Source: Pleionea litopenaei
GTDB taxonomy: Bacteria > Pseudomonadota > Gammaproteobacteria > Enterobacterales > Kangiellaceae
DNA length: 64,000 bases
Reading direction: 5' to 3'
NCBI RefSeq assembly: GCF_031198435.1
Contig: NZ_CP133548.1
Location: 1,366,501-1,430,500, forward strand
A program made the translations under genes and the position numbers. Below the pieces are notes generated by a model. It saw nothing but the letters and a program-made list of their open reading frames with translations, ran no database searches and was not told where the DNA came from. Shown here piece by piece: positions 1-64,000 of this stretch (position 1 is its first letter; the number at the start of each line of letters is the position of its first letter).

Positions 1-1
1 A

Positions 2-1495
2 CCGATGGGTCTGTTTGACCCATTTGAAGATGCTCAGATACTGCAAGAAGAGTACGGCATTTCATCCCGCTATTTAAGCAAGATAATGTCCCCTTGGGCC
101 GTTAAACGATTGAACGAGTTTGGTGGCGACATTTCAAAATTTCGCGTGGTGAAACTTAAGCCTTCGATACTCAACCAAATCGCCATCGCTAAAACTGAAC
201 CTGGCGATGAAAATAATCAAGACATTTCAGCGCTCGTGGGTAAGGTTGACATACGAAAGCTTGAAGCCTTTGCTCAGAATGACGCGGATGCCTACAGTTA
301 CTCCGGCTCCCTTTGCCGAGCAAACCAAGGCATCATGGAATTTGTCGAAATGTTCAAAGCTCCGATAAAAGTTTTGCATCCACTACTAACAGCAACCCAA
401 GAAGGCAACTACAACAGTACCGAAGGCTTATCAGCTCTTCCTTTTGAAGGAACCATTTTGGCTCACTCTAACGAATCTGAGTGGCAAAGTTTCAAAAACA
501 ATAAGAATAATGAGGCGTTTCTTGACCGCGTTTACATTGTTAAAGTGCCCTATTGTTTACGGGTCTCTGAAGAAATGAAAATTTACGACAAGTTACTACT
601 AAATAGTTCATTGTCAGAAGCCCCCTGCGCTCCTAGCACCTTGAAGATGTTGGCACAGTTCAGTGTTCTTTCGCGCTTGAAAGAACCTGAAAACTCAAGC
701 ATCTACTCAAAAATGCGTGTCTACGACGGCGAAAGTTTAAAAGACACCGATCCAAAAGCAAAGTCTTATCAAGAGTATCAAGATTACGCGGGTGTCGATG
801 AAGGGATGACCGGATTATCAACTCGCTTCGCCTTTAAAATTTTATCTCGCGTATTTAATTTCGACCAAACAGAAGTCGCCGCAAATCCAGTGCACTTATT
901 GTATGTACTTGAACAACAGATTGCGCGAGAACAATATCCTCAAGAAATACACGATCGCTACTTAGAACACATCAAAGGATTTTTAGTCCCTAATTACATC
1001 GAGTTTATCGGCAAAGAGATCCAAACCGCTTACCTAGAGTCTTATTCAGAATATGGGCAAAATATCTTCGACCGCTACGTCACCTATGCTGACTTTTGGA
1101 TCCAAGATCAAGAATACCGAGATCCAGAAACGGGTGAAAACTTTGATCGAGCATCGCTCAATGAAGAGTTGGAAAAAATTGAAAAACCCGCGGGTATTTC
1201 AAACCCGAAAGACTTTCGTAATGAAGTGGTTAATTTTGTACTTAGAGCAAGAGCGAACAATCAAGGCAATAATCCTAACTGGACCAGCTATGAAAAACTT
1301 CGCACCGTCATTGAAAAGAAAATGTTTTCAAATACGGAAGATTTACTTCCCGTTATTTCTTTCAGCGCCAAAGCCTCTGAAGAAGATAAGAAAAAACACG
1401 AAAACTTTGTTTCTCGGATGGTCGAAAAAGGTTATACCGAAAAACAAGTTCGCCTACTCTGCGAATGGTACTTACGTGTTCGTAAAGCATCTTAA
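2..1495 (+). CDS. yeaG: PrkA/YeaG family serine protein kinase, C-terminal part (5' end outside window)
   Basis: The frame is open from the first bases of the window, so the gene starts upstream. About 497 residues are visible against about 640-645 for YeaG/PrkA, so roughly the first 150, including the expected Walker A region of the AAA module, are missing. What remains is the rest of the AAA-like module and the PrkA C-terminal kinase-like domain, ending in LCEWYLRVRKAS. The family is a cytosolic serine kinase involved in stress and nitrogen-starvation responses, and in E. coli its genes are RpoS-dependent. The yeaH homologue follows after 23 bp and a SpoVR gene after that, which is the classic three-gene association and makes the call secure. 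The ATG at position 5 is internal and not the true start. Confidence 0.93.
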   Translation, partial: PMGLFDPFEDAQILQEEYGISSRYLSKIMSPWAVKRLNEFGGDISKFRVVKLKPSILNQIAIAKTEPGDENNQDISALVGKVDIRKLEAFAQNDADAYSYSGSLCRANQGIMEFVEMFKAPIKVLHPLLTATQEGNYNSTEGLSALPFEGTILAHSNESEWQSFKNNKNNEAFLDRVYIVKVPYCLRVSEEMKIYDKLLLNSSLSEAPCAPSTLKMLAQFSVLSRLKEPENSSIYSKMRVYDGESLKDTDPKAKSYQEYQDYAGVDEGMTGLSTRFAFKILSRVFNFDQTEVAANPVHLLYVLEQQIAREQYPQEIHDRYLEHIKGFLVPNYIEFIGKEIQTAYLESYSEYGQNIFDRYVTYADFWIQDQEYRDPETGENFDRASLNEELEKIEKPAGISNPKDFRNEVVNFVLRARANNQGNNPNWTSYEKLRTVIEKKMFSNTEDLLPVISFSAKASEEDKKKHENFVSRMVEKGYTEKQVRLLCEWYLRVRKAS

Positions 1496-1518
1496 AAAAT
1501 TAGCAGGGGTATACGATT

Positions 1519-2784
1519 ATGGCACAGCTTATCGATCGGCGACCGAATGCGAAGAACAAAAGTACCGTCAATCGACAGCGCTTCATTAGGCGATATAAAC
1601 AACAAATAAAGCGCGCGATCACTGACCAAATTGGTCAACGCAGTGTCACCGATATGGAACAAGGAGAAAAAATATCGATACCTGCGAAAGATATTAAAGA
1701 ACCGACTTTTCGCAGTGGTGACGGCGGAGTAAAACAACGTGTTTATCCAGGAAACAAAGAATTTGTCCCTGGCGATCAAATTAAACGTCCGCCTCCCGGA
1801 GGCGCGGGTCAAGGTGGACGACGAGCCAGTGACGATGGTGAGGGACAAGATGATTTTCTCTTTGAAATTTCAAAAGATGAATATCTTGATATATTATTCG
1901 ATGATCTCGAGTTGCCGAACCTAAAGCGCAACCAGTTAAAAAAGATGACCAAAACGCGTTCCGTTCGAGCTGGATATACTACCGATGGAGTACCAACCAA
2001 TATTAGTATTGTGCGATCGCTTAAATCTGCAATGGCACGTCGAATTGCACTTTCAGCAAGCCCTAAGAAACGCCTGCAAGAATTACAGGCGGAATACGAC
2101 CAGCTCGTCGATCAAACGCCTCCTCCCACTCAGCGTTTAAACGAACTTAAAGATGAGATAGCCTTACTCGAAGAAAAAATTAAGAAAATTCCATTCATTG
2201 ATACGTTTGATCTTCGTTTTAATAATTACGCTAAACGTCCAGATCCGACGTCACAAGCTGTCATGTTTTGCGTTATGGACGTATCAGGATCCATGGACCA
2301 AGCAACGAAAGATATGGCCAAGCGCTTTTACATTCTACTCTATCTATTTTTAACTCGGAGCTACAAAGATGTGGATGTTGTATTTATTCGACATCACACT
2401 CAAGCCAAAGAGGTCGATGAGCAAGAGTTTTTCTACTCTCAAGAAACTGGAGGAACGATTGTATCGAGTGCTCTGAAGTTAATGGATAAAATAATTAAAG
2501 AGCGTTATCCGCTTGATCAATGGAACATCTACGCAGCGCAAGCCTCCGACGGCGATAACTGGAATGATGACTCTCCACTGTGTAAAAAAATTCTTAGCAA
2601 AGATCTACTACCCGCCGTACGATATTTTGCGTATGTTGAAATTACTCAAAGAGACCATCAAAGCCTTTGGCATCAATACGAGTCATTACTTGGGCAGTTT
2701 GACAATTTCGCCATTCAACACATTACTCAGCAAAGTGATATCTATCCTGTTTTTAGAGAGTTTTTTAGGAAGCAAGCCGCATGA
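1519..2784 (+). CDS. yeaH: YeaH/YhbH family protein (DUF444), von Willebrand A-like
   Basis: 421 residues, the usual length for the DUF444 family. The N-terminal third is basic and low in complexity (a Gly/Arg/Asp-rich stretch at about residues 90-112), followed by a helical segment. A vWA-like domain begins near residue 245 with the metal-site motif DVSGSMD. The ATG has an AGGGG-type ribosome site about 10 bases upstream. The gene lies 23 bp after yeaG, and the SpoVR gene overlaps its last 4 bases (ATGA), indicating one operon with translational coupling. The family works with the YeaG kinase in stress adaptation, but its biochemical function is unknown. Family assignment is strong; the molecular role is inference. 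Confidence 0.93.
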
Positions 2785-4304
2785 GTAAAAAGAAAGCGCA
2801 ACCCATATCAACATCTTCAGATTGGACGTTCGAGCTGATTGAAGAGTATTACGCCGCCATTGAAAAAACAGCGGCGAAATATAAGTTAGACACATATCCC
2901 AACCAAATTGAACTGATCACCGCTGAACAAATGTTAGATGCCTATGCAAGCGTTGGCATGCCTATCGGTTACAACCACTGGTCTTTTGGTAAGCACTTTA
3001 TTAGCAATGAGCAACAATATCGACGTGGTCACATGGGGTTGGCCTATGAAATTGTGATCAACTCGAATCCATGCATTGCTTATCTAATGGAAGAAAATAC
3101 CATGATGATGCAGGCCTTAGTTATGGCTCATGCTTGTTTTGGTCATAACTCCTTTTTCAAAGGGAACTATCTATTCAAAACATGGACCGACGCAGAGGCC
3201 ATAATTGACTATCTGTTATTCGCAAGAAACTATATATCTGAGTGTGAGAGACGCTATGGGATTGACCAAGTAGAATCGCTACTCGATGCCTGTCATGCTC
3301 TCATGAATTATGGGGTCGACCGATACAAACGCCCCTACCCAATATCTATGCGTGAGGAGAAACGTCGTCAGAAAGAACGGGAAGAATTTTTACAGTCACA
3401 AGTTAATGATTTATGGCGAACCATTCCTAAAAAAATACCCAAGTCAGAATCTTCAGGAGGCATTCGTTTTCCTAGTGAACCACAAGAGAACATTCTTTAT
3501 TTCATCGAGAAAAACGCGCCGCTTTTAGAGCCTTGGCAACGTGAAGTTGTGCGTATAGTAAGAAAAATTGGTCAATACTTTTACCCTCAACGTCAAACTC
3601 AAGTTATGAATGAAGGCTGGGCTTGCTTCTGGCATTACACATTAATCAACGACCTCTACGATCAGGGATTGGTTACCGATGGCTTTATGATGGAGTTTCT
3701 ACAAAGTCACACCAATGTCGTCTATCAACCTGGTTTTGACTCGCCCTATTTCTCTGGTATCAATCCCTATGCACTGGGCTACGCAATGATGCAAGATATC
3801 AAGAGAATCTGCGAAAACCCTGAGCCAGAAGACAAAGAATGGTTTCCTGATATTGCTGGTTCAGACTGGCAAAAGACCTTAGATTTTGCGATGCGCAACT
3901 TCAAAGATGAAAGTTTTATTGCGCAATTTTTATCACCAAAGCTAATGCGCGACTTTAAACTCTTCTCCATTCTAGACGACGATAAAAAAAACACCTTAAA
4001 TGTTGAATCTATCCATAACGAATCTGGTTATCGAGCGATTCGCGAATTGCTATCTAACCAATACAATTTAAGTATGAATGAGCCGAATATTCAGGTTTAC
4101 AGCGTCAATATGCGTGGGGATCGAAGTATTACTTTACGTCATACGCAGCACAATCGAGTACCCCTTGCTGACACCAAACACGAGGTGCTCAAGCACTTGC
4201 ATCAGCTCTGGGGCTTCCCGGTTATTTTAGAAAGTGTTGATAGCGATGGGAAAGTGACCGATTCAGATATCGTGCCCGATGTTGAAAACAAAAAAACCGC
4301 TTAA
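2781..4304 (+). CDS. SpoVR family protein (YcgB-like)
   Basis: 507 residues, matching YcgB of E. coli (about 510). The conserved core is visible: GYNHWSFGK near residue 60, GHNSFFKGN near residue 120, [10 protein letters not shown] near residue 275 and GINPYALGY near residue 325. The start overlaps the yeaH stop by 4 bases, so it is the last gene of the kinase operon, and a terminator hairpin sits on its stop codon. SpoVR was named for a Bacillus spore cortex phenotype, but in proteobacteria it accompanies YeaG/YeaH and its function is unresolved. The conserved His/Glu positions suggest metal binding, which is inference. No odd features were seen. Confidence 0.93.
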
Positions 4305-4325
4305 AGTTTCCTTCAGCGGTTTTCA
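4293..4325. terminator. Bidirectional terminator between the SpoVR gene and fadR
   Basis: The arms AAAACCGCT (4293-4301) and AGCGGTTTT (4315-4323) form a 9-bp stem with a 13-base loop that contains the SpoVR stop codon. The A-rich 5' side and T-rich 3' side let it act on both strands, which suits these convergent genes. Confidence 0.7.
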
Positions 4326-4353
4326 AACTCTTAGTTTCGACTGAACGACTCGC

Positions 4354-5115
4354 TTAATTGTCGTCTTCTAAATCACTCAGGGCATTTAAACGTTCGCGCA
4401 TTTCTTGCCAGATTTTTCCTGACTCATGACCATACTGCCAAAGCTTCTCAATTAACAATTCTATGTCGCCCGACTGTATCACTGGCGTCAACTCAGAATA
4501 GAAGTTCTTGGCTAATTCTCGTGCACGAATATCACTGAAATAATACTGACCAATACGGTAGTAAATCGGTTTAAAGCCGTTCAACATTAGCGTGTAAACT
4601 GGGTTACCTGCCGCCAGCGTCGAGTTGTGATGGAATGACCAATCGAAATCAATATAGGCATCGGCGTTGTCTTCAAGCGTGGCTACGCTCTCGAGCAATT
4701 CAATGACTTTTTCAGGATTACTTTTAACCGCTAACCGAAGATAAATCGCACTCATATTGGTTCGCGCGTTTAATAGTTGATCGGCAATGGTTAAAGAGCC
4801 TTCGTCATCGAGTCGTACAATGGTGTCTAAAATATTGAGACCAGCGGTTTCCCAAATATTATTCACCTGCGTTGGTTTGCCGTGTTGAATGGTTAACCAT
4901 CCATCGCGAGCAAGCCGCTGCAAGACTTCTCTCAAAGTCGTGCGAGTAACTCCGATCAAGTCTGACAATTCTCGCTCAGCAGGAAGAATACTCCCAGCGG
5001 CAAACTTACCGCGCCATATCGACTCAACGATATATTGTTCCGCAAACGCCGCAGGACTTTTTGCCTTTATTGGCGTGGTCATGTGGTAAGTCACTTTGTT
5101 TTGATTATCAGTCAT
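4354..5115 (-). CDS. fadR: Fatty acid metabolism transcriptional regulator FadR
   Basis: 253 residues against about 239 in E. coli, the excess being an N-terminal extension. An N-terminal GntR-type winged helix (about residues 20-85) contains AERELSDLIGVTRTTLREVLQRL and the wing LTIQHGKPTQVNN, both characteristic of FadR. The C-terminal helical domain binds long-chain acyl-CoA in the family. FadR represses fatty-acid degradation genes and activates unsaturated fatty-acid synthesis genes. It diverges from nhaB exactly as in enterobacteria, which supports orthology. The start is uncertain: the ATG at 5082 (MTTPIKAKSP) is closer to the usual N-terminus, and neither start has a strong ribosome site. 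Confidence 0.93.
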   Translation of the reverse strand: MTDNQNKVTYHMTTPIKAKSPAAFAEQYIVESIWRGKFAAGSILPAERELSDLIGVTRTTLREVLQRLARDGWLTIQHGKPTQVNNIWETAGLNILDTIVRLDDEGSLTIADQLLNARTNMSAIYLRLAVKSNPEKVIELLESVATLEDNADAYIDFDWSFHHNSTLAAGNPVYTLMLNGFKPIYYRIGQYYFSDIRARELAKNFYSELTPVIQSGDIELLIEKLWQYGHESGKIWQEMRERLNALSDLEDDN

Positions 5116-5311
5116 GATGAGGTCTTCTGTCTGTGTTTTTGTTCACTGCAACATTCGCTCCACTGCAATTATTTATCAGTTCTTGCATATCCCTGACAGA
5201 GCGGCACTGTTACTTAAAAATTCGTAGCTAATGTCTTTACATTTTTTATTCGTACACGTCAGCGATACTTTCTAACGGCATTGACTCTTTGCACTACTAA
5301 AACATTCTACC

Positions 5312-5405
5312 TAATTGCTCTAATTAATTGCTTTACCTGACTGCTCTACTTAAGGGCACAGCCTTCCAGCAACTATTAACAGCAACTATAAACAGCAATC
5401 AACCG
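5312..5405. repeat. Two clusters of degenerate 13-bp tandem repeats
   Basis: Positions 5312-5350 contain three 13-base units (TAATTGCTCTAAT, TAATTGCTTTACC, TGACTGCTCTACT). Positions 5367-5405 contain three units of another 13-base motif (CAGCAACTATTAA, CAGCAACTATAAA, CAGCAATCAACCG). Both lie in the fadR-nhaB gap. Function is unknown; replication slippage is the simplest origin. Confidence 0.7.
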
Positions 5406-5445
5406 ACGTTTTGGTAGCACATTTTCATGCTCATCATGCCCATCT

Positions 5446-5601
5446 AAAAAAGCGTCTTCAAAGAGACGTTTTTCGCTGGTTGGTTACTTTGATCTTGAAA
5501 CTGGTCTGAGTTCTAACCTGACAGCAAGGATAACGCGAAAGGGGCATGAAGAAAAGCTTCAAAGCGCGGATTCTTTAGACGTTTTTGCACTTTAACGCTT
5601 T
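5446..5601 (-). ncRNA. Candidate small RNA, about 155 nt, in the fadR-nhaB gap
   Basis: A good sigma-70-type promoter on the minus strand (TTGCAC, 17 bases, GATAAT; 5636-5608) is followed about 130 bases later by a Rho-independent terminator whose minus-strand copy ends in six T. No reading frame with a ribosome site lies between. Both ends are therefore visible and the predicted transcript is about 155 nt. It matches no RNA family I recognise. The hairpin is also terminator-like on the plus strand, so a plus-strand transcript cannot be excluded. It could instead be an untranslated leader attenuated before fadR. Confidence 0.45.
5447..5475. terminator. Orphan bidirectional Rho-independent terminator
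   Basis: AAAAGCGTCT pairs with AGACGTTTTT (one G-T pair) around a 6-base loop. There is a T run on the plus strand and a six-T run on the minus strand. No protein gene ends nearby, so it probably ends a non-coding transcript. Confidence 0.6.
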
Positions 5602-5607
5602 GCTAGG

Positions 5608-5636
5608 ATTATCGCCTTGGTATTTCCCCTGTGCAA
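5608..5636 (-). promoter_or_regulatory. Sigma-70-type promoter reading toward fadR (candidate sRNA promoter)
   Basis: Read on the minus strand, -35 TTGCAC (5636-5631) and -10 GATAAT (5613-5608) are separated by exactly 17 bases. The expected start is near 5601. It may drive the small RNA or a long fadR leader. Confidence 0.5.
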
Positions 5637-5726
5637 AGTAAAGAAAACAGTCTAAAATCGAATTATCGTCGTAGTTGTATGAATTTTAACGAAAAATTAA
5701 AAAGGTTATAAAATAGGACTGAAATA

Positions 5727-7373
5727 ATGGCAAACGCGATTAGAGCGGCATTTTTAGACAATTTTCTCGGAAACGCACCTGACTGGTATAAACTGACCAT
5801 TGTTACCTTTCTGGTCATCAATCCCATCGTGTTCTTTGGCGCAGGAGAAGCTGGCTCGACCATTGCGGGATGGCTGTTGATAGTTGAGTTCATTTTTACA
5901 CTGGCCATGGCCCTCAAGTGTTACCCTCTTCAACCCGGTGGCTTGCTAGCCCTTGAGGCCATTTTTATCGGACTCACCAGCCCAGATACCGTGATGCACG
6001 AAATAGAGTCAAACCTTCCAGTTATCTTGCTTTTGGTATTTATGGTCGCGGGTATTTTCTTTATGAAAAGCTTGTTGCTGTTTACCTTTACTAAGATTTT
6101 ACTCGGCGTCAGGTCAAAAGCTTTGCTTTCATTACTGTTCAGTGCCGTTGCAGCCATTCTCTCTGCATTCCTTGATGCTTTAACCGTCACTGCGGTAGTC
6201 ATTGCGGTTGGTGTCGGCTTTTATGGTATTTACCACAAAGTAGCCTCAGGAAAAAAATTCCATCACGATCATGATCACAGTGACGACAAAGAAGTTAATG
6301 ATCATCATCGCGACGATCTTGAAAGCTTTCGCGGTTTCTTACGTAGCTTGTTAATGCACGCAGCGGTGGGTACTGCACTCGGAGGTGTATGTACTCTAGT
6401 CGGCGAACCACAAAACTTACTCATTGCAGAAAGAGCTAACTGGGGCTTCGGTGAGTTCTTTATGCGCATGGCTCCAATTACCATTCCTGTATTATTTACC
6501 GGATTAGCCACGTGCTATTTTCTTGAGAAACTCAAATGGTTCGGGTACGGCGAAGAAATACCTGACAACGTGCGAAGCGTGATGGAAGAGTTTGCCAAAG
6601 CTGAAGATGAAAAACGTACCTTGCGAGATAAAGTGGCTCTCGTCATGCAAGGTGTTGTTGCAATTTGGCTGGTCATTGCCCTTATGTTTCACCTTGCAGA
6701 AGTCGGCTTGATCGGCCTTTCAGTCATTGTACTTGCGACTTCATTCACCGGCATTATTGACGAGCACAGTATTGGCAAAGCGTTTGAAGAAGCCTTACCC
6801 TTCACCGCGTTGCTGACGGTGTTCTTTGCGATTGTAGCCGTAATAGCAGATAACCAACTGTTTGCTCCAATTATCTCTGAAGTCTTGAAAATGGAAGGCA
6901 CAGGTCAAGTTGCCATGTTTTACGTGGCCAACGGTGTATTGTCGATGGTGAGTGACAATGTATTCGTCGCCACTGTCTATATTAATGAAGTAGCGAAAGC
7001 AGCGTTAAATGGAACCATTGATCGCGATACCTTCGATATGTTGGCCGTTGCCATCAACACCGGCACTAACATTCCAAGTGTTGCGACACCTAACGGTCAA
7101 GCAGCCTTTTTGTTCTTACTAACGTCAGCGCTAGCGCCACTGATTCGTCTCTCTTACGGACGTATGGTGATCATGGCATTGCCCTACACGATTACCATGA
7201 GTACGGTTGGTTTAGCGATGGTGTTGTTCTCACTCCGGCCATCCACCGATGCTATGTATGAAAAACACATCATTAATCACCATGACTTGCAAAGTCTGTG
7301 TAAAAGCATGCAAGGGGAATGGAAACAAGATCGTTGCGTGATGCAAACCAAACAAAAGTCATCGGGACATTAA
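5727..7373 (+). CDS. nhaB: Na+/H+ antiporter NhaB
   Basis: 548 residues against about 513-528 in E. coli and Vibrio. It is an inner-membrane antiporter that exports Na+ in exchange for H+. Long hydrophobic segments run along the whole protein. Family landmarks are clear: [13 protein letters not shown] near residue 225, [18 protein letters not shown] near residue 445 and [13 protein letters not shown] near residue 475. Two features are unusual: a cytosolic-type loop near residues 175-200 carries about eight His with many Asp, and the C-terminus has an extra hydrophilic tail of about 30 residues with two Cys. It is divergent from fadR, the standard arrangement, and is followed by a strong terminator. 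Confidence 0.95.
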
Positions 7374-7400
7374 TTTACCCCAAAAAAGTTAGACCAATAA

Positions 7401-7428
7401 AAAAAGCGGCTTTAGCCGCTTTTTTTAT
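7401..7428. terminator. Terminator between convergent nhaB and dnaQ
   Basis: AAAAAGCGGC and GCCGCTTTTT form a 10-bp stem around TTTA, followed by T residues on the plus strand. The symmetric A and T flanks allow use from both sides. Confidence 0.85.
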
Positions 7429-7432
7429 ATTT

Positions 7433-7499
7433 TAGAACAATCAATCTCTTAGAACAGTCAAACTCCTAGAACCATCAACCTCTTAGATCAATCAAACTC
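7433..7499. repeat. Degenerate 17-bp tandem repeat, four copies
   Basis: Four consecutive units are TAGAACAATCAATCTCT, TAGAACAGTCAAACTCC, TAGAACCATCAACCTCT and TAGATCAATCAAACTC, with a decayed fifth starting TAGGAC. They fill the gap between the nhaB terminator and the dnaQ stop. The period and the GAAC-GTCAA core resemble the repeat at 13296-13380. Confidence 0.8.
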
Positions 7500-7512
7500 T
7501 AGGACTAAAAAC

Positions 7513-8223
7513 TTAACTCACATTATCCCAAATAACTTTTCCGGCAATGTCACGAATTTTCTCCATTTTTGCAACATGGTCGGCTTGCTCTTGCTCATTG
7601 GCGCGAATAACTTTTAACGGCGTGGACCGTTTTAATCGGCGAATACCGGCATTCTGCTTACCCGCATTTAAAAAGTCTTGATGAGAAGATAACGTCAACG
7701 AGGTTTGCCCCCCCGTCATCAACAAGTAAACATCCGCTAATATTTCTGAGTCGAGTAGAGCCCCATGCAACGTTCGGTGCGAGTTATCAATACCAAATCG
7801 GCGACATAACGCATCGAGGTTATTTTTCTGCCCAGGAAACATTTGTCGCGCGAGCACTAAGGTGTCTAACACGCTGCAATAGTCTTCCATTTTGCCCAAC
7901 CCACGATCGAGACATTTCAGTTCCCAATCTAAAAAGCCAATGTCAAATGGGGCGTTATGTATGACTAATTCTGCTCCGTCAACAAAGGCTAAAAAATCAT
8001 CGGTAATTTCGTTAAAGCGAGGTTTGTCGTCAAGAAATTCATTGGTGATACCATGCACATCAATTGCCCCCTGGTCGATCACTCGATCGGGTTTTATGTA
8101 CTGATGATAATGTCGCCCGGTCAACTTTCGATCAATCAGTTCGACGCACCCAATTTCGATGATCTTGTGACCCTGAGTCGGTTCTAAACCAGTCGTTTCT
8201 GTATCCAATACCACTTGACGCAT
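7513..8223 (-). CDS. dnaQ: DNA polymerase III epsilon subunit (3'-5' proofreading exonuclease)
   Basis: 236 residues, the usual length. The DEDDh exonuclease residues are all visible: D7 and E9 (LDTETTG), D94 (NAPFDIGF), H153 and D158 (TLHGALLDSE). After the nuclease domain, QTSLTL at about 173-178 matches the beta-clamp-binding motif of epsilon, followed by the tail that binds the alpha subunit. The protein proofreads replication in the pol III core. It is the distal gene of a minus-strand set after the methyltransferase and rnhA genes. In enterobacteria dnaQ and rnhA are divergent, so co-direction here is a variant arrangement. Confidence 0.97.
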   Translation of the reverse strand: MRQVVLDTETTGLEPTQGHKIIEIGCVELIDRKLTGRHYHQYIKPDRVIDQGAIDVHGITNEFLDDKPRFNEITDDFLAFVDGAELVIHNAPFDIGFLDWELKCLDRGLGKMEDYCSVLDTLVLARQMFPGQKNNLDALCRRFGIDNSHRTLHGALLDSEILADVYLLMTGGQTSLTLSSHQDFLNAGKQNAGIRRLKRSTPLKVIRANEQEQADHVAKMEKIRDIAGKVIWDNVS

Positions 8224-8291
8224 AATGTCTCGCTATTTATTACAACACGCAATTTCGAAGAATGAGAAGCCACTGACTTCCCTTCAAGTTA

Positions 8292-8744
8292 TTATTGATT
8301 GCTTAACTCAATCACACCTTTGTTGGCCAATTCATCGGCAATTTCATTTTCACGATGACCGCTATGTCCTTTTACCCAATGCCAGTTGACTTGATGACGT
8401 TGTACCAGCTCATCTAATTCACTCCATAAATCAGCATTTTTAACGGGTTTCTTTGCTGCGGTTTTCCAACCCCGCGCTTTCCAATTGTCCATCCATTCAG
8501 TAATACCCTTGCGAACATATTGAGAGTCGGTTGTTAACTCGACCTGACAGGGTCGCTTTAGCGCTTTGAGCCCTTCAATTGCTGCAGTCAGTTCCATTCG
8601 ATTATTGGTGGTTTCTGATTCGCCACCGTACAACTCTTTTTCATGCTTTCCTGAACGCAATAATACGCCCCACCCTCCTGGACCGGGATTTCCTTTACAT
8701 GCGCCGTCTGTAAACATTTCTATTGTTTGCAAATTATCCACCAC
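8292..8744 (-). CDS. rnhA: Ribonuclease HI
   Basis: 150 residues (E. coli 155). All catalytic residues are present: D13 in [17 protein letters not shown]51 in [10 protein letters not shown]73 in TTDSQYV, and H127 and D137 in [13 protein letters not shown]. The basic handle region ([15 protein letters not shown]) is also present, as in E. coli RNase HI. The enzyme cleaves the RNA strand of RNA-DNA hybrids and acts in R-loop and primer removal. It lies 4 bp after the methyltransferase gene and 68 bp before dnaQ, so the three are probably co-transcribed. Confidence 0.97.
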
Positions 8745-8748
8745 GTCA

Positions 8749-9492
8749 TTAATTCTGTACTTTCTTCAATTCTCTTTCGACCAAACGCTGCACACCTGGT
8801 TCAGCAAATCGTGCAGGCACTAGTTTTCTATTGGTTCGCCAGCTCGGTCGAATAGGCGTCAAGGTTGAGACCGATTTGCGGGCGATTATAAAATAATGGC
8901 TGCAAAAGTGCGACGCAAATGGTTGCCAAATCTGTGGTTCACTTTGCGCAATAAATTCTAAACCGCAATAATCTTCGACTTCGAATCCGATTAATTTTAA
9001 CCAATCTTTTATTCTCGATAACCCAATGAGACGACGAGACATTACTGGGTTGCCTATCAACTTTGCAGAGAGTTTACGCAAACCAAACCAACTGATCGGG
9101 TTAATTCCCGAAATAACTAATTTTCCGTCTGGAATCATCACTCGCTCAACCTCTCTTAAAAGATCGTGAGGTTGCTCAATAAAATCGAGAATATGAGGAA
9201 GCAACACCATGTCTAAACTATCTGAAGCAATGGGCAACGCATCGTACTGAACGATGCATGAAGTTTCAGCTCGCCGTTGGTTGGTTAAATAAAACCAATG
9301 CTTGATCGGGCTATGAGTAAAATCGAGACCAGCGCCCAGGTCGCCCAGCGTAGCCGCATAATATCCAAAACTCTCTGGCAATAGTTCGTCGAGCAATCGT
9401 TGTACCAGCTCTCTTACTTTTGCCTCGCCAGAAAAGAGTGTCGAACTAAATGGTTGCGGCCCCTTGTCCCGTGATGGCTTATCTTGATACAT
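8749..9492 (-). CDS. YafS-like SAM-dependent methyltransferase
   Basis: 247 residues from the ATG at 9492. This start has AGGTGG about 8 bases upstream and is preferred over a GTG 12 bases earlier. It is a class I Rossmann methyltransferase with a weak motif I ([10 protein letters not shown]), an acidic turn after [19 protein letters not shown], and the post-motif segment [20 protein letters not shown]. Position next to rnhA, dnaQ and gloB is the same as for E. coli yafS, supporting orthology. The substrate of that family is not known to me. Its start is only 32 bp from the divergent gloB start. Confidence 0.85.
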
Positions 9493-9524
9493 TGACCACC
9501 TCACTTGAGATTTTGAGATTTCTG

Positions 9525-10295
9525 ATGGTTACCGTTGATCGTATTCCTAGCTTTACCGATAACTATATATGGGCTTTAACTAATGATCGAGCAAAAACCT
9601 GTACATTGGTCGATCCCGGCGATGCAAAGCCTGCCATCGCTTACCTAGAGGAGCGCCAGCTCGACCTAACCAATATTCTCATTACCCATCACCACCATGA
9701 CCATACGGGAGGCGTCGAGACCCTAAAAAGTCAGTATGGCTGTCTCGTGTACGGCCCGAAAAGTGCCAAAATTTCAGGCATCGATAGCTTTCTGAAACAG
9801 GGAGATCGGGTGACGCTGCCATCGCTAGGAGTACAACTTAACGTTTTAGAGGTTCCCGGTCACACACTTGACCACATTGCTTACGTCAACGATGACTGGC
9901 TATTTTGTGGCGATACCTTGTTTGCCGGAGGGTGTGGACGGTTATTTGAAGGTACGCCTCTACAGATGTGGCAGTCACTCAAGTCCTTGAAAGCGCTTCC
10001 CGCTCAAACCCAAGTTTTTTGCGCTCACGAATACACTCAGGCCAATCTATCTTTTGCTCGTGCGGTTGAGCCAGACAATGAGACGCTGCAGCAGCGTTAC
10101 AATGAAGTTAAGATTGCTCGAGCAAATGACATACCGACGGTTCCCAGTACCATTGAGTTAGAGTGCCAAACGAATCCATTTTTGCGAGTTGAAGAACAAA
10201 ATGTTCGACAGGCTGCGGAAACTTTTTCTGGGAAGTCGTTGTCTACTCCAGAGGATGTTTTTGGCTGCATTCGACAGTGGAAAGATAACTTCTAA
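9525..10295 (+). CDS. gloB: Hydroxyacylglutathione hydrolase (glyoxalase II)
   Basis: 256 residues from the ATG at 9525 (E. coli 251). The longer frame from 9450 would run into the divergent methyltransferase gene and does not align with the family, whose N-terminus is IPxFxDNYIW, present here directly after the chosen start. The metallo-beta-lactamase site THHHHDHTGG and the later GHTLDHI, CGDTLFAGGCGR and CAHEYT motifs supply the two-metal ligands. It hydrolyses S-lactoylglutathione to lactate and glutathione in methylglyoxal detoxification. mltD follows, as in enterobacteria, with its own promoter between them. Confidence 0.96.
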   Translation: MVTVDRIPSFTDNYIWALTNDRAKTCTLVDPGDAKPAIAYLEERQLDLTNILITHHHHDHTGGVETLKSQYGCLVYGPKSAKISGIDSFLKQGDRVTLPSLGVQLNVLEVPGHTLDHIAYVNDDWLFCGDTLFAGGCGRLFEGTPLQMWQSLKSLKALPAQTQVFCAHEYTQANLSFARAVEPDNETLQQRYNEVKIARANDIPTVPSTIELECQTNPFLRVEEQNVRQAAETFSGKSLSTPEDVFGCIRQWKDNF

Positions 10296-10307
10296 ATAAT
10301 CACTCGT

Positions 10308-10336
10308 TTGACAGCTATCTCAGTAAAAAATAACAT
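10308..10336 (+). promoter_or_regulatory. Sigma-70 promoter of mltD
   Basis: Perfect -35 TTGACA (10308-10313), 17-base spacer and -10 TAACAT (10331-10336). The expected start is near 10343, giving a leader of about 68 bases before the mltD ATG. Confidence 0.7.
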
Positions 10337-10410
10337 GTGCACCTCACGCGCCAATCGGCTTTTTGCTAAGCGCCGAAGCATTAACCCAACCAAGGCTTTA
10401 ACCTTTTGAT

Positions 10411-12045
10411 ATGAATCGATTTTTTGTACTCATCACTATGATCGTCGGGCTGACAGCCTGCCAGCACCAAACTTGGTTTCAAACAAGCGAATCGAAAACT
10501 AGCCAAAGTACGGCTGACGCGCTTGAAGATTCCCCAGAGGTCTCTTCCACTGAACAAAAGGTTATTGTTGAGGAGCAACTGATCGATGAGATTGATGTCG
10601 TCGAAATTAGCGAAGAAAACAGCGCTTCTGAAGTTGCTGAGGCCGACAACTTATGGTGGATGATTCGCCAACAACTGGCCTTAGACATACCAGAAAAGCG
10701 CCGTTTGATCAGTCAACGAAATTGGTATGCAAAGCACCCGGCCTACATTGCTCGAGTTTCGGCGCGTGCAAGGCCATACTTACATCACATTTATGAGCAA
10801 TTAGAACAGCGCAAAATGCCCATGGAACTGGCCTTGCTACCTATAGTAGAAAGTGCCTTCGATCCTTTTGCCTACTCTCACGGCCGAGCCTCAGGCATGT
10901 GGCAATTTATTCCCGGAACAGGTAAACGTTTTGGGCTACGTCAAAACTGGTGGTACGATGGCCGCCGCGACGTTTTCTATTCAACCCACGCCGCACTGGA
11001 TTATTTAGCCTACCTGCACAAACGTTTTGATGGCGACTGGCTGCACGCTATCGCAGCCTATAATTCGGGTGAAGGCAATGTCATTCGCGCGATTAGAAAA
11101 AACAAGCGCAAAAACCTTCCAACGGATTTTTGGTCTCTTGATTTACCGAAAGAAACCGAAGCTTACGTACCCAAGCTATTAGCGCTCGCCGATTTGTTAA
11201 AGAACTATCAGACCTACGAGTTGACTTGGACACCCGTAGCCAACACGCCCTATTTCGAAAAGGTGACGGTCGATTCGCAAATCGATCTGGTTGTTGCGGC
11301 TGAATTAGCGGAACTCGATCTTGAAGATTTTTACACCCTCAACCCAGCCTTTAATCATTGGGCAACCGAGCCGAAACGCGACACCGATTTATTGTTTCCA
11401 ATTGCCAATGCGCAAATTTTTAAACAAGCTTTAAAAAGCACTCCAAAAGAACAACGTATTGCTTTCAAACGCTACGTTATTCAACCCGGTGATAGCTTGT
11501 TGAGTCTATCTAAAAAATTCAACACAACGGTAGAATTACTTCGCTCAACGAATGGTATTCGCGGCAATTTAATTCGCGTCGGAAAGCCTTTGCTAATTCC
11601 GACCGCGGCTTACACCGCGGGGCAGTATTCCAAAAGCAGCCAAAATCGCACTGCCGCCAAACAAAATCGGCAACGCGACGGGCAAAAGGTTCACATCGCG
11701 GTTCAAAGTGGCGACTCTTTCTGGTCATTGGCGAAAGAATATAAAGTCGGCATGCGTCAACTCGCCGCGTGGAATAATATGGCGCCGACAGATCCACTGC
11801 GCATTGGACAAAAGCTGGTCGTTTGGACAGAGCACCCCAAAGGTATCGCCGTTCAATCAGGAATTAAGAACAAAACGCGAAAAATTCGTTACAGCGTTCG
11901 CCGCGGAGATTCGATTGCTCGAATTGCGGGTAAATTTAACGTTCGCGTCGCTGATGTGGTTCGATGGAACCAAATCAACCCGAAAAAATATCTGCAGCCC
12001 GGGCAACGACTCACGTTATACGTCGATATCACGCAGCAATATTAG
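10411..12045 (+). CDS. mltD: Membrane-bound lytic murein transglycosylase D
   Basis: 544 residues. An N-terminal lipoprotein signal ends in lipobox LTAC (Cys17), giving outer-membrane anchoring. After an acidic linker, the SLT domain holds the catalytic Glu147 in LPIVESAFDP and the family motifs GMWQFIPGTG and AYNSGEGNV. Three LysM peptidoglycan-binding repeats follow at about 350-397, 428-473 and 490-540, each starting with a QPGDS, QSGDS or RRGDS turn. It cleaves glycan strands to 1,6-anhydromuropeptides during wall turnover. The gloB-mltD adjacency is conserved. The 3' end is only 15 bp from the convergent sugar dehydrogenase gene, with no terminator visible. Confidence 0.96.
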   Translation: MNRFFVLITMIVGLTACQHQTWFQTSESKTSQSTADALEDSPEVSSTEQKVIVEEQLIDEIDVVEISEENSASEVAEADNLWWMIRQQLALDIPEKRRLISQRNWYAKHPAYIARVSARARPYLHHIYEQLEQRKMPMELALLPIVESAFDPFAYSHGRASGMWQFIPGTGKRFGLRQNWWYDGRRDVFYSTHAALDYLAYLHKRFDGDWLHAIAAYNSGEGNVIRAIRKNKRKNLPTDFWSLDLPKETEAYVPKLLALADLLKNYQTYELTWTPVANTPYFEKVTVDSQIDLVVAAELAELDLEDFYTLNPAFNHWATEPKRDTDLLFPIANAQIFKQALKSTPKEQRIAFKRYVIQPGDSLLSLSKKFNTTVELLRSTNGIRGNLIRVGKPLLIPTAAYTAGQYSKSSQNRTAAKQNRQRDGQKVHIAVQSGDSFWSLAKEYKVGMRQLAAWNNMAPTDPLRIGQKLVVWTEHPKGIAVQSGIKNKTRKIRYSVRRGDSIARIAGKFNVRVADVVRWNQINPKKYLQPGQRLTLYVDITQQY

Positions 12046-12060
12046 CCAGTTGACAACTTT

Positions 12061-13227
12061 TTAAAAAATATGCGACCGGTTATCACCTTGGATCGGTCGC
12101 TGCTCAAGCGTTATCTTCAACAAGCGACCTTGCTCTTCGTCGGTCACGGCCCAAATAACTTGCCCTTGGACCCAAACATCGCGTATTCGATAGTTTAAAG
12201 GTGCTAAAAGTGACCGTTCAACCTGTGGCGTTTGATCGGGCAGCAACACCTTAATATCGCGATCAACCAAAGTACCAATCAACAAAGCGCCATCGAGTGC
12301 GGGAACAGAATCAGAGCGAAAAATCGCCAGACCTGATGGTGCAATCGATGGTGTCCACACGCGCACCGCGTTTTCCGTGCCTGGATACTCTTGAAATGGT
12401 GTGATGTTCGCGCCTGAGTAATCTTTTCCATAGGTCGCAATTGGCCATCCGTAGTTTTTACCACGCTCTAAAGCATTTAACTCATCGCCGCCTCTCGGAC
12501 CATGCTCATGCAGCCACAATACTTGCCGCTGTGAGTCGTAGGCCAGACCTTGTGGATTACGGTGCCCCAACGTATAAATTTCTGCGCGATGATCGGCTTG
12601 ACCGACAAATGGATTATTATTTGGAATGTTACCTTCTAACGTGAGACGCACTGTTTTTCCCAGTAAACTGTTTGGTTTCTGCGCTTGCTCACGATAATCA
12701 AACCCGTCACCAGTGGTCATAACCAAGGTATTATCAGGTAACATTGCCAAACGTCCACCATAATGCACTGGGGTATCTTTGTAGGGTTGTACTTCAAACA
12801 AAACCGTCTGTTGTTTGAGTCCATCAGGCTGCATTTTCGCCTTCATTAAGCGAGTCGTATTACCGCCATCACTTTGGTAGGCATAACTAAAATATATCCA
12901 ATCGTTTTGTGAAAACTCAGGGTCGATGATCACATCAAGCAAACCACCTTGGCTGGCGTAATAAACATCGGGAAGACCCTCTAAGGGCGCGGATAAGTTA
13001 CCATTTTGCCAAATACGTAAACGTCCTGGCTTTTCGGTAATCAGCAATCGATCGTCCGGCAGTCCGGTAACAGCCCAAGGGAAATTTAATTGCCGCGAAA
13101 CTTCTTCAACGGTGACATCGATCATCACTTTGTCTAGCTGTAATGACTGAGTCCATGTCACTGGCTCCTGGGCCAGCGCCGAAACACTCATGACTGCGCA
13201 GATTAACAACTTAAAACGTGATAACAT
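12061..13227 (-). CDS. PQQ-dependent aldose sugar dehydrogenase, YliI type
   Basis: 388 residues with an N-terminal signal peptide (about residues 1-19, ending SALAQ), so periplasmic. The six-bladed beta-propeller of the soluble glucose dehydrogenase family is indicated by LPDDRLLITEKPGRLRI, the PVHYGGRLAMLPD segment near the active site, GHRNPQGLAYD, and the signature LHEHGPRGGDELN followed by NYGWP. Family members oxidise aldoses with PQQ and calcium and pass electrons to the respiratory chain. No PQQ biosynthesis gene is present in the window. The gene stands alone between convergent mltD and a 188-bp repeat-containing gap. Confidence 0.92.
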   Translation of the reverse strand: MLSRFKLLICAVMSVSALAQEPVTWTQSLQLDKVMIDVTVEEVSRQLNFPWAVTGLPDDRLLITEKPGRLRIWQNGNLSAPLEGLPDVYYASQGGLLDVIIDPEFSQNDWIYFSYAYQSDGGNTTRLMKAKMQPDGLKQQTVLFEVQPYKDTPVHYGGRLAMLPDNTLVMTTGDGFDYREQAQKPNSLLGKTVRLTLEGNIPNNNPFVGQADHRAEIYTLGHRNPQGLAYDSQRQVLWLHEHGPRGGDELNALERGKNYGWPIATYGKDYSGANITPFQEYPGTENAVRVWTPSIAPSGLAIFRSDSVPALDGALLIGTLVDRDIKVLLPDQTPQVERSLLAPLNYRIRDVWVQGQVIWAVTDEEQGRLLKITLEQRPIQGDNRSHIF

Positions 13228-13295
13228 TTCTTGGCCTCTGTTGTTGAAGAATCCACTCGAAAGGGATATTTATAGAGACGAATCTTAACCTAATT

Positions 13296-13380
13296 AGACG
13301 CTAAACTTAAACAGACGCTTAACTTGAACGAACGGTCAACTTAAAAAGACGTTAAACTTAGCCTGAGCGGTTAACGATTA
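13296..13380. repeat. Degenerate 17-bp tandem repeat, five copies
   Basis: Units are AGACGCTAAACTTAAAC, AGACGCTTAACTTGAAC, GAACGGTCAACTTAAAA, AGACGTTAAACTTAGCC and TGAGCGGTTAACGATTA, end to end with no spacer. They lie in the divergent gap between the sugar dehydrogenase gene and the next operon, so they may overlap a promoter. The same 17-base period is seen at 7433-7499. Confidence 0.8.
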
Positions 13381-13415
13381 TTGAAAACGACATTAGCAAA
13401 ACGATCGGAAGACCT

Positions 13416-13886
13416 ATGAACGAAAGCGCAACTAAGCAAGCTCAATCAAAGAAAATACCATGGCTCTCGATAATAACCGGTGGGATCATTAGCTACGTTT
13501 TTGCTAGCATTTTTCATACTCAGCAAGTGCTTAGCGAATTAAGCAAGTTGGGCGTTGAAATAGGTGGCAAAACGTGGCTCGATACTGCGCTCAGCGACTT
13601 GTGGGGTATGCTCCCCTCTTACGGATTAGCCATTATGATCGGCTTTCTTATTGCCTTTAGTCTATTGGTAAAAACTGGCTGGTTTAAATCTGTTCCTACA
13701 CTCGTTCGATTCACTCTTATCGGAATCTTAGTGATATTGTTGATTCACGCCTTAATGTATCCGATACTCAATATAACTCTGATTGCAGGCGCACGCTCAG
13801 CCTTCGGTTTTTCATTGCAACTGTTCAGTGGAAGCATCGGCGGATTAAGCATTGCGCTGCACCTGTTAAAGCGGGAGTCTCATTGA
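13416..13886 (+). CDS. Hypothetical inner-membrane protein, four predicted membrane segments
   Basis: 156 residues, not recognised. After a polar N-terminus with Lys and Gln, hydrophobic stretches lie near residues 15-30, 65-85, 95-120 and 125-150, predicting four membrane spans. No catalytic motif is visible. The stop codon overlaps the next gene in TGATG, indicating translational coupling with a small secreted protein and a shared role. The start is the first ATG after a purine-rich stretch (CGGAAGACC). Confidence 0.7.
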   Translation: MNESATKQAQSKKIPWLSIITGGIISYVFASIFHTQQVLSELSKLGVEIGGKTWLDTALSDLWGMLPSYGLAIMIGFLIAFSLLVKTGWFKSVPTLVRFTLIGILVILLIHALMYPILNITLIAGARSAFGFSLQLFSGSIGGLSIALHLLKRESH

Positions 13887-14464
13887 TGACAGTGCGTTTA
13901 TTGGGTCTGTTACTGACCACCACTCTGCTTTTTTCGAGCCAGGTTCGCAGCGAATCCGCTGGCTCGCCCTCATGGCTAAGCCAAGTCGATGAGCTCCTAG
14001 ATTCCCAGCGATTGGGCCTTCCGACCATAATTACTTTGACTGACATTACTGAACAGCAAGCGTTGAATATTAGCTTGAAGCATTCAGCGGCACCTGAAAT
14101 GCCTCTGTCAGTTGACGACAACACCTTGATTGTATGGCGCTCAAAAGATATACCAACTGCAAAAAGTCAAACCGCTCAATCGCGCAAAGAATGGTTGAAT
14201 GTTGCTGCTTATCGAGAACAACAGTGGCATCTGCTAATGTCTATTGTTATTCATGATTACTCTGAAAAGTACGGCGGTATTAGTTATTTAGACCAACTGC
14301 AGCTGACTCACGATCGCAACAATTTATATCCCATCATTGGAATTACCGTAACCAGTCTACCGGCCGACGGAGACCGCGACTTTCGTCCCGGGCCACCGGT
14401 CATGCAACTTTATCGATTTGACGATGATGCATCTGAATACTTACCTATCGATTCATTGCCCTGA
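13886..14464 (+). CDS. Hypothetical secreted protein coupled to the preceding membrane protein
   Basis: 192 residues from the ATG at 13886, whose A is the last base of the upstream stop codon. A TTG three bases earlier is less likely. A signal peptide is visible (hydrophobic core LLGLLLTTTLLF, probable cleavage after a Ser-rich stretch near residue 23), so the product should be periplasmic or secreted. The mature part has no motif I recognise; it contains SIVIHDYSEKYGG and a Pro/Gly-rich GDRDFRPGPPVMQLYRF near the C-terminus. Confidence 0.65.
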   Translation: MTVRLLGLLLTTTLLFSSQVRSESAGSPSWLSQVDELLDSQRLGLPTIITLTDITEQQALNISLKHSAAPEMPLSVDDNTLIVWRSKDIPTAKSQTAQSRKEWLNVAAYREQQWHLLMSIVIHDYSEKYGGISYLDQLQLTHDRNNLYPIIGITVTSLPADGDRDFRPGPPVMQLYRFDDDASEYLPIDSLP

Positions 14465-14525
14465 CTCAGAAACATAGTTCGCAAACAGCTCCCGCTAATG
14501 ACTCTTTCACCTGAACGGGTTTGCC

Positions 14526-15257
14526 ATGCTAAACTGCGCGCCTCGATCGTTACCAGCCTTGAAAACTATTTTGATTCCTAGCCAATTCACTTTTAACCAA
14601 ATGAAACAACGAGCCCTGTCTGTTGCAAGTCGCGACTATGGTGGCCGTGGTCGATTGATACAACGCTGTTCAGAGTGCCGCCTCAGCAGCTCTTTGTGCC
14701 TCTGCGAGCAAATTCACGCGAAGCCCTCGAGCGTTGACTTTCTGCTTTTATTTCATCGCGATGAAATATTTAAGCCGACCAATACAGGAAAGCTCATCGA
14801 CGATTGCTTTCCTGACCATACTTTCTGCTTTGAATGGTCTAGAACGGAACCGCAACCAGAACTGTTGCAGCTATTAAATGACCCCAAGCGTCGTTTTTAT
14901 ATTTTGTACCCCTACGATTTGGAGCAACCCAGAGAGCTAGTTAACGCGATTCCTGTTGCAGAAAATGATCAAAAAATTCCGACTTTGGTGATACTCGATG
15001 GCACGTGGCGCCAGAGCCGACGCATGTTTAACTCCAGCCGCTGGCTACCTAACTTCCCTATTTTTAAGCTCACACCTGAGCAGGCCTCGACCTACGCTAC
15101 TCGTGGTGCTGCCTATCAAAATTATCTTTCTACGGCAGAATCCGTCGCTCTGGCGCTGTCAGAGAGCGGGTTAATGGAGTCTGGTACCCACTTACAAAAT
15201 CTTTACGCCGAGTTTAATCATCGCTATCAACAGATGAAAGAAAATCGACGCTCATAA
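14526..15257 (+). CDS. DTW-domain tRNA-uridine aminocarboxypropyltransferase (TapT/YfiP-like)
   Basis: 243 residues. A Cys cluster (CSECRLSSSLCLC, about residues 47-59) suggests zinc binding. It is followed by segments typical of YfiP/TapT: FKPTNTGKLI, FEWSRTEP and the DTW-type motif LDGTWRQSRRMF near residue 160. The family adds the 3-amino-3-carboxypropyl group from SAM to uridine in tRNA (acp3U47 for E. coli TapT). The start is uncertain: an ATG at 14601 would give a 218-residue protein with an N-terminus nearer the usual length, and neither start has a clear ribosome site. It stands as a single gene between unrelated neighbours. Confidence 0.85.
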   Translation: MLNCAPRSLPALKTILIPSQFTFNQMKQRALSVASRDYGGRGRLIQRCSECRLSSSLCLCEQIHAKPSSVDFLLLFHRDEIFKPTNTGKLIDDCFPDHTFCFEWSRTEPQPELLQLLNDPKRRFYILYPYDLEQPRELVNAIPVAENDQKIPTLVILDGTWRQSRRMFNSSRWLPNFPIFKLTPEQASTYATRGAAYQNYLSTAESVALALSESGLMESGTHLQNLYAEFNHRYQQMKENRRS

Positions 15258-15386
15258 AGGATTAACGCTTCTCCTTCGGTGATCAAGAAATCATACCTAT
15301 AAGCATTGCGCATCTAAGTTATGCCTCTCGGTTATATTGACGCTTAGAAAGGCACAAACTGTAACGAAGATTAACATTTTCCCCCT

Positions 15387-15414
15387 GTGACAACTTGGCG
15401 AAAACCGCTACACT
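15387..15414 (+). promoter_or_regulatory. Possible sigma-70 promoter of the M3 peptidase gene
   Basis: GTGACA (15387-15392), 16 bases, TACACT (15409-15414), placed 47 bases before the start codon. Both hexamers are imperfect, so this is tentative. Confidence 0.35.
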
Positions 15415-15460
15415 GAGCCGGAATCCCGTAGTCTGGGAAAAGAAGACCTAGGAGAATGAA

Positions 15461-17674
15461 ATGAAAACAAATATAACCATAATCGCCAGTCTCGTGGCGA
15501 CCATTTTAGTGGGATGTGGGGACAAACCAGACACCAATACCCCTGAGCAACAGAGCCAAAGTAAGCCTGCGAATACTGAAACAGCAGCAACTGCAGCTCC
15601 GGTTAAGGAAGAAAGCAACCTGCTTCTACAAGAGTGGACAGGCCCTTACCAAGGTGTACCAGCCTTCGATAAAGCCAAGTTGGAAGACCTAAAACCCGCT
15701 CTAAAAGAAGGTATGCAACGCCAACTCGCAGAGATCGAAGCTATCGCAAACAACCCTGAAGCCCCTACCTTTGAAAACACCATTGTTGAAATGGAAAAGG
15801 CCGGACAAGACCTAAGTCGGGTCTTCACCTACTGGGGCATTTGGAGCTCAAACATGTCTTCGCCGGAATTTCGGGCAATCCAACAAGAGATGGCTCCAGA
15901 ATTATCGGCATTTTTCTCAAAAATTAGCCAAAACGCCAAATTATTCGCTCGTGTTGAGGCAGTTTATAAAAGCGACGAAGTGAAACAACTGCGTCCCGAC
16001 CAACAACGACTGGTTGAATTAACTTACAACGGCTTTGCTCGCAACGGAGCAACGTTAAAAGGCGACGCACAAAAACGCTATGCAGACATCAACCAAGAAC
16101 TAGCCAAACTACACACTCAATTCTCTAACAACGTATTGCACGATGAAGAGTCTTATGTGCTTTATCTCGACGAGAATCAATTATCTGGACTGCCGGATTC
16201 TTTTGTCAAAGCCTCAGCAGCGGCAGCCGAGTCTCGTGGTCAGGCTGGAAAGTACGCCATCACCAATACCCGCTCATCCATGGATCCATTTTTAACCTAC
16301 TCTGATGAACGAGCGCTTCGTGAGAAAGTTTGGAAGACCTATTACAACCGTGGCGACAACGGCGATGAATACGATAACAATGCGTTGATTTCGCAAATCT
16401 TGAAACTGCGTCATGAACGTGTTCAGTTGCTCGGATACGAAAACTACGCTCAATGGCGACTCGAAGATCGCATGGCTAAAAACCCAGACAATGCGTTCAA
16501 GTTAATGAAAGCCGTGTGGCCTGCAGCAATCGCTCGAGTTAAAGAAGAAGTCGCTGATATGCAAGCCATTGCGGATAAGCAAATGACAGAGCTCAAGCAA
16601 GAAAAAATCACCATCGAACCATGGGATTACCGATACTACGCAGAAAAAGTTCGAAAAGATAAATACGACTTAGATTCCGATGAAGTTAAACAATACCTTC
16701 AATTGGACAAACTTCGCGAAGCTATGTTTTATGTCGCAGGTCGTCTGTTCAACTTCGAATTTACTCCGGTTAAAGATGGCAGCGTTCCAGTCTTTCATCC
16801 TGATGTTAAAGTTTGGGAAGTGACCGATAAAACCTCAGGTGAACATATTGGACTTTGGTATTTAGATCCCTTTGCCCGACAAGGAAAACGCTCAGGCGCT
16901 TGGGCAACCAGTTACCGCAGCCACACCACATTCGATGGAAAAGAAAATGTATTATCGTCAAACAACTCAAACTTCATAAAAGGCGCTCCTGGGGAGCCAG
17001 TTTTAGTTTCTTGGGATGATGCAGAAACCTTTTTCCACGAGTTTGGACATGCGCTACATTCACTCTCTTCTAAAGTTGTTTACCCAACGCTTAATGGCGG
17101 TGTGAGAGACTATACTGAGTTTCAATCACAGCTACTCGAGCGCTGGTTGTTAACCGACGAAGTGATCTCTCAGTTCTTAGTTCATGCTGAAACTGGGAAA
17201 CCGATGCCTACTGAGTTAGTCGCGAAAATCAAAAACGCCGCTACTTTTAACGAAGGTTTTAAAACAACCGAGTATTTAGCATCAGCTATGATTGATCTTC
17301 TGCTGCACACAACCAATCCAGAAAATATTGATCCGGATAAGTTCGAGCGCGAAACCTTAGCGGGCTTAAACATGCCGAAAGAAGTTGTTATGCGTCATCG
17401 TACACCACATTTCGGGCATATTTTTTCTGGCGAAGGTTATTCAGCAGGGTATTACGGATATATTTGGGCCGAAGTATTAACCTCTGACGCAGCTGAGGCT
17501 TTCGCAGAAGCACCGGGCGGATTCTACGATGAAAAAGTGGCTAAGAAACTTGTCGACCATTTATTCTCTGTTCGCAATGCTGTTGATCCTGCCGATGCAT
17601 ACCGAGCCTTCCGAGGAAGAGATGCAAAAGTAGAAGCACTAATGAGAGACCGCGGATTTCCGGTTACTCAGTAA
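15461..17674 (+). CDS. M3 family metallopeptidase, peptidyl-dipeptidase Dcp-like lipoprotein
   Basis: 737 residues. An N-terminal lipoprotein signal (lipobox LVGC, Cys19) and a Ser/Thr/Ala-rich linker are followed by the M3 fold. The zinc site is HEFGH at residues 526-530 in FFHEFGHALH. The YTEFQSQLLERWLL segment downstream matches the Dcp branch better than oligopeptidase A. Dcp enzymes remove C-terminal dipeptides; this copy should be membrane-anchored in the periplasm rather than cytosolic. It is followed by a terminator and then another lipoprotein peptidase, so the two probably cooperate in peptide scavenging. AGGAG lies 8 bases before the ATG. Confidence 0.92.
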   Translation: MKTNITIIASLVATILVGCGDKPDTNTPEQQSQSKPANTETAATAAPVKEESNLLLQEWTGPYQGVPAFDKAKLEDLKPALKEGMQRQLAEIEAIANNPEAPTFENTIVEMEKAGQDLSRVFTYWGIWSSNMSSPEFRAIQQEMAPELSAFFSKISQNAKLFARVEAVYKSDEVKQLRPDQQRLVELTYNGFARNGATLKGDAQKRYADINQELAKLHTQFSNNVLHDEESYVLYLDENQLSGLPDSFVKASAAAAESRGQAGKYAITNTRSSMDPFLTYSDERALREKVWKTYYNRGDNGDEYDNNALISQILKLRHERVQLLGYENYAQWRLEDRMAKNPDNAFKLMKAVWPAAIARVKEEVADMQAIADKQMTELKQEKITIEPWDYRYYAEKVRKDKYDLDSDEVKQYLQLDKLREAMFYVAGRLFNFEFTPVKDGSVPVFHPDVKVWEVTDKTSGEHIGLWYLDPFARQGKRSGAWATSYRSHTTFDGKENVLSSNNSNFIKGAPGEPVLVSWDDAETFFHEFGHALHSLSSKVVYPTLNGGVRDYTEFQSQLLERWLLTDEVISQFLVHAETGKPMPTELVAKIKNAATFNEGFKTTEYLASAMIDLLLHTTNPENIDPDKFERETLAGLNMPKEVVMRHRTPHFGHIFSGEGYSAGYYGYIWAEVLTSDAAEAFAEAPGGFYDEKVAKKLVDHLFSVRNAVDPADAYRAFRGRDAKVEALMRDRGFPVTQ

Positions 17675-17737
17675 GCTCAATGAGATTGTTGTTTCATCAA
17701 CGATTTCAAATAACTTCAAAATAGAAATAATACTAAA

Positions 17738-17766
17738 GAGCGCAGCTAATGACTGCGCTCACTTTT
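17738..17766 (+). terminator. Terminator after the M3 peptidase gene
   Basis: GAGCGCAG (17738-17745) and CTGCGCTC (17753-17760) form an 8-bp GC-rich stem with a 7-base loop. It is followed by ACTTTT, a short T tract. It separates the two peptidase genes. Confidence 0.65.
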
Positions 17767-17785
17767 AATCACAGGGCTATTAAAA

Positions 17786-19954
17786 ATGAAAAAAACATTA
17801 ATAGTTTTGCTCACCTCTTCTCTACTATTCGCCTGTTCTAAAGAGACCGAGCAAACAACACAACAGAAGACTGCTGCGCCAGAAAAACACAGTGCCGCAG
17901 AAACTAAAATAAACTACCCAACCACTCGAAAAGGCGCTGAGGTTAGCAGCTATTTCGATATGAAAGTGGCCGACCCTTATCGTTGGTTAGAGGATGACCG
18001 AAGTGAAGAAACCGCTGAGTGGGTTAAGGCACAAAATAATGTGACCTTTGGTTATCTCGATAAAATTAATTATCGTGAGAAAATCAAAGAAAAGCTGACA
18101 AAAATCTGGAACTACGAAAAGGTCAGCTCACCTTTCGTTGAAGGAAAATACACCTACTTCACAAAAAATGATGGATTACAAAATCAAAATGTTGTTTACC
18201 GTAAAAATGAACAAGGTGAAACAGAAGTCTTTCTTGACCCGAATAAATTCAGTGAAGATGGCACCACCTCATTAGCCGGACTTAGCTTTTCAGAAGATGG
18301 TTCTCTTGCCGCTTATTTGATCTCAGAAGGAGGATCAGATTGGCGAAAAATTATTGTGATTGATGCAGAGACGAAGCAACCGGTTGAAGATACACTGGTT
18401 GATGTTAAATTTTCTGGCGTTAGTTGGAAAGGCAACGAAGGCTTTTTCTACTCAAGTTACGATAAGCCTGATGGCAGTGAGCTGTCAGCGAAAACCGATC
18501 AGCACAAACTCTACTACCACAAATTAGGCACGCCTCAGAGCCAAGACCAAGTGGTATTTGGCGCAACCGATGAGCAGAAACACCGCTATGTTGGTGGTCA
18601 AGTCAGCGAAGACGGTCGCTTCTTATTTATTAGCGCTGCGGTTTCAACCTCGGGCAATAAATTGTTTATGCGCGATCTAAGTTCAGATGATGGCCAACTG
18701 GTCGCCATTGTCGATAATACTAATTCCGATACCTATGTACTCGACACAAAAGGCACGCAATTATTTTTAGTCACCAATTTAAATGCACCTAATCGAAAAG
18801 TAGTTACTGTCGACGCAAAGGATCCTGCTCCTGCGAATTGGAAAGATCTTATTCCTGAGACAGACAATGTATTGTCGATCAGCACCGGTGCCGGTTATTT
18901 ATTTGCAGAGTATATGGTCGACGCGATTTCTCAAGTCAAACAATATGACTACACAGGTAAGTTGGTGCGAGAAGTCGCCTTACCGGGTGTTGGCGATGTT
19001 AACGGATTTGGCGGCAAACGCGAAGATAAAACGCTTTACTTCACGTTCTCAAATTACAAGACTCCAGCCACTATTTATTCGTTTGATCCTCAGTCAGGCA
19101 ACGCCGATGTTTATCAAAAACCAAACGTTGCGTTCGATAGCGATCAATACGAATCAAAGCAAGTATTCTATAAGTCTAAAGACGGTACTTCTGTACCTAT
19201 GATTATCAGCTACAAAAAAGGACTTAACTTAAACGGAAAGAATCCAACCATCTTGTACGGTTACGGCGGATTTAACGTTAGCTTAACGCCAAGATTCAGT
19301 GTTACTCGCGCAGTTTGGATGGAAATGGGCGGTATCTATGCGGTCGCTAACCTTCGTGGTGGTGGCGAATACGGTAAGAAATGGCATAAAGCAGGAACCC
19401 AACTCAATAAGCAAAATGTGTTCGATGACTTCATTGCGGCGGCTGAGTACTTGATTGATCAAAAGTACACCAGTAAGAACTACTTAGCCATTAGCGGTGG
19501 TTCAAACGGTGGGTTGTTAGTGGGTGCCACTATGACTCAACGTCCTGATTTATTCCAGGTTGCATTACCGGCGGTTGGCGTTCTCGACATGCTGCGTTAC
19601 CACACCTTCACTGCCGGTGCGGGTTGGGCGTATGACTATGGCACAGCAGAAGATAGCAAAGAAATGTTCGAGTATTTGTTAGGCTATTCTCCCGTGCATA
19701 ACGTAAAAGCAGGTACTCAATATCCAGCGACGATGATCACCACCGGTGACCATGACGATCGCGTGGTTCCAGCACACTCGTTCAAATTTGCTGCTGAACT
19801 GCAATCTAAAGATGCAGGAAATCAGCCCATGTTGATTCGTATAGAGACCAATGCGGGACATGGTGCAGGAACACCAACCAGTAAACAAATCGATCTTGCG
19901 GCAGACGTCTATGCCTTTACCTTGTACAACATGGGATTTCGAGAACTTCCCTAA
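17786..19954 (+). CDS. Prolyl oligopeptidase family serine peptidase (S9A) lipoprotein
   Basis: 722 residues. Lipoprotein signal with lipobox LFAC (Cys17). The N-terminal beta-propeller starts with [27 protein letters not shown], a prolyl oligopeptidase hallmark. The C-terminal alpha/beta-hydrolase domain has the nucleophile Ser573 in GGSNGG, then the Asp region GDHDDRV and the His in NAGHGAG. The family cleaves short peptides after proline. As a lipoprotein next to a Dcp-like lipoprotein it is likely to act on peptides in the periplasm. [11 protein letters not shown] near residue 530 is also typical. No anomaly was seen. Confidence 0.95.
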
Positions 19955-20013
19955 CTAGGTTATTTCGGTGATAAATCGATAGCGGTGTGATAGCGGTGCA
20001 GTAGTGCCGCTAT

Positions 20014-20517
20014 CTACCGGTTCGCATACCACCAAGGAAGTACCTCATCACGGATACCGTGACCTTTCAAACTTTCCCACACCAACACCTTTTCATCTTC
20101 GACTAAAAAGCTACCCACCGAACATTTTCGGTCGTCGAAAATTAAATACAAATCCATCGTTGCTAAACAAGAAGTGGGTTGATTAACCTGTAAGAAAACT
20201 TCTTTCCGGCGCATGCTGATCGTGTGCTCGCATTCTTCCCCTCCTTCTCCCAGCACTAACTGATCGCCGTCTAGCATGATCATTTGCTGACGCTGAGCCT
20301 TTCGGTGGTTAGCGATTAATAACCAGCCGACCAGTGAGACTTCGAAACCGGCAAAGGGAATGACTGGCCAGAACCCAAGAGAAGCCCAAGCCAGCGCAAT
20401 AGAAAATGAAAGCAAGGCGATCACTGAAATAAAAGCATAGACTTGCCCTTTGGTCGCTGAGCAATTGGGTCGCAAACACAACCCCCATTTATTATGTTCA
20501 GAGATTTCTCTGACCAT
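20014..20517 (-). CDS. DUF2244-like small membrane protein
   Basis: 167 residues. An N-terminal cytosolic piece containing LRPNCSATKGQ is followed by two closely spaced membrane segments (about residues 27-45 and 50-68), then a basic stretch (NHRKAQRQQ) and a C-terminal soluble domain with several Cys. The layout and the RPNCS motif before a hairpin of two membrane helices resemble the DUF2244 family, whose function is unknown. It is convergent with the prolyl oligopeptidase gene and diverges from the small Cys-rich protein gene. Family assignment is moderate. Confidence 0.65.
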   Translation of the reverse strand: MVREISEHNKWGLCLRPNCSATKGQVYAFISVIALLSFSIALAWASLGFWPVIPFAGFEVSLVGWLLIANHRKAQRQQMIMLDGDQLVLGEGGEECEHTISMRRKEVFLQVNQPTSCLATMDLYLIFDDRKCSVGSFLVEDEKVLVWESLKGHGIRDEVLPWWYANR

Positions 20518-20617
20518 CGATTCCTCTTGTGCACTTTTTAACCAAGTTAATTCAAGTATAGTTTAAGAAAAGCATCTAACCTATACTGAATAAGGCAAAC
20601 TGCTGGTAGAGAACTTT

Positions 20618-20815
20618 ATGAATACATGGGATGAAACGGCTCAAACTTGTCCATATTACGGCTCAAAGATTTCACTTCTTTTGGATCTTTCTGTGACGGA
20701 GCAGTCTTATATCGAAGACTGTGAGGTCTGTTGTCGACCAATTACCATTCACGTGTCAGTTACACCAAACCAAGAAGTATGCCTACAACTTAGCGCAGAA
20801 AACGATGTATTTTAG
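20618..20815 (+). CDS. CPXCG-motif Cys-rich small protein, first motif altered
   Basis: 65 residues. Members of this zinc-ribbon-like family normally start CPYCG and later have DCxVCCRPI. Here the second part is intact (EDCEVCCRPITI, about residues 39-50), but the first motif reads CPYYG at residues 11-15: the codon expected to be TGC is TAC, a single G-to-A change. If the family binds zinc through these Cys, this copy lacks one ligand. A further Cys, present near residue 55 (QEVCLQL), could compensate. The start has a weak GAGAAC ribosome site. Confidence 0.8.
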   Translation: MNTWDETAQTCPYYGSKISLLLDLSVTEQSYIEDCEVCCRPITIHVSVTPNQEVCLQLSAENDVF

Positions 20816-20903
20816 TAATCGATAAAATCTATTTATTTTCGAATTACTTTTAATTTCCCCAATGTTAAAATACCTGAAAGTTTAGCGAGTTCTCAGAGGT
20901 TTT

Positions 20904-21677
20904 ATGCTCACGGTCATTTCACCCGCGAAAAGCTTAGATTTTGAATCGAAGCTTCCGACTAAAAAATTTACGCAACCGCAGTTCCTTGATCATAGCCAGG
21001 TGCTTATTGATGAATTAAGAAAATTAACTCATCAAGACGTTGCGACTATGATGAAGTTGAGCGACAAATTGGCGGAACTCAACGTTCATCGATTCCAGTC
21101 GTTTAGTACGCCCTTTACACCAGAGAACGCCCGCCCTGCTGTGTTTGCCTTTACCGGAGATGTTTATCAGGGTTTAGCTGCGACTGAGCTTAAAGCCAAT
21201 GACTTCACTTTCGCTCAAAAGCATCTAAGAATTCTATCGGGTCTATACGGCCTGTTGCGTCCATTGGACTTAATTCAACCCTATCGTCTAGAAATGGGCA
21301 CTCGATTAGGTAATCAGCGTGGCAAGAACTTATACGAATTCTGGGGCACCCTGATCCACGACCAAATTAGCAAAGAGCTAGAAACGCAAAAGCAACCAGC
21401 GCTGATCAATTTGGCATCGAATGAATATTTTAAGTCGGTTAAATCGTCGAAGTTGCCTTATGAAGTGATCACACCGCAATTTAAGGATTATAAAAACGGA
21501 CAGTACAAGATGATCAGTTTCTTTGCGAAGCGTGCGCGCGGTTTAATGTCGCGTTATATCATCGAGAACAAAATCGACAACCCCAATGATTTACGTTCAT
21601 TTAATATCGATGGCTATCGAATTGATAACAAAAGCAGCACCACAAACGACTTAGTGTTTTTACGGAAGCAAGCTTAA
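20904..21677 (+). CDS. yaaA: Peroxide stress protein YaaA
   Basis: 257 residues (E. coli 258). It starts MLTVISPAKSLDFES, the YaaA/DUF328 signature, and continues with FTGDVYQGL, LRILSGLYGLLRPLDLIQPYRLEMG and the C-terminal ARGLMSRYII, all conserved. In E. coli YaaA limits intracellular iron and oxidative DNA damage under peroxide stress and is OxyR-regulated. GAGG lies directly upstream of the ATG. It forms a small plus-strand unit with no close partner; the attC-bearing block begins about 90 bp after its stop. Confidence 0.96.
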   Translation: MLTVISPAKSLDFESKLPTKKFTQPQFLDHSQVLIDELRKLTHQDVATMMKLSDKLAELNVHRFQSFSTPFTPENARPAVFAFTGDVYQGLAATELKANDFTFAQKHLRILSGLYGLLRPLDLIQPYRLEMGTRLGNQRGKNLYEFWGTLIHDQISKELETQKQPALINLASNEYFKSVKSSKLPYEVITPQFKDYKNGQYKMISFFAKRARGLMSRYIIENKIDNPNDLRSFNIDGYRIDNKSSTTNDLVFLRKQA

Positions 21678-21764
21678 CGTAGAATAGTTGATATTTGACT
21701 TAATCTAAAAGAACGTTCGATTTAATCTTACAAATTAATATTCAACATTTAGCCAGAAGCTGAT

Positions 21765-21847
21765 GATAACGCCCAGCACACAGGCCGACTGGAGCGAAGC
21801 GTAAGGAGGTCCAGGCCGCAGGCCGGCGGTGTTGATGATTGTTATGC
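21765..21847 (-). other. attC-like recombination site downstream of the RraB-like gene
   Basis: An 83-bp imperfect palindrome. On the minus strand it begins GCATAACAATCA (R''-type end) and ends GCTGGGCGTTATC (R'-type end). Inner complementary blocks GGCCTGGA / TCCAGTCGGCC and CAACAC / GTGTGCTG form a long hairpin with a loop containing CTTACGCTTCGC. This is the folded single-strand layout of attC sites. Confidence 0.7.
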
Positions 21848-21857
21848 ATTTTTACTA

Positions 21858-22220
21858 TTACCCCTGCACCACCCAACCATCGGATTTGCCACCGAATGGG
21901 ACTGACAACTGATCCAAATCTTTCTGGATGGCAACCAATTGATCGTATTCTAACTTCACCACCTTTGTTACATACACAGTCCAAGACGGAGCGAATTCCT
22001 CATTTTCTTCAGTGATTTCTTCGTCCACCTCCAGCTCACCTTCATCAAAGTAACCCTCTGCATCATATCCTGCATTACGTGCAGCTTTTTCAATTGATGC
22101 CATAGCCTCTTCATTCGGTGCAGCAACCGTAAACTCCACTTCAATCTCATTGCAAAAGTCAAAACCCATTTCATGGAGTTGTTTTAAAACGTTGCCATCG
22201 TCATCGTTTGGAAATTGCAT
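21858..22220 (-). CDS. RraB family protein (putative RNase E inhibitor), cassette-borne
   Basis: 120 residues from the ATG at 22220, which has GGAG 9 bases upstream. A 143-residue version would start inside the preceding attC site and is rejected. The start MQFPNDDDGNVLKQLHEMGFDF, interrupted only by expected variation, matches RraB. A Glu/Asp-rich loop lies at about residues 60-80 (EGELEV, EEITEENEE), and the C-terminal LSVPFGGKSDGW is also family-typical. RraB binds RNase E and modulates mRNA decay in E. coli. Its stop is 10 bp from an attC site, so this is a gene cassette; whether it still acts on host RNase E is unknown. Confidence 0.85.
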   Translation of the reverse strand: MQFPNDDDGNVLKQLHEMGFDFCNEIEVEFTVAAPNEEAMASIEKAARNAGYDAEGYFDEGELEVDEEITEENEEFAPSWTVYVTKVVKLEYDQLVAIQKDLDQLSVPFGGKSDGWVVQG

Positions 22221-22244
22221 GCAAGATTTCTCCGGTTGTTGATG

Positions 22245-22327
22245 CATAATACCGCCATTTGCAGGATTTTTGAGTTTGCTGTTTTTCAAGCAAGCTCAAA
22301 AATGTACGCAAAGATGGCTTTGTTAGT
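22245..22327 (-). other. attC-like recombination site downstream of the secreted-protein gene
   Basis: An 83-bp palindromic site. On the minus strand: R''-type ACTAACAAAGCCAT, then TTTGC, a 15-bp central stem (ATTTTTGAGCTTGCT with AGCAAACTCAAAAAT, one mismatch), then GCAAATGGC and an R'-type end GGTATTATGC. The R' end is abnormal, as GTTA would be expected, so the site may be inactive. Confidence 0.65.
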
Positions 22328-22328
22328 T

Positions 22329-22664
22329 TTAGAAATCCACATTCAAGCGAACATAGGAAAGCTCACATTGAGCATGCCCCTCTTTAATTCGAAGCTGGAT
22401 TTTTCTATTTGCCATAAATGCCGCAAGCAAACTCGAGTATATCTCTTTTGCATTACCTGATGATGGATTCAGGGTAAAATATATATCTGATATTGGAGTA
22501 CAATTAGCCAATTTTTCATCTAACGGAGTTCCAATATAAATCCTACCGTCGGCATTGGTGTAAAGTTCAGATATGGTTGAAACACAACCCCAACTTTTAC
22601 ATTCATCAGCCATTGTAGGTAGCGATGCCATTAATAATGCACATCCAATAATTGCTTTTCTCAT
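22329..22664 (-). CDS. Small secreted hypothetical protein, cassette-borne
   Basis: 111 residues. A classical signal peptide (MRKAIIGCALLMASLPTMADE, cleavage expected after MA near residue 19) leaves a mature domain of about 92 residues with four Cys (positions about 22, 27, 54 and 100) that could form two disulfides. The mature part contains RIYIGTPLDEKLANCTP and a C-terminal RIKEGHAQCELSYVRLN. I recall similar small exported proteins from chromosomal integron cassettes, function unknown. Its stop codon directly abuts the attC site at 22327. A TATAAT box lies upstream, but no good -35 was found. Confidence 0.8.
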   Translation of the reverse strand: MRKAIIGCALLMASLPTMADECKSWGCVSTISELYTNADGRIYIGTPLDEKLANCTPISDIYFTLNPSSGNAKEIYSSLLAAFMANRKIQLRIKEGHAQCELSYVRLNVDF

Positions 22665-23347
22665 ACTTAGTGTCTCTTCCTATAACTTCTTTAAAAAATA
22701 ACAATATATTATAATCATCTGGGCGCAAATAAACCGCTCACTTTTCTTTCCGAGTAGCCTACCCCCCCTCTGCTGCAGCGACTAGAGCAAAACTCACATT
22801 TTCCGAGAATGCTGTTTAGATCGCTCAATAGCATAAGATCCCATTATACGCGCCAGTGCTTTTCCAAATCATTCAAGCAGTTAGTATTTTATCCACAGAC
22901 ATAGCTAAGAAAACCTTACTTTTTATCGACTCCTTTGTCGAACCTATACATACTCGTTAGGAGAATAAGTACTGTCTACAAAAGCGTAATAAATTACTTC
23001 ACCAAAACTCTTAACTTGGCGGCAGCAACGCCGAATCAATCATTGCCCAAATCGGTCAACTCAGTTTTTAAATACCTAAACACTCCGGAGTCTTCTATCA
23101 CGTGATACAGCAATGCTGATTTAACTGACAGCCCACAACATGCAATAAAGACACTATTTTTAGAACCATGAGCTATTAAAAGCCATTAAGGATCGATCTC
23201 TCAAGCCTTTTATGTCTAATCGCTTACTTAAAGATTATTCACGGTCCTCTAATAATCAATTGGTAACTCATGCACAATTTGTATTCATCAAGGACGATGA
23301 ATCAGCATCACTCTAACTTGAGTGAGCAAACTTAAAAGGACGGTACA
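22665..23347. other. 683-bp region without a recognisable gene
   Basis: No credible reading frame, no third attC, no integrase remnant and no RNA family was recognised. It must hold the divergent promoters of the cassette array and the ligase gene. The ligase gene has AAAGGACGG 8 bases before its ATG. Confidence 0.5.
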
Positions 23348-24199
23348 ATGAAAGCAATTGGCAATGGAATTTGTATATCATTATCTCTTTTACCTCTAAT
23401 CTCTTCACCCTTTCAATCGACCAAGTCAGGTCCGAATCTTCTCTTAGCGCAAACGTTTAAGCCCGAGAGCGATGTTACTGAGTTTTGGGTCAGTGAGAAG
23501 CTAGACGGCGTACGAACCTTGTGGAATGGGAAAGAACTGTTAACTAGAGGTGGTTACAAAGTCCATGCGCCAGATTGGTTCACTAGCCGATTGCCAGAGC
23601 AAGCTTTAGATGGCGAACTATGGATAGCTCGCGGCGAGTTCGAAAAGGTTTCTTCAATTATTCGTCGACACGATGCGCCCGATGACCAATGGAGAGACAT
23701 TAAGTTTATGGTATTTGATTTGCCGCACAGCCTTAAAGACTTTAATGCTCGACTGAAAGAACTGACGTTTATCGTCAAGGAACATCAAAGCGAGCACCTG
23801 GTTTTGGTCGAACATTTTCGTGTAAATCATATTGATGCTCTGTATGAAACACTCGCAGACGTAGAGAAAAAAGGCGGAGAAGGATTAATGTTACATCGAG
23901 CAGATTCACTATATCAGGCTCGTCGAACCAACGACTTACAGAAACTTAAAAGTTATCAAGATGCCGAAGCTAAAGTGATTGCGCATATTGAAGGAAACGG
24001 AAAATACCAAGGAATGATGGGCGCGATACTGGTTGAGAATAAACAAGGTATTCGCTTCAAGCTCGGCTCTGGATTTAGCCTTCAGCAACGACAGACGCCA
24101 CCAGAAATCGGCAGCCTAGTCACCTACCGTTATCGAGGATATACCAACCATAATACACCAAGGTTTGCGACCTTCTTGCGCAGCTATCAAGCCCATTAA
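23348..24199 (+). CDS. ATP-dependent DNA ligase, periplasmic LigE type
   Basis: 283 residues. The nucleotidyltransferase motifs are in order: I, SEKLDGVR with adenylated Lys51; III region, DGELW near residue 80; IV, GGEGLMLHR near residue 180; V, LQKLKSY. A short OB domain ends the protein, including RFKLGSGF. No extra domains are present, so this is the minimal single-polypeptide type of gammaproteobacterial LigE. An N-terminal signal-like stretch (about residues 7-20) agrees with the periplasmic location proposed for this family, whose role in DNA uptake or biofilm remains open. The essential NAD-dependent ligase is not in the window. Confidence 0.88.
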   Translation: MKAIGNGICISLSLLPLISSPFQSTKSGPNLLLAQTFKPESDVTEFWVSEKLDGVRTLWNGKELLTRGGYKVHAPDWFTSRLPEQALDGELWIARGEFEKVSSIIRRHDAPDDQWRDIKFMVFDLPHSLKDFNARLKELTFIVKEHQSEHLVLVEHFRVNHIDALYETLADVEKKGGEGLMLHRADSLYQARRTNDLQKLKSYQDAEAKVIAHIEGNGKYQGMMGAILVENKQGIRFKLGSGFSLQQRQTPPEIGSLVTYRYRGYTNHNTPRFATFLRSYQAH

Positions 24200-24202
24200 C
24201 GA

Positions 24203-24718
24203 TCAATTTTTCGAGGTTAACCTTGGTTTGATCAGCGTAATAAGACGATCTATTTTGGCATTCGAAAGTTGTCGATAATCTGGGTAAGGCGTGATGACAA
24301 CAGAGGTATCGGCGACTTCAAAAAAGTCCCCTTTTTCGCAGAGGTTACCTTCAATTGCCAATAACTGACTGAGTCGTTTGCCCATAACTAGGGTCACTCG
24401 GTTCGACTCTGGTAACAAATCGCTGAGAGATAACTCATTGTGATGAAACAGCAGTGCTTCATTACCCCGAGATCGTAACAAACGCTCCTGCCGGTAATCT
24501 TGCCAGGTTTCATTTATTTCACCAAAAATGGGCTGCGAAATTTTTGCTAAGCACGCAAAAATTTTTTTCCAATGATTTCCACATGCCTGCTCAATCGCGG
24601 CTCGTTGCTGAGTAGAGAGCGGTAGCACCGTCGAAAGGTGTTGGTATTGCGACATCGGCGGTGGATTTTCAATGACAAAACGCAAACGAGCAGATGGGTT
24701 ACCCAAGCCTAGCAACAT
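24203..24718 (-). CDS. Conserved-looking hypothetical protein, coupled to the DUF2750 gene
   Basis: 171 residues, not recognised with confidence. It begins MLLGLGNPSARLRFVIENPPPMSQYQHL and has no signal peptide or membrane segment; the C-terminal part has PYPDYRQLSNAKIDRLITLIKP. The ATG overlaps the upstream stop codon by one base (TAATG), so it is translationally coupled to the DUF2750 gene and probably functions with it. It is convergent with the ligase gene, with 3 bp between stops. Cytosolic location is inferred from the absence of targeting signals. Confidence 0.7.
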   Translation of the reverse strand: MLLGLGNPSARLRFVIENPPPMSQYQHLSTVLPLSTQQRAAIEQACGNHWKKIFACLAKISQPIFGEINETWQDYRQERLLRSRGNEALLFHHNELSLSDLLPESNRVTLVMGKRLSQLLAIEGNLCEKGDFFEVADTSVVITPYPDYRQLSNAKIDRLITLIKPRLTSKN

Positions 24719-25089
24719 TAGTCGGTTTCAAGTAACTCGAGAGACAGTTCCAACGGCTCTTGCTCAAAGCCATCTAAAGCATCATTCCAATTGACTCCCA
24801 CTAAGTAACCATCGCCTTGCATTCCCGGCAACCACTTATCGATAAACTCGTCCAAATCAATGGCTCGAGGACTGCATTCACTCCACTCTTCAACACACAA
24901 GGCTTCTGCAAATGCAATGTTCGAGAAAAACAGCATGACTCCACGCTGAGGATCCGTTTCAGAGTCAACCATAACAAATTCAGACTCATCGTCATCGGTT
25001 GTGGTCAACGACCAAATGATTCCGGTATCGACTGCTTCGGAAAGAAATTGAGCGTAATTCAGCTCTGTATCATCAGACAGTTTATTCAT
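24718..25089 (-). CDS. DUF2750 domain-containing protein
   Basis: 123 residues, acidic. The layout matches DUF2750: an N-terminal helix, GIIWSLTTTDDDESEFVM, then FFSNIAFAEALCVEEWSECSP and the signature LDEFIDKWLPGMQGDGYLVGVNW. No function is known for the family. It is followed with a one-base overlap by the unknown 171-residue gene. The upstream DUF454 gene is 49 bp away on the same strand, so the four small genes from acyP to 24203 may be one transcript. Confidence 0.8.
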   Translation of the reverse strand: MNKLSDDTELNYAQFLSEAVDTGIIWSLTTTDDDESEFVMVDSETDPQRGVMLFFSNIAFAEALCVEEWSECSPRAIDLDEFIDKWLPGMQGDGYLVGVNWNDALDGFEQEPLELSLELLETD

Positions 25090-25138
25090 TAATTCTCTCT
25101 GTAAGAACGACTAGACAACCACTTACTACCCAAGGTTT

Positions 25139-25597
25139 TTATTCAGTAGGGGCGTCACGCTCTAGCGTATTCTCAACCACTCGCTCTAGCGTATTCTGAA
25201 CCACTAAAGTCGGCATTCTCAGAATATACACCGTCACGCCTAGCCCAATAGCCAATAACAAACCCTGTAGCCATAGATGCGGCACAATTATAGCGGAAAA
25301 AGACAGCGAGACCCAAAGGAAAAGCAGCGTGATGACTTTCGCTCGTTTAGGCATACCACAACCCGAATAATAAGCACTTAAATAATTCCCTAGGGTCGGG
25401 TGTTGATGCAGCCAATGATATAAAGTCTCGGAGCTGCGTAAATAACAAGCGCCGGCAAGAATAAGAAAAATAGTCGTGGGCAATAAGGGTAAGAAAATGC
25501 CCAGTATCCCTAATACTAAGAAAAGGCTTCCAGAAATCCAGTAGGTCACTCGAACCACCGGACTCTTTGCAATTTTAAATTCTGACTTCGTTGTCAT
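25139..25597 (-). CDS. YbaN family inner-membrane protein (DUF454)
   Basis: 152 residues. The family core is clear: a membrane helix (YWISGSLFLVLGILGIFLPLLPTT at about residues 19-42), then a Cys/Leu loop, SETLYHWLHQHPTLGNYLSAYYSG, and two more helices near residues 88-125. Function is unknown. The C-terminus carries an in-frame tandem duplication of eight residues, VVQNTLER-VVENTLER, encoded by two 24-base copies differing at one base, so the tail is longer than usual. Confidence 0.88.
   Translation of the reverse strand: MTTKSEFKIAKSPVVRVTYWISGSLFLVLGILGIFLPLLPTTIFLILAGACYLRSSETLYHWLHQHPTLGNYLSAYYSGCGMPKRAKVITLLFLWVSLSFSAIIVPHLWLQGLLLAIGLGVTVYILRMPTLVVQNTLERVVENTLERDAPTE
25158..25205. repeat. 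24-bp tandem duplication inside the ybaN-like gene
   Basis: Copies at 25158-25181 and 25182-25205 begin CGCTCTAGCGTATTCT and differ by one base. Because 24 is a multiple of three, the frame is kept and eight residues are duplicated. Confidence 0.9.
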
Positions 25598-25682
25598 GCT
25601 ACGCCTTCTCTAGACCCTACCATTAGTGTAGAGGGTCTAATTTAAATATCCAAGCGTTGCGCATTTAACAACAAAACTTATG

Positions 25683-25964
25683 TTACTTTGTCGCGCGAGT
25701 TTCAAATTCAAGTAGCCGCGACTCCGCTGACTCCCATTGAAAATCAATCCCGCTCACTTCGGCCAGCTCCGGGCCCTGATAGCACCATTGCAACAAAGCT
25801 TCTAAATTCTCTTTACTGCCTTGAGCAACCAGCTCTACACGACCATCGCTAAGATTTCTTACCCAGCCGACCAGTTCCAGAGATTGCGCTTTTTGCTGAG
25901 TGCTGGCTCGATACCACACACCCTGCACTCGCCCTGAAACAACTGCGTGAAGTTGATGAGTCAT
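25683..25964 (-). CDS. acyP: Acylphosphatase
   Basis: 93 residues, the standard size. The phosphate-binding loop and catalytic Arg are in VSGRVQGVWYRAST (about residues 9-22), and the catalytic Asn in GWVRNLSDGRVELVAQG. It hydrolyses carboxyl-phosphate bonds such as acetyl or acyl phosphate in the cytosol. It is first in the run of small minus-strand genes. An imperfect hairpin (25611-25639, arms TAGACCCT and AGGGTCTA) lies between it and the DUF454 gene but lacks a T run, so it is not a clear terminator. Confidence 0.95.
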   Translation of the reverse strand: MTHQLHAVVSGRVQGVWYRASTQQKAQSLELVGWVRNLSDGRVELVAQGSKENLEALLQWCYQGPELAEVSGIDFQWESAESRLLEFETRATK

Positions 25965-26249
25965 ATTGCACGGGCTCCATTGGTCTAAAAGGACGACTTT
26001 TGCTGTGATTCATTCTGATCTGCTCCCAGTTCACTTATGCGCATCCGAGGTAAATTTTTTTCAGTGATTACTTCGAATGAAAACCAATCAATCGGTCACT
26101 CCACCGGTGACCTTAAGCAAGCGATATTGTTATTTTTTGAGCTTACTCTATCGATTTAGATTATTCATGGTAACTAAGAAAAAACAGATCCGAGCAGCGA
26201 GCGATTATCCCAAATTGTGATGAATCGCTCATTTAATCAAACGAGAAAA

Positions 26250-27416
26250 TTAATACCAGATTGAAAAGAAGAAACGGGTGACCGTCGCATCAAATGCATA
26301 CAAAGGCTCTTGACCGACAGCGTATTGCCCCGGTTGCGTATCGTGCACCAATACGTCTCTGAAATTATCAAACTCAAATTGAAAATAATCGATATTAAGA
26401 TTGATCGCGAATTTCTTAAAGAAGCCGCCTTCATGTAGCTCCTTTTCATAGCTGACACCCAAACCGTATGAAATATTCGAGAAGGCACTCATCTCTTTAT
26501 CTCGCGCGACAAATTCAGTGTTTTGAGCATTGTCGCTAGGATCGATTAAATCGCGATAAAAATCGGCTTCGGTTTGCGTGTATTGGCGAATTTTGGCTTC
26601 AAAAATCCATTCATCTTGATAAGGATGAATATAGGCCACTTCGAAATTCTTAGCGTTAATGTCCCAAGTATCATTAAACCCTCTCATCTCAAACTTAAAC
26701 GCTGCTCGGTAGGGTAAGTAATACATGCTACGAAAGGCAACTGCCGTGCTCGTTCTCGTTTCTGGATAGACTTCGGTTTGATAACGGAAACCAATCCCCG
26801 AGTTTGGATCGAGGTAACGAACCACTCGATAGGGATTATTTAAGTAACCCTGATCGGTTACCGTATTAACACCAATACTGGCAATCCAATTTTTAGTAAT
26901 GACTTGAGTCCAGTCAATTTTAAAATTGTGCCGATCAATAAACTCTTTAAAGTCAGCATCCCCTCGCTTCATCACCGTGTCCCAGCCTTTGGAATAACCA
27001 AAAGACAAGGTCGATAAATCACCGAAGAAATCTTGAGAAACGCCAATGAACGCAGTATTTGCTTCGTAATCATTTTCAGAACTATTAGTAAATGATGTAC
27101 TCAAGGTGGTCTTATTATTTAAATAATCTAAACCGACCGAATACTCTTTACGACGTTCAATGTAAGGACTTGCGTTAGCAAGAACATCGATTGATGCTGC
27201 ACTGACATTATCAATATAGTAATTTGCTGACGCTGAAAACTTATCGAGAAACGATTTTCTCACTAACAACGATGGACCATCGATAACCATACCGCCACCA
27301 TCATAGCGATGATACAAAAGATCGCTTCGATCTTCTGGTAATACAGCAGCGCGCAATAAACATGGCATTAGAATGGCAAAGAGTAACCAAGTTTTTAAAA
27401 GTAATTTGCTATTCAT
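26250..27416 (-). CDS. DUF3570 outer-membrane beta-barrel protein
   Basis: 388 residues. The signal peptide (hydrophobic core at about residues 6-20, cleavage near LLRAA) is followed by alternating amphipathic strands ending in an aromatic C-terminus (VTRFFFSIWY), as expected for a barrel inserted by BAM. Segments such as YHRYDGGGMVIDGPSLLVRK, VSAASIDV and EYSVGLDY match DUF3570. The ATG directly abuts the stop of the DUF4266 lipoprotein gene, the usual partner. It is the last gene of the six-gene minus-strand operon. Function is unknown; a conduit or receptor role is inference. Confidence 0.85.
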   Translation of the reverse strand: MNSKLLLKTWLLFAILMPCLLRAAVLPEDRSDLLYHRYDGGGMVIDGPSLLVRKSFLDKFSASANYYIDNVSAASIDVLANASPYIERRKEYSVGLDYLNNKTTLSTSFTNSSENDYEANTAFIGVSQDFFGDLSTLSFGYSKGWDTVMKRGDADFKEFIDRHNFKIDWTQVITKNWIASIGVNTVTDQGYLNNPYRVVRYLDPNSGIGFRYQTEVYPETRTSTAVAFRSMYYLPYRAAFKFEMRGFNDTWDINAKNFEVAYIHPYQDEWIFEAKIRQYTQTEADFYRDLIDPSDNAQNTEFVARDKEMSAFSNISYGLGVSYEKELHEGGFFKKFAINLNIDYFQFEFDNFRDVLVHDTQPGQYAVGQEPLYAFDATVTRFFFSIWY

Positions 27417-27629
27417 TTAGTTACATCCACAGCCACCGCCGCCGCCGCCTTCTGCACCACGAGCCCCCTCACGAGCTTGATATACGTGGTGCATGTAATT
27501 GGTCGACACTGCGTCGCGGCTCATACTCATAATTGGATCGGCCAGATTATCTCGTTCATAGGGTTTAACCCAGGGCTCGATCGCACATCCACTTAAAAAC
27601 AACAGCGAAAGAGTTATCGCAAAACGCAT
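27417..27629 (-). CDS. DUF4266 small lipoprotein with Gly-rich Cys-x-Cys tail
   Basis: 70 residues from the ATG at 27629, which has AGAGAG upstream; a TTG one codon earlier is disfavoured. Lipobox LSGC (Cys15) is followed by VKPYERDNLADPIM, the family core, and a short helix with MHHVYQARE. The tail is GGGGGGCGCN. The mature chain is only about 56 residues, so the whole molecule may serve to present the terminal CxC, which could bind metal or be a thiol substrate of the TlpA-like protein encoded 4 bp upstream. DUF4266 and DUF3570 genes are habitual neighbours; the function is unknown. Confidence 0.88.
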   Translation of the reverse strand: MRFAITLSLLFLSGCAIEPWVKPYERDNLADPIMSMSRDAVSTNYMHHVYQAREGARGAEGGGGGGCGCN

Positions 27630-27633
27630 CAAA

Positions 27634-28125
27634 TCACTCTCTCATTAATTTTTTCATTAAACGTTTGTATTCTTTCTCGTCGCCAGGTTTGTAACCTCTA
27701 TGAAGAAAGCGTAAATTTCCCTCACGATCGACCAAAACAGTACTCGGCATAGCATCGACATCGTACATTTTGCTAACACTGTTGGTGTTATCGTACAAAA
27801 TAGGAAATGAAACTGGAACTTCACTCAAATAGCCCGCGGCTTTCGATGAATCTTCTTCAACATTAACACCGAGTAATACAAAACCGAGTTTTGAATATTT
27901 CTTGTAAAATTCGTCTAGCAAAGGCATTTCTTGACGACATGGACCGCACCAGCTCGCCCAAAAGTTGATCATAACGACATTGCCGCGAAGTTCAGATAAT
28001 TTTACGTTCTCTCCAGTCGAACTTTTTAAGGTAAAGTCCGGTGCTGGCTGGTTCATTTCTTTTGACCAAGCGACTTGGCTCACGAGTAGCGCAACAAGCG
28101 CAAAAATCTTTAGAGTAAACTTCAT
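27634..28125 (-). CDS. TlpA-like periplasmic thioredoxin
   Basis: 163 residues. Signal peptide (cleavage expected after QVAWS near residue 21), then a redoxin fold with active site CGPC in NFWASWCGPCRQEMP near residue 60. The cis-Pro loop is DAMPSTVLVD near residue 130. It should reduce or exchange disulfides or apo-cytochrome thiols in the periplasm. It lies between the DUF4266 gene, whose product ends in CxC, and the outer-membrane barrel genes, and shares the operon with a CxxCH protein. Its likely clients are therefore local, which is inference. Confidence 0.93.
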   Translation of the reverse strand: MKFTLKIFALVALLVSQVAWSKEMNQPAPDFTLKSSTGENVKLSELRGNVVMINFWASWCGPCRQEMPLLDEFYKKYSKLGFVLLGVNVEEDSSKAAGYLSEVPVSFPILYDNTNSVSKMYDVDAMPSTVLVDREGNLRFLHRGYKPGDEKEYKRLMKKLMRE

Positions 28126-28137
28126 ATAACTATCCTC

Positions 28138-28785
28138 TTAAAAAAATGCAGAAAGCGTAAAACTGAATTCTAAATTGTGCGTAGATTTAACTTCTCCTAC
28201 CGGATACTCACTATTAAAACGATGATTACGAGTATCAACAGAAAAAGCCAGCCAGTCATTCAGCAAAGCTCTATATCCAGCACCGTAAGTTAAGGTAAAT
28301 TCTTTGTTGTCTAAGAAAGACGTATTGCCGGCTCCCACGACGAAATAAAACGACGTATTAACAGCAACTTCATCACCCCAAAAAGCTTCACCGGGTAAAA
28401 TGTTCCATCCTAGGTTTAAATCATAATATTGAAAGTCTTTGTCGTTCGAAATAAGTACATTTCCAGGAAACAATTGTTCCGCACTAGAAAGACCCGCTTT
28501 CGCACTCCCAGCATTCACTTGAAGAAAAAAATCTTCATTAATAAAGTAGTTAAATCGAACGCCGTATAACTCTGCCGCACCGAAGTCTTCGATACCCAAG
28601 GTTCCAAATACAATACCGACTTCAAAATCTTCATCGTCGATTAATGCCTCATCAACGGCTTGGCGCTCAATTTTTGGCTCAAAAATTTTGCTTGGATCAT
28701 CAGAGTCTTGCTCTGCAGCACTTAGGTTGAAAGCACTCAGAGAAATCACGATGCCTAAAAAAATACGTTGAATCCAATTGTCCAT
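28138..28785 (-). CDS. Outer-membrane beta-barrel protein
   Basis: 215 residues with a signal peptide (core at about residues 8-20, FLGIVISLSAFNL) and a C-terminus of alternating strands ending in Phe (LEFSFTLSAFF). An acidic linker follows the signal. The barrel contains VRFNYFINEDFFLQVNAG and TYGAGYRALLNDWLAFSVD, typical of OmpA-like small barrels. Its start overlaps the 3' end of the SH3-barrel gene by 31 bp, and the two share sequence style (EVGI/EVGVK, GTLGIEDFGAAEL versus VGDFGGANLIAV). They are probably paralogues from a duplication. Confidence 0.82.
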   Translation of the reverse strand: MDNWIQRIFLGIVISLSAFNLSAAEQDSDDPSKIFEPKIERQAVDEALIDDEDFEVGIVFGTLGIEDFGAAELYGVRFNYFINEDFFLQVNAGSAKAGLSSAEQLFPGNVLISNDKDFQYYDLNLGWNILPGEAFWGDEVAVNTSFYFVVGAGNTSFLDNKEFTLTYGAGYRALLNDWLAFSVDTRNHRFNSEYPVGEVKSTHNLEFSFTLSAFF

Positions 28786-29612
28786 TCTTCAATTTCTTCA
28801 TTAGTTGTTTGACTAGTTAATATCGCGTAACTTCGATATTCCACTCGAGCGACAAATCTATCGCTAATGTAGGTTTTTAAACCCGCGGTTGCAAATACAG
28901 TTTCATCTTTTCGGTCAACTTCTTGCACCAATGCAGCGCTTGGGAAGACTTTTACAATGCCCGTGCCAACCCCAAGATAAGGAGAGTATTTCCACTCTGG
29001 CCAAGGAGAATTGATGACCGCGATGGTCGTTTGCCGAACTTCTGAAAAGTCACCCAAGCCTTGGCCGACCACAAATTCCGTGGCCAAGTTCGGAGTAAAT
29101 TGCCAAGACCCAGTCACAGCAATTAAGTTTGCACCACCAAAGTCACCTACCTTTACGCCCACTTCAAAGTCACGTTCAGAAAAATCTCGTTGATTATAGG
29201 TCGCGAAATTAACCGGAGAGCCGTCATGATTAACGGTTAACAACATAATATCGAGGGGTACCCATCCTACTTTTTGCTTTTTAGTCGCGACATAAAACCA
29301 ATTGTATTGGCGTTTAATGATCCATAAGGTTTCTTTAGCTTCGACAACGTGGAAAACGGGATAACCAACACCAGGACCCGTGTGAATATTCACAAAGGGT
29401 TCTTTGACAACAACGCTCTGAAGTTCGTCGAGATTAATGGTCTCATCAACGCCTGTGCGTTTCTCTGAAGGAGGCGACAACTCAGAGAGTGAGTTGTCTT
29501 GTTGATCAGCACTGTCTGCCTGCTGTGCGTTAACCACTCCTAGGGAAACGAACATAATCAACAATACCAACCATGGAGCAGGAATCACTCCTTTTGCAAA
29601 CCGCATTTCCAT
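28755..29612 (-). CDS. SH3-domain plus outer-membrane beta-barrel protein
   Basis: 285 residues. Signal peptide (about residues 1-29, core WLVLLIMFVSLGVV, ending VNAQQ), a Gln/Asp-rich linker, then a bacterial SH3 domain at about 65-115 (VNIHTGPGVGYPVFHVV, LWIIKRQYNWFYV, VGWVPLDIML). The C-terminal half is a barrel-like domain ending WTIGFNVFF. SH3 domains of this kind commonly bind peptidoglycan, so the protein could link wall and outer membrane. The downstream barrel gene overlaps it and resembles its second half. Confidence 0.83.
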   Translation of the reverse strand: MEMRFAKGVIPAPWLVLLIMFVSLGVVNAQQADSADQQDNSLSELSPPSEKRTGVDETINLDELQSVVVKEPFVNIHTGPGVGYPVFHVVEAKETLWIIKRQYNWFYVATKKQKVGWVPLDIMLLTVNHDGSPVNFATYNQRDFSERDFEVGVKVGDFGGANLIAVTGSWQFTPNLATEFVVGQGLGDFSEVRQTTIAVINSPWPEWKYSPYLGVGTGIVKVFPSAALVQEVDRKDETVFATAGLKTYISDRFVARVEYRSYAILTSQTTNEEIEEWTIGFNVFF

Positions 29613-29623
29613 CTAATAACCTT

Positions 29624-32503
29624 CTAATTTTCAGGTGCTAAGAAAGGATTATTAAAATATTGTCCGCCAATATCAAGCCATTCTGCAATTAGCTTTAATT
29701 CTGCTTCGGATAATCGACCTTGGTGAGAACCACCATTGAACAATGCAAAGAAGTCAGAACTGGCTCGAGCCCCAGCCGTGTTTAAGATAGGACCAATAGG
29801 CACGGTTTCAGTTAATTGATTCGGTTCAGGAACAGGAATTGGAATCGTCAAAGGTATTGGGTTTCCATTGTTATCTAATACCGGATCACCATTGGCGTCG
29901 GTTTCAAACAACGGATTACCATTAACATCGGTTTGATAAATCAAGTCGCCATTGGTGTCAGATAACTCGGTCGGTAGACCAGTGATCGGATCGGGCTCGT
30001 AGATAAACATACCATCATCATCTAAGAAAAAGACCACCCCACCATCGGCGTCAAGCGTTTGATAAATGAATTGTCCGTTAATCAATATTGGAACTTGTCG
30101 ATCGACCACAATGCCATCGACAACTTCTACTTCATTATCATTAAAGAATAGCTCTCGATAGCCACGCATATGGTTTGGCTCATCTAACGAAGAAAGACTG
30201 GTTAGTTCAAGCTGCGCTGCTGGTGCCTGAACGACATTGTTGACGGTATCGAATAAGCTGTGACAAGTGGTGCAGGTATTGTCAGCGATTTGATTCCCCA
30301 TGCCGTCGAATACCGGACGTTCGAGATCAAAAATCGGTTGAATATGCTCTTCATAATTGATGGTAATACGACACCCCGCATACCAAGCGACAAGACACGC
30401 ATCGGCAACCGGCGCTGGTGTTTGTAGATCGGCATAAGACATTAAAATGTCAGGAGCCGGTGTAGCCATCGCAGGGTCAGTCCACACATCGGTAAATTCA
30501 ATATCTAAATTGGGCTCTGGAACGCCATTGATACGCGTGTAGGCTTCGGCCATCGTTTCACCGTCTTCGGCAAATAAATTCGGGTCACTGTTTGGGAAGG
30601 TTGTATTGCCGATTGAGCCTAGATACACCGAGACAGGATCGGCATCACTTCGACCGTGTGAAACTTCACTGTTCGCTGTATGACAACCCGTACAGTTGCG
30701 CTCTTCACCGAGTCTCAGCTGAATCCAGTTTTCATGGCGTCCTGAAATACGTTGACCTTGAGCATCCAGAATACTAATGGCAAAAGGTACATTAGCAGGA
30801 ATCTTCACCTTGACGGAGCCATCGGGTTGAATAGGAACATAACCGAGTATTTCACGCATCAACTGCTGCCGAGAGCGACCGAATGCTGAGTTATCAAAGT
30901 CGTAAACGTCTTCATCGGGCATTGCCACGCCTTTCACGACTCTTAGGAAGCGTGCGGGACGTTGATCCGGCGGCGTCATAACGGGATCAGCCATTGCAGT
31001 GATACCCATAGGGGTCGTATCAACACCGTCTAAGTCGTATACGGAGCGAATGTGCAAAACGCCGACATTCTCAGTGACCAAATCATTATCGATATCGATG
31101 CCGGGAATACCGTCCGGTAAAAAAGTAGGAGAATCGCTGCGAGCTTGCATAACAACGGGTTCAGTGAACCAAAAATCAGGTTCTGCCACCACCACTGGCG
31201 ACTGGGTATTTTCTTCGCGATTCCATAACCAAATACCATACGCGGGCGTCGCGGCCAATAACTCACCATCGTCATAACGCTGCAAATTTTCATCGGTACA
31301 GACATAAATAACCGGCGGCTCATCGGTTACGTTGACTTCTCTCAACATACAAGGCGACCAGCTCATCATTACGCGGCTGCCAGAATCATCCCACAGCGGA
31401 GAAACACTGTGGTACAAACCGCTTGGAGACGGAGTGTCGTCGGTATTAACCAGATCGGCAGCAATTGATCGTTGACCCTCACCCGTCGTTCCATCTAACA
31501 TTTGATCGGCTTCGATAAAGTTTTGATGATCAATGACCACCGGGTCGCCACCATAAAATAAACTTTGTTGTGGTTTACTGAGCACAAGCAATTGACCATC
31601 GGGCATGGCTAATGGCTTAGTAAATAGAGCTTCAACGCCGCCATTGCCGGTATTTTGCGAGTGATAGCCATATAAGCGCTGCACGTCGCGTCCATCGGGA
31701 CGAACTGAGTACAATGACCGAGCATCAGAGCCCCCCATGTTGTCCCAACGCAAAAAGGCAATGCGCCCGTTACTTAACAAGGTCGGGAATAAGTCGTGGC
31801 TTTGATTGTAGGTTATCTGGTTTATCTCACTGCCATCGGCTTCCATGACATGCAGGGTATAGGCATGAGTATCTAAATCTTCTTCAAGTCCAGAGAACTG
31901 TGGTTTCCCCTCGTCAAGAAGAATCGCCTTTGCTTGGCGTTGTCGGGTCGATGCAAACACAATCCGACCATCGGGTAAAAAGGCCGGCATCACATCATGG
32001 CCGTCTTCGGCCACGATGTTAGAAGCGATTACTCGAGTTAATTCGTCGGTTTCAACATCGTAGGTCCAGATGTTCCATTTCGGTTGCTCATCATCATCGG
32101 CGTTGGGTATTTCTGGCGCTCTCATCGCAAACACCAGTTTCAAGCCATCAGGAGAAACCGATAAATCTTTCACATCGTACAGAGGAATATCATCGGGAGC
32201 ATCAGGGTCGATGAACGCTCGCGAGGTAATATCAACCGCAGCTGCGCTGGGTAATGCTCGTGGTTTCAACAATAAGACCGCGCCAGGATTAAATAACTCA
32301 GGTTGGAACACGTCGTCCATAATTGGATTGCCGTCTTCATCTCGCGGCACCGGTCGCTTGATAAACGCCATGGCAAAATCCGTCACGGTTGGATCGGGAC
32401 TTTGCGAACTGTCGGCTATCGGGTCTTCACTGGTACAGGCGGTCAAACCAACACTGACTGAGAGAATTACCGTAATTATTCTAAAACTGAGATAATTTTT
32501 CAT
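29624..32503 (-). CDS. HzsA-like beta-propeller lipoprotein with two heme c motifs
   Basis: 959 residues from the ATG at 32503, which has AGGAAG upstream and places the lipobox LTAC correctly; a start 12 codons earlier is disfavoured. The N-terminal two thirds carry PD40/TolB-type propeller repeats (LSVSPDGLKLVFAMR, FLPDGRIVFAST, LLSNGRIAFLRWD). Heme motifs CTGCH (604-608) and CTTCH (744-748) follow. Residues about 848-880 are a run of DxNGxP-type repeats. The architecture resembles the hydrazine synthase alpha subunit and its many non-anammox relatives, but no beta/gamma partner is present, so hydrazine synthesis is not implied. It is first in the operon. Confidence 0.85.
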   Translation of the reverse strand: MKNYLSFRIITVILSVSVGLTACTSEDPIADSSQSPDPTVTDFAMAFIKRPVPRDEDGNPIMDDVFQPELFNPGAVLLLKPRALPSAAAVDITSRAFIDPDAPDDIPLYDVKDLSVSPDGLKLVFAMRAPEIPNADDDEQPKWNIWTYDVETDELTRVIASNIVAEDGHDVMPAFLPDGRIVFASTRQRQAKAILLDEGKPQFSGLEEDLDTHAYTLHVMEADGSEINQITYNQSHDLFPTLLSNGRIAFLRWDNMGGSDARSLYSVRPDGRDVQRLYGYHSQNTGNGGVEALFTKPLAMPDGQLLVLSKPQQSLFYGGDPVVIDHQNFIEADQMLDGTTGEGQRSIAADLVNTDDTPSPSGLYHSVSPLWDDSGSRVMMSWSPCMLREVNVTDEPPVIYVCTDENLQRYDDGELLAATPAYGIWLWNREENTQSPVVVAEPDFWFTEPVVMQARSDSPTFLPDGIPGIDIDNDLVTENVGVLHIRSVYDLDGVDTTPMGITAMADPVMTPPDQRPARFLRVVKGVAMPDEDVYDFDNSAFGRSRQQLMREILGYVPIQPDGSVKVKIPANVPFAISILDAQGQRISGRHENWIQLRLGEERNCTGCHTANSEVSHGRSDADPVSVYLGSIGNTTFPNSDPNLFAEDGETMAEAYTRINGVPEPNLDIEFTDVWTDPAMATPAPDILMSYADLQTPAPVADACLVAWYAGCRITINYEEHIQPIFDLERPVFDGMGNQIADNTCTTCHSLFDTVNNVVQAPAAQLELTSLSSLDEPNHMRGYRELFFNDNEVEVVDGIVVDRQVPILINGQFIYQTLDADGGVVFFLDDDGMFIYEPDPITGLPTELSDTNGDLIYQTDVNGNPLFETDANGDPVLDNNGNPIPLTIPIPVPEPNQLTETVPIGPILNTAGARASSDFFALFNGGSHQGRLSEAELKLIAEWLDIGGQYFNNPFLAPEN

Positions 32504-32749
32504 ATTCTTCCTGCCACTTGTCTGCGCAAGTGAAAACACCGTTGTTGCTGCAACCCGCTAATAACGCCACCATCACCGTCAGTAACGACTCACCTATTAT
32601 TTACATCTGACAGCATATTATGCAGCAGAATCTTTTTAATACTGTGGTCAAATTCACGAAAAACACTTTGTCAAGCGACTACAATCAGCTCAAATAGTGA
32701 TGATTTATTGTGCAGAGTACTCTGGCGCGAATTTGATCGAGGACCCAAA
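32504..32749. promoter_or_regulatory. Divergent promoter region of the redox locus
   Basis: 246 bp separate the first genes of the two divergent operons, so both promoters must lie here. A TTGTCA at 32668-32673 is a possible plus-strand -35, but no convincing -10 follows at the right distance. Shared regulation of the two operons from this gap is plausible but unproven. Confidence 0.4.
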
Positions 32750-33988
32750 ATGACAACAATGCCACAAAACAACGCTCTAACAGGCCGGCGCTTATGGACC
32801 TGTTTAGCTGCGACCGTCCTGTGCCTAGCGACAGCGCAACCCGCGCTGGCTGGTGCTCGAGAGCAAGCCAAGCGAATTCATGACCGACTCGCCGGCACCC
32901 ACCCTTCTGAGACCGTTCTCGATCAAATGGAGGCTTCAATTAACGCTGGTAACCCCCAAGAAGCGGCGGACCTAGCGATGGAGAATTCTGCATTCTACAA
33001 CGTCACCCTAAAAAATATGGTCACTCCGTGGACAAATGAAGCCCAAACCGTGTTTGCACCGTTAAATGACTATACCGCAACGGTCATTGGCATCGTTCGC
33101 GACGAAGACGACTTCCGTAAGATCTTATTTGATGATGTGCTCTACACCGCAGATAACAGTGTAGGAGCTCCAGCCTACCAAAACAATAATAATGCACATT
33201 ACGAGTATCTAGAGAACAACAACATCAATTTGAAAGATTTGTTAGTTCGCCGAGCACAATCCAGCGTCAACGGCTTACCACCAGAAGCGACCGCTGGAGT
33301 GCTAACCAGCCGTGCTGCTGCGAAAGCTTTCTTTATCGCAGGCACCAACCGAGCAATGTTTCGCTTCACTCTGATTAATCATATGTGTGGCGACTTAGAA
33401 GCCTTTAAAGATGAAACTCGCATACCCGACCGTATCCGCCAAGACGTCAGTCGCAGCCCAGGTGGTGATAGTCGTATCTTCTTGAATAGCTGTATCGCGT
33501 GTCACTCAGGCATGGATCCTCTCGTTCAAGCGTTTGCCTATTACGACTACGAGTTCAACGCTGAAACTGACCCAGAGGGCGAAAATGGTGAGCTCGTCTA
33601 CAACACCGCTGGCATGACCGATCCTGACACAGGTACTCGCGTCAAAGCGAAGTACCATATCAACAACAACACATTCAAATACGGCTACGTTACCCAAGAC
33701 GATCAATGGAGTAACTACTGGCGCAAAGGGCAAAACGCTAATTTAGGCTGGGATCCTGCACTAACGGGTGAAGGTCAAGGCGCAAAATCGATGGGGCAAG
33801 AACTGGCCTACTCTGCTCGCTTCGCGCAATGCCAAGTACGCAAAGTCTTCAAAACCGTTTGCCTACGCGAACCAGGTAACGCTGCCGATCGTAGTCAGAT
33901 TGAAACCATGGTGACCAACTTTGCCAACAGTAACTACAACCTCAAGCAAACATTCGGCGAAAGTGCCGTGTATTGCATGGGCAACTAG
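32750..33988 (+). CDS. Secreted monoheme cytochrome c-like protein
   Basis: 412 residues from the ATG at 32750, with GAGGA upstream; an in-frame start 14 codons earlier is rejected. A signal peptide with Arg-Arg n-region and core LAATVLCLATAQ ends in ALAGA, so export through Sec is likely. The body is largely helical with one heme motif, CIACH at 248-252, followed by SGMDPLVQAFAYYDYE, which resembles the C-terminal cytochrome-like region of DUF1588/DUF1585 proteins. Further Cys occur near residues 214, 365, 373 and 408. It is the first gene of a three-gene plus-strand operon. Confidence 0.8.
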   Translation: MTTMPQNNALTGRRLWTCLAATVLCLATAQPALAGAREQAKRIHDRLAGTHPSETVLDQMEASINAGNPQEAADLAMENSAFYNVTLKNMVTPWTNEAQTVFAPLNDYTATVIGIVRDEDDFRKILFDDVLYTADNSVGAPAYQNNNNAHYEYLENNNINLKDLLVRRAQSSVNGLPPEATAGVLTSRAAAKAFFIAGTNRAMFRFTLINHMCGDLEAFKDETRIPDRIRQDVSRSPGGDSRIFLNSCIACHSGMDPLVQAFAYYDYEFNAETDPEGENGELVYNTAGMTDPDTGTRVKAKYHINNNTFKYGYVTQDDQWSNYWRKGQNANLGWDPALTGEGQGAKSMGQELAYSARFAQCQVRKVFKTVCLREPGNAADRSQIETMVTNFANSNYNLKQTFGESAVYCMGN

Positions 33989-33999
33989 GCAGGAATTGA

Positions 34000-36537
34000 A
34001 TGATGACGACAATAATGACGAATTCCACTAAGCAACGGTTGAAGAAGCCGACTGTAAAGATGATGGTCGTTCCAGTCCTTTTCTCGGTACTGGCGGCTTG
34101 TACTGGCGGTGGTCCAGAAAATGCTCCGGTGAATCAGAATCAAGGCAATAATGGCGGGAATAACTATTCCGGTCCTCCGCCTCAAACGGATGACGTACAA
34201 CGTTTTCAAACTTATTTCTGGAGTAACGTACTTGATAAATGCGGTGATTGTCATAACGAAGGTGGACAATCCCCGACGTTTGCACGGCAAGACGATGTTA
34301 ATCTCGCTTACGCAGAAGCAAACACCGTTGCTGATTTAGGCTCTCCCGCAGACTCTCGCTTGGTCGCTAAAGTATTAAGCGGTCACAACTGTTGGCTATC
34401 GAGCAATCAAGCATGTGCTGACACCATGACCTCCTACATTACTAACTGGGCTGGAAACAGCGGAAATGCTTCAACAGAGATTGAGCTTTCCGATCCTCCT
34501 ACTCTTTCTGATCCAGGAGCGACGAAAAACTTCCCTGAAGACCCAACACTGTTCCAAACTTATGTTTATCCTTTGTTGACTCAGTATTGTTCCGATTGTC
34601 ACAAAGAGTCGGCGACTACGCCAATTTCTCCATTCTTTGCCAGTGACGACATCAATTCAGCTTATGCGGCGGCTCAAAGTCGTATCAACCTAGACACGCC
34701 GGCTGACTCACGATTTGTAACGCGATTACGCTCTGAGTTCCATAACTGCTGGGATGTCTGTGAATATGACGACCCTAACTTAGTGTCTGACAGTGATGAA
34801 ATGGAAGCGGCGATTGCTCAGTTCTCTGATGCAATTCCGGTATCTCAGCTCGATCCTGATACGGTGTCATCGAAAGCGATGACTTTATACAATGGGATTC
34901 TTGCAAGCTCTGGTGGTCGACATGAAGTCGATGCCATCGCGACTTGGCAGTTCAAAGCGGGACAAAACAATACTGCTTTTGACACCAGCGGTGTAGAACC
35001 TGCTTTAGAACTTACCCTCAACGGTGAGTTTGAGTGGGTCGGCGGTTGGGGTATTAACCTCAAAGGCGGCAGCGCTCGTGCCAGCACAGCGAATAGCAAA
35101 AAACTTCATGACTTAATTAAGGCAACCAACGAATACACCATTGAAGGATGGTTTGCACCCGCCAATGTCACTCAAGAAGGCCCTGCTCGCATCGTGTCTT
35201 ACTCGGGCGGAGAAACCACTCGTAACTTTATGCTTGGACAAACCTTGTATAACTACGATTTCTTAAATCGTAGTACCAACAGCGACGCGAATGGTGAACC
35301 AGGCTTATCAACAGCCGATGCTGACGAACGCTTGCAAGCAACGCTGCAACACGTTGCCATCACTTACGATCCGGTCAATGGTCGACGAATCTACGTGAAC
35401 GGCGAATACACTGGCGATGTTGATGGTGTTGAACCCGGAACGTTAAACGATTGGGATGACACCTACATTCTGGTCTTGGGTTCAGAAACCAACAATGATT
35501 TTAAATGGCAAGGTGTTATTAAGTTTTTAAGTATCCACAACCGTGCGTTAACGGCTGAGCAAGTCTCACAAAACTTCAATGCTGGCGTTGGTGAACGCTT
35601 TTACTTGCTGTTTAACATTTCGCAAATCATCAATCCAACCGATGAAGCCAATGGAACCAATGAGGCGCGCGCTTATATCGTCTTTGAAGCGGCTCAATGG
35701 GACAGCTACAGCTATCTATTCAACGCTCCGTTCTTCATTTCATTAAACCCAGACTTCACCCCTCAAGCGATTCCGCTAAAAGGCATGAGCCTTGGGATTA
35801 ACGGAAAAGAGTCTCCGGTTGGACAAGCTTACCGAAACCTAGACTTGACGCTAGACGGCGCAAACTATGATCCCGATGCGGGACAAGTCGTCTCGACTCT
35901 TGGTACGGTTATTGGTTTAGAACAAGGTCCGTCGGTTGATGAGTTCTTCTTAACGTTCGAACAACTGGGTGACAAAACTAACGTTCGAGTTGATGCAGAC
36001 CCATCACCCGTTCCAACACCGCCAGACGCATCACCGGTTGCTTCTGAAATCGGTGTTCGAACCTTCGAAGAAGTCTATGCCACGCTTGCGCAAATGACCG
36101 GAGTTAGCATGAACCATCCGAAAGTTCAGGCAACTTACTTAAAAGTGAAGCAACAATTGCCAACAAGCGAAGGCATTGAAAGCTTCTTATCTTCGCATCA
36201 AATGGGCGTAACGCAATTAAGCATCGAATATTGCTCAGCTCTGATGGATGACACAACGCTTCGAGCTCAGACTTTCCCAGGGTTCAATTTCGGGGGTTCA
36301 GTGACTGCAGCGTTTGATGCGACTGGTCGCAGCGCCTTAATTGACCCATTGCTTGTTCGAGTCATGGGCACAGGCTTAGCGTCACAACCTGCTGACAATG
36401 ATGTCAGTACGGAGCTAAATAATTTAATCGATACACTAACCGCTTGTGGAAACAGCTGTGAAGCAGGTCGTACTGTTAAGGTTGCTAAGTCGGTCTGTGC
36501 CGCTGCCTCTGGTAGCGCGGTCATGTTGGTACAATAG
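34000..36537 (+). CDS. Diheme lipoprotein with LamG-like domain
   Basis: 845 residues. Lipobox LAAC (Cys33) after a basic N-region, then an Asn/Gly-rich linker. Two homologous cytochrome-like modules follow, with heme motifs CGDCH (81-85) and CSDCH (197-201); each is followed by a segment containing ADSRLV or ADSRFV and a Cys-rich NCW, showing internal duplication. A LamG/concanavalin-like jelly-roll covers about 365-510 (YTIEGWFAPANV, HVAITYDPVNGRRIYVNGEY, TAEQVSQNF), suggesting carbohydrate or surface binding. The C-terminal 300 residues are unassigned. The next gene starts 12 bp after its stop, with the ribosome site between them. Confidence 0.82.
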   Translation: MMTTIMTNSTKQRLKKPTVKMMVVPVLFSVLAACTGGGPENAPVNQNQGNNGGNNYSGPPPQTDDVQRFQTYFWSNVLDKCGDCHNEGGQSPTFARQDDVNLAYAEANTVADLGSPADSRLVAKVLSGHNCWLSSNQACADTMTSYITNWAGNSGNASTEIELSDPPTLSDPGATKNFPEDPTLFQTYVYPLLTQYCSDCHKESATTPISPFFASDDINSAYAAAQSRINLDTPADSRFVTRLRSEFHNCWDVCEYDDPNLVSDSDEMEAAIAQFSDAIPVSQLDPDTVSSKAMTLYNGILASSGGRHEVDAIATWQFKAGQNNTAFDTSGVEPALELTLNGEFEWVGGWGINLKGGSARASTANSKKLHDLIKATNEYTIEGWFAPANVTQEGPARIVSYSGGETTRNFMLGQTLYNYDFLNRSTNSDANGEPGLSTADADERLQATLQHVAITYDPVNGRRIYVNGEYTGDVDGVEPGTLNDWDDTYILVLGSETNNDFKWQGVIKFLSIHNRALTAEQVSQNFNAGVGERFYLLFNISQIINPTDEANGTNEARAYIVFEAAQWDSYSYLFNAPFFISLNPDFTPQAIPLKGMSLGINGKESPVGQAYRNLDLTLDGANYDPDAGQVVSTLGTVIGLEQGPSVDEFFLTFEQLGDKTNVRVDADPSPVPTPPDASPVASEIGVRTFEEVYATLAQMTGVSMNHPKVQATYLKVKQQLPTSEGIESFLSSHQMGVTQLSIEYCSALMDDTTLRAQTFPGFNFGGSVTAAFDATGRSALIDPLLVRVMGTGLASQPADNDVSTELNNLIDTLTACGNSCEAGRTVKVAKSVCAAASGSAVMLVQ

Positions 36538-36548
36538 AGGTGAAAAAA

Positions 36549-38153
36549 ATGAGTAAACGTAATAATAAAACCCTACATCCAGATGTGCCTCTGTATCATA
36601 CCGCCCATAAGCGCCCAGTAACACGTCGCGACTTTTTGGCTCAAGGTATGATTGCCGGCAGTGGAACCCTTCTTGGCACTTCACTTCTTGGCGCATTATC
36701 GAATCCTCTTTATGCTGAGCTAGCGCCCGATGTTCGTGATTTAAGAGATGTGTATTGCGGTCTTTCAGCTCAAGGCGCTGGTAAAATTCCATTTATCGCA
36801 TTCGATTTAGCCGGTGGAGCCAACATGGCCGGCTCGAATGTCTTGGTTGGTGGCGCTGGCGGTCAAATGGACTTCTTAACCACCGAAGGCTATAGCAAGT
36901 TAGGCTTGCCCGGTGATATGACGCCGAATCTTATCGATCCAACCACGCAAATGAATTACTACAACAACGAGCTTGGTCTCGCCTTTCATAGTGACAGTGC
37001 GTTCCTGCGCGGAATCTTCGACAAGTTTTCGGTTGGCAATCGAGCCAACGTTAATGGAGCAGTCATCCCAGCACGTTCAGAAAATGACACTGGCAACAAT
37101 CCGCATAACCCAATGTATGGATTGTACAAGTATGTCCGAAGCCAAGAACCTGCCTACGGATCGCTGCTTGATTTGATTGGTTCTCGCGCCAGTCAATCTG
37201 GTGGTAACTCAATGGCACCCGCGTCAATGATTATTCCAGCGGCTTTGCCAACCAAAGTGGATCGCCCAAGTGATGTAACCGGGTTAGTCGACGTTGGCGA
37301 CCTACTTAATGTATTAAACCAAGACGAAGCGGTCCGAGTGATGGAGTCCATTCAGCGAATTTCTGCGATGAAAATGGCTCAAGTTGACTCAGGTGTCGCC
37401 CGCGAGAGCGATATCGATAAGTCAGTCAACTGTAACTACGTTAAAAGTGCCGATTTAGCGGACCGTTTTGGTAATCCTGCCAGCTTAGATCCCGCCCTTG
37501 ATGCCGAAATTGTCGGTGCATCGGGTATTTTCTCTCAAGAAGAGTTCGACTCAGACGGCGAATTCCGCAAAACGGCTTCCGTTATGAAAATGGTTATTAA
37601 TGGCTACGCAGGTGCAGGAACAATCACCATGGGTGGTTATGACTACCACGGTGGTGGACGCCGAACGGGTGAAGTACGAGATTTTCGTGCTGGCCGCTGC
37701 ATGGGTGCGTGTTTAGAATACGCCGCTCGTATGAATATGCCTTTAATGATGTACGTGTTCAGTGACGGCTCACTCGCCAGTAACGGTATGATTGATGACA
37801 GTGAAGATGGTCGCGGTAAAGGTATGTGGACGGGTGACAACTCATCAACAGCAGCGTCATTCTTTTTAGTCTATAACCCTGGTGGCAAACCGCAATTAAT
37901 TGGGGCTACCCCAGAAGTCCAAGCGAAACATCAGCAACTCGGTTACATGCGTCCAGACGCCTCGGTTGAAACGGCTAGCTCCCCCGCTGCCAATAACGTC
38001 AACTTGTTAGCCGAAGCGGTGATTTTGAACTACATGGCATTGCATGGTGAGCAAAATCAATTTGCATCCTTGTTCCCCACTCAAGGGTTAGGGAACTCAA
38101 CAATGCTTGATGCACTCACTGCTTTTGAGCCAATTGTTCAAGGAAACATCTAA
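36549..38153 (+). CDS. Tat-exported DUF1501-like protein
   Basis: 534 residues from the ATG at 36549, with GAGGTG 6 bases upstream; a GTG three codons earlier is disfavoured. The N-terminus carries a twin-arginine motif, TRRDFLAQG, followed by a moderately hydrophobic stretch to about residue 57, so it should be exported folded and perhaps with a cofactor. The mature part resembles DUF1501 proteins (alkaline-phosphatase-like fold), with DLAGGANMAGSN near residue 85 and the Gly/His-rich GGYDYHGGGRRTGEV near residue 360 as candidate metal or active-site regions. DUF1501 proteins often accompany unusual cytochromes. A strong terminator follows. Confidence 0.72.
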   Translation: MSKRNNKTLHPDVPLYHTAHKRPVTRRDFLAQGMIAGSGTLLGTSLLGALSNPLYAELAPDVRDLRDVYCGLSAQGAGKIPFIAFDLAGGANMAGSNVLVGGAGGQMDFLTTEGYSKLGLPGDMTPNLIDPTTQMNYYNNELGLAFHSDSAFLRGIFDKFSVGNRANVNGAVIPARSENDTGNNPHNPMYGLYKYVRSQEPAYGSLLDLIGSRASQSGGNSMAPASMIIPAALPTKVDRPSDVTGLVDVGDLLNVLNQDEAVRVMESIQRISAMKMAQVDSGVARESDIDKSVNCNYVKSADLADRFGNPASLDPALDAEIVGASGIFSQEEFDSDGEFRKTASVMKMVINGYAGAGTITMGGYDYHGGGRRTGEVRDFRAGRCMGACLEYAARMNMPLMMYVFSDGSLASNGMIDDSEDGRGKGMWTGDNSSTAASFFLVYNPGGKPQLIGATPEVQAKHQQLGYMRPDASVETASSPAANNVNLLAEAVILNYMALHGEQNQFASLFPTQGLGNSTMLDALTAFEPIVQGNI

Positions 38154-38204
38154 GACAAAGGCGAAACATAAAGCATTTGCAGTCAATCGTTTAGCAATTA
38201 CAAT

Positions 38205-38233
38205 ACGGGTAACCTTAAGTTACCCGTTTTTTT
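38205..38233 (+). terminator. Terminator of the plus-strand redox operon
   Basis: ACGGGTAAC (38205-38213) and GTTACCCGT (38219-38227), 9 bp with a CTTAA loop, run into seven T. The rhomboid ATG follows directly at 38234. Confidence 0.88.
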
Positions 38234-39715
38234 ATGCTGCTAATAATACCGACAGAAGTTCCTTTATCTAAAAAACACTTACCTTGGCTGACGGCATCAT
38301 TGATCATCGTCACAATAGCTTCCTTTTTTGCATTTCAAATGAACGATGAAAAAGAACAGCAAAAGGTCTTTGAATATTACGTACAAAGTGAGCAATTTAC
38401 TCGCGAGCTTCCCTATTTCGAAAAATACCTTTTAACTAAGTCAGCAAACAAACACTATTACAACGTATCTGAGGTCTATACAAAAGGCCCCAGTCGGCTT
38501 TACTTTATGGTGTTTGACCACAACTTTAGACGATATCTAGAACAGTCATTCAAAGAAGACAGCAGCATCGACGTCGTTGAGTGGAGACTAGCCAACCAAG
38601 AAATTAAGGCGTTACTCAGCCAAGTCACTTTTTATCATTACGGGATCAAATACGAAGATAACCGACCGGTATCTTTAATCACCCACCTGTTCTTACACGG
38701 TGATCTATTTCATCTACTGGGAAACATGCTGGTCTTATTCTTGTTCGGCTTTGGCATTGAGCGATTATTTGGCCGAATTAAGCTGATAATTATTTATTTG
38801 CTCACTGGAGCGGCTGGAGCTAGTCTTTTTACTCTACTTGACGGAACGCCCTACACTCCGCTGCTAGGTGCCTCAGGGGCTATCTCAGGCTTAATGGGAG
38901 CCTACATTGCTTACTATGGTGCTCGAAAGATTCGCTTTTTTGCTTGGTTCGGCCTCTATTTCAATCACTTTCAATGGTCCGCTCTGATGGTACTCGCCTT
39001 CTGGTTGATCAAAGAGCTTGGGTATTACTTATGGGGTAATCAGCCCAATGTTGCTTATCTCGCCCATCTCGGAGGTCTACTGAGCGGCGCTCTGCTCGGA
39101 TTTTTACTAAAGCCGCGTCTCACTGCCCGTTTAGACGAACAACACTCAACCCAAAATCCACCGACCAGCCGCTACGCAGAGGCCTTGGATGCGATTCGAC
39201 AACTCGATTTCGACCGAGCTCGCAGCGACCTTCTATTCACTTTAAAACATCATCCAGATCATGAAGGCTGTCTAAAAAGCTTATATAACTTAGAAAAAAC
39301 CAATACTGGCAGTGAAAAGTTTAAACATGCCGTAAACACCCTACTTGCGGTGCATCCTCGCCACGACCAACTTGATGAATTCATTTTAACGGTCGCTCAA
39401 CAACACCTCGGAAAGCATTTATCGGTATCAGACCTGGGTATTGAACAGTTATTTAACTTACTCACCCGCCAATTAAGAAACGACCAAGTGCAAAGTTCCA
39501 CACCTCATGTCGCCATGGCTAAAAAGCGATTTGCCGAACATCCCCGCTTACCACAGCTGCTATATGAGTGGAGTTCAGCCCTTGCAAAGCGCGAAAAATA
39601 CCGTAGTGCAGCTAACGAATTGAATTATTTAGCAAACTACTATGGTGAAACGGAATATGGAAAAAGAGCCGTCAATAGCCTGAATGAATGGCGCAGTAAG
39701 AATATCGTTAGTTAG
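38234..39715 (+). CDS. Rhomboid family intramembrane serine protease with C-terminal extension
   Basis: 493 residues. The N-terminus MLLIIPTEVP and first membrane helix match proteobacterial rhomboids. The catalytic core has HLFLHGDLFHLLGNML, the nucleophile Ser in GASGAISGLMGAY near residue 217 and the second catalytic residue His in AHLGGLLSG near residue 276, so an active protease is expected. The last 190 residues are soluble and helical with TPR-like character (YAEALDAIRQLDFDRARSD). Substrates are unknown. The start codon follows the T run of the preceding terminator, leaving no room for a normal ribosome site. Confidence 0.9.
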   Translation: MLLIIPTEVPLSKKHLPWLTASLIIVTIASFFAFQMNDEKEQQKVFEYYVQSEQFTRELPYFEKYLLTKSANKHYYNVSEVYTKGPSRLYFMVFDHNFRRYLEQSFKEDSSIDVVEWRLANQEIKALLSQVTFYHYGIKYEDNRPVSLITHLFLHGDLFHLLGNMLVLFLFGFGIERLFGRIKLIIIYLLTGAAGASLFTLLDGTPYTPLLGASGAISGLMGAYIAYYGARKIRFFAWFGLYFNHFQWSALMVLAFWLIKELGYYLWGNQPNVAYLAHLGGLLSGALLGFLLKPRLTARLDEQHSTQNPPTSRYAEALDAIRQLDFDRARSDLLFTLKHHPDHEGCLKSLYNLEKTNTGSEKFKHAVNTLLAVHPRHDQLDEFILTVAQQHLGKHLSVSDLGIEQLFNLLTRQLRNDQVQSSTPHVAMAKKRFAEHPRLPQLLYEWSSALAKREKYRSAANELNYLANYYGETEYGKRAVNSLNEWRSKNIVS

Positions 39716-39716
39716 G

Positions 39717-39743
39717 ATATTTCTGGTTGCAACCAAAATATCT
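39717..39743. promoter_or_regulatory. Palindrome between the rhomboid stop and the csp promoter
   Basis: GATATTT-C-TGGTTGC and GCAACCAAAATATC are complementary over 14 bp with one bulged C. The centre TTGCAA leaves almost no loop. It sits 2 bases before the -35 box, so it could be an operator, or a terminator for the rhomboid gene. Confidence 0.5.
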
Positions 39744-39745
39744 CT

Positions 39746-39773
39746 TTGACAGCGTGTATTCGCGGTATATAAT
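39746..39773 (+). promoter_or_regulatory. Sigma-70 promoter of the cold-shock gene
   Basis: Perfect TTGACA (39746-39751) and perfect TATAAT (39768-39773) with a 16-base spacer. The expected start is near 39780. Confidence 0.85.
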
Positions 39774-39779
39774 TCACTC

Positions 39780-39923
39780 AGCTTGAGAGTAAAGCTGTAT
39801 TTATTGCGATTCCGAACACCTATCGATGGATACCCGTTCTGTTGTTAATAAGTAATAGTTCCACTTCAAAAGCTCCACCACCAGAAATGGTAATGTTTAA
39901 TCGTTAACAACGAGAATGAAGAT
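39780..39923 (+). promoter_or_regulatory. Long 5' leader of the cold-shock mRNA
   Basis: About 144 bases lie between the predicted start and the ATG, the kind of long structured leader that controls stability and translation of cspA mRNAs with temperature. No copy of the E. coli cold box was recognised. A purine-rich GAATGAAG precedes the ATG. Confidence 0.5.
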
Positions 39924-40133
39924 ATGTCAGATAAAGTAACTGGAACCGTTAAGTGGTTCAACGAGTCAAAAGGTTTCGGATTCATTTCACAAGAATCCGG
40001 TCCAGACGTTTTCGCACACTTCAGTGCAATCGTAGGCGATGGTTTCAAAACCTTAGCTGAAGGCCAAAAAGTTGAGTTTTCTATCACTCAAGGCCAAAAA
40101 GGACCACAAGCAGAAAACATCGTTGCTCTGTAA
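39924..40133 (+). CDS. Cold-shock protein, CspA family
   Basis: 69 residues, one cold-shock domain. RNP1 (KGFGFI, about residues 17-22) and RNP2 (DVFAHF, about 29-34) are present, with Ala in place of the usual Val/Ile in RNP2. The family binds single-stranded RNA and DNA and acts as an RNA chaperone. A consensus promoter, a long leader and a strong terminator frame the gene, which implies high monocistronic expression. Whether it is cold-induced or constitutive cannot be told from sequence. Confidence 0.95.
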
Positions 40134-40147
40134 TCCTTTTTAAGACG

Positions 40148-40177
40148 AAAAAGGCGAGTTCATACTCGCCTTTTTTT
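40148..40177 (+). terminator. Terminator of the cold-shock gene
   Basis: AAAAAGGCGAGT and ACTCGCCTTTTT form a 12-bp stem around TC-AT, followed by further T. The A-rich left arm also allows use by the convergent hydrolase gene. Confidence 0.9.
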
Positions 40178-40241
40178 ATGCCTAATTTTTTAGTAATTAC
40201 TCCAACAACAGCCTAAGCACTTCACCCTTTCTTTTGCTCAG

Positions 40242-41090
40242 CTAAGCCTCAGCTTTGCTCCTGAGCACACTCAGGTTATTTGTACACAAGCGGTCATAAT
40301 GTTTCTTAAGAAAGGTAACCGTTAGTTCATGATGTTGAAAAAAGGCATTATGCCCTCCCTCTGGGAACCATTCTAACAATGCCCATGGGTAGTGAGTCAT
40401 CATATCTTCAACCAAAGCTGGCGGAATAACTTCTTCTTTTGCACCGTGCAAAACAAGCATAACGCGAGGCGTACTCGACAATTGCTCGCGGACATCGTAT
40501 TCCGCAAGGGAGGTTAGGTTTATTCGGTTAGCCAAGGGTTGTGTGTAGCGACGATTGAATATTTCAGTAAAGGAGTCGTCTAGATGACGATTTTCAAAAT
40601 AATCATACTGACGTTGTCGCTTAAATAAGCCATCACCTGCTTCCATATAGCTATCGAGTGAGGTTTGCATGTACAAAGCATCCGACAGATTATGTTCCTT
40701 CACCGCTTCAATAGGGTTCTTATCTAATGAGCCCATTAACAATAAGGAGGCATCGTCAAACTGACGTTCAATGACAGAGGCGAGAATGATCATTCCTCCA
40801 ATAGAATGACCAACTAATAGGCCCTGTTGTAAATGATACTTTTCAATAATCTGGCTGTTTAGCGCGACAAGATCAGAAAATTTATAATGATCGACGGTTA
40901 ATTTAGATAAACCATGACCGGGCAACTCCCAAACGACCACTCGGTGCCCTTTGCTCCGAAAAAACTCGATCACTCCAGTACCGCAAGTGCTGTTTTGGGT
41001 ATTTCCATGCAAGAATAACACTGGCTTTAAATTCGAATTACCTGGGTATTCATGAATATAAAGCTCATTCAGATCAAACGGATGTTCCAT
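40242..41090 (-). CDS. Alpha/beta hydrolase
   Basis: 282 residues from the ATG at 41090; the GTG one codon earlier is less likely. Alpha/beta-hydrolase fold: oxyanion HGNTQNS after FLH near residue 28, nucleophile Ser in VGHSIGGMI near residue 95, an acid in the VLHGAKEEVIPP segment near residue 222, and His in PEGGHNAF near residue 248. No signal peptide is present. The substrate cannot be assigned; esterase or peptidase are both possible. It lies before a PilZ gene on the same strand, 71 bp apart, with no clear functional link. Confidence 0.85.
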   Translation of the reverse strand: MEHPFDLNELYIHEYPGNSNLKPVLFLHGNTQNSTCGTGVIEFFRSKGHRVVVWELPGHGLSKLTVDHYKFSDLVALNSQIIEKYHLQQGLLVGHSIGGMIILASVIERQFDDASLLLMGSLDKNPIEAVKEHNLSDALYMQTSLDSYMEAGDGLFKRQRQYDYFENRHLDDSFTEIFNRRYTQPLANRINLTSLAEYDVREQLSSTPRVMLVLHGAKEEVIPPALVEDMMTHYPWALLEWFPEGGHNAFFQHHELTVTFLKKHYDRLCTNNLSVLRSKAEA

Positions 41091-41161
41091 CACTCGTTAC
41101 CTTCGCTCCTAAAATTTTAGAGCGAGTTTATATCATAACTAGGTATAAAGTTGAACGTCCT

Positions 41162-41572
41162 CTACTGACTGATTCGAATAACTTGGTTACGCTGAAAGTC
41201 ATCATTGGCAATACTAAAAAGATAATCGGCCAGCACCGATGCACTGTTTTGTAAGAAGCGTTCGAAACGACAGCCGACTGAAAACTGTTGATGCGAAAGC
41301 CGTTGAGTGTAAACGGCTCCAACGATTACATCGGCTTTCACAAAAGGTTCGGGTAAGTACACCGCAACGTTCAAATGAATCGTATCAATGATATTCTCGC
41401 GTTGTTGGTTAGGAAAAAGGAACACCAAGTTTTCAACCGATGTAATGATCCGCATTCCAGTTGCAGATATATTGCAAACACTTAACCGTAATTGCTCATC
41501 GTTCGACAAGCCAACGTCTGCTAAAAGGTTAACGTCATAACGGCTCGCCATACGACGTTCGATCAGTTCCAT
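41162..41572 (-). CDS. PilZ domain protein
   Basis: 136 residues, one PilZ domain and little else. The cyclic-di-GMP-binding features are visible: an N-terminal Arg cluster (ERRMASR, about residues 5-11) and the beta-strand motif NISATGMRI near residue 34, matching the D/N-x-S-x-x-G pattern. A GCRFERF segment closes the domain. It probably responds to c-di-GMP, and a GGDEF-EAL protein is encoded 6 kb away, but no direct partner gene is adjacent. Confidence 0.85.
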   Translation of the reverse strand: MELIERRMASRYDVNLLADVGLSNDEQLRLSVCNISATGMRIITSVENLVFLFPNQQRENIIDTIHLNVAVYLPEPFVKADVIVGAVYTQRLSHQQFSVGCRFERFLQNSASVLADYLFSIANDDFQRNQVIRISQ

Positions 41573-41687
41573 AGTTTTGAAATCCCGTGTGTCTAATTAA
41601 ACTATAGATATCAATAGTCGAAATACCAAACAATGTCTCTATTCGAGATATTTATTAATCAACTTTCGTTCAAAAGGATGAACCCGG

Positions 41688-43127
41688 TCACGATAAGTGA
41701 CTTAAATATTGTTTCATCGACGTTTTTAGATCGCCATCGGCTAGGTTAATACCCCAAGAAATTAACTTAGCGGCATCGCTACGGCGATTTAGTTTTTCTG
41801 CAAATAACTTAGCAAGGTAAAAACTTAAACTGGCCATAGAAGGATAATCAATGTGATGCTCTTTCAGGAATCTAAATAACCGATACGCCTGTTTGACTTC
41901 ATCTTTGCGATCCATACAGGTAATTAGATAATCAATTACCTTAGGATCACTCGGAAAGTACTCAGGGTTATACTCAAGAACTTTGAAATAACTAATTTTA
42001 ATTAAATTTTTTGCTTTTTGCTCGACCAGCAGTGGCAGTTGTTTCTCGCATAACTTAACCATTAAGTCATGCTTTCCAACCAAGGCGAACAACTTATAAA
42101 GTAACTCATAAATTTGGTTGTTCTTCGGTTCTGCCGACAAAGCTTGTCGCAGCACTTGCTCAGCATCTTCGTAACGGCCTTCTTGAATAAACACTTGTGC
42201 TTCTATAATGCCATTTTTCCCCACCACTGACGCTTCGCTTCCACTTGACTTGGTAGCCGATGACTTACCATGAGTTTTCACGTTTTGATTAATCTGGCTA
42301 CGGTTGACAGAAAAGCCAAGCTCATAGTGATACTGAAAGACGACATAGCCCAACATTTTGTACATCGTAAAGGTAAAATAGAGGAAAAACATATTGGTCA
42401 TTAAGATGGCTAATTTGCCCGGAAATATTGAAGTCATAAGATCCATCGAAAAGCTGGTGCTCAATGAAAATAGCACAACAAAAATAAAAACGATGGCATA
42501 GCTCCAACCGATAGAATAGATAACCTCAATCATTCGAAATGGATTAGCTGCACTGAAGAGACTGCGATCAACGCACAAAATAATATTGACTGCCGGGTAA
42601 GCAAAAATAAATAATAAAGTGAGTAAAACACCTAAAATCAAACTCCACATAAGTGCTTTATACACTAAAAAACCTATTAACGCCGTGGCGCATAATAACT
42701 TGATGTATGACCAACCATTTCTTGTTGCCAACAGCTTACCGAGATGACTAAATTTTTGCTCCCCGTGCGCAGACAACTCCATAATCGAAAAGCTTATGCG
42801 ATACACGATGGCAAACCAAACCAAATGCAACAGTAGTGACACCAAACTTAACCCAAAGCTTACAATAAACATTGAGTAAACTAACGACAGTCCAAAAACC
42901 AGTAGCATCATTGGAAGGTTCAATGGATACAGAAAAAATTGTCCTAAGTTCAGCCAAAAAGGCGTAACTGATTGGCTAATACCTAAAGGCTCAAGATAAG
43001 TACGACACAAAGAGCAGCGAACAAAACTCCCCTGCTCTGTACTTGGAACACAATCTACACAAAAGGCCACATCGCATTTAGAGCAATACCAAGTCGCATT
43101 GACACTCGGGTGATACTTACAATCCAT
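41688..43127 (-). CDS. Zinc-finger membrane protein with TPR-like C-terminus
   Basis: 479 residues, no single known family recognised. The N-terminus is a B-box-like zinc-binding region (residues 1-45: CKYHPSVNATWYCSKCDVAFC, then CVDC and RCSLC). The middle (about 55-270) has about six hydrophobic segments arranged like a YIP1-type membrane domain. A linker rich in Ser/Lys leads to a soluble C-terminal part (about 305-479) with TPR-like helices (EAQVFIQEGRYEDAEQVLRQAL). It is an inner-membrane scaffold or adaptor by architecture; function is unknown. It is a single gene. Confidence 0.75.
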   Translation of the reverse strand: MDCKYHPSVNATWYCSKCDVAFCVDCVPSTEQGSFVRCSLCRTYLEPLGISQSVTPFWLNLGQFFLYPLNLPMMLLVFGLSLVYSMFIVSFGLSLVSLLLHLVWFAIVYRISFSIMELSAHGEQKFSHLGKLLATRNGWSYIKLLCATALIGFLVYKALMWSLILGVLLTLLFIFAYPAVNIILCVDRSLFSAANPFRMIEVIYSIGWSYAIVFIFVVLFSLSTSFSMDLMTSIFPGKLAILMTNMFFLYFTFTMYKMLGYVVFQYHYELGFSVNRSQINQNVKTHGKSSATKSSGSEASVVGKNGIIEAQVFIQEGRYEDAEQVLRQALSAEPKNNQIYELLYKLFALVGKHDLMVKLCEKQLPLLVEQKAKNLIKISYFKVLEYNPEYFPSDPKVIDYLITCMDRKDEVKQAYRLFRFLKEHHIDYPSMASLSFYLAKLFAEKLNRRSDAAKLISWGINLADGDLKTSMKQYLSHLS

Positions 43128-43238
43128 GAAATAACGTCTCTAAAAAACCTAGAACAAAACAGAAGGGTTAAATACCTAGCCAAATACCACTCGCATCGCG
43201 ATAAAGGACACGTATACTTTGGCAACCTCTCTGCTCAT

Positions 43239-43724
43239 TTAAATCTTTGTATTGGCAAGCTGTTCAAGCTGCTCACCACTCACTCTTTGCACCGTCCACT
43301 CATCCATACCAACAGCGCCCATTGCACGGTAGAAATCAATGGCCGGTTGGTTCCAGTCAAGTACTGACCACTCAAACCGACCACACCCTTCTTCCACCGC
43401 AGTTTTCGCTAGATGAACCAACAGCGCTTTCCCTATTTTGTTGCCTCGGTATTTTGGCAACACAAACAAGTCTTCTAAATAAATTCCGGGTTTTGCCAGG
43501 AATGTAGAATAGTTATAAAAGTACAGAGCAAACCCTGCTGCTTCACCATCTAGCTCAGCAATAAAAACATGGGCTCTTGGTTGCTCCGAGAATAACGTGT
43601 CTTCAAGAAGCTGCTCGGTCGCTATCACTTCATGGCTCAATTTTTCATAGTCGGCCAATCCTTTAATAAACGATAAAATCAGTGAACAATCATTCTTCAA
43701 GGCCGGTCTAATATGTATACTCAT
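43239..43724 (-). CDS. GNAT acetyltransferase, diamine acetyltransferase-like
   Basis: 161 residues from the ATG at 43724, with AAGGGAT upstream inside the putP 3' end; the longer frame is rejected. GNAT motif A is LEDLFVLPKYRGNKIGKALL near residue 90. The sequence resembles SSAT/thialysine acetyltransferases (IRPALKNDCSLILSFIKGLADYEKL at the start, WNQPAIDFYRAMGA near the end). Such enzymes acetylate small polyamine-like amines with acetyl-CoA. It lies 4 bp after putP on the same strand, so the two are co-transcribed; a link to osmolyte handling is inference. Confidence 0.87.
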   Translation of the reverse strand: MSIHIRPALKNDCSLILSFIKGLADYEKLSHEVIATEQLLEDTLFSEQPRAHVFIAELDGEAAGFALYFYNYSTFLAKPGIYLEDLFVLPKYRGNKIGKALLVHLAKTAVEEGCGRFEWSVLDWNQPAIDFYRAMGAVGMDEWTVQRVSGEQLEQLANTKI

Positions 43725-43728
43725 TCGA

Positions 43729-45240
43729 CTATCCCTTCTGTTTAAGATCGGCAAGAACCTGTGAATGACGCTCCACCATAGTGATGCTTGGAATCTGTGT
43801 TTTACTGAGTAACAGAATCAACACGGTGGATACTATGACACCGGGTATCATTTCATAAGTATCGGCCATCCAACCACCCATGTCTTGCTTAAACGAAATC
43901 CAGAGAATGACCGTAATTGCGCCGCCTAGCATACCCGCTAAAGCGCCATTTCTGGTCATTCCTTTCCAAAGCAAAGAGATCACAATAACAGGACCAAAAG
44001 CCGCTCCAAAACCAGCCCATGCATTACTGACTAACCCCAGTACTTTGGCGTCTTTATCCATGGCAATCAAAATGGCAATCGCTGCTATCAATAGTACTGC
44101 AATTCGGCCAACCCACATCAATTCATTGTCGGTCGCCATGCGTCGGAAAAATACACGGTAAAAATCTTCAGTCACAGCACTGGAGGTCACCAATAATTGA
44201 GAGTCAATGGTACTCATGACAGCGGCCAAAATGGCCGCAAGCAAAAAGCCCGCGAACCATTCATTAAATAGAACTTGTGTTGCCAAAATAAAGACTTTTT
44301 CGCTGTCTCCAGATAAAAGCGCTGCATGTTCCGAGCCAGCAAAAAAAGCAATCGCAAAATAACCAACGAGCAATGCTCCCAACATGCTAATAACCATCCA
44401 ACTCATCGCAATACGCCGAGCTCGATGCACATGCTGAATGGATTGGGCTGCCATAAACCTAGCTAAAAGATGAGGTTGACCGTAATACCCTAGCCCCCAA
44501 GCCATTAATGAGAAAAAACTGATCGATAATAAAAAGTCAGAGGCCGATTTTCCAGCAAACCAATCGGTCTTAGTCGAGTCGACCGCGATCACACCGGCTT
44601 GAATGGACTCGAAACTTCCTAGCTCAACAAACATCACTATTGGCGCGACCACTAAAGCTAACGCCATTAATAAGCCTTGAACAACGTCGGTCCAACTAAC
44701 CGCAAGAAACCCACCAACAAACGTATAACTAACGATCACTATAGCGCCTATCAATAGAGCAACTTGATAGTCCATCTCAAACGATGCTTCAAACAATTTC
44801 GCACCAGCAGTCAAGCCAGACGCCACATAAACGGTAAAGAAAATTAAAATGACCAACGCCGAAATCACACGAAGCAAGTTCGAGTTATCTTCAAATCGAT
44901 GAGTAAAATACTCTGGCAAGGTAATGGCGTTATTGGCCCTCTCGGTATATACACGAAGTCGTGGAGCAGTAATTTTCCAATTAAAATAGGCTCCAATTAC
45001 CAGCCCAACGGCAATCCACATTTCACCCAGTCCTCCGGCATAAATAGCACCAGGAACACCAAGGAGTAACCAACCGCTCATATCAGAAGCACTCGCACTC
45101 AACCCAGTGACAAGACCGCCGAGCTTTCGACCACCGAGTATATAATCGGATAAATTTCGGGTTTGAAAGTAAGCCCAAACACCTATTCCGAGCATACCCA
45201 CTAAATAAATAATAAACGTGATTAAAGTTGCTGTTGACAC
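43729..45240 (-). CDS. putP: Sodium/proline symporter
   Basis: 503 residues (E. coli 502). GTG start with a GGGGTAGGATA ribosome site just upstream. SSSF family with about 13 membrane helices. The PutP signatures include SDYILGGRKLGGLVTGLSASASDMSGWLLLG with interruptions only by normal variation, the SWTDVVQG region near residue 188 and the helix-9 Ser/Thr cluster MSTIDSQLLVTSSAVTED near residue 340. It imports proline with Na+ as carbon source or osmoprotectant. A GNAT acetyltransferase gene follows in the same transcript. No putA is in the window. Confidence 0.95.
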   Translation of the reverse strand: MSTATLITFIIYLVGMLGIGVWAYFQTRNLSDYILGGRKLGGLVTGLSASASDMSGWLLLGVPGAIYAGGLGEMWIAVGLVIGAYFNWKITAPRLRVYTERANNAITLPEYFTHRFEDNSNLLRVISALVILIFFTVYVASGLTAGAKLFEASFEMDYQVALLIGAIVIVSYTFVGGFLAVSWTDVVQGLLMALALVVAPIVMFVELGSFESIQAGVIAVDSTKTDWFAGKSASDFLLSISFFSLMAWGLGYYGQPHLLARFMAAQSIQHVHRARRIAMSWMVISMLGALLVGYFAIAFFAGSEHAALLSGDSEKVFILATQVLFNEWFAGFLLAAILAAVMSTIDSQLLVTSSAVTEDFYRVFFRRMATDNELMWVGRIAVLLIAAIAILIAMDKDAKVLGLVSNAWAGFGAAFGPVIVISLLWKGMTRNGALAGMLGGAITVILWISFKQDMGGWMADTYEMIPGVIVSTVLILLLSKTQIPSITMVERHSQVLADLKQKG

Positions 45241-45296
45241 TATCCTACCCCTAATTCTTGTTGCTTTTCGTTTTTGTTATTCAGTATTCAATTCCG

Positions 45297-46886
45297 TCAG
45301 TCTTCAAAATAACTGGCTAAAAACGCCTCAAAACTTCGAGTATCGGTATCTTCAATTCTTTTTTGCTCAGTTAATGAGCGCTGCGCTTCTTCTCTGAACC
45401 GTTTAGTGACGTCTTGGTTATTCTGTTGATTTAGAAACGCCGCTTTGTATTGTTGAGATAGTTCCAACGCAAAGGGGAAAAAACCATCTTTACGTTGTTC
45501 GATCGTCGCTACGACCTGCCCAGATAAAGTCAATTCGGGGTGAGAAATTTGCTCTCGGAGTTGGCTGATGGTTTTAGAAAAGTCGTCGGTAATATAGGCT
45601 CGGTCAAGCAGACCAGCAGCAACCTCAAAGCCTTCGAATAAAGAGTTTGCTAAGTCTTCTAGTCGCTGCTGTTTATTGTTATGCCATAAATAAAGTGCTG
45701 GATCACGCCCTCCCTTGACTACTCGGGCAAAGTTCTTTTTCGTCTCAGCTTCCTCACGCTCAGTGATGCATGGCGACGCTTGCATGTTTGAGTGCAATAA
45801 GAATACATCCAAAAAGTTTAATTGTTGTTGAGTCACCCCAATTTCACTAAATGGGTTAATATCCAGCGCACGAACTTCAATATATTCAACCCCTCCTTCA
45901 CGCAACGCTTTCGTTGGACGCTCTCCGGATTTCGCAGTTCTCTTTGGCCGAATATTACTGTAAAACTCGTTTTCTATTTGCAGTACATTGGCATTTAGTT
46001 GTTTGTAATGCCCATTTTCTAATACACCAATTGACTGATAATAAGGGTCTTCGGTTCGAATCGCATGTTCTAAATTGGCGATATATTCTTTCAAGCAATT
46101 GGTCGACACTTTAAGTTGTGATTGAACATTGTTTTGATAACCCAGGTCACTCATTCGCAACGACGTTGCAAACTTGCCATAGCGAGTTCCCGGTACCAAG
46201 GTTTCGAGTCGACTTGGACGACCATTTAGGAAGCTCTCACATAACGCTGGTGAAGCACCAAATAAAAAGGGAATAATCCAACTGTTGCGCTGAAAGTTTC
46301 GAATCATTCCCATATACCGCTCTGAACGATAGTCTTGCAATGACAATCTTTTAGCGCCAGCGGCCGATGACTTGCTGGAAGCCTCTTGCAGTGGCGCCCA
46401 AAGTTCATCAGCGAATGAAAAATTATAATGAACACCGGCAATCGTTTGCATAAAACGACCGTATCGATGGCCTAACCCCTCGCGATAGATGGTTTTCATT
46501 CGGCCACTATTCGATGTGCCAAAATAAGCAAGCGGAATGTCGCTCTCTTTACCCATGACACAGGGCATACTGGTGGCCCAAAGCAGTTCATCACCAATGT
46601 TTTGATAAACTTCGCTATGTATTTCTTGTAACCATTGAAGTGGTGCTTCTCGAGTAGATGTCGCAGGAGTAATAAACTCCATTAGCGCCTCTGAGTAATC
46701 CGTCGTTATATATTGATGCGTCAAGGTTGAACCCAAAGCGACCGGATGAGGAGCTTGAGAGATGTACCCTCGATCATTAATTCTAAGGCTTTCCTTTTCT
46801 ATTCCTCGACGAATTCCGTTTAAAAACTGAACAGATTGTTGTTCCCAAAACTCTTGTTCGGCTGGCGATGTGTATTTAATTGGCAT
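45297..46886 (-). CDS. gshA: Glutamate-cysteine ligase
   Basis: 529 residues (E. coli 518), the gammaproteobacterial type. Landmarks: GIRRGIEKESLRI near residue 25, EALMEFITP near residue 70, GVHYNFSF near residue 150 and EYIEVRALDINPF near residue 330, with the metal and substrate residues of the family. It joins glutamate and cysteine, the first step of glutathione synthesis. It is functionally related to gloB elsewhere in the window, which depends on glutathione. It is a single gene, with putP 56 bp downstream on the same strand. Confidence 0.96.
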   Translation of the reverse strand: MPIKYTSPAEQEFWEQQSVQFLNGIRRGIEKESLRINDRGYISQAPHPVALGSTLTHQYITTDYSEALMEFITPATSTREAPLQWLQEIHSEVYQNIGDELLWATSMPCVMGKESDIPLAYFGTSNSGRMKTIYREGLGHRYGRFMQTIAGVHYNFSFADELWAPLQEASSKSSAAGAKRLSLQDYRSERYMGMIRNFQRNSWIIPFLFGASPALCESFLNGRPSRLETLVPGTRYGKFATSLRMSDLGYQNNVQSQLKVSTNCLKEYIANLEHAIRTEDPYYQSIGVLENGHYKQLNANVLQIENEFYSNIRPKRTAKSGERPTKALREGGVEYIEVRALDINPFSEIGVTQQQLNFLDVFLLHSNMQASPCITEREEAETKKNFARVVKGGRDPALYLWHNNKQQRLEDLANSLFEGFEVAAGLLDRAYITDDFSKTISQLREQISHPELTLSGQVVATIEQRKDGFFPFALELSQQYKAAFLNQQNNQDVTKRFREEAQRSLTEQKRIEDTDTRSFEAFLASYFED

Positions 46887-47005
46887 GTCGTTTTATCAAT
46901 TAACTAGCGTGTCGTCACTATGCCACAAAGCAAGCACGGTGACTACTCAGAGCCATAGTAGATAACGGCTGACAAGGCGTTATTGTTGCAGCAAATTGTT
47001 ACAGG

Positions 47006-49420
47006 TCATGACGACTCATAAAACAGCGCCAATGCGTCGTCACTGGTCAGAGGTTTATAAAAATAATACCCTTGCCCAAAATGAGCCTTTAGTTGCTGTA
47101 ACGCCGTTAATTGAGTTACATGCTCGATTCCTTCAGCGACAACTTGCATATTCAGTGACTGGGCGAGAGAGATAATGGCACGAACGATGGATATCGATGC
47201 ATCGGCTTCATCAAGCGACATAATAAATGAACGATCAATCTTAACAATATCAATTGGCAATTGATGCAGATAACTCAAAGAGGAATAACCGGTTCCGAAG
47301 TCGTCGAGAATGACTTTATGGCCCAGCTGTTTCATGCTTCGTAATAAAACGTTGGCTTGCTTCAAATTATCAATTAACGCCCGTTCAGTAATTTCTACAT
47401 TCAATCGAGATTTAGAAAACTGAAAAGCATTGGTTGTTTCTTGAAAGCGGCTTAAAAAATCATGGGTTGCTAATGAGTTACTCGATACGTTGACATTAAG
47501 GTAAACCGAAGAGCTCGACGTTGCTTGCCAACTCTCTAGTATCTTACAGGCTTTCGCTAAAACCAACCGATCAATCTCAACAATTTGCCCTGACTTCTCG
47601 GCTACATCGATAAAGTAATCGGGATAGATAATTCCTTTTTTCGGATGAAACCAGCGAATCAGCGTTTCAAACCCAACGACTTTTTCTGAGTTCAAATCTA
47701 ATACTGGTTGATAGACCAACTTGAACTCATCGTTCTTTATCGCATTTGCTAACTCATTTTCAATGGTGAGCACGTCGACAACACGACTCTTCTCACTGGT
47801 ACAGCATAAAACGTAACGCCCTTTTCCTTCAGCCTTTGCTTGATACATAGCATTGTCAGCAAGCTTAACCATTTCGCTCGCTTCTTGAATATACTGACTC
47901 GCTTGTGCGATTCCGATAGAAACAGAGGTTAATATGGGAATATCATCCAGCAGTATCGGTTGATTCAACTGCTGAATAATTCGTTGCGCGAGTTGCTCAA
48001 CTAGAATGACATGATCAATGTCTTCAACCAATATGGCGAACTCATCGCCACCTAATCTCGCTAATGTATCTGAACTACGCAAACACGACTGAATTTGTTG
48101 GCTTACTTCTTTGATTAAGCGATCGCCCATATGGTGACCATAGGCATCATTGACTAATTTGAAACGATCGAGATCAAGAAACATAATTGCCGTTTGAAAA
48201 TGTTGATTACGACGATCGCGCTTTAACGCATGTTTCAAACGGTCGAGAAAAAGAGTTCGATTGGCTAGGCCGCTCAGATCATCATGTAATGCTAAATGTT
48301 GCAACAAGGCTTCATCGTTTTTGCGTTTTAAAGCAATGCTGATTTGATGAGAGATATACACCAATAAATCGACATCTTTGTCTGTAAACTCAACAATCTC
48401 ATTCACATTTTGAATGGCTACGGCACCTTTGACCCCGTCATCGGTGGTAAAGGGAATTCCCAGCCAGCTATGGGGTAACTTACCTTTCACCAGCACTTTT
48501 TTCTGGTCCCAAAACTTTTGAATATCTTGAGTTTGATAGAGTCCTGGTTCTTGCGACAAGACGACCGAAGCAGTCATGCTTTTAGGAAAGTCTTTTTGCT
48601 CTATTCTAAAATCGAAAACACCTCCCATCTCCATATCAAAACAATAAGGAAACTCTAAACAACCTTCTTGTTCGTTGTGCAAACATATGAAGAAAGACTC
48701 GGCTCTAACTAAGCGCAATAGAATTCGGTGTAAGCGCGCGTAAAAATCGTCTAGGCTACTCGATAAATAAACCAGTTCAGCTATATCGAACACGGCTTGT
48801 TGTAACGTTTTAAACTCTTCGAGCTTTTCTATCGTTTGTTCCAATTTAGAAATTGCTGCAACGTTGGCGTATTTAGTCGAGATGACCGAAGCGATGGCTT
48901 CTAATGTATTCTTATGGTGTGGCGTATAAAAATGAGACGATGAATGTTCAGAGTCAATCACACCGATCACTTTTTGCTCATAAATTATGGGTACTGCAAG
49001 TTCCGAAAGGCGTGGTGCGTCATCGACAATATAATTCTCTTCGAGCCGAGTGTCGTTAATAAGAATCGGCTGTTTTAAACTCGCACAGGCACCGACAACC
49101 CCTTCACCAAATTTCAAAGTAATAGGGTCGAGAACTTGATGTTCTACTGGATTTTTCGGCCCATAAGCGGCAACTTGATTCAGTTGGTTGGTCGACTCGT
49201 CAACCAAATAAACAACACAGTCTTCAAACCCGAGCTTGCCAATGATTCGATCCGTCAGCAGCCAGACAACCTCTTCCACCGAGTTGATATGAATGACCGA
49301 TGTTACAAACTCAATCAATGCTTTTAAATATTCATTAGATTGAGTCAATCCATCAATCGATTGCTCATCTGAAAATAAAGAGGTGCTTTTTAATAACTTA
49401 CCTACACTGTCATGTTCCAT
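47006..49420 (-). CDS. GAF-GAF-GGDEF-EAL cyclic-di-GMP protein
   Basis: 804 residues from the ATG at 49420; a GTG 10 codons earlier is possible and neither has a strong ribosome site. Two GAF-like sensor domains (about 40-190 and 210-370) precede the GGDEF domain with an intact active site, LARLGGDEFAILVED near residue 455. The EAL domain has ETL in the signature position, but the catalytic Glu, EITERALID, ILDDFGTGYSS and VVAEGIEH are all present. Both synthesis and hydrolysis of c-di-GMP are therefore possible. It is cytosolic, with no membrane segment, so GAF ligands would be intracellular. The PilZ protein at 41162 is a potential responder. Confidence 0.92.
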   Translation of the reverse strand: MEHDSVGKLLKSTSLFSDEQSIDGLTQSNEYLKALIEFVTSVIHINSVEEVVWLLTDRIIGKLGFEDCVVYLVDESTNQLNQVAAYGPKNPVEHQVLDPITLKFGEGVVGACASLKQPILINDTRLEENYIVDDAPRLSELAVPIIYEQKVIGVIDSEHSSSHFYTPHHKNTLEAIASVISTKYANVAAISKLEQTIEKLEEFKTLQQAVFDIAELVYLSSSLDDFYARLHRILLRLVRAESFFICLHNEQEGCLEFPYCFDMEMGGVFDFRIEQKDFPKSMTASVVLSQEPGLYQTQDIQKFWDQKKVLVKGKLPHSWLGIPFTTDDGVKGAVAIQNVNEIVEFTDKDVDLLVYISHQISIALKRKNDEALLQHLALHDDLSGLANRTLFLDRLKHALKRDRRNQHFQTAIMFLDLDRFKLVNDAYGHHMGDRLIKEVSQQIQSCLRSSDTLARLGGDEFAILVEDIDHVILVEQLAQRIIQQLNQPILLDDIPILTSVSIGIAQASQYIQEASEMVKLADNAMYQAKAEGKGRYVLCCTSEKSRVVDVLTIENELANAIKNDEFKLVYQPVLDLNSEKVVGFETLIRWFHPKKGIIYPDYFIDVAEKSGQIVEIDRLVLAKACKILESWQATSSSSVYLNVNVSSNSLATHDFLSRFQETTNAFQFSKSRLNVEITERALIDNLKQANVLLRSMKQLGHKVILDDFGTGYSSLSYLHQLPIDIVKIDRSFIMSLDEADASISIVRAIISLAQSLNMQVVAEGIEHVTQLTALQQLKAHFGQGYYFYKPLTSDDALALFYESS

Positions 49421-49526
49421 TATTCGGTCTGCGGTAAAAGGGTGGAACACTTGGGTTTGAAACCCACGGCTTAAGGGTAAATCATAGCAGATTATTCGGC
49501 AATTGCGATAATCGAAGGTTGGCTGA

Positions 49527-49548
49527 ACCCCTTTATCTAAAAGGGGCT
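49527..49548 (-). terminator. Hairpin downstream of the small barrel gene
   Basis: On the minus strand CCCCTTTT-AGAT-AAAGGGG follows the 49576 gene's stop by about 30 bases. No strong T run follows, so it is a weak terminator at best. Confidence 0.35.
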
Positions 49549-49575
49549 CATCGAGTCAGACGACACGTTAGCGAA

Positions 49576-50211
49576 CTAAAAGGTATAACGCAGGCTCAGG
49601 GCAGTTTCCTCAAAGTCACCAATGTCCGAGCGAGACATTCCAAGACTAAGCTCCTCAGCGAGTCGATACCTTAATGACAGTTGATATCCACTGTCATCAA
49701 CGTCAACTCCATCTCCATTCAGGGTTTTTCGCACACCGAAAGCATCCCATTCAAACTTTTCGCCTAACAGCCCTCTTAGCCCGATGCGTATGGTGTCGCC
49801 ATCATCCTTATAAGTAAACTTGTCCGTCCCCAAATTATCCGTCTCAATTTCTGTATAGCGATAATCATCATTGGTGTATTGCGCAACGAAATCTAAATTC
49901 TCGCTTACTGAGCTTCGAAAACCAAAACCAAAGTGTTTGGTTTTAACTCTCTGCTCATAATCTAAGTTGGCTAAGCTTTGTTTATCATTAACATTGTCGA
50001 AACCAAGTAAGAATGAAAAATGATTACCAAATTGATAAGAAAAATCGAGTTTATATCCATCCATGGTTGCGCCATCTTCATAGACTTGGCTCTCGACCGC
50101 CGACAGCTCAATGTAATCATAGCTCAAGTCATTCGCATGACTGATTGAAGCGCCATAGGTCAAGGCTAGGGCCGTAACAATTTTCAAATGTTTAAGGGTT
50201 GAACTTTTCAC
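49576..50211 (-). CDS. Hypothetical outer-membrane beta-barrel protein
   Basis: 211 residues. GTG start with AGGAG 9 bases upstream. Signal peptide (about residues 1-26, ending ISHAN). The mature part alternates polar and aromatic residues with short acidic turns (YDYIELSAVESQVYEDG, FGFGFRSSVSENLDFVAQYTND) and ends in Phe (ALSLRYTF), the layout of an 8-10-stranded OmpA/OmpX-type barrel. No specific family was recognised. It stands alone on the minus strand. Confidence 0.75.
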   Translation of the reverse strand: MKSSTLKHLKIVTALALTYGASISHANDLSYDYIELSAVESQVYEDGATMDGYKLDFSYQFGNHFSFLLGFDNVNDKQSLANLDYEQRVKTKHFGFGFRSSVSENLDFVAQYTNDDYRYTEIETDNLGTDKFTYKDDGDTIRIGLRGLLGEKFEWDAFGVRKTLNGDGVDVDDSGYQLSLRYRLAEELSLGMSRSDIGDFEETALSLRYTF

Positions 50212-50304
50212 CGAATGACTCCTTTGGTTTACTTTAATAATGTTTTGAATGAAGCCTGCACAAAAAACTCAAGATAAGCGCTTCAATTCATAAGGAGTTA
50301 TTTT

Positions 50305-50465
50305 ATGGGAAAAGAAATGAACCCAAGCTGAACTCTCCGATTGGCATCATCAAAAAAGTACCAACACGGCCATTGAAAAAGTTTCAAAATGTAACAAGCG
50401 CAGAGCTCTTCTATCAACTCAACCAAGTCATTACGAGAAGGCTATTTTCTGAAAGAACTCTTTAA
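50305..50465 (+). pseudogene. Possible frameshifted small gene
   Basis: A near-ideal ribosome site (AAGGAG, 7 bases before ATG at 50305) starts a frame that stops after eight codons (MGKEMNPS). In the frame two bases over, an open stretch of 48 codons runs from about 50322 (PKLNSPIGIIKKVPTRP) to a stop at 50463-50465. One small deletion or insertion near 50320 would join them into a basic protein of about 53 residues. It overlaps the end of the convergent methyltransferase gene by 35 bp. It could equally be chance. Confidence 0.25.
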
Positions 50466-51792
50466 CTAACTGCAAGGATTCTTGCGGCGAAACATTATAG
50501 TCTCTTGCAAAATGCTTACTAATATCAACCAAGCTTCTCTTACCATTTACTTTTTTTGCGAGATCAATATACACCTGATTGGTTTGTATTAAAGACTGTA
50601 TCTTCGAGTCATTAGGCACTGCTTGAGTTGCATCGATTATCCAGTCAGGCAAATTATCCACGCTCTCTGACAATGTCACATCCTTTACTTTAACCGCTCG
50701 CCATGACCAAACCGTTTCTATTCGATAACCTGCATTATAGGGCGATTTAAGGTAAGGCAACGCCTGCTCCGAAATTTCTTCGATTTTAAACCCTGCTTGT
50801 TCTGCAATCGACGCAATCTCTTCAATCGAATAGCACAAGCTTTCTCGTTGCTGCTGAAAAACTAGACTACCAAAGTTAACCCAAAGCCCACCAGTAGGAA
50901 GATAATGATTGATAGCTTTCAAAAATTTCAAAAGCGGTAATGGTTGAATATCGATTAACCAAGGAGTAACAACGACATCCATACTTGCAGCTCTTAACGC
51001 CGGTTTCGCAGCGTCACTGAATAAAAAATGTAGATTACCAGGACAGTCCTTTATCGCTTCAATTTGATGACGAATAGCCGTTGAAGCAATGTTTTTAGGG
51101 TGGAATGGAAACTCATCGATAGCCAATCCTTGTCCAAAAAGGATTTCTTTGGCAGCAAAAACTAACAACGGATTAATATCATTGCTCACCAAAAGTTCAG
51201 GATCTAATGCTCGTGCTAAATCATAGGAAAGCCGTGCTGAACCAGCGCCCAGTATGGCGACTCGATTATGTTGTTGAGCTGAAAGAGCTTTTGTCACTAA
51301 CTCGGCGTATTGCTCATTTTCTTCATCACCCCAAACCCAATCACGATAGAGGTTGGCTTCATAACTTAATAAGTTCTGTGTACTTGGCGCTCTATCGCTA
51401 AGAGCATCATAAACGGGTTTACTCGCAACTTTCGCACTTAAAATAGGACTGACAAGCGTACTTATGTCTTGAACAAATCGCTGCTTCGCACCCAATAACA
51501 ACTCGAGCCTTTCGCGAGTGGCGCCCTGACTGTTCTTTAATTCGCGTTCTAGTTGCTGAATTTCTTGCCCTAATACTCGAGAGAAGTGATTTAGCTTGAT
51601 GCTCCAATCAACCATTGAATGCAATGGATTTTGCAACAACCAGGGTGTTGAGTTGATGATAGGGTAACACTCTTTGGCGTCATTACTGACTAACTGTGTA
51701 CCATCAAAATGGAGAGCCTCAGCATGCTTCGGGCACTGCAATACCTCTAGAAACGCGGCAGGTATTCCGCTGGCGTCTGAATCGTGATTCAT
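50431..51792 (-). CDS. Three-part SAM methyltransferase (Trm112-like / methyltransferase / PqqD-like)
   Basis: 453 residues. The N-terminal 55 residues resemble a Trm112-type domain (FLEVLQCPKHAEALHF, YPIINSTPWLL) that has lost most zinc Cys. After a helical linker, a class I methyltransferase domain at about 150-360 has motif I VAILGAGSARLSYDLA and the acidic strand end LLVSNDINPLLVF. It resembles the N2227/carnosine methyltransferase branch (YEANLYRDWVWGDEENEQY). The last 75 residues are PqqD-like (LVDISKHFARDYNVSPQESLQLVKEFF). Substrate is unknown; the PqqD-like end suggests a peptide partner, which is inference. Confidence 0.78.
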   Translation of the reverse strand: MNHDSDASGIPAAFLEVLQCPKHAEALHFDGTQLVSNDAKECYPIINSTPWLLQNPLHSMVDWSIKLNHFSRVLGQEIQQLERELKNSQGATRERLELLLGAKQRFVQDISTLVSPILSAKVASKPVYDALSDRAPSTQNLLSYEANLYRDWVWGDEENEQYAELVTKALSAQQHNRVAILGAGSARLSYDLARALDPELLVSNDINPLLVFAAKEILFGQGLAIDEFPFHPKNIASTAIRHQIEAIKDCPGNLHFLFSDAAKPALRAASMDVVVTPWLIDIQPLPLLKFLKAINHYLPTGGLWVNFGSLVFQQQRESLCYSIEEIASIAEQAGFKIEEISEQALPYLKSPYNAGYRIETVWSWRAVKVKDVTLSESVDNLPDWIIDATQAVPNDSKIQSLIQTNQVYIDLAKKVNGKRSLVDISKHFARDYNVSPQESLQLVKEFFQKIAFS

Positions 51793-51838
51793 GTTTTGTT
51801 CGGCTCTCTACAATTGACGGTTCCGGTATGATAACGAA

Positions 51839-53182
51839 TTAACGATCCAGTGAATAGCGATAAGCTTTACCGGCTTGGTGTAATACGAACTCCTTCGCAC
51901 TATCAGAGCTCGAAACAAACTCAATTCGAATTCCCGCTCTTTCGAATTTAAAGGTCGTAGGCGATATTGCCGTTAATGGAAATGGTCCTTGACCCGTTGC
52001 TTGCGCAAAGAGCTGTTGATCTTGAATGAATACCTTCAGTTTTAAAGGTAAATCGGCTGAGGAATAAGAACCTTCTAATTCAGTCATTTGCTCAAGTGAT
52101 AGCTCTATACTTTTTTCAGCAAAGTTTGGAAGCTCAAACGGCTTGTCAAACACAATACTGAGTACACCAATCAGAATTCCATTGAAATTGGTATTAACGC
52201 CATTAGAAAGCACTGCTATGGTAATATCTTCCTCAGGAAAGAAAGCAGCATTCGACACAAAACCATCAATTCCGCCGTTGTGACCGAATGCAGAGCGCTC
52301 ACCGAAAGGATACTTCATTAACCCCAACCCATAACCTTGTTCAACCTTCATCATTTGCTGTAAAGAAGCTTCGCTCACAATATCCCCAGAGAGTAAGTGA
52401 TGCAGTAACTGAGTCAATTCAGGAGCCGTAGAAACAATGGCGCCAGCACCATGGGGTATCGACATATCAGTGTGGGTTGCGGGCTTCCATCCGTCGGCAT
52501 AATAAAATGAATCCGCTTGATTTTTACTGATATCAATTTTACTGCCGACTGCCGTGCGCGGTAGCTCTAATCGCTTCGATATATTAGCTTGTACGATCTC
52601 ATGGAGTGTCTTTTTATAGATGTCTTCTAAGATGTAACCGAGTAATACATAATTAGTATTTGAATACTCAAACTTCTCGCCCGGCGCAAAGTTTACCGGG
52701 TAGGTATCGATGATTTCTAAAATTTCGGCCTTCGACTTTGGACTTTCCATGTAAGACATATACAAAGGATCATTGGTAAAATTAAATAAACCACTTCGAT
52801 GACTCAAGAGTTGCTTAACCGTGATCTGCTCGGCATTTTTAACATTCGGGTAAAAAGTACTAAGCTTCGCATCCAAGGCTAACTTTTTCTGCTCTACAGC
52901 CTGCATAATTAGCGCAGCTGTGATTGTTTTTGATATCGAGCCAATGCGATATTGTGTATCACTGTTAACTAAAGATTTCGAATCGTTTTTTCGTTGTCCA
53001 ACTGCGTGACTGTAAACCAACTTCCCTTCTTTTCGTACAGCAACACTCAACATCGCTTTATCATTTTTATATAAAGAGTTGAGGTAGCGATCAAGCTTGT
53101 CTTGGTCAACTTCTTTCGCTTCTGCGACGACGACCGAGTTGAGTGAAATAATGGTTACGATTAAAGTAAATAAAACACGCAT
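51839..53182 (-). CDS. Class C beta-lactamase-like serine hydrolase
   Basis: 447 residues with a signal peptide (about residues 1-22, ending VAEAK). The active-site SxxK motif is SISK near residue 84 in YRIGSISKTITAAL, the YxN motif is YSNTNY near residue 168, and a HNGG box (FGHNGGIDGFVS near residue 300) replaces KTG, as is usual in esterase/peptidase-like members. A C-terminal lipocalin-like domain (about 360-447) follows. It is periplasmic and probably a peptidase or esterase rather than a resistance enzyme. The gene at 53209 lies 26 bp upstream on the same strand. Confidence 0.88.
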   Translation of the reverse strand: MRVLFTLIVTIISLNSVVVAEAKEVDQDKLDRYLNSLYKNDKAMLSVAVRKEGKLVYSHAVGQRKNDSKSLVNSDTQYRIGSISKTITAALIMQAVEQKKLALDAKLSTFYPNVKNAEQITVKQLLSHRSGLFNFTNDPLYMSYMESPKSKAEILEIIDTYPVNFAPGEKFEYSNTNYVLLGYILEDIYKKTLHEIVQANISKRLELPRTAVGSKIDISKNQADSFYYADGWKPATHTDMSIPHGAGAIVSTAPELTQLLHHLLSGDIVSEASLQQMMKVEQGYGLGLMKYPFGERSAFGHNGGIDGFVSNAAFFPEEDITIAVLSNGVNTNFNGILIGVLSIVFDKPFELPNFAEKSIELSLEQMTELEGSYSSADLPLKLKVFIQDQQLFAQATGQGPFPLTAISPTTFKFERAGIRIEFVSSSDSAKEFVLHQAGKAYRYSLDR

Positions 53183-53208
53183 GATAACTTCCCTTATCGA
53201 TAAATAAT

Positions 53209-53841
53209 CTACTGCTCGCCTTCTACATAATAAAAGGCCTCTAAGAACAACTCTTCACTTTTTGCTCCCGTCTTATCCTGCTTTAACTCCTTTAGCACAC
53301 CTGCAAAAGTGAAATAGTTGGATGGTAGAGGGGCGTCAGATTTCGCATGAGCAATAATAAACGTTGTGCCACTTGGCTCGTCATAGAGCTCATAAACATG
53401 AAACTTCTCTATAATTGGGATCATCGTAAACGTCATGACTTTTCCAGCCATAATGGGCACCATGATAAACCCGGTTAACTTATCTCTCGCATCGATGACT
53501 TTCGGATACCCAGAGATGATCACCGCCTCACCGGCAGAGCCCAGTTGTTGTACCTCACTCGGCTTATAATTCTTAGGACGATTTAACTGATACTGTTGAT
53601 TGAGCTCAGGAGATAGAGCAGACTGCACTTCATTCACTGCAGACTGCTCAAGATTTGATAGCGCTAGCTCGTAAAACAAAAACATTCGCTGTCGGTCGCC
53701 AATGATGCCAGCCACTTTACTAAGCTCTGCGGGATCAACCTTTCCATCACCCGCTTTGGTGAAAATATTATAAAATCGTCCACCATTGTCGAGAGAGCTC
53801 AAGGCATCTTGCATGCTGGAATAAGGTATTACTTGTTTCAT
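53209..53841 (-). CDS. Hypothetical protein upstream of the serine hydrolase gene
   Basis: 210 residues from the ATG at 53841, which has a very strong ribosome site (AAGGAGG). Not recognised. No signal peptide or clear membrane anchor; one hydrophobic segment lies near residues 125-150 (GFIMVPIMAGKVMTFTMIPII). An EF-hand-like turn, GDGKVDPAEL, occurs near residue 33 but lacks the full calcium loop. It is probably co-transcribed with the serine hydrolase 26 bp downstream. Function is unknown. Confidence 0.7.
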   Translation of the reverse strand: MKQVIPYSSMQDALSSLDNGGRFYNIFTKAGDGKVDPAELSKVAGIIGDRQRMFLFYELALSNLEQSAVNEVQSALSPELNQQYQLNRPKNYKPSEVQQLGSAGEAVIISGYPKVIDARDKLTGFIMVPIMAGKVMTFTMIPIIEKFHVYELYDEPSGTTFIIAHAKSDAPLPSNYFTFAGVLKELKQDKTGAKSEELFLEAFYYVEGEQ

Positions 53842-53844
53842 CAC

Positions 53845-54247
53845 AACCTCCTTCTACCAATACCCAAAACCTATAACGTATTGGCCAATCGAATATTCCC
53901 TGCCACTCTACCAATCTTTGTTTGTACCACCTTATTGGCGCGCACAAAGCATCACTCTGGCAAAATAACCGGATAATGGATTATCACAACCTGTCGTACA
54001 TCATCTCTAAAAAGAACCGCCCCGACATCAACAGCGCCACAACAAGCTGGCATGCTGCACTAAAAGACAATAAAACTAAGCGACAAAAAAATCTAACCCA
54101 ATTATCCCAGACTAGTCTTCCAAACCAAGTTTCTCTTACACTTGGTGCCATATGTTAGAGCGAATCCTTCAAAATCATGGCTTTACACTCGACAATGTCG
54201 CCGGTCAATGGTTAACTAGATGCAACGATACTAATATTCAAATGACT
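53845..54247. other. 403-bp region with only one doubtful small frame
   Basis: This lies between divergent genes. It contains a 60-codon frame (53976-54158) and the untranslated or miscalled region before the DUF2959 lipoprotein. No RNA family, repeat or clear promoter was recognised. Confidence 0.45.
53976..54158 (+). CDS. Doubtful small ORF upstream of the DUF2959 gene
   Basis: 60 codons from an ATG preceded only by CCGGATA. The product would be basic and polar (KDNKTKRQKNLTQ near residue 47) with no recognised domain. Its stop overlaps a downstream ATG in ATGTTAG. It could be a real small gene or part of the leader of the lipoprotein gene. Confidence 0.22.
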   Translation: MDYHNLSYIISKKNRPDINSATTSWHAALKDNKTKRQKNLTQLSQTSLPNQVSLTLGAIC

Positions 54248-54886
54248 ATGAAGAATCTACCTATTATCCTTGTTCTACTTTTCATCGCTGGCTGTCAGTC
54301 TGCTTATTATGGCGCGCTTGAAAAAGTAGGCATTCACAAACGTGATGTTTTAGTTAGTCGAGTTGAAAAAGCCAACGATAGCCAACAAGAAGCGAAAGAA
54401 CAATTTCAAAGCGCGCTAGAGAAGTTTCAAGCAGCGGTACAGTTTGACGGCGGAGAAATTGAAGAGATATACAGTAACTTGCAGTCTGAGTACGATGAGA
54501 GCAAAGCACTGGCGGATGAGATTCGGCAGAGAGTTGAAGATATTGAGTCGGTATCGGAGGCTCTATTCAATGAGTGGGAGGAAGAACTTCAGCAATACAC
54601 CAGTCGTTCATTGCGCCAAAAAAGCGCTTCGCAATTAACCCAAACGAAACAGCAATATCGTAAGTTGATTACCGCTATGAAAAAAGCGGAGTCGAGTATG
54701 ACTCCTGTTCTGAACGTATTTAAAGATCAAGTGCTCTATTTAAAGCACAACCTGAATGCCAAGGCGATCGCGTCTTTAAAACAAGAGCTGGCCGGCGTTC
54801 AAAGTAATGTGTCGCGGTTAATGACTCAAATGAATGCTTCAATTACTGAAGCCGATCGGTTCATAAAATCGATGAATGACAACTGA
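54248..54886 (+). CDS. DUF2959 lipoprotein
   Basis: 212 residues from the ATG at 54248. The upstream frame to 54152 would put 30 polar residues before the signal and is rejected. Lipobox IAGC follows the hydrophobic core LPIILVLLF, giving Cys at residue 14. The mature protein is almost entirely helical and coiled-coil-like (RVEKANDSQQEAKEQFQSALEKFQ, EYDESKALADEIRQRVEDIE). The start YYGALEKVGIHKRDVLVSRVEKA, separated by normal variation, matches DUF2959. Function is unknown; an envelope-associated structural role is inferred. It is convergent with purL over a shared terminator. Confidence 0.85.
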   Translation: MKNLPIILVLLFIAGCQSAYYGALEKVGIHKRDVLVSRVEKANDSQQEAKEQFQSALEKFQAAVQFDGGEIEEIYSNLQSEYDESKALADEIRQRVEDIESVSEALFNEWEEELQQYTSRSLRQKSASQLTQTKQQYRKLITAMKKAESSMTPVLNVFKDQVLYLKHNLNAKAIASLKQELAGVQSNVSRLMTQMNASITEADRFIKSMNDN

Positions 54887-54901
54887 TTATCTAGACCTTC
54901 A

Positions 54902-54929
54902 AAAAAAGCCGGGAATTCCCGGCTTTTTT
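54902..54929. terminator. Bidirectional terminator between the DUF2959 gene and purL
   Basis: A perfect 28-bp palindrome: AAAAAAGCCGGGAA facing TTCCCGGCTTTTTT. Poly-A and poly-T ends serve both convergent genes. Confidence 0.93.
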
Positions 54930-54955
54930 CGTTTTGCGATATAAATACTAAGTGA

Positions 54956-57900
54956 CTACCCCACCCATTTTCGAGCGTTGCGGAACATACGTACCCAAGG
55001 GCCATCTTCACCCCACTCATCAGGGCACCAACTGTTCTGAACACTGCGTTGTACTCGCTCAGGATGTGGCATCATAATCGTCACTCGTCCACTTTCATTG
55101 GTCAGTGCTGTGATACCAAAAGGAGAGCCATTCGGGTTGGCTGGATAAACCATGGTTTCATTACCGTGATTATCAACGAATCGAGCAGCAATCAAACCTG
55201 ACGCGTTCGATGTTTGAGCGGCTTCTGTCGATTTATACTCAGCTCGCCCTTCACCATGAGATACAGCAATCGGTAGATGCGAGCCTTCCATACCAGTAAA
55301 AAATATTGATGGGCTTGGCTCAACTTTCACCATTGCAAATCGAGCCTCAAATTGCTCAGATTTGTTACGTACGAAATGTGGCCACTGCTCGGTACCCGGA
55401 ATCAGCTCTTTTAAGTTTGATAACATCTGGCAACCGTTACAGATGCCTAGCGCAAATGCATCTTCACGCTTAAAGAATTCTGCAAACTGTTCTCTAGCAA
55501 TAGGATTAAACAAGATTGACTTCGCCCAACCCTCACCAGCACCTAAAACATCACCGTAAGAGAAACCACCACAAGCCACAATGCCTTTAAATTGATCAAG
55601 AGTCACTCGTCCTGCTAGCACATCGCTCATATGAACATCTATCGCGGTGAAACCCGCTTTTAAAAACGCCGCTGCCATTTCTAAGTGACTATTAACACCC
55701 TGCTCACGCAAAATGGCGACCTTCGGACGTTCAGTCAAACCCGACACAATATCATCGTTTAAGTCGAAGGTGATTTTTGGCGTTAATCCAGGATTGTCTG
55801 CTTCGAGCTTACTCTTGTACTCTTGCTCTGCGCACTCCGGATTATCGCGCATCGCCTGCATTTGATACGTGGTCGCAGACCAAATCTTTTTCAATTCAAG
55901 CATTGACTGATCAATTAACAGCGCTCCATTGCGGCGTATTTTGACCACGTGCTCTGCCGTGACTTTACCAATGTCATAAGTCATCTCGGCGAGTCCATAT
56001 TGTTGAAGAATACTCTCAACTTGCTGCTTGTCTTTGCTCAGTACTTGAATCACCGCACCTAACTCTTCATTAAACAAAGCAGCGATATCTTCACCAGGTA
56101 AACTCGATAAATCAATTTCAACACCGCAATGTCCTGCAAAGGCCATCTCGACTAATGTCGTAGCAAGACCGCCATCGCTTCGATCATGATAAGCTTTCAG
56201 TAGACCAGCTTCGCTCAATTCTTGAATCGCCTCAAAAAATCCTTTGAGTTCTGCCGCAGAATCAACATCGGGAGTGTCTTCGCCCAACTGATTGAAAACT
56301 TGCACCAGTGCCGAAGCGCCCAGTCGATTTTTACCTTTGCCCAAATCAAGCAACAGCAGTTCAGATTCACCAAGATCAGTACGCAACTGAGGTGTCACTG
56401 TTTTACGAATATCTTGGACTGGAGCAAAAGCAGTGATGATCAATGACATAGGTGCCGTGATCGACTTTTGCTCATCGCCCTCTTGCCATACCGTACGCAT
56501 AGACATTGAGTCTTTTCCGACAGGAATCGTAATATCCAGCTCAGGGCATAACTCCATGCCAACCGCTTTGACGGCTTCGTATAACCCGGCATCTTCTCCT
56601 TCAAATCCTGCAGCACACATCCAATTCGCCGATAGCTTAATGTCGGAGATTTGTTTGATACGTGCTGATGCGATATTCGTGATCGCCTCTGCAACGGCCA
56701 TGCGAGCCGAAGCAGCAGGGCTCAGTAACGCAGCCGGTGTACGCTCACCCATCGCCATTGCTTCACCAGTGTAAGACTGCAGCGTTGAAGCTGTGACGGC
56801 ACAGTTCGCAACCGGCACCTGCCAAGGTCCAACCATTTGATCACGGTGCACTAAACCACCAACGGTTCGATCGCCAATGGTAATCAAGAACGTTTTATCA
56901 GCCACCGCAGGAAGGGACAGAACCCGTTCTAAACACTCTTGCGCAGTTGCATTAATCGCAATGGCTTTGGTCGTGGTTGATGCCGACTTAACTTCTCGAT
57001 GCATTTTCGGAGGCTTACCAAATAAAACATCCATTGGCAGATCAATCGGCTTATTATCAAAATGCTCATCGTGCAAAGTCAGATGCAAAGCTTCAGTCGC
57101 TTCTCCGACGATTGCGAACGGACAGCGCTCTCTTTCACAGATTGCGGTAAAACGTTCAACGCTCTCTGGCTTAATGGCTAACACATAGCGTTCTTGAGCT
57201 TCATTACACCAAATTTCTACCGGACTCATACCCGGCTCATCATTAGGAACTCGGCGCAGCTCAAAACTTCCGCCTTTCTCACCATCGTGAACCAACTCAG
57301 GAATTGCATTCGACAATCCACCCGCGCCGACATCATGAATAAACTCGATCGGGTTTTGATCCATTGACCAACAGGTATCGATGACTTCTTGGCAACGACG
57401 TTCAATTTCTGGGTTGTCGCGTTGCACTGATGCAAAGTCTAAGTCTTCTTGGCTGGATCCAGAGGCCATTGATGATGCAGCGCCGCCACCCAAACCGATT
57501 AACATCGCCGGCCCGCCAAGTACAACCACTTTGTATCCGTCTTTTATCTCATTCTTCTCTACGTGCTGTGCACGAATGTTGCCCATGCCTCCGGCAATCA
57601 TTATCGGCTTATGGTAACCTCGTACTTCAGTCCCGTAACTGAACTCATGCGCTTGCTCATAAGTTCTAAAGTAACCACAGACGTTGGGGCGGCCAAACTC
57701 ATTATTAAAAGCCGCACCACCAAGTGGACCTTCAACCATAATGTCTAATGCAGATACGATTCGACTCGGTTTTCCGTAGTCAATTTCCCAAGGCTGTTCA
57801 AAGCCCGGAATTTTTAAGTTAGAAACACTGAAACCCGTGAGGCCAACTTTCGGTTTGCCACCAATACCGGTCGCTCCTTCATCACGAATTTCTCCCCCAG

Positions 57901-58837
57901 AACCGGTCGCTGCCCCTGGATACGGAGAAATGGCTGTCGGGTGGTTGTGAGTTTCAACTTTCATCAAAATATGCACGGGTTCTAAATGGTAAGCGTACTC
58001 GTGAGAATCGGCATCAGCCCACAATCGAGGCTGCTCAAACCCTTCGATCACTGCTGCATTATCACGATAAGCCGATAACACACCTTCGTGACCAACCTCG
58101 TAGGTGTTCTTTATCATTTTGAAAAGCGACTTATCTTGGTCAATGCCATCGATGGTCCACGAGGCATTAAATATTTTGTGTCGACAGTGCTCTGAATTGG
58201 CTTGCGCAAACATCATTAATTCAACGTCGACTGGATTGCGTCCGAGTTCTTTAAAACGCTCAACTAAGTAATCTATTTCATCGTCGGCCAACGCTAAGCC
58301 TAACTCACTGTTTGCCTGAACCAATGCTTCCCTTCCGCCATTTAAAATATCGACGCGTGTGAATGGCTTAGGTGACTCGCTTTGAAACAAAACTTGAGCA
58401 TCTTCGAGTTGGCCAAATACGGCTTCAACCATTCGGTCATGTAAATGTTCTTGTGCGGCCGCTAACTCATCTGCGTTTAGCGCCTCACCGTTGTTACTCA
58501 AATAAAAGGCGATGCCCCGCTCAAGTCGGTTAACTTTGCTCAAACCACAGTTTTTCGCAATATCGGTTGCTTTTGAAGACCAAGGAGAAATGGTCCCTGG
58601 TCGTGGGACAACCACCACTAAGCCACCAGACGGTTCATGCGCAGGAATGGCTGGCCCATAGGTCAACAAACGGCTTAAAGTATGCTGCTCGGCATCCTCT
58701 AGCGCAGTTGCGACATCGGCAAAATGTACATATTCGGCGTAGATTTCGGTAACCGGCAGGCCTTTAGCTTGGCAAGCTCGAATTATCTTATTTAAGCGAA
58801 ACTCAGAAAATGCGGGGGCTCCACGCAGAATTAACAT
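54956..58837 (-). CDS. purL: Phosphoribosylformylglycinamidine synthase
   Basis: 1293 residues from the ATG at 58837 (E. coli 1295), which starts [13 protein letters not shown] as in the family; a TTG eight codons earlier is rejected. The large single-chain form is complete: an N-terminal domain with [10 protein letters not shown] and [16 protein letters not shown], two AIRS-like ATP-binding halves ([28 protein letters not shown], written here as the conserved region near residue 315), and a C-terminal glutamine amidotransferase with nucleophile Cys in [10 protein letters not shown] near residue 1160. It makes FGAM in purine synthesis. It diverges from mltF, as in enterobacteria. Confidence 0.97.
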
Positions 58838-59095
58838 GCGGCTTTCTCTCTTTAAAGACAAGTTGAATGGTGTATCGACACTTTAAGAAGGCGCAATTTT
58901 ACTTCAATTCCGGTTATTTGATAAGTTGCGATCGGCTTTTTGCTGATAAAAAAATTCTCCTTTAATTCCAATCATTAAGCTACCGTTCATCGTCAAAAGA
59001 TTAATTTTCACACAATAAGTTCTTGCGATAATCGTGCTCAGCACCGATAATTTAGTGAACTGGATCACATAAATCTCGTATAAGGATGTTCGAGC

Positions 59096-60625
59096 ATGGT
59101 GTGTAGCAATGGTAAGTTAACGACAATTGGTGGTAGTTTGAAACAATTAGCGTCATATTTAGCTACATTTTTGATTTTTGCAGTTTCTCTGGTGTCTTTA
59201 AGTGGATGTCAGGAACCTCAAGTCAGTAAATTGCAGCAAATCAAAAATTCGGGTGTCCTGCGCATTGCGACACGCAATAGCCCAACCACCTACTATGTAG
59301 AAAAAGATGGAGCTGCTGGTATCGAGTATGAACTGGCGACTGCATTCGCCAAATCCATTGGTGTCGAGCCAGTCTTTGTGGCCGAAGAGAACATCGGCGG
59401 TATTTTCACTGCGCTCGAAACGGGTCGTGCAGACATTGCCGCAGCGGGGCTGACCGCGACCGACGACCGCAAAACTAACTTTCTGTTTGGCCCTGCCTAC
59501 CAAGAAGTCACTGCAAAACTAGTGTTTAAACAGGGAAAAGAGTGGCCACGGCACTTCGGTCAACTTGATGGCCACCTTAAAGTTATTGCAGGGTCGTCAC
59601 ACGCCCGTATGTTACTCGAAGCAAAACCCGAATTTCCGAAACTCAGCTGGCAAGAGACCGAAGAACACTCGCCAGAAGAGTTACTGCAAATGGTGCTAGA
59701 TGAATCGATTGATTACACCATAACCGACTCTATCGAGTTAAACTTAAACCGTCGCTACAATACTGAACTCGCCATCGGGTTCACCATCGGCCAACCTCAG
59801 CACTTAGCATGGGCATTGGCAAAGACCGGAGACTACTCTTTACTGCATGAAGTCGTGAAGTTTTTTGGCGAGCAGCAACAAACGGGCAAAATTGCACAAC
59901 TTGTTGATCAGTATTACGGTCACGTGAATGACTTTGATTACGTTGGCGCTAAAACCTTTATGAAGGCGGCTCAAACCGAATTACCAGAGTTGAAACCCAT
60001 GTTTCAAGAAGCCGCTCAAAATGATCTCGACTGGCGCTTACTCGCCGCAATGGGCTACCAAGAATCGCATTGGGATCCCAAGGCTAAATCGCACACCGGT
60101 GTTCGAGGCGTAATGATGTTAACGCTCGATACTGCCCGTCAGTTAGGTATTGAAAGCAGAATTGATGCGGAACAAAGCATCCGCGGCGGCGCTGAGTACT
60201 TCGACATTATGCGCAATCGAATTCCTGACCGAATTGGTGAGCCTGATCGAACATGGCTCGCGCTGGCTGCCTACAACATTGGCTGGGGTCATCTTGAAGA
60301 CGCTCGCATTATTACCGAGCGACAAGGCGCCGACCCCGATAAATGGGTCGATGTAAAAGAACGATTGCCTTTATTACGACAAAAGAAATACTACAAACAA
60401 ACCAAATATGGCTATGCCAGAGGCGACGAGCCTGTGCAGTATGTCACCAACATCCGTCGCTACTACGACGTTCTGGTCTGGTTGGATGAAGAGCGCCCTG
60501 GAAACGTCGAACTGCTAGATGCAGGAGAAATGATCGCAGATAATTCACCGGCGAAAAGTGCTCGTCAATCTGAAGGTTCAACGCCAATCATTGCGAGTGA
60601 AAAAGTCAACTCAATTGTTGATTAG
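59096..60625 (+). CDS. mltF: Membrane-bound lytic murein transglycosylase F
   Basis: 509 residues. A long N-region precedes the hydrophobic core and lipobox LSGC (Cys38), so it is an outer-membrane lipoprotein. The N-terminal half is an ABC-type solute-binding-like domain (LRIATRNSPTTYYVEKDG, GRADIAAAGLTATDDR). The C-terminal SLT domain has catalytic Glu323 in GYQESHWDPKA and the following GVRGVMMLT and AAYNIGWGHLEDA. It cleaves peptidoglycan, with the regulatory domain sensing muropeptides. Divergent from purL, as in E. coli (yfhD). AAGGATG lies upstream of the ATG. Confidence 0.95.
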   Translation: MVCSNGKLTTIGGSLKQLASYLATFLIFAVSLVSLSGCQEPQVSKLQQIKNSGVLRIATRNSPTTYYVEKDGAAGIEYELATAFAKSIGVEPVFVAEENIGGIFTALETGRADIAAAGLTATDDRKTNFLFGPAYQEVTAKLVFKQGKEWPRHFGQLDGHLKVIAGSSHARMLLEAKPEFPKLSWQETEEHSPEELLQMVLDESIDYTITDSIELNLNRRYNTELAIGFTIGQPQHLAWALAKTGDYSLLHEVVKFFGEQQQTGKIAQLVDQYYGHVNDFDYVGAKTFMKAAQTELPELKPMFQEAAQNDLDWRLLAAMGYQESHWDPKAKSHTGVRGVMMLTLDTARQLGIESRIDAEQSIRGGAEYFDIMRNRIPDRIGEPDRTWLALAAYNIGWGHLEDARIITERQGADPDKWVDVKERLPLLRQKKYYKQTKYGYARGDEPVQYVTNIRRYYDVLVWLDEERPGNVELLDAGEMIADNSPAKSARQSEGSTPIIASEKVNSIVD

Positions 60626-60667
60626 TCTTCGACAACGACCTAGTATCTAAACCCATTCCACTACCGT

Positions 60668-60692
60668 AAAAAGGAGCGCACGCTCCTTTTTT
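60668..60692 (+). terminator. Terminator of mltF
   Basis: AAAAAGGAGCG and CGCTCCTTTTTT pair in an 11-bp stem (very short CA loop, in practice a CGCACG loop). The T run is on the plus strand. Confidence 0.85.
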
Positions 60693-60736
60693 ATTATTTG
60701 GTGCTTAAACATTTAAAAAACTCATAGGAAAACCTC

Positions 60737-61297
60737 ATGGGAAACAGACTCTCGAAGTTAGTGACAAAAACCGGCGACGATGGAACAACAGGCATAGGCT
60801 CAAACCAACGAGTCGCGAAAGACTCCCACCGAATAGAAGCCATAGGGACCATCGATGAGCTCAACTCCAGTATCGGAATGGTTATGGCGGCCAGCGAGTT
60901 GACCGTTATCAATGAAAAGCTCAACGATATACAGCATGTCTTATTTAATCTTGGCGGCGAACTGGCCATGCCTGATTTTCAGCTAGTGAAAGAAGACAAT
61001 TTATCGACTATCGAATCATGGGTAGAGGAGCTCAATGACACGCTTCCTCCTTTAAAAGAGTTTATTTTGCCAAAAGGCGATATGGCGACAGCGACCTGTC
61101 ATCTTGCAAGAACTATATGTCGCCGCGCTGAAAGAAGAATGGTCACTCTTTCTAACAAAGAAACCGTTAACAAAATTGGACAACTGTATTTGAATCGTTT
61201 ATCTGATTTTCTTTTCGTTTGTTGCCGAATACTTGGTCAAAATGCTTCGGTAAGTGAAGAAATGTGGCGTTCAAATCGCAACCAAAAAAAAGATTAA
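60737..61297 (+). CDS. Cob(I)alamin adenosyltransferase, PduO type
   Basis: 186 residues. The N-terminal ATP-binding signature KLVTKTGDDGTTGIGSNQRV is followed by KDSHRIEAIGTIDELNSSIG and the C-terminal CRRAERRMVTLS and NRLSDFLFVCCRIL, all hallmarks of the PduO family. It transfers the adenosyl group of ATP to reduced cobalamin, making the coenzyme for B12-dependent mutases or ammonia lyases. No B12 synthesis or B12-dependent gene is in the window, so it probably works on imported cobalamin. It is convergent with the DoxX-like gene over 21 bp. Confidence 0.93.
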   Translation: MGNRLSKLVTKTGDDGTTGIGSNQRVAKDSHRIEAIGTIDELNSSIGMVMAASELTVINEKLNDIQHVLFNLGGELAMPDFQLVKEDNLSTIESWVEELNDTLPPLKEFILPKGDMATATCHLARTICRRAERRMVTLSNKETVNKIGQLYLNRLSDFLFVCCRILGQNASVSEEMWRSNRNQKKD

Positions 61298-61318
61298 CGT
61301 TTCATTGTTCGATTATTT

Positions 61319-61723
61319 TCAGTGAGGCTTTGCTGAGTTTTGAGCCTTTAAGTTATCTTGGTAGATAATTAGGCTCAAAACAACCAAGCTGGCATTTGTA
61401 GTGACTGGGTTAAACGCTTCAATGAGTAATTCAAATTGAAGTAAAGCCACGGCAAAAACTAAGCTTAAAAGCGCTATTATATTCAACGCGATAACAAGAT
61501 TATTACGATAAAAAGCAAAAAACATCACCGCCCAACAAACTTCCAGAGCGCCTGCGATTTTGATAAACCAGTAGGTTCCCTGCTCAGTCAAGCCCAAACT
61601 ACTCGACATCTGCCATTCAAGCGGAGCAATTGCAATTAACTTAAGAAACAAACCATGATACAACCAAGCAAATACGATGGTTAATCGCGACCATTGGACT
61701 GGTGAAGTTTTAAGTAAACTCAA
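61319..61723 (-). CDS. DoxX-like small membrane protein
   Basis: 134 residues from a TTG at 61723 that has GGGAG 6 bases upstream; the longer frame begins at another TTG (61750). Four hydrophobic segments are visible, with LTIVFAWLYHGLFLKLIAIAPLEWQM near the start and GALEVCWAVMFFAFYRNN after it, matching the DoxX-like family. Function is unknown; related proteins are linked to quinone or redox stress. It lies 48 bp after the Tag-like gene on the same strand. Confidence 0.75.
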   Translation of the reverse strand: MSLLKTSPVQWSRLTIVFAWLYHGLFLKLIAIAPLEWQMSSSLGLTEQGTYWFIKIAGALEVCWAVMFFAFYRNNLVIALNIIALLSLVFAVALLQFELLIEAFNPVTTNASLVVLSLIIYQDNLKAQNSAKPH

Positions 61724-61771
61724 TGCAATCTCCCAAACTGGTTTGAGCAATATTTATAGCTTGAGTAATGG

Positions 61772-62452
61772 TTACAAATAGTTTTCACCGATACCGAATG
61801 CCACGATCTGACTTAATTGCTGCATACTCATTCCACTCTCATCAGCCCAATGATTAAAAACGTCTTGAATTTTCGCCAACGAGTTCTTCGTTGTTAGGCC
61901 ACCTGAGATCAAATCGCGAGTTCGAAAGTATGCTTCTACATCGCGCGAGAGTAAGAAGGTATCTTTACCGACGGTGCGTAAAAAATAGGGGCCAGTATTC
62001 CCTCCTAATCTATCGCCTCGCTGCTTTAGAGCCAACCATAAGTCAGTGATCTTTTCTGAAGGGAATTCATTTAACCACTGACCAAACCCACCGTACTCTC
62101 TTCGAATATCTGAAATAAAAAGCGCGTTATTTTGTATGGTTTTAACCTTGCGAAGATTTCGAATAATTCTCTCATCACTCGCTTTACGCTCTACCATTTC
62201 AGGCGGCATCATTAAAATCTTATCTATATTAAACTGAAAGAAAACTTCTTCGAAATTCTTCCACTTATTTTCAACGACACGCCAAACAAATCCTGATTGA
62301 AAAACTTTCTTTGTCATTTCAGCAAGATAACGTTCATCGGGAATTTTTTTTAACGCATTATTAGTTCTAGGTTTACCCAGCATCGCTAATAACGCTTTTT
62401 CTCCACCTTTACGTTCTGCTGCTCGTTGATAAATCGTTTGAAAGGATTCCAC
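61772..62452 (-). CDS. DNA-3-methyladenine glycosylase I-like protein
   Basis: 226 residues. GTG start with GAGGG 8 bases upstream. The HhH-GPD-type helical fold is suggested by IPDERYLAEMTKKVFQSGFVWRVVENKW near residue 37 and RLGGNTGPYFLRTVGKDTFLLSRDVEAYF, here cited as the region around residue 150. Family members excise alkylated adenine in base-excision repair. The usual Tag zinc Cys/His set is not evident, so this belongs to the Tag-like branch rather than being a clear orthologue. It is downstream of rpoS with a terminator between. Confidence 0.8.
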   Translation of the reverse strand: MESFQTIYQRAAERKGGEKALLAMLGKPRTNNALKKIPDERYLAEMTKKVFQSGFVWRVVENKWKNFEEVFFQFNIDKILMMPPEMVERKASDERIIRNLRKVKTIQNNALFISDIRREYGGFGQWLNEFPSEKITDLWLALKQRGDRLGGNTGPYFLRTVGKDTFLLSRDVEAYFRTRDLISGGLTTKNSLAKIQDVFNHWADESGMSMQQLSQIVAFGIGENYL

Positions 62453-62515
62453 TCATTTGCCCTCAATGAAAATTACTCATCTATTGTGCCAGCAATTATC
62501 AAATAATCCAGACAT

Positions 62516-62543
62516 AAAAAAGCCCACAAATAGTGGGCTTTTT
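62516..62543 (-). terminator. Terminator of rpoS
   Basis: GCCCAC and GTGGGC arms extended by A/T pairs around an AAATA loop; the minus strand ends in six T. It is about 70 bases after the rpoS stop. Confidence 0.88.
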
Positions 62544-62584
62544 CGGAGAGGATTGTTACGAGCAGGCTATGGTCTGAATTAGTC

Positions 62585-62620
62585 TCTATCTAACTTACGC
62601 TCTATCTAACTTACGCTCTA
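62585..62620. repeat. Exact 16-bp tandem duplication across the rpoS stop codon
   Basis: TCTATCTAACTTACGC occurs at 62585-62600 and again, identical, at 62601-62616, followed by TCTA. On the minus strand the unit starts in the last rpoS codons and contains the TAA stop, which is thereby duplicated downstream. Confidence 0.93.
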
Positions 62621-63564
62621 AATAGAGCCTCTAGAGACAATCCCTGCTTTTCTAACAAATGACGTAAACGTCGCAATGCTTCGACTTGAATTTGTCTGAC
62701 ACGCTCACGAGTCAAGCCAATTTCGACCCCGACTTCTTCAAGCGTTGACGGCTCATAATTTAACAAACCAAATCGTCGAGCAATAACTTCTCGTTGCTTT
62801 TCACCGAGCTCACCTAGCCAGTGTTCAATGTTGTTCTTTAAGTCATCGTCTTGCAATTGCTCAGCAGGCCCGAGATCTCTGTCATCGGCGATAGTATCTA
62901 ATAACGATTTATCTGAGTCAGCCATAAACGGTGTATCAACCGACGCAATTCGCTCGTTGAGACCGAGTAGTCGTGACACGTCTTCGACTGGCTTATCGAG
63001 TTTCTCGGCAATTTCTTCTGCCGTCGGCTCATGATCAAGCGTTTGCGCTAATTCTCGAGAAGCTCTCAAATAAACATTTAATTCTTTAACAACATGAATC
63101 GGCAAGCGAATGGTTCTAGTTTGATTCATGATCGCGCGTTCGATGGTTTGACGGATCCACCATGTCGCGTAGGTTGAAAATCTGAAACCGCGCTCGGGGT
63201 CAAATTTCTCGACAGCTCGAATTAAACCTAAGTTACCTTCTTCGATCAGATCGAGCAGTGCTAAGCCACGGTTGGTATAACGACGCGCAATCTTGACCAC
63301 TAAACGTAGATTACTCTCGATCATTTTGGCTCGAGATTTATCACACCCACGTTGAGCTTTGCGTGAATAGAACACTTCTTCTTCAGCCGTTAGAAGGGCG
63401 TTCACGCCTATTTCGCCAAGATATAATTGAGTTGCGTCCAACGATTTTTCATGGACTTTATGATATTCGGCATACTCTTCTGATAGAGAATCAGCGACCG
63501 AACTGGAAGTTTCAACGTCCTCACTAGAGTCGTCTTGGAATATGACTTCTTGTTGTTTGCTCAT
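62611..63564 (-). CDS. rpoS: RNA polymerase sigma factor RpoS
   Basis: 317 residues (E. coli 330). Sigma-70 regions are in order: 1.2 ([21 protein letters not shown] near residue 43), 2.1-2.4 ([24 protein letters not shown] and [19 protein letters not shown]), 3 and the region 4.2 helix-turn-helix ([17 protein letters not shown]). RpoS directs stationary-phase and general stress transcription. The nlpD gene lies 99 bp upstream on the same strand, the conserved order, so a main rpoS promoter is expected inside nlpD beyond the window. A likely regulon member, yeaG-yeaH, is at the other end of the window. Confidence 0.97.
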
Positions 63565-63663
63565 AACTCACCTCTCCACTAAAAACTGCGGTTGTCCGCA
63601 TTGTTTTGCCTAGCGAGAAACGCATCATCCTGAGGGTTCCACGCTCGGAATTCTTTACTTTTT

Positions 63664-64000
63664 TTATAGTTTTGGTAAGTACTTAATCGGGTCGACTGGC
63701 TTACCTCGGTAACGAATTTCAAAATGTAACTTACTTTGATCCGCACCACTGTTACCTATATCGGCAATAACCTGCCCAGCTTTAACAATTTCATTCTCTT
63801 TCACATGAATTTTGCTGTTATGGGCATATGCGCTTAGAAAGTCATCATTGTGCTTCACAATAATTAAATTGCCGTAGCCTTTAAGCGCGTTACCGCGGTA
63901 TACCACTCTACCCTGGGCAGCAGCTCTAACTGCTTCCCCCGGTCTCCCCGAAATATCGACCCCTTTGTTGCCGTATAATCCATCGGAAAAACCATCAATA
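63664..64000 (-). CDS. nlpD: NlpD, C-terminal part of the LytM amidase activator (5' end outside window)
   Basis: Only the last 112 or so codons are in the window. The frame runs open to the edge; the ATG near 63906 is internal. The LytM/M23 domain contains [36 protein letters not shown] and [14 protein letters not shown], almost as in E. coli NlpD. Asn replaces the first zinc-ligand His (NKGVD instead of HxGxD), which marks the catalytically inactive form that activates AmiC during cell division. It is directly upstream of rpoS, the standard arrangement. Confidence 0.95.

Follow-up and report, generated by a model that had tools for sequence, protein, structure and literature searches.

A probable integron without its integrase, headed by a candidate attI site and a recurrent leader, in the genus Aliikangiella

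Analysis of a 64-kb stretch of DNA (C1:1366501-1430500, hereafter the window) revealed a locus that is very probably an integron without its integrase. As judged from homology, a candidate attI site and the adjoining leader (22698-23009) come first, and two captured cassettes come after them. An earlier, sequence-only reading of the same DNA had described two stray cassettes; it had missed both the attI at 22698-22719 and the leader, which head the array. We regard the locus as an integron that lost its integrase because the attI/leader region is homologous to the one preceding a complete intI in a congener. Given this homology upstream of ORF2, the minus strand reads leader, attI, cassette 1 (ORF2 and site B), and cassette 2 (the RraB gene and site A), in that order (Table 1). 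Aliikangiella has a family of such dispersed arrays, headed by attI and without intI, to which this locus belongs.

Table 1. Features of the locus (window positions) and the attI cores heading two other arrays of the same genome
Feature	Position	Strand	Basis
Remainder of the attI-to-intI interval, up to the expected intI start	22916..23009	-	L167 alignment
Leader repeat common to other attI-headed arrays, about 215 bp	22698..22915	-	Copies in the own genome and in congeners
Candidate attI core with its G^TTAT crossover (between 22702 and 22701)	22698..22719	-	Alignment to attI cores beside intA, intB, and the L063 integron
Putative cassette 1, attI crossover to site B	22252..22701	-	Crossover positions
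ORF2, 111 aa, signal-peptide-like start	22329..22664	-	ORF and profile search
Site B, degenerate attC, altered R' (GCGGTATTATGC)	22244..22328	-	6.3 bits and fold
Putative cassette 2, starting TATTATGC right after the site B core	21770..22251	-	TTATGC versus GCATAA of site A R''
Member of the RraB family (about 120 aa if started at ATG 22220)	21858..22220	-	PF06877
Site A, attC of the RraB cassette	21764..21847	-	17.8 bits, only match in the window
attI core of the L063/intA type heading an attC array	L141 around 4016 (C1:366016)	+	
attI core of the L063/intA type heading an attC array	L143 around 1404 (C1:4091404)	+	

The two cassettes and their attC sites

The attC-like sites were scored with R1, a calibrated covariance model built from 43 aligned attC sites that lie beside intI in other gammaproteobacterial genomes. 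Loose R''/R' pattern scans combined with folding were replaced by a PWM, and then by the covariance model, because they gave too many false matches. The window's own genome was excluded from the training of R1, and its sites served as a positive control: the array beside one of its integrase genes (intB, see below) was recovered at 56 to 23 bits. In the R1 alignment, the R''/R' and L''/L' pairing covaries, with 85.7% of the cells paired compared with 28 to 39% when slid.

Both ORFs end about 1 to 10 bp from palindromic sites in cassette orientation. The sequence-only reading had given these palindromes as 83 bp; we found 84 to 85 bp. R1 matched site A and nothing else in the window, at 17.8 bits and with an E value of 0.051 for the 196 kb searched. 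Its E value was 7.8e-4 within 3 kb around the locus and 1.15 genome-wide, which is weak at that scale, so that the site needs its genomic context. By PWM and fold, site A has the R''/R' boxes and a bottom-strand bias, and its PWM-plus-fold score was not reached anywhere in 1.5 Mb of shuffled sequence. The site sits between convergent genes, and inspection of the sequence downstream revealed no T-run. The start of the RraB cassette, TTATGC, is the complement of GCATAA in the site's own R''. Site B, in turn, was not significant on its own under R1; it has an attC layout with a damaged R' core (GCGGTATTATGC, where GCGTTATGC is expected), and its bottom strand folds with the 15-bp central stem that the sequence-only reading had proposed. 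Therefore, the claim that two genes end at attC-like sites was upheld for the ORFs, their distance and orientation, and site A, but not for site B as a working attC; the covariance search with R1 matched the one site and not the other. An Rfam search returned nothing relevant at the locus. A cspA thermoregulator RNA was seen at 39771-40178 (+) of the window (91.2 bits, exceeding the gathering score).

RraB, also known as YjgD, is a regulator of RNase E. The RraB-type cargo proposed from the sequence was confirmed by a match to PF06877 (66.5 bits versus a cut-off of 23.3; E = 3.3e-18). The cassette 2 protein shares this family membership, but it is divergent, and RNase E binding is putative: no other match at an E value of <1e-15 was found in 369 gammaproteobacterial genomes (368 besides its own), and its relatives in plasmid records were distant, at about 26% identity, in Acinetobacter. 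The longer ORF of this gene runs from 21858 to 22289 with a TTG start; the ATG at 22220, with GGAGAA ahead of it, is the better start. A regulator of RNA decay would be an unusual cassette cargo, if the protein still acts on RNase E. ORF2 matched no significant Pfam or NCBIfam family and had no relatives in plasmid records. A relative with 55% identity was found in another genome, G016, where an unrelated hairpin instead of an attC follows the gene. In that genome (L058, 600-1863), the ORF2 relative stands in a row of three similar-sized small proteins with signal-peptide-like starts, without attC.

The same position was then compared in the congeners. In G001, G003, and G004, yaaA and a ligase gene are adjacent, about 105 to 185 bp apart, compared with about 1.67 kb in the window, and homologues of the RraB protein and ORF2 were absent from all four congeners searched. 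On this gene order, the three genomes represent the empty site, from which the insertion is absent. In G002, yaaA is followed by a different gene. The intergenic DNA of the congeners was too diverged to place the outer ends of the insertion. The comparison with relatives that the sequence-only reading had called for thus agreed with an insertion; its two integron cassettes are backed by this insertion, by the absence of both genes from the congeners, and by one attC match rather than two.

The attI site, the leader, and their copies elsewhere

The region upstream of ORF2 has a counterpart in the same genome. In an array at 1.67 Mb, the interval from the first cassette to the intI fragment contains C1:1673390-1673608, and window 22698-22915 shares 79% identity with this segment over 218 bp. 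A longer stretch, 22707-23009, aligned at 72.6% identity over 303 bp with L167 of G003, directly upstream of a complete intI, and this alignment extends to the expected intI start. The part from 22916 to 23009 alone scored 28.5 against L167, compared with a maximum of 18 in 500 shuffles. Homology between leader copies ends at the attI crossover, G^TTAT, and the window attI core can be aligned with those that lie next to intA, intB, and the L063 integrase. We therefore take 22698..22719, by homology and position, as a candidate attI site. The leader carries a conserved TATAAT (region of 22837-22848 in the window), with no sigma-70-like match above shuffles. No intI coding sequence was detected in 22690-23347 with either protein or DNA profiles; a 26-aa match (E = 0.33), sought as an intI fragment in 23010-23347, was not counted.

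In the whole-genome search for IntI, all matches lay outside the window. The absence of an integrase noted in the sequence-only reading is thus true of the 64 kb but not of the genome, in which two intI genes were found elsewhere. The first, intA (C1:1007984-1008922), is full length in this genome of 4.42 Mb. The second, intB (C1:1999013-1999897), shares 83% identity with an integrase from Aliikangiella sp. G2MR2-5, which places the genome in Aliikangiella or close to it; intB is without its C terminus, a displaced piece being found at 2001093. Between intB and this displaced end, about 1.2 kb apart (L012, around 18897-20000), there is a transposase-like gene that looks like an insertion. The array headed by intB has about ten attC matches by R1, and the intI fragment at 1673.6 kb lies beside an array of five attC sites. 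Further attC sites were found at 366-367, 1261, 1709, 3397-3399, and 4093-4094 kb. At 366 and 4094 kb, this genome has two more arrays with an attI core at the head; the leaders of these cores resemble those of L063 and intA (Table 1), and no intI was found near either array. The search for an integron in the rest of the genome, also suggested earlier, therefore yielded both intA and intB and other arrays.

Copies of the leader repeat numbered 21 in four genomes (3 in G000, 7 in G002, 6 in G003, and 5 in G004), where one G003 copy, apparently split between two contigs, was counted once. The leader was absent from G001, and only marginal short matches were obtained outside the genus (41 genomes). 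It was not found in plasmids or phages, and viral contigs searched by the exact core pattern gave none. We fetched 19 loci around leader copies for attC and intI analysis. A complete intI follows one copy only, L167, and intI fragments are kept by the 1673 kb copy and L181. R1 identified 21 attC sites in the 19 loci, and relative to the leader every one of them had the side and strand expected of cassettes. At least one attC lies downstream of 14 of the 21 copies, including those of the window and at 1673 kb, and some others are cut by contig ends. A second search of eight leader copies with no attC match, run at a looser threshold, turned up nothing new of weight.

The extent of the repeat was clearest for L178 and L179 of one genome, which are 96% identical over about 212 bp, the similarity dropping sharply at both ends. 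In several copies, the far boundary of the leader falls near GATAT, a motif inside an AT-rich repeat. Just outside the far end of the leader, L170, L171, and L172 (G003) have a further common repeat (ATCTTATAGCGGAC and around). L182 carries two leader copies (3960-4169 and 8205-8414) 4.2 kb apart in the same orientation; they are 89% identical past the leader boundary, probably owing to a local duplication.

Origin of the locus and comparison with known systems

In the reading that we prefer, each cassette would owe its place at attI to the past action of an integron integrase, and intI would have been lost later. The leader may transcribe the cassettes. The array would now be frozen unless an IntI from elsewhere acts in trans, the candidate being the full-length intA at C1:1008 kb, and site B would be expected to recombine poorly owing to its altered R' core.

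Alternatively, the attI and its leader, together about 215 bp, could be a discrete mobile unit that arrived alone or with a cassette at a position that never had intI; one route would be for IntI to recombine attI with a secondary site lying at the unit's far end. This is an unlikely origin for the window array, since its leader runs about 94 bp past the boundary, to the expected intI start, and intI fragments are retained by L181 and the 1673 kb copy, whereas the near identity and sharp ends of L178 and L179 are in favor of such a unit. The boundary near GATAT would also agree with it, GAT-triplet cleavage in secondary sites having been reported (PMC10127599), but the AT-rich context weakens this point. 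Since the similarity of the window copy reaches as far as the intI start, this copy is best explained by a full integron that lost intI. L178 and L179 are better explained by a discrete unit, and both processes may hold. We tentatively suggest that the Aliikangiella attI/leader, of about 215 bp, is possibly a discrete element that has come to occupy numerous chromosomal loci as orphan capture sites, each with a small array of its own, on which one or two integrases encoded elsewhere act in trans.

Once dispersed attC sites had been seen, we at first preferred another origin: an integrase acting in trans would have inserted the cassettes at a secondary site (attG), in a place that was never an integron platform. 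This reading was dropped when the leader was identified upstream of the first cassette. Insertion at attG is documented (Loot et al. 2024, cited in PMC12901181), and this genome contains the full-length intA as well as further attC sites that are distant from every intI. However, we now consider it very improbable at this locus, where a recognizable attI leader reaching the expected intI start precedes the first cassette; an attG insertion is bounded on both sides by non-att host DNA, whereas the upstream neighbor here is the attI leader. That the genes are ordinary imports with terminator hairpins and an accidental likeness to attC is more improbable still, for although site A has convergent genes on its two sides, the score of site B is low, and the G016 relative of ORF2 is followed by an unrelated hairpin, this is contradicted by the attI leader upstream, the attC model match at site A, the R''/R' boxes, the bottom-strand bias, a score unequaled in shuffles, and the lack of a T-run.

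Cassette clusters without intI are usually recognized by attC alone and are explained as decay or as secondary-site insertion. The attI leaders on many such clusters in one genus point to a further state, that of an orphan attI platform. Since enzyme-less attI sites with captured genes recur in Aliikangiella, the question arises of whether one enzyme serves many scattered sites, and the genus offers a natural system for testing whether several attI sites are supplied in trans by a single integrase. attI sites are hard to predict, and a repeated leader ending at G^TTA is a means of locating them. In the open-access literature that we searched, we found no report of a repeated attI leader heading many arrays without intI and no integron paper naming Aliikangiella. 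The window locus is very probably a true integron remnant, and the wider leader pattern deserves a dedicated look.

Clusters of attC sites without intI (CALINs) are regarded as degraded integrons (PMC9024848), and in Xanthomonas, secondary CALINs occur away from the main integron locus (PMC12444791). attC sites were likewise kept after intI loss in Treponema phagedenis (PMC3607928). The window locus is like CALINs in having attC cassettes with no intI nearby and in being one of several such loci per genome. However, as far as the available descriptions go, CALINs are set by attC and not by attI, with at least two significant attC sites and no intI, whereas the window array is headed by attI, only site A of its two attC sites is significant by R1, and its leader repeats at many loci of the genus. 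Cassettes inserted at attG (Loot et al. 2024) are also chromosomal and without intI, as at this locus, but attG sites are reported to be very different from attI and attC, whereas the window cassettes follow a homologous attI. An integrase can also act on attI-like secondary sites (PMC10127599). Delta-attI gene cassettes (PMC12901181) provide another likeness, attI pieces carried off from intI and still usable in recombination; in these, the cassette ends in a truncated attI instead of an attC, whereas the window attI is upstream of the first cassette. With the chromosomal integron (L167 of G003, intB), the window locus, itself without intI, shares the leader, the G^TTA crossover, the orientation, and attC.
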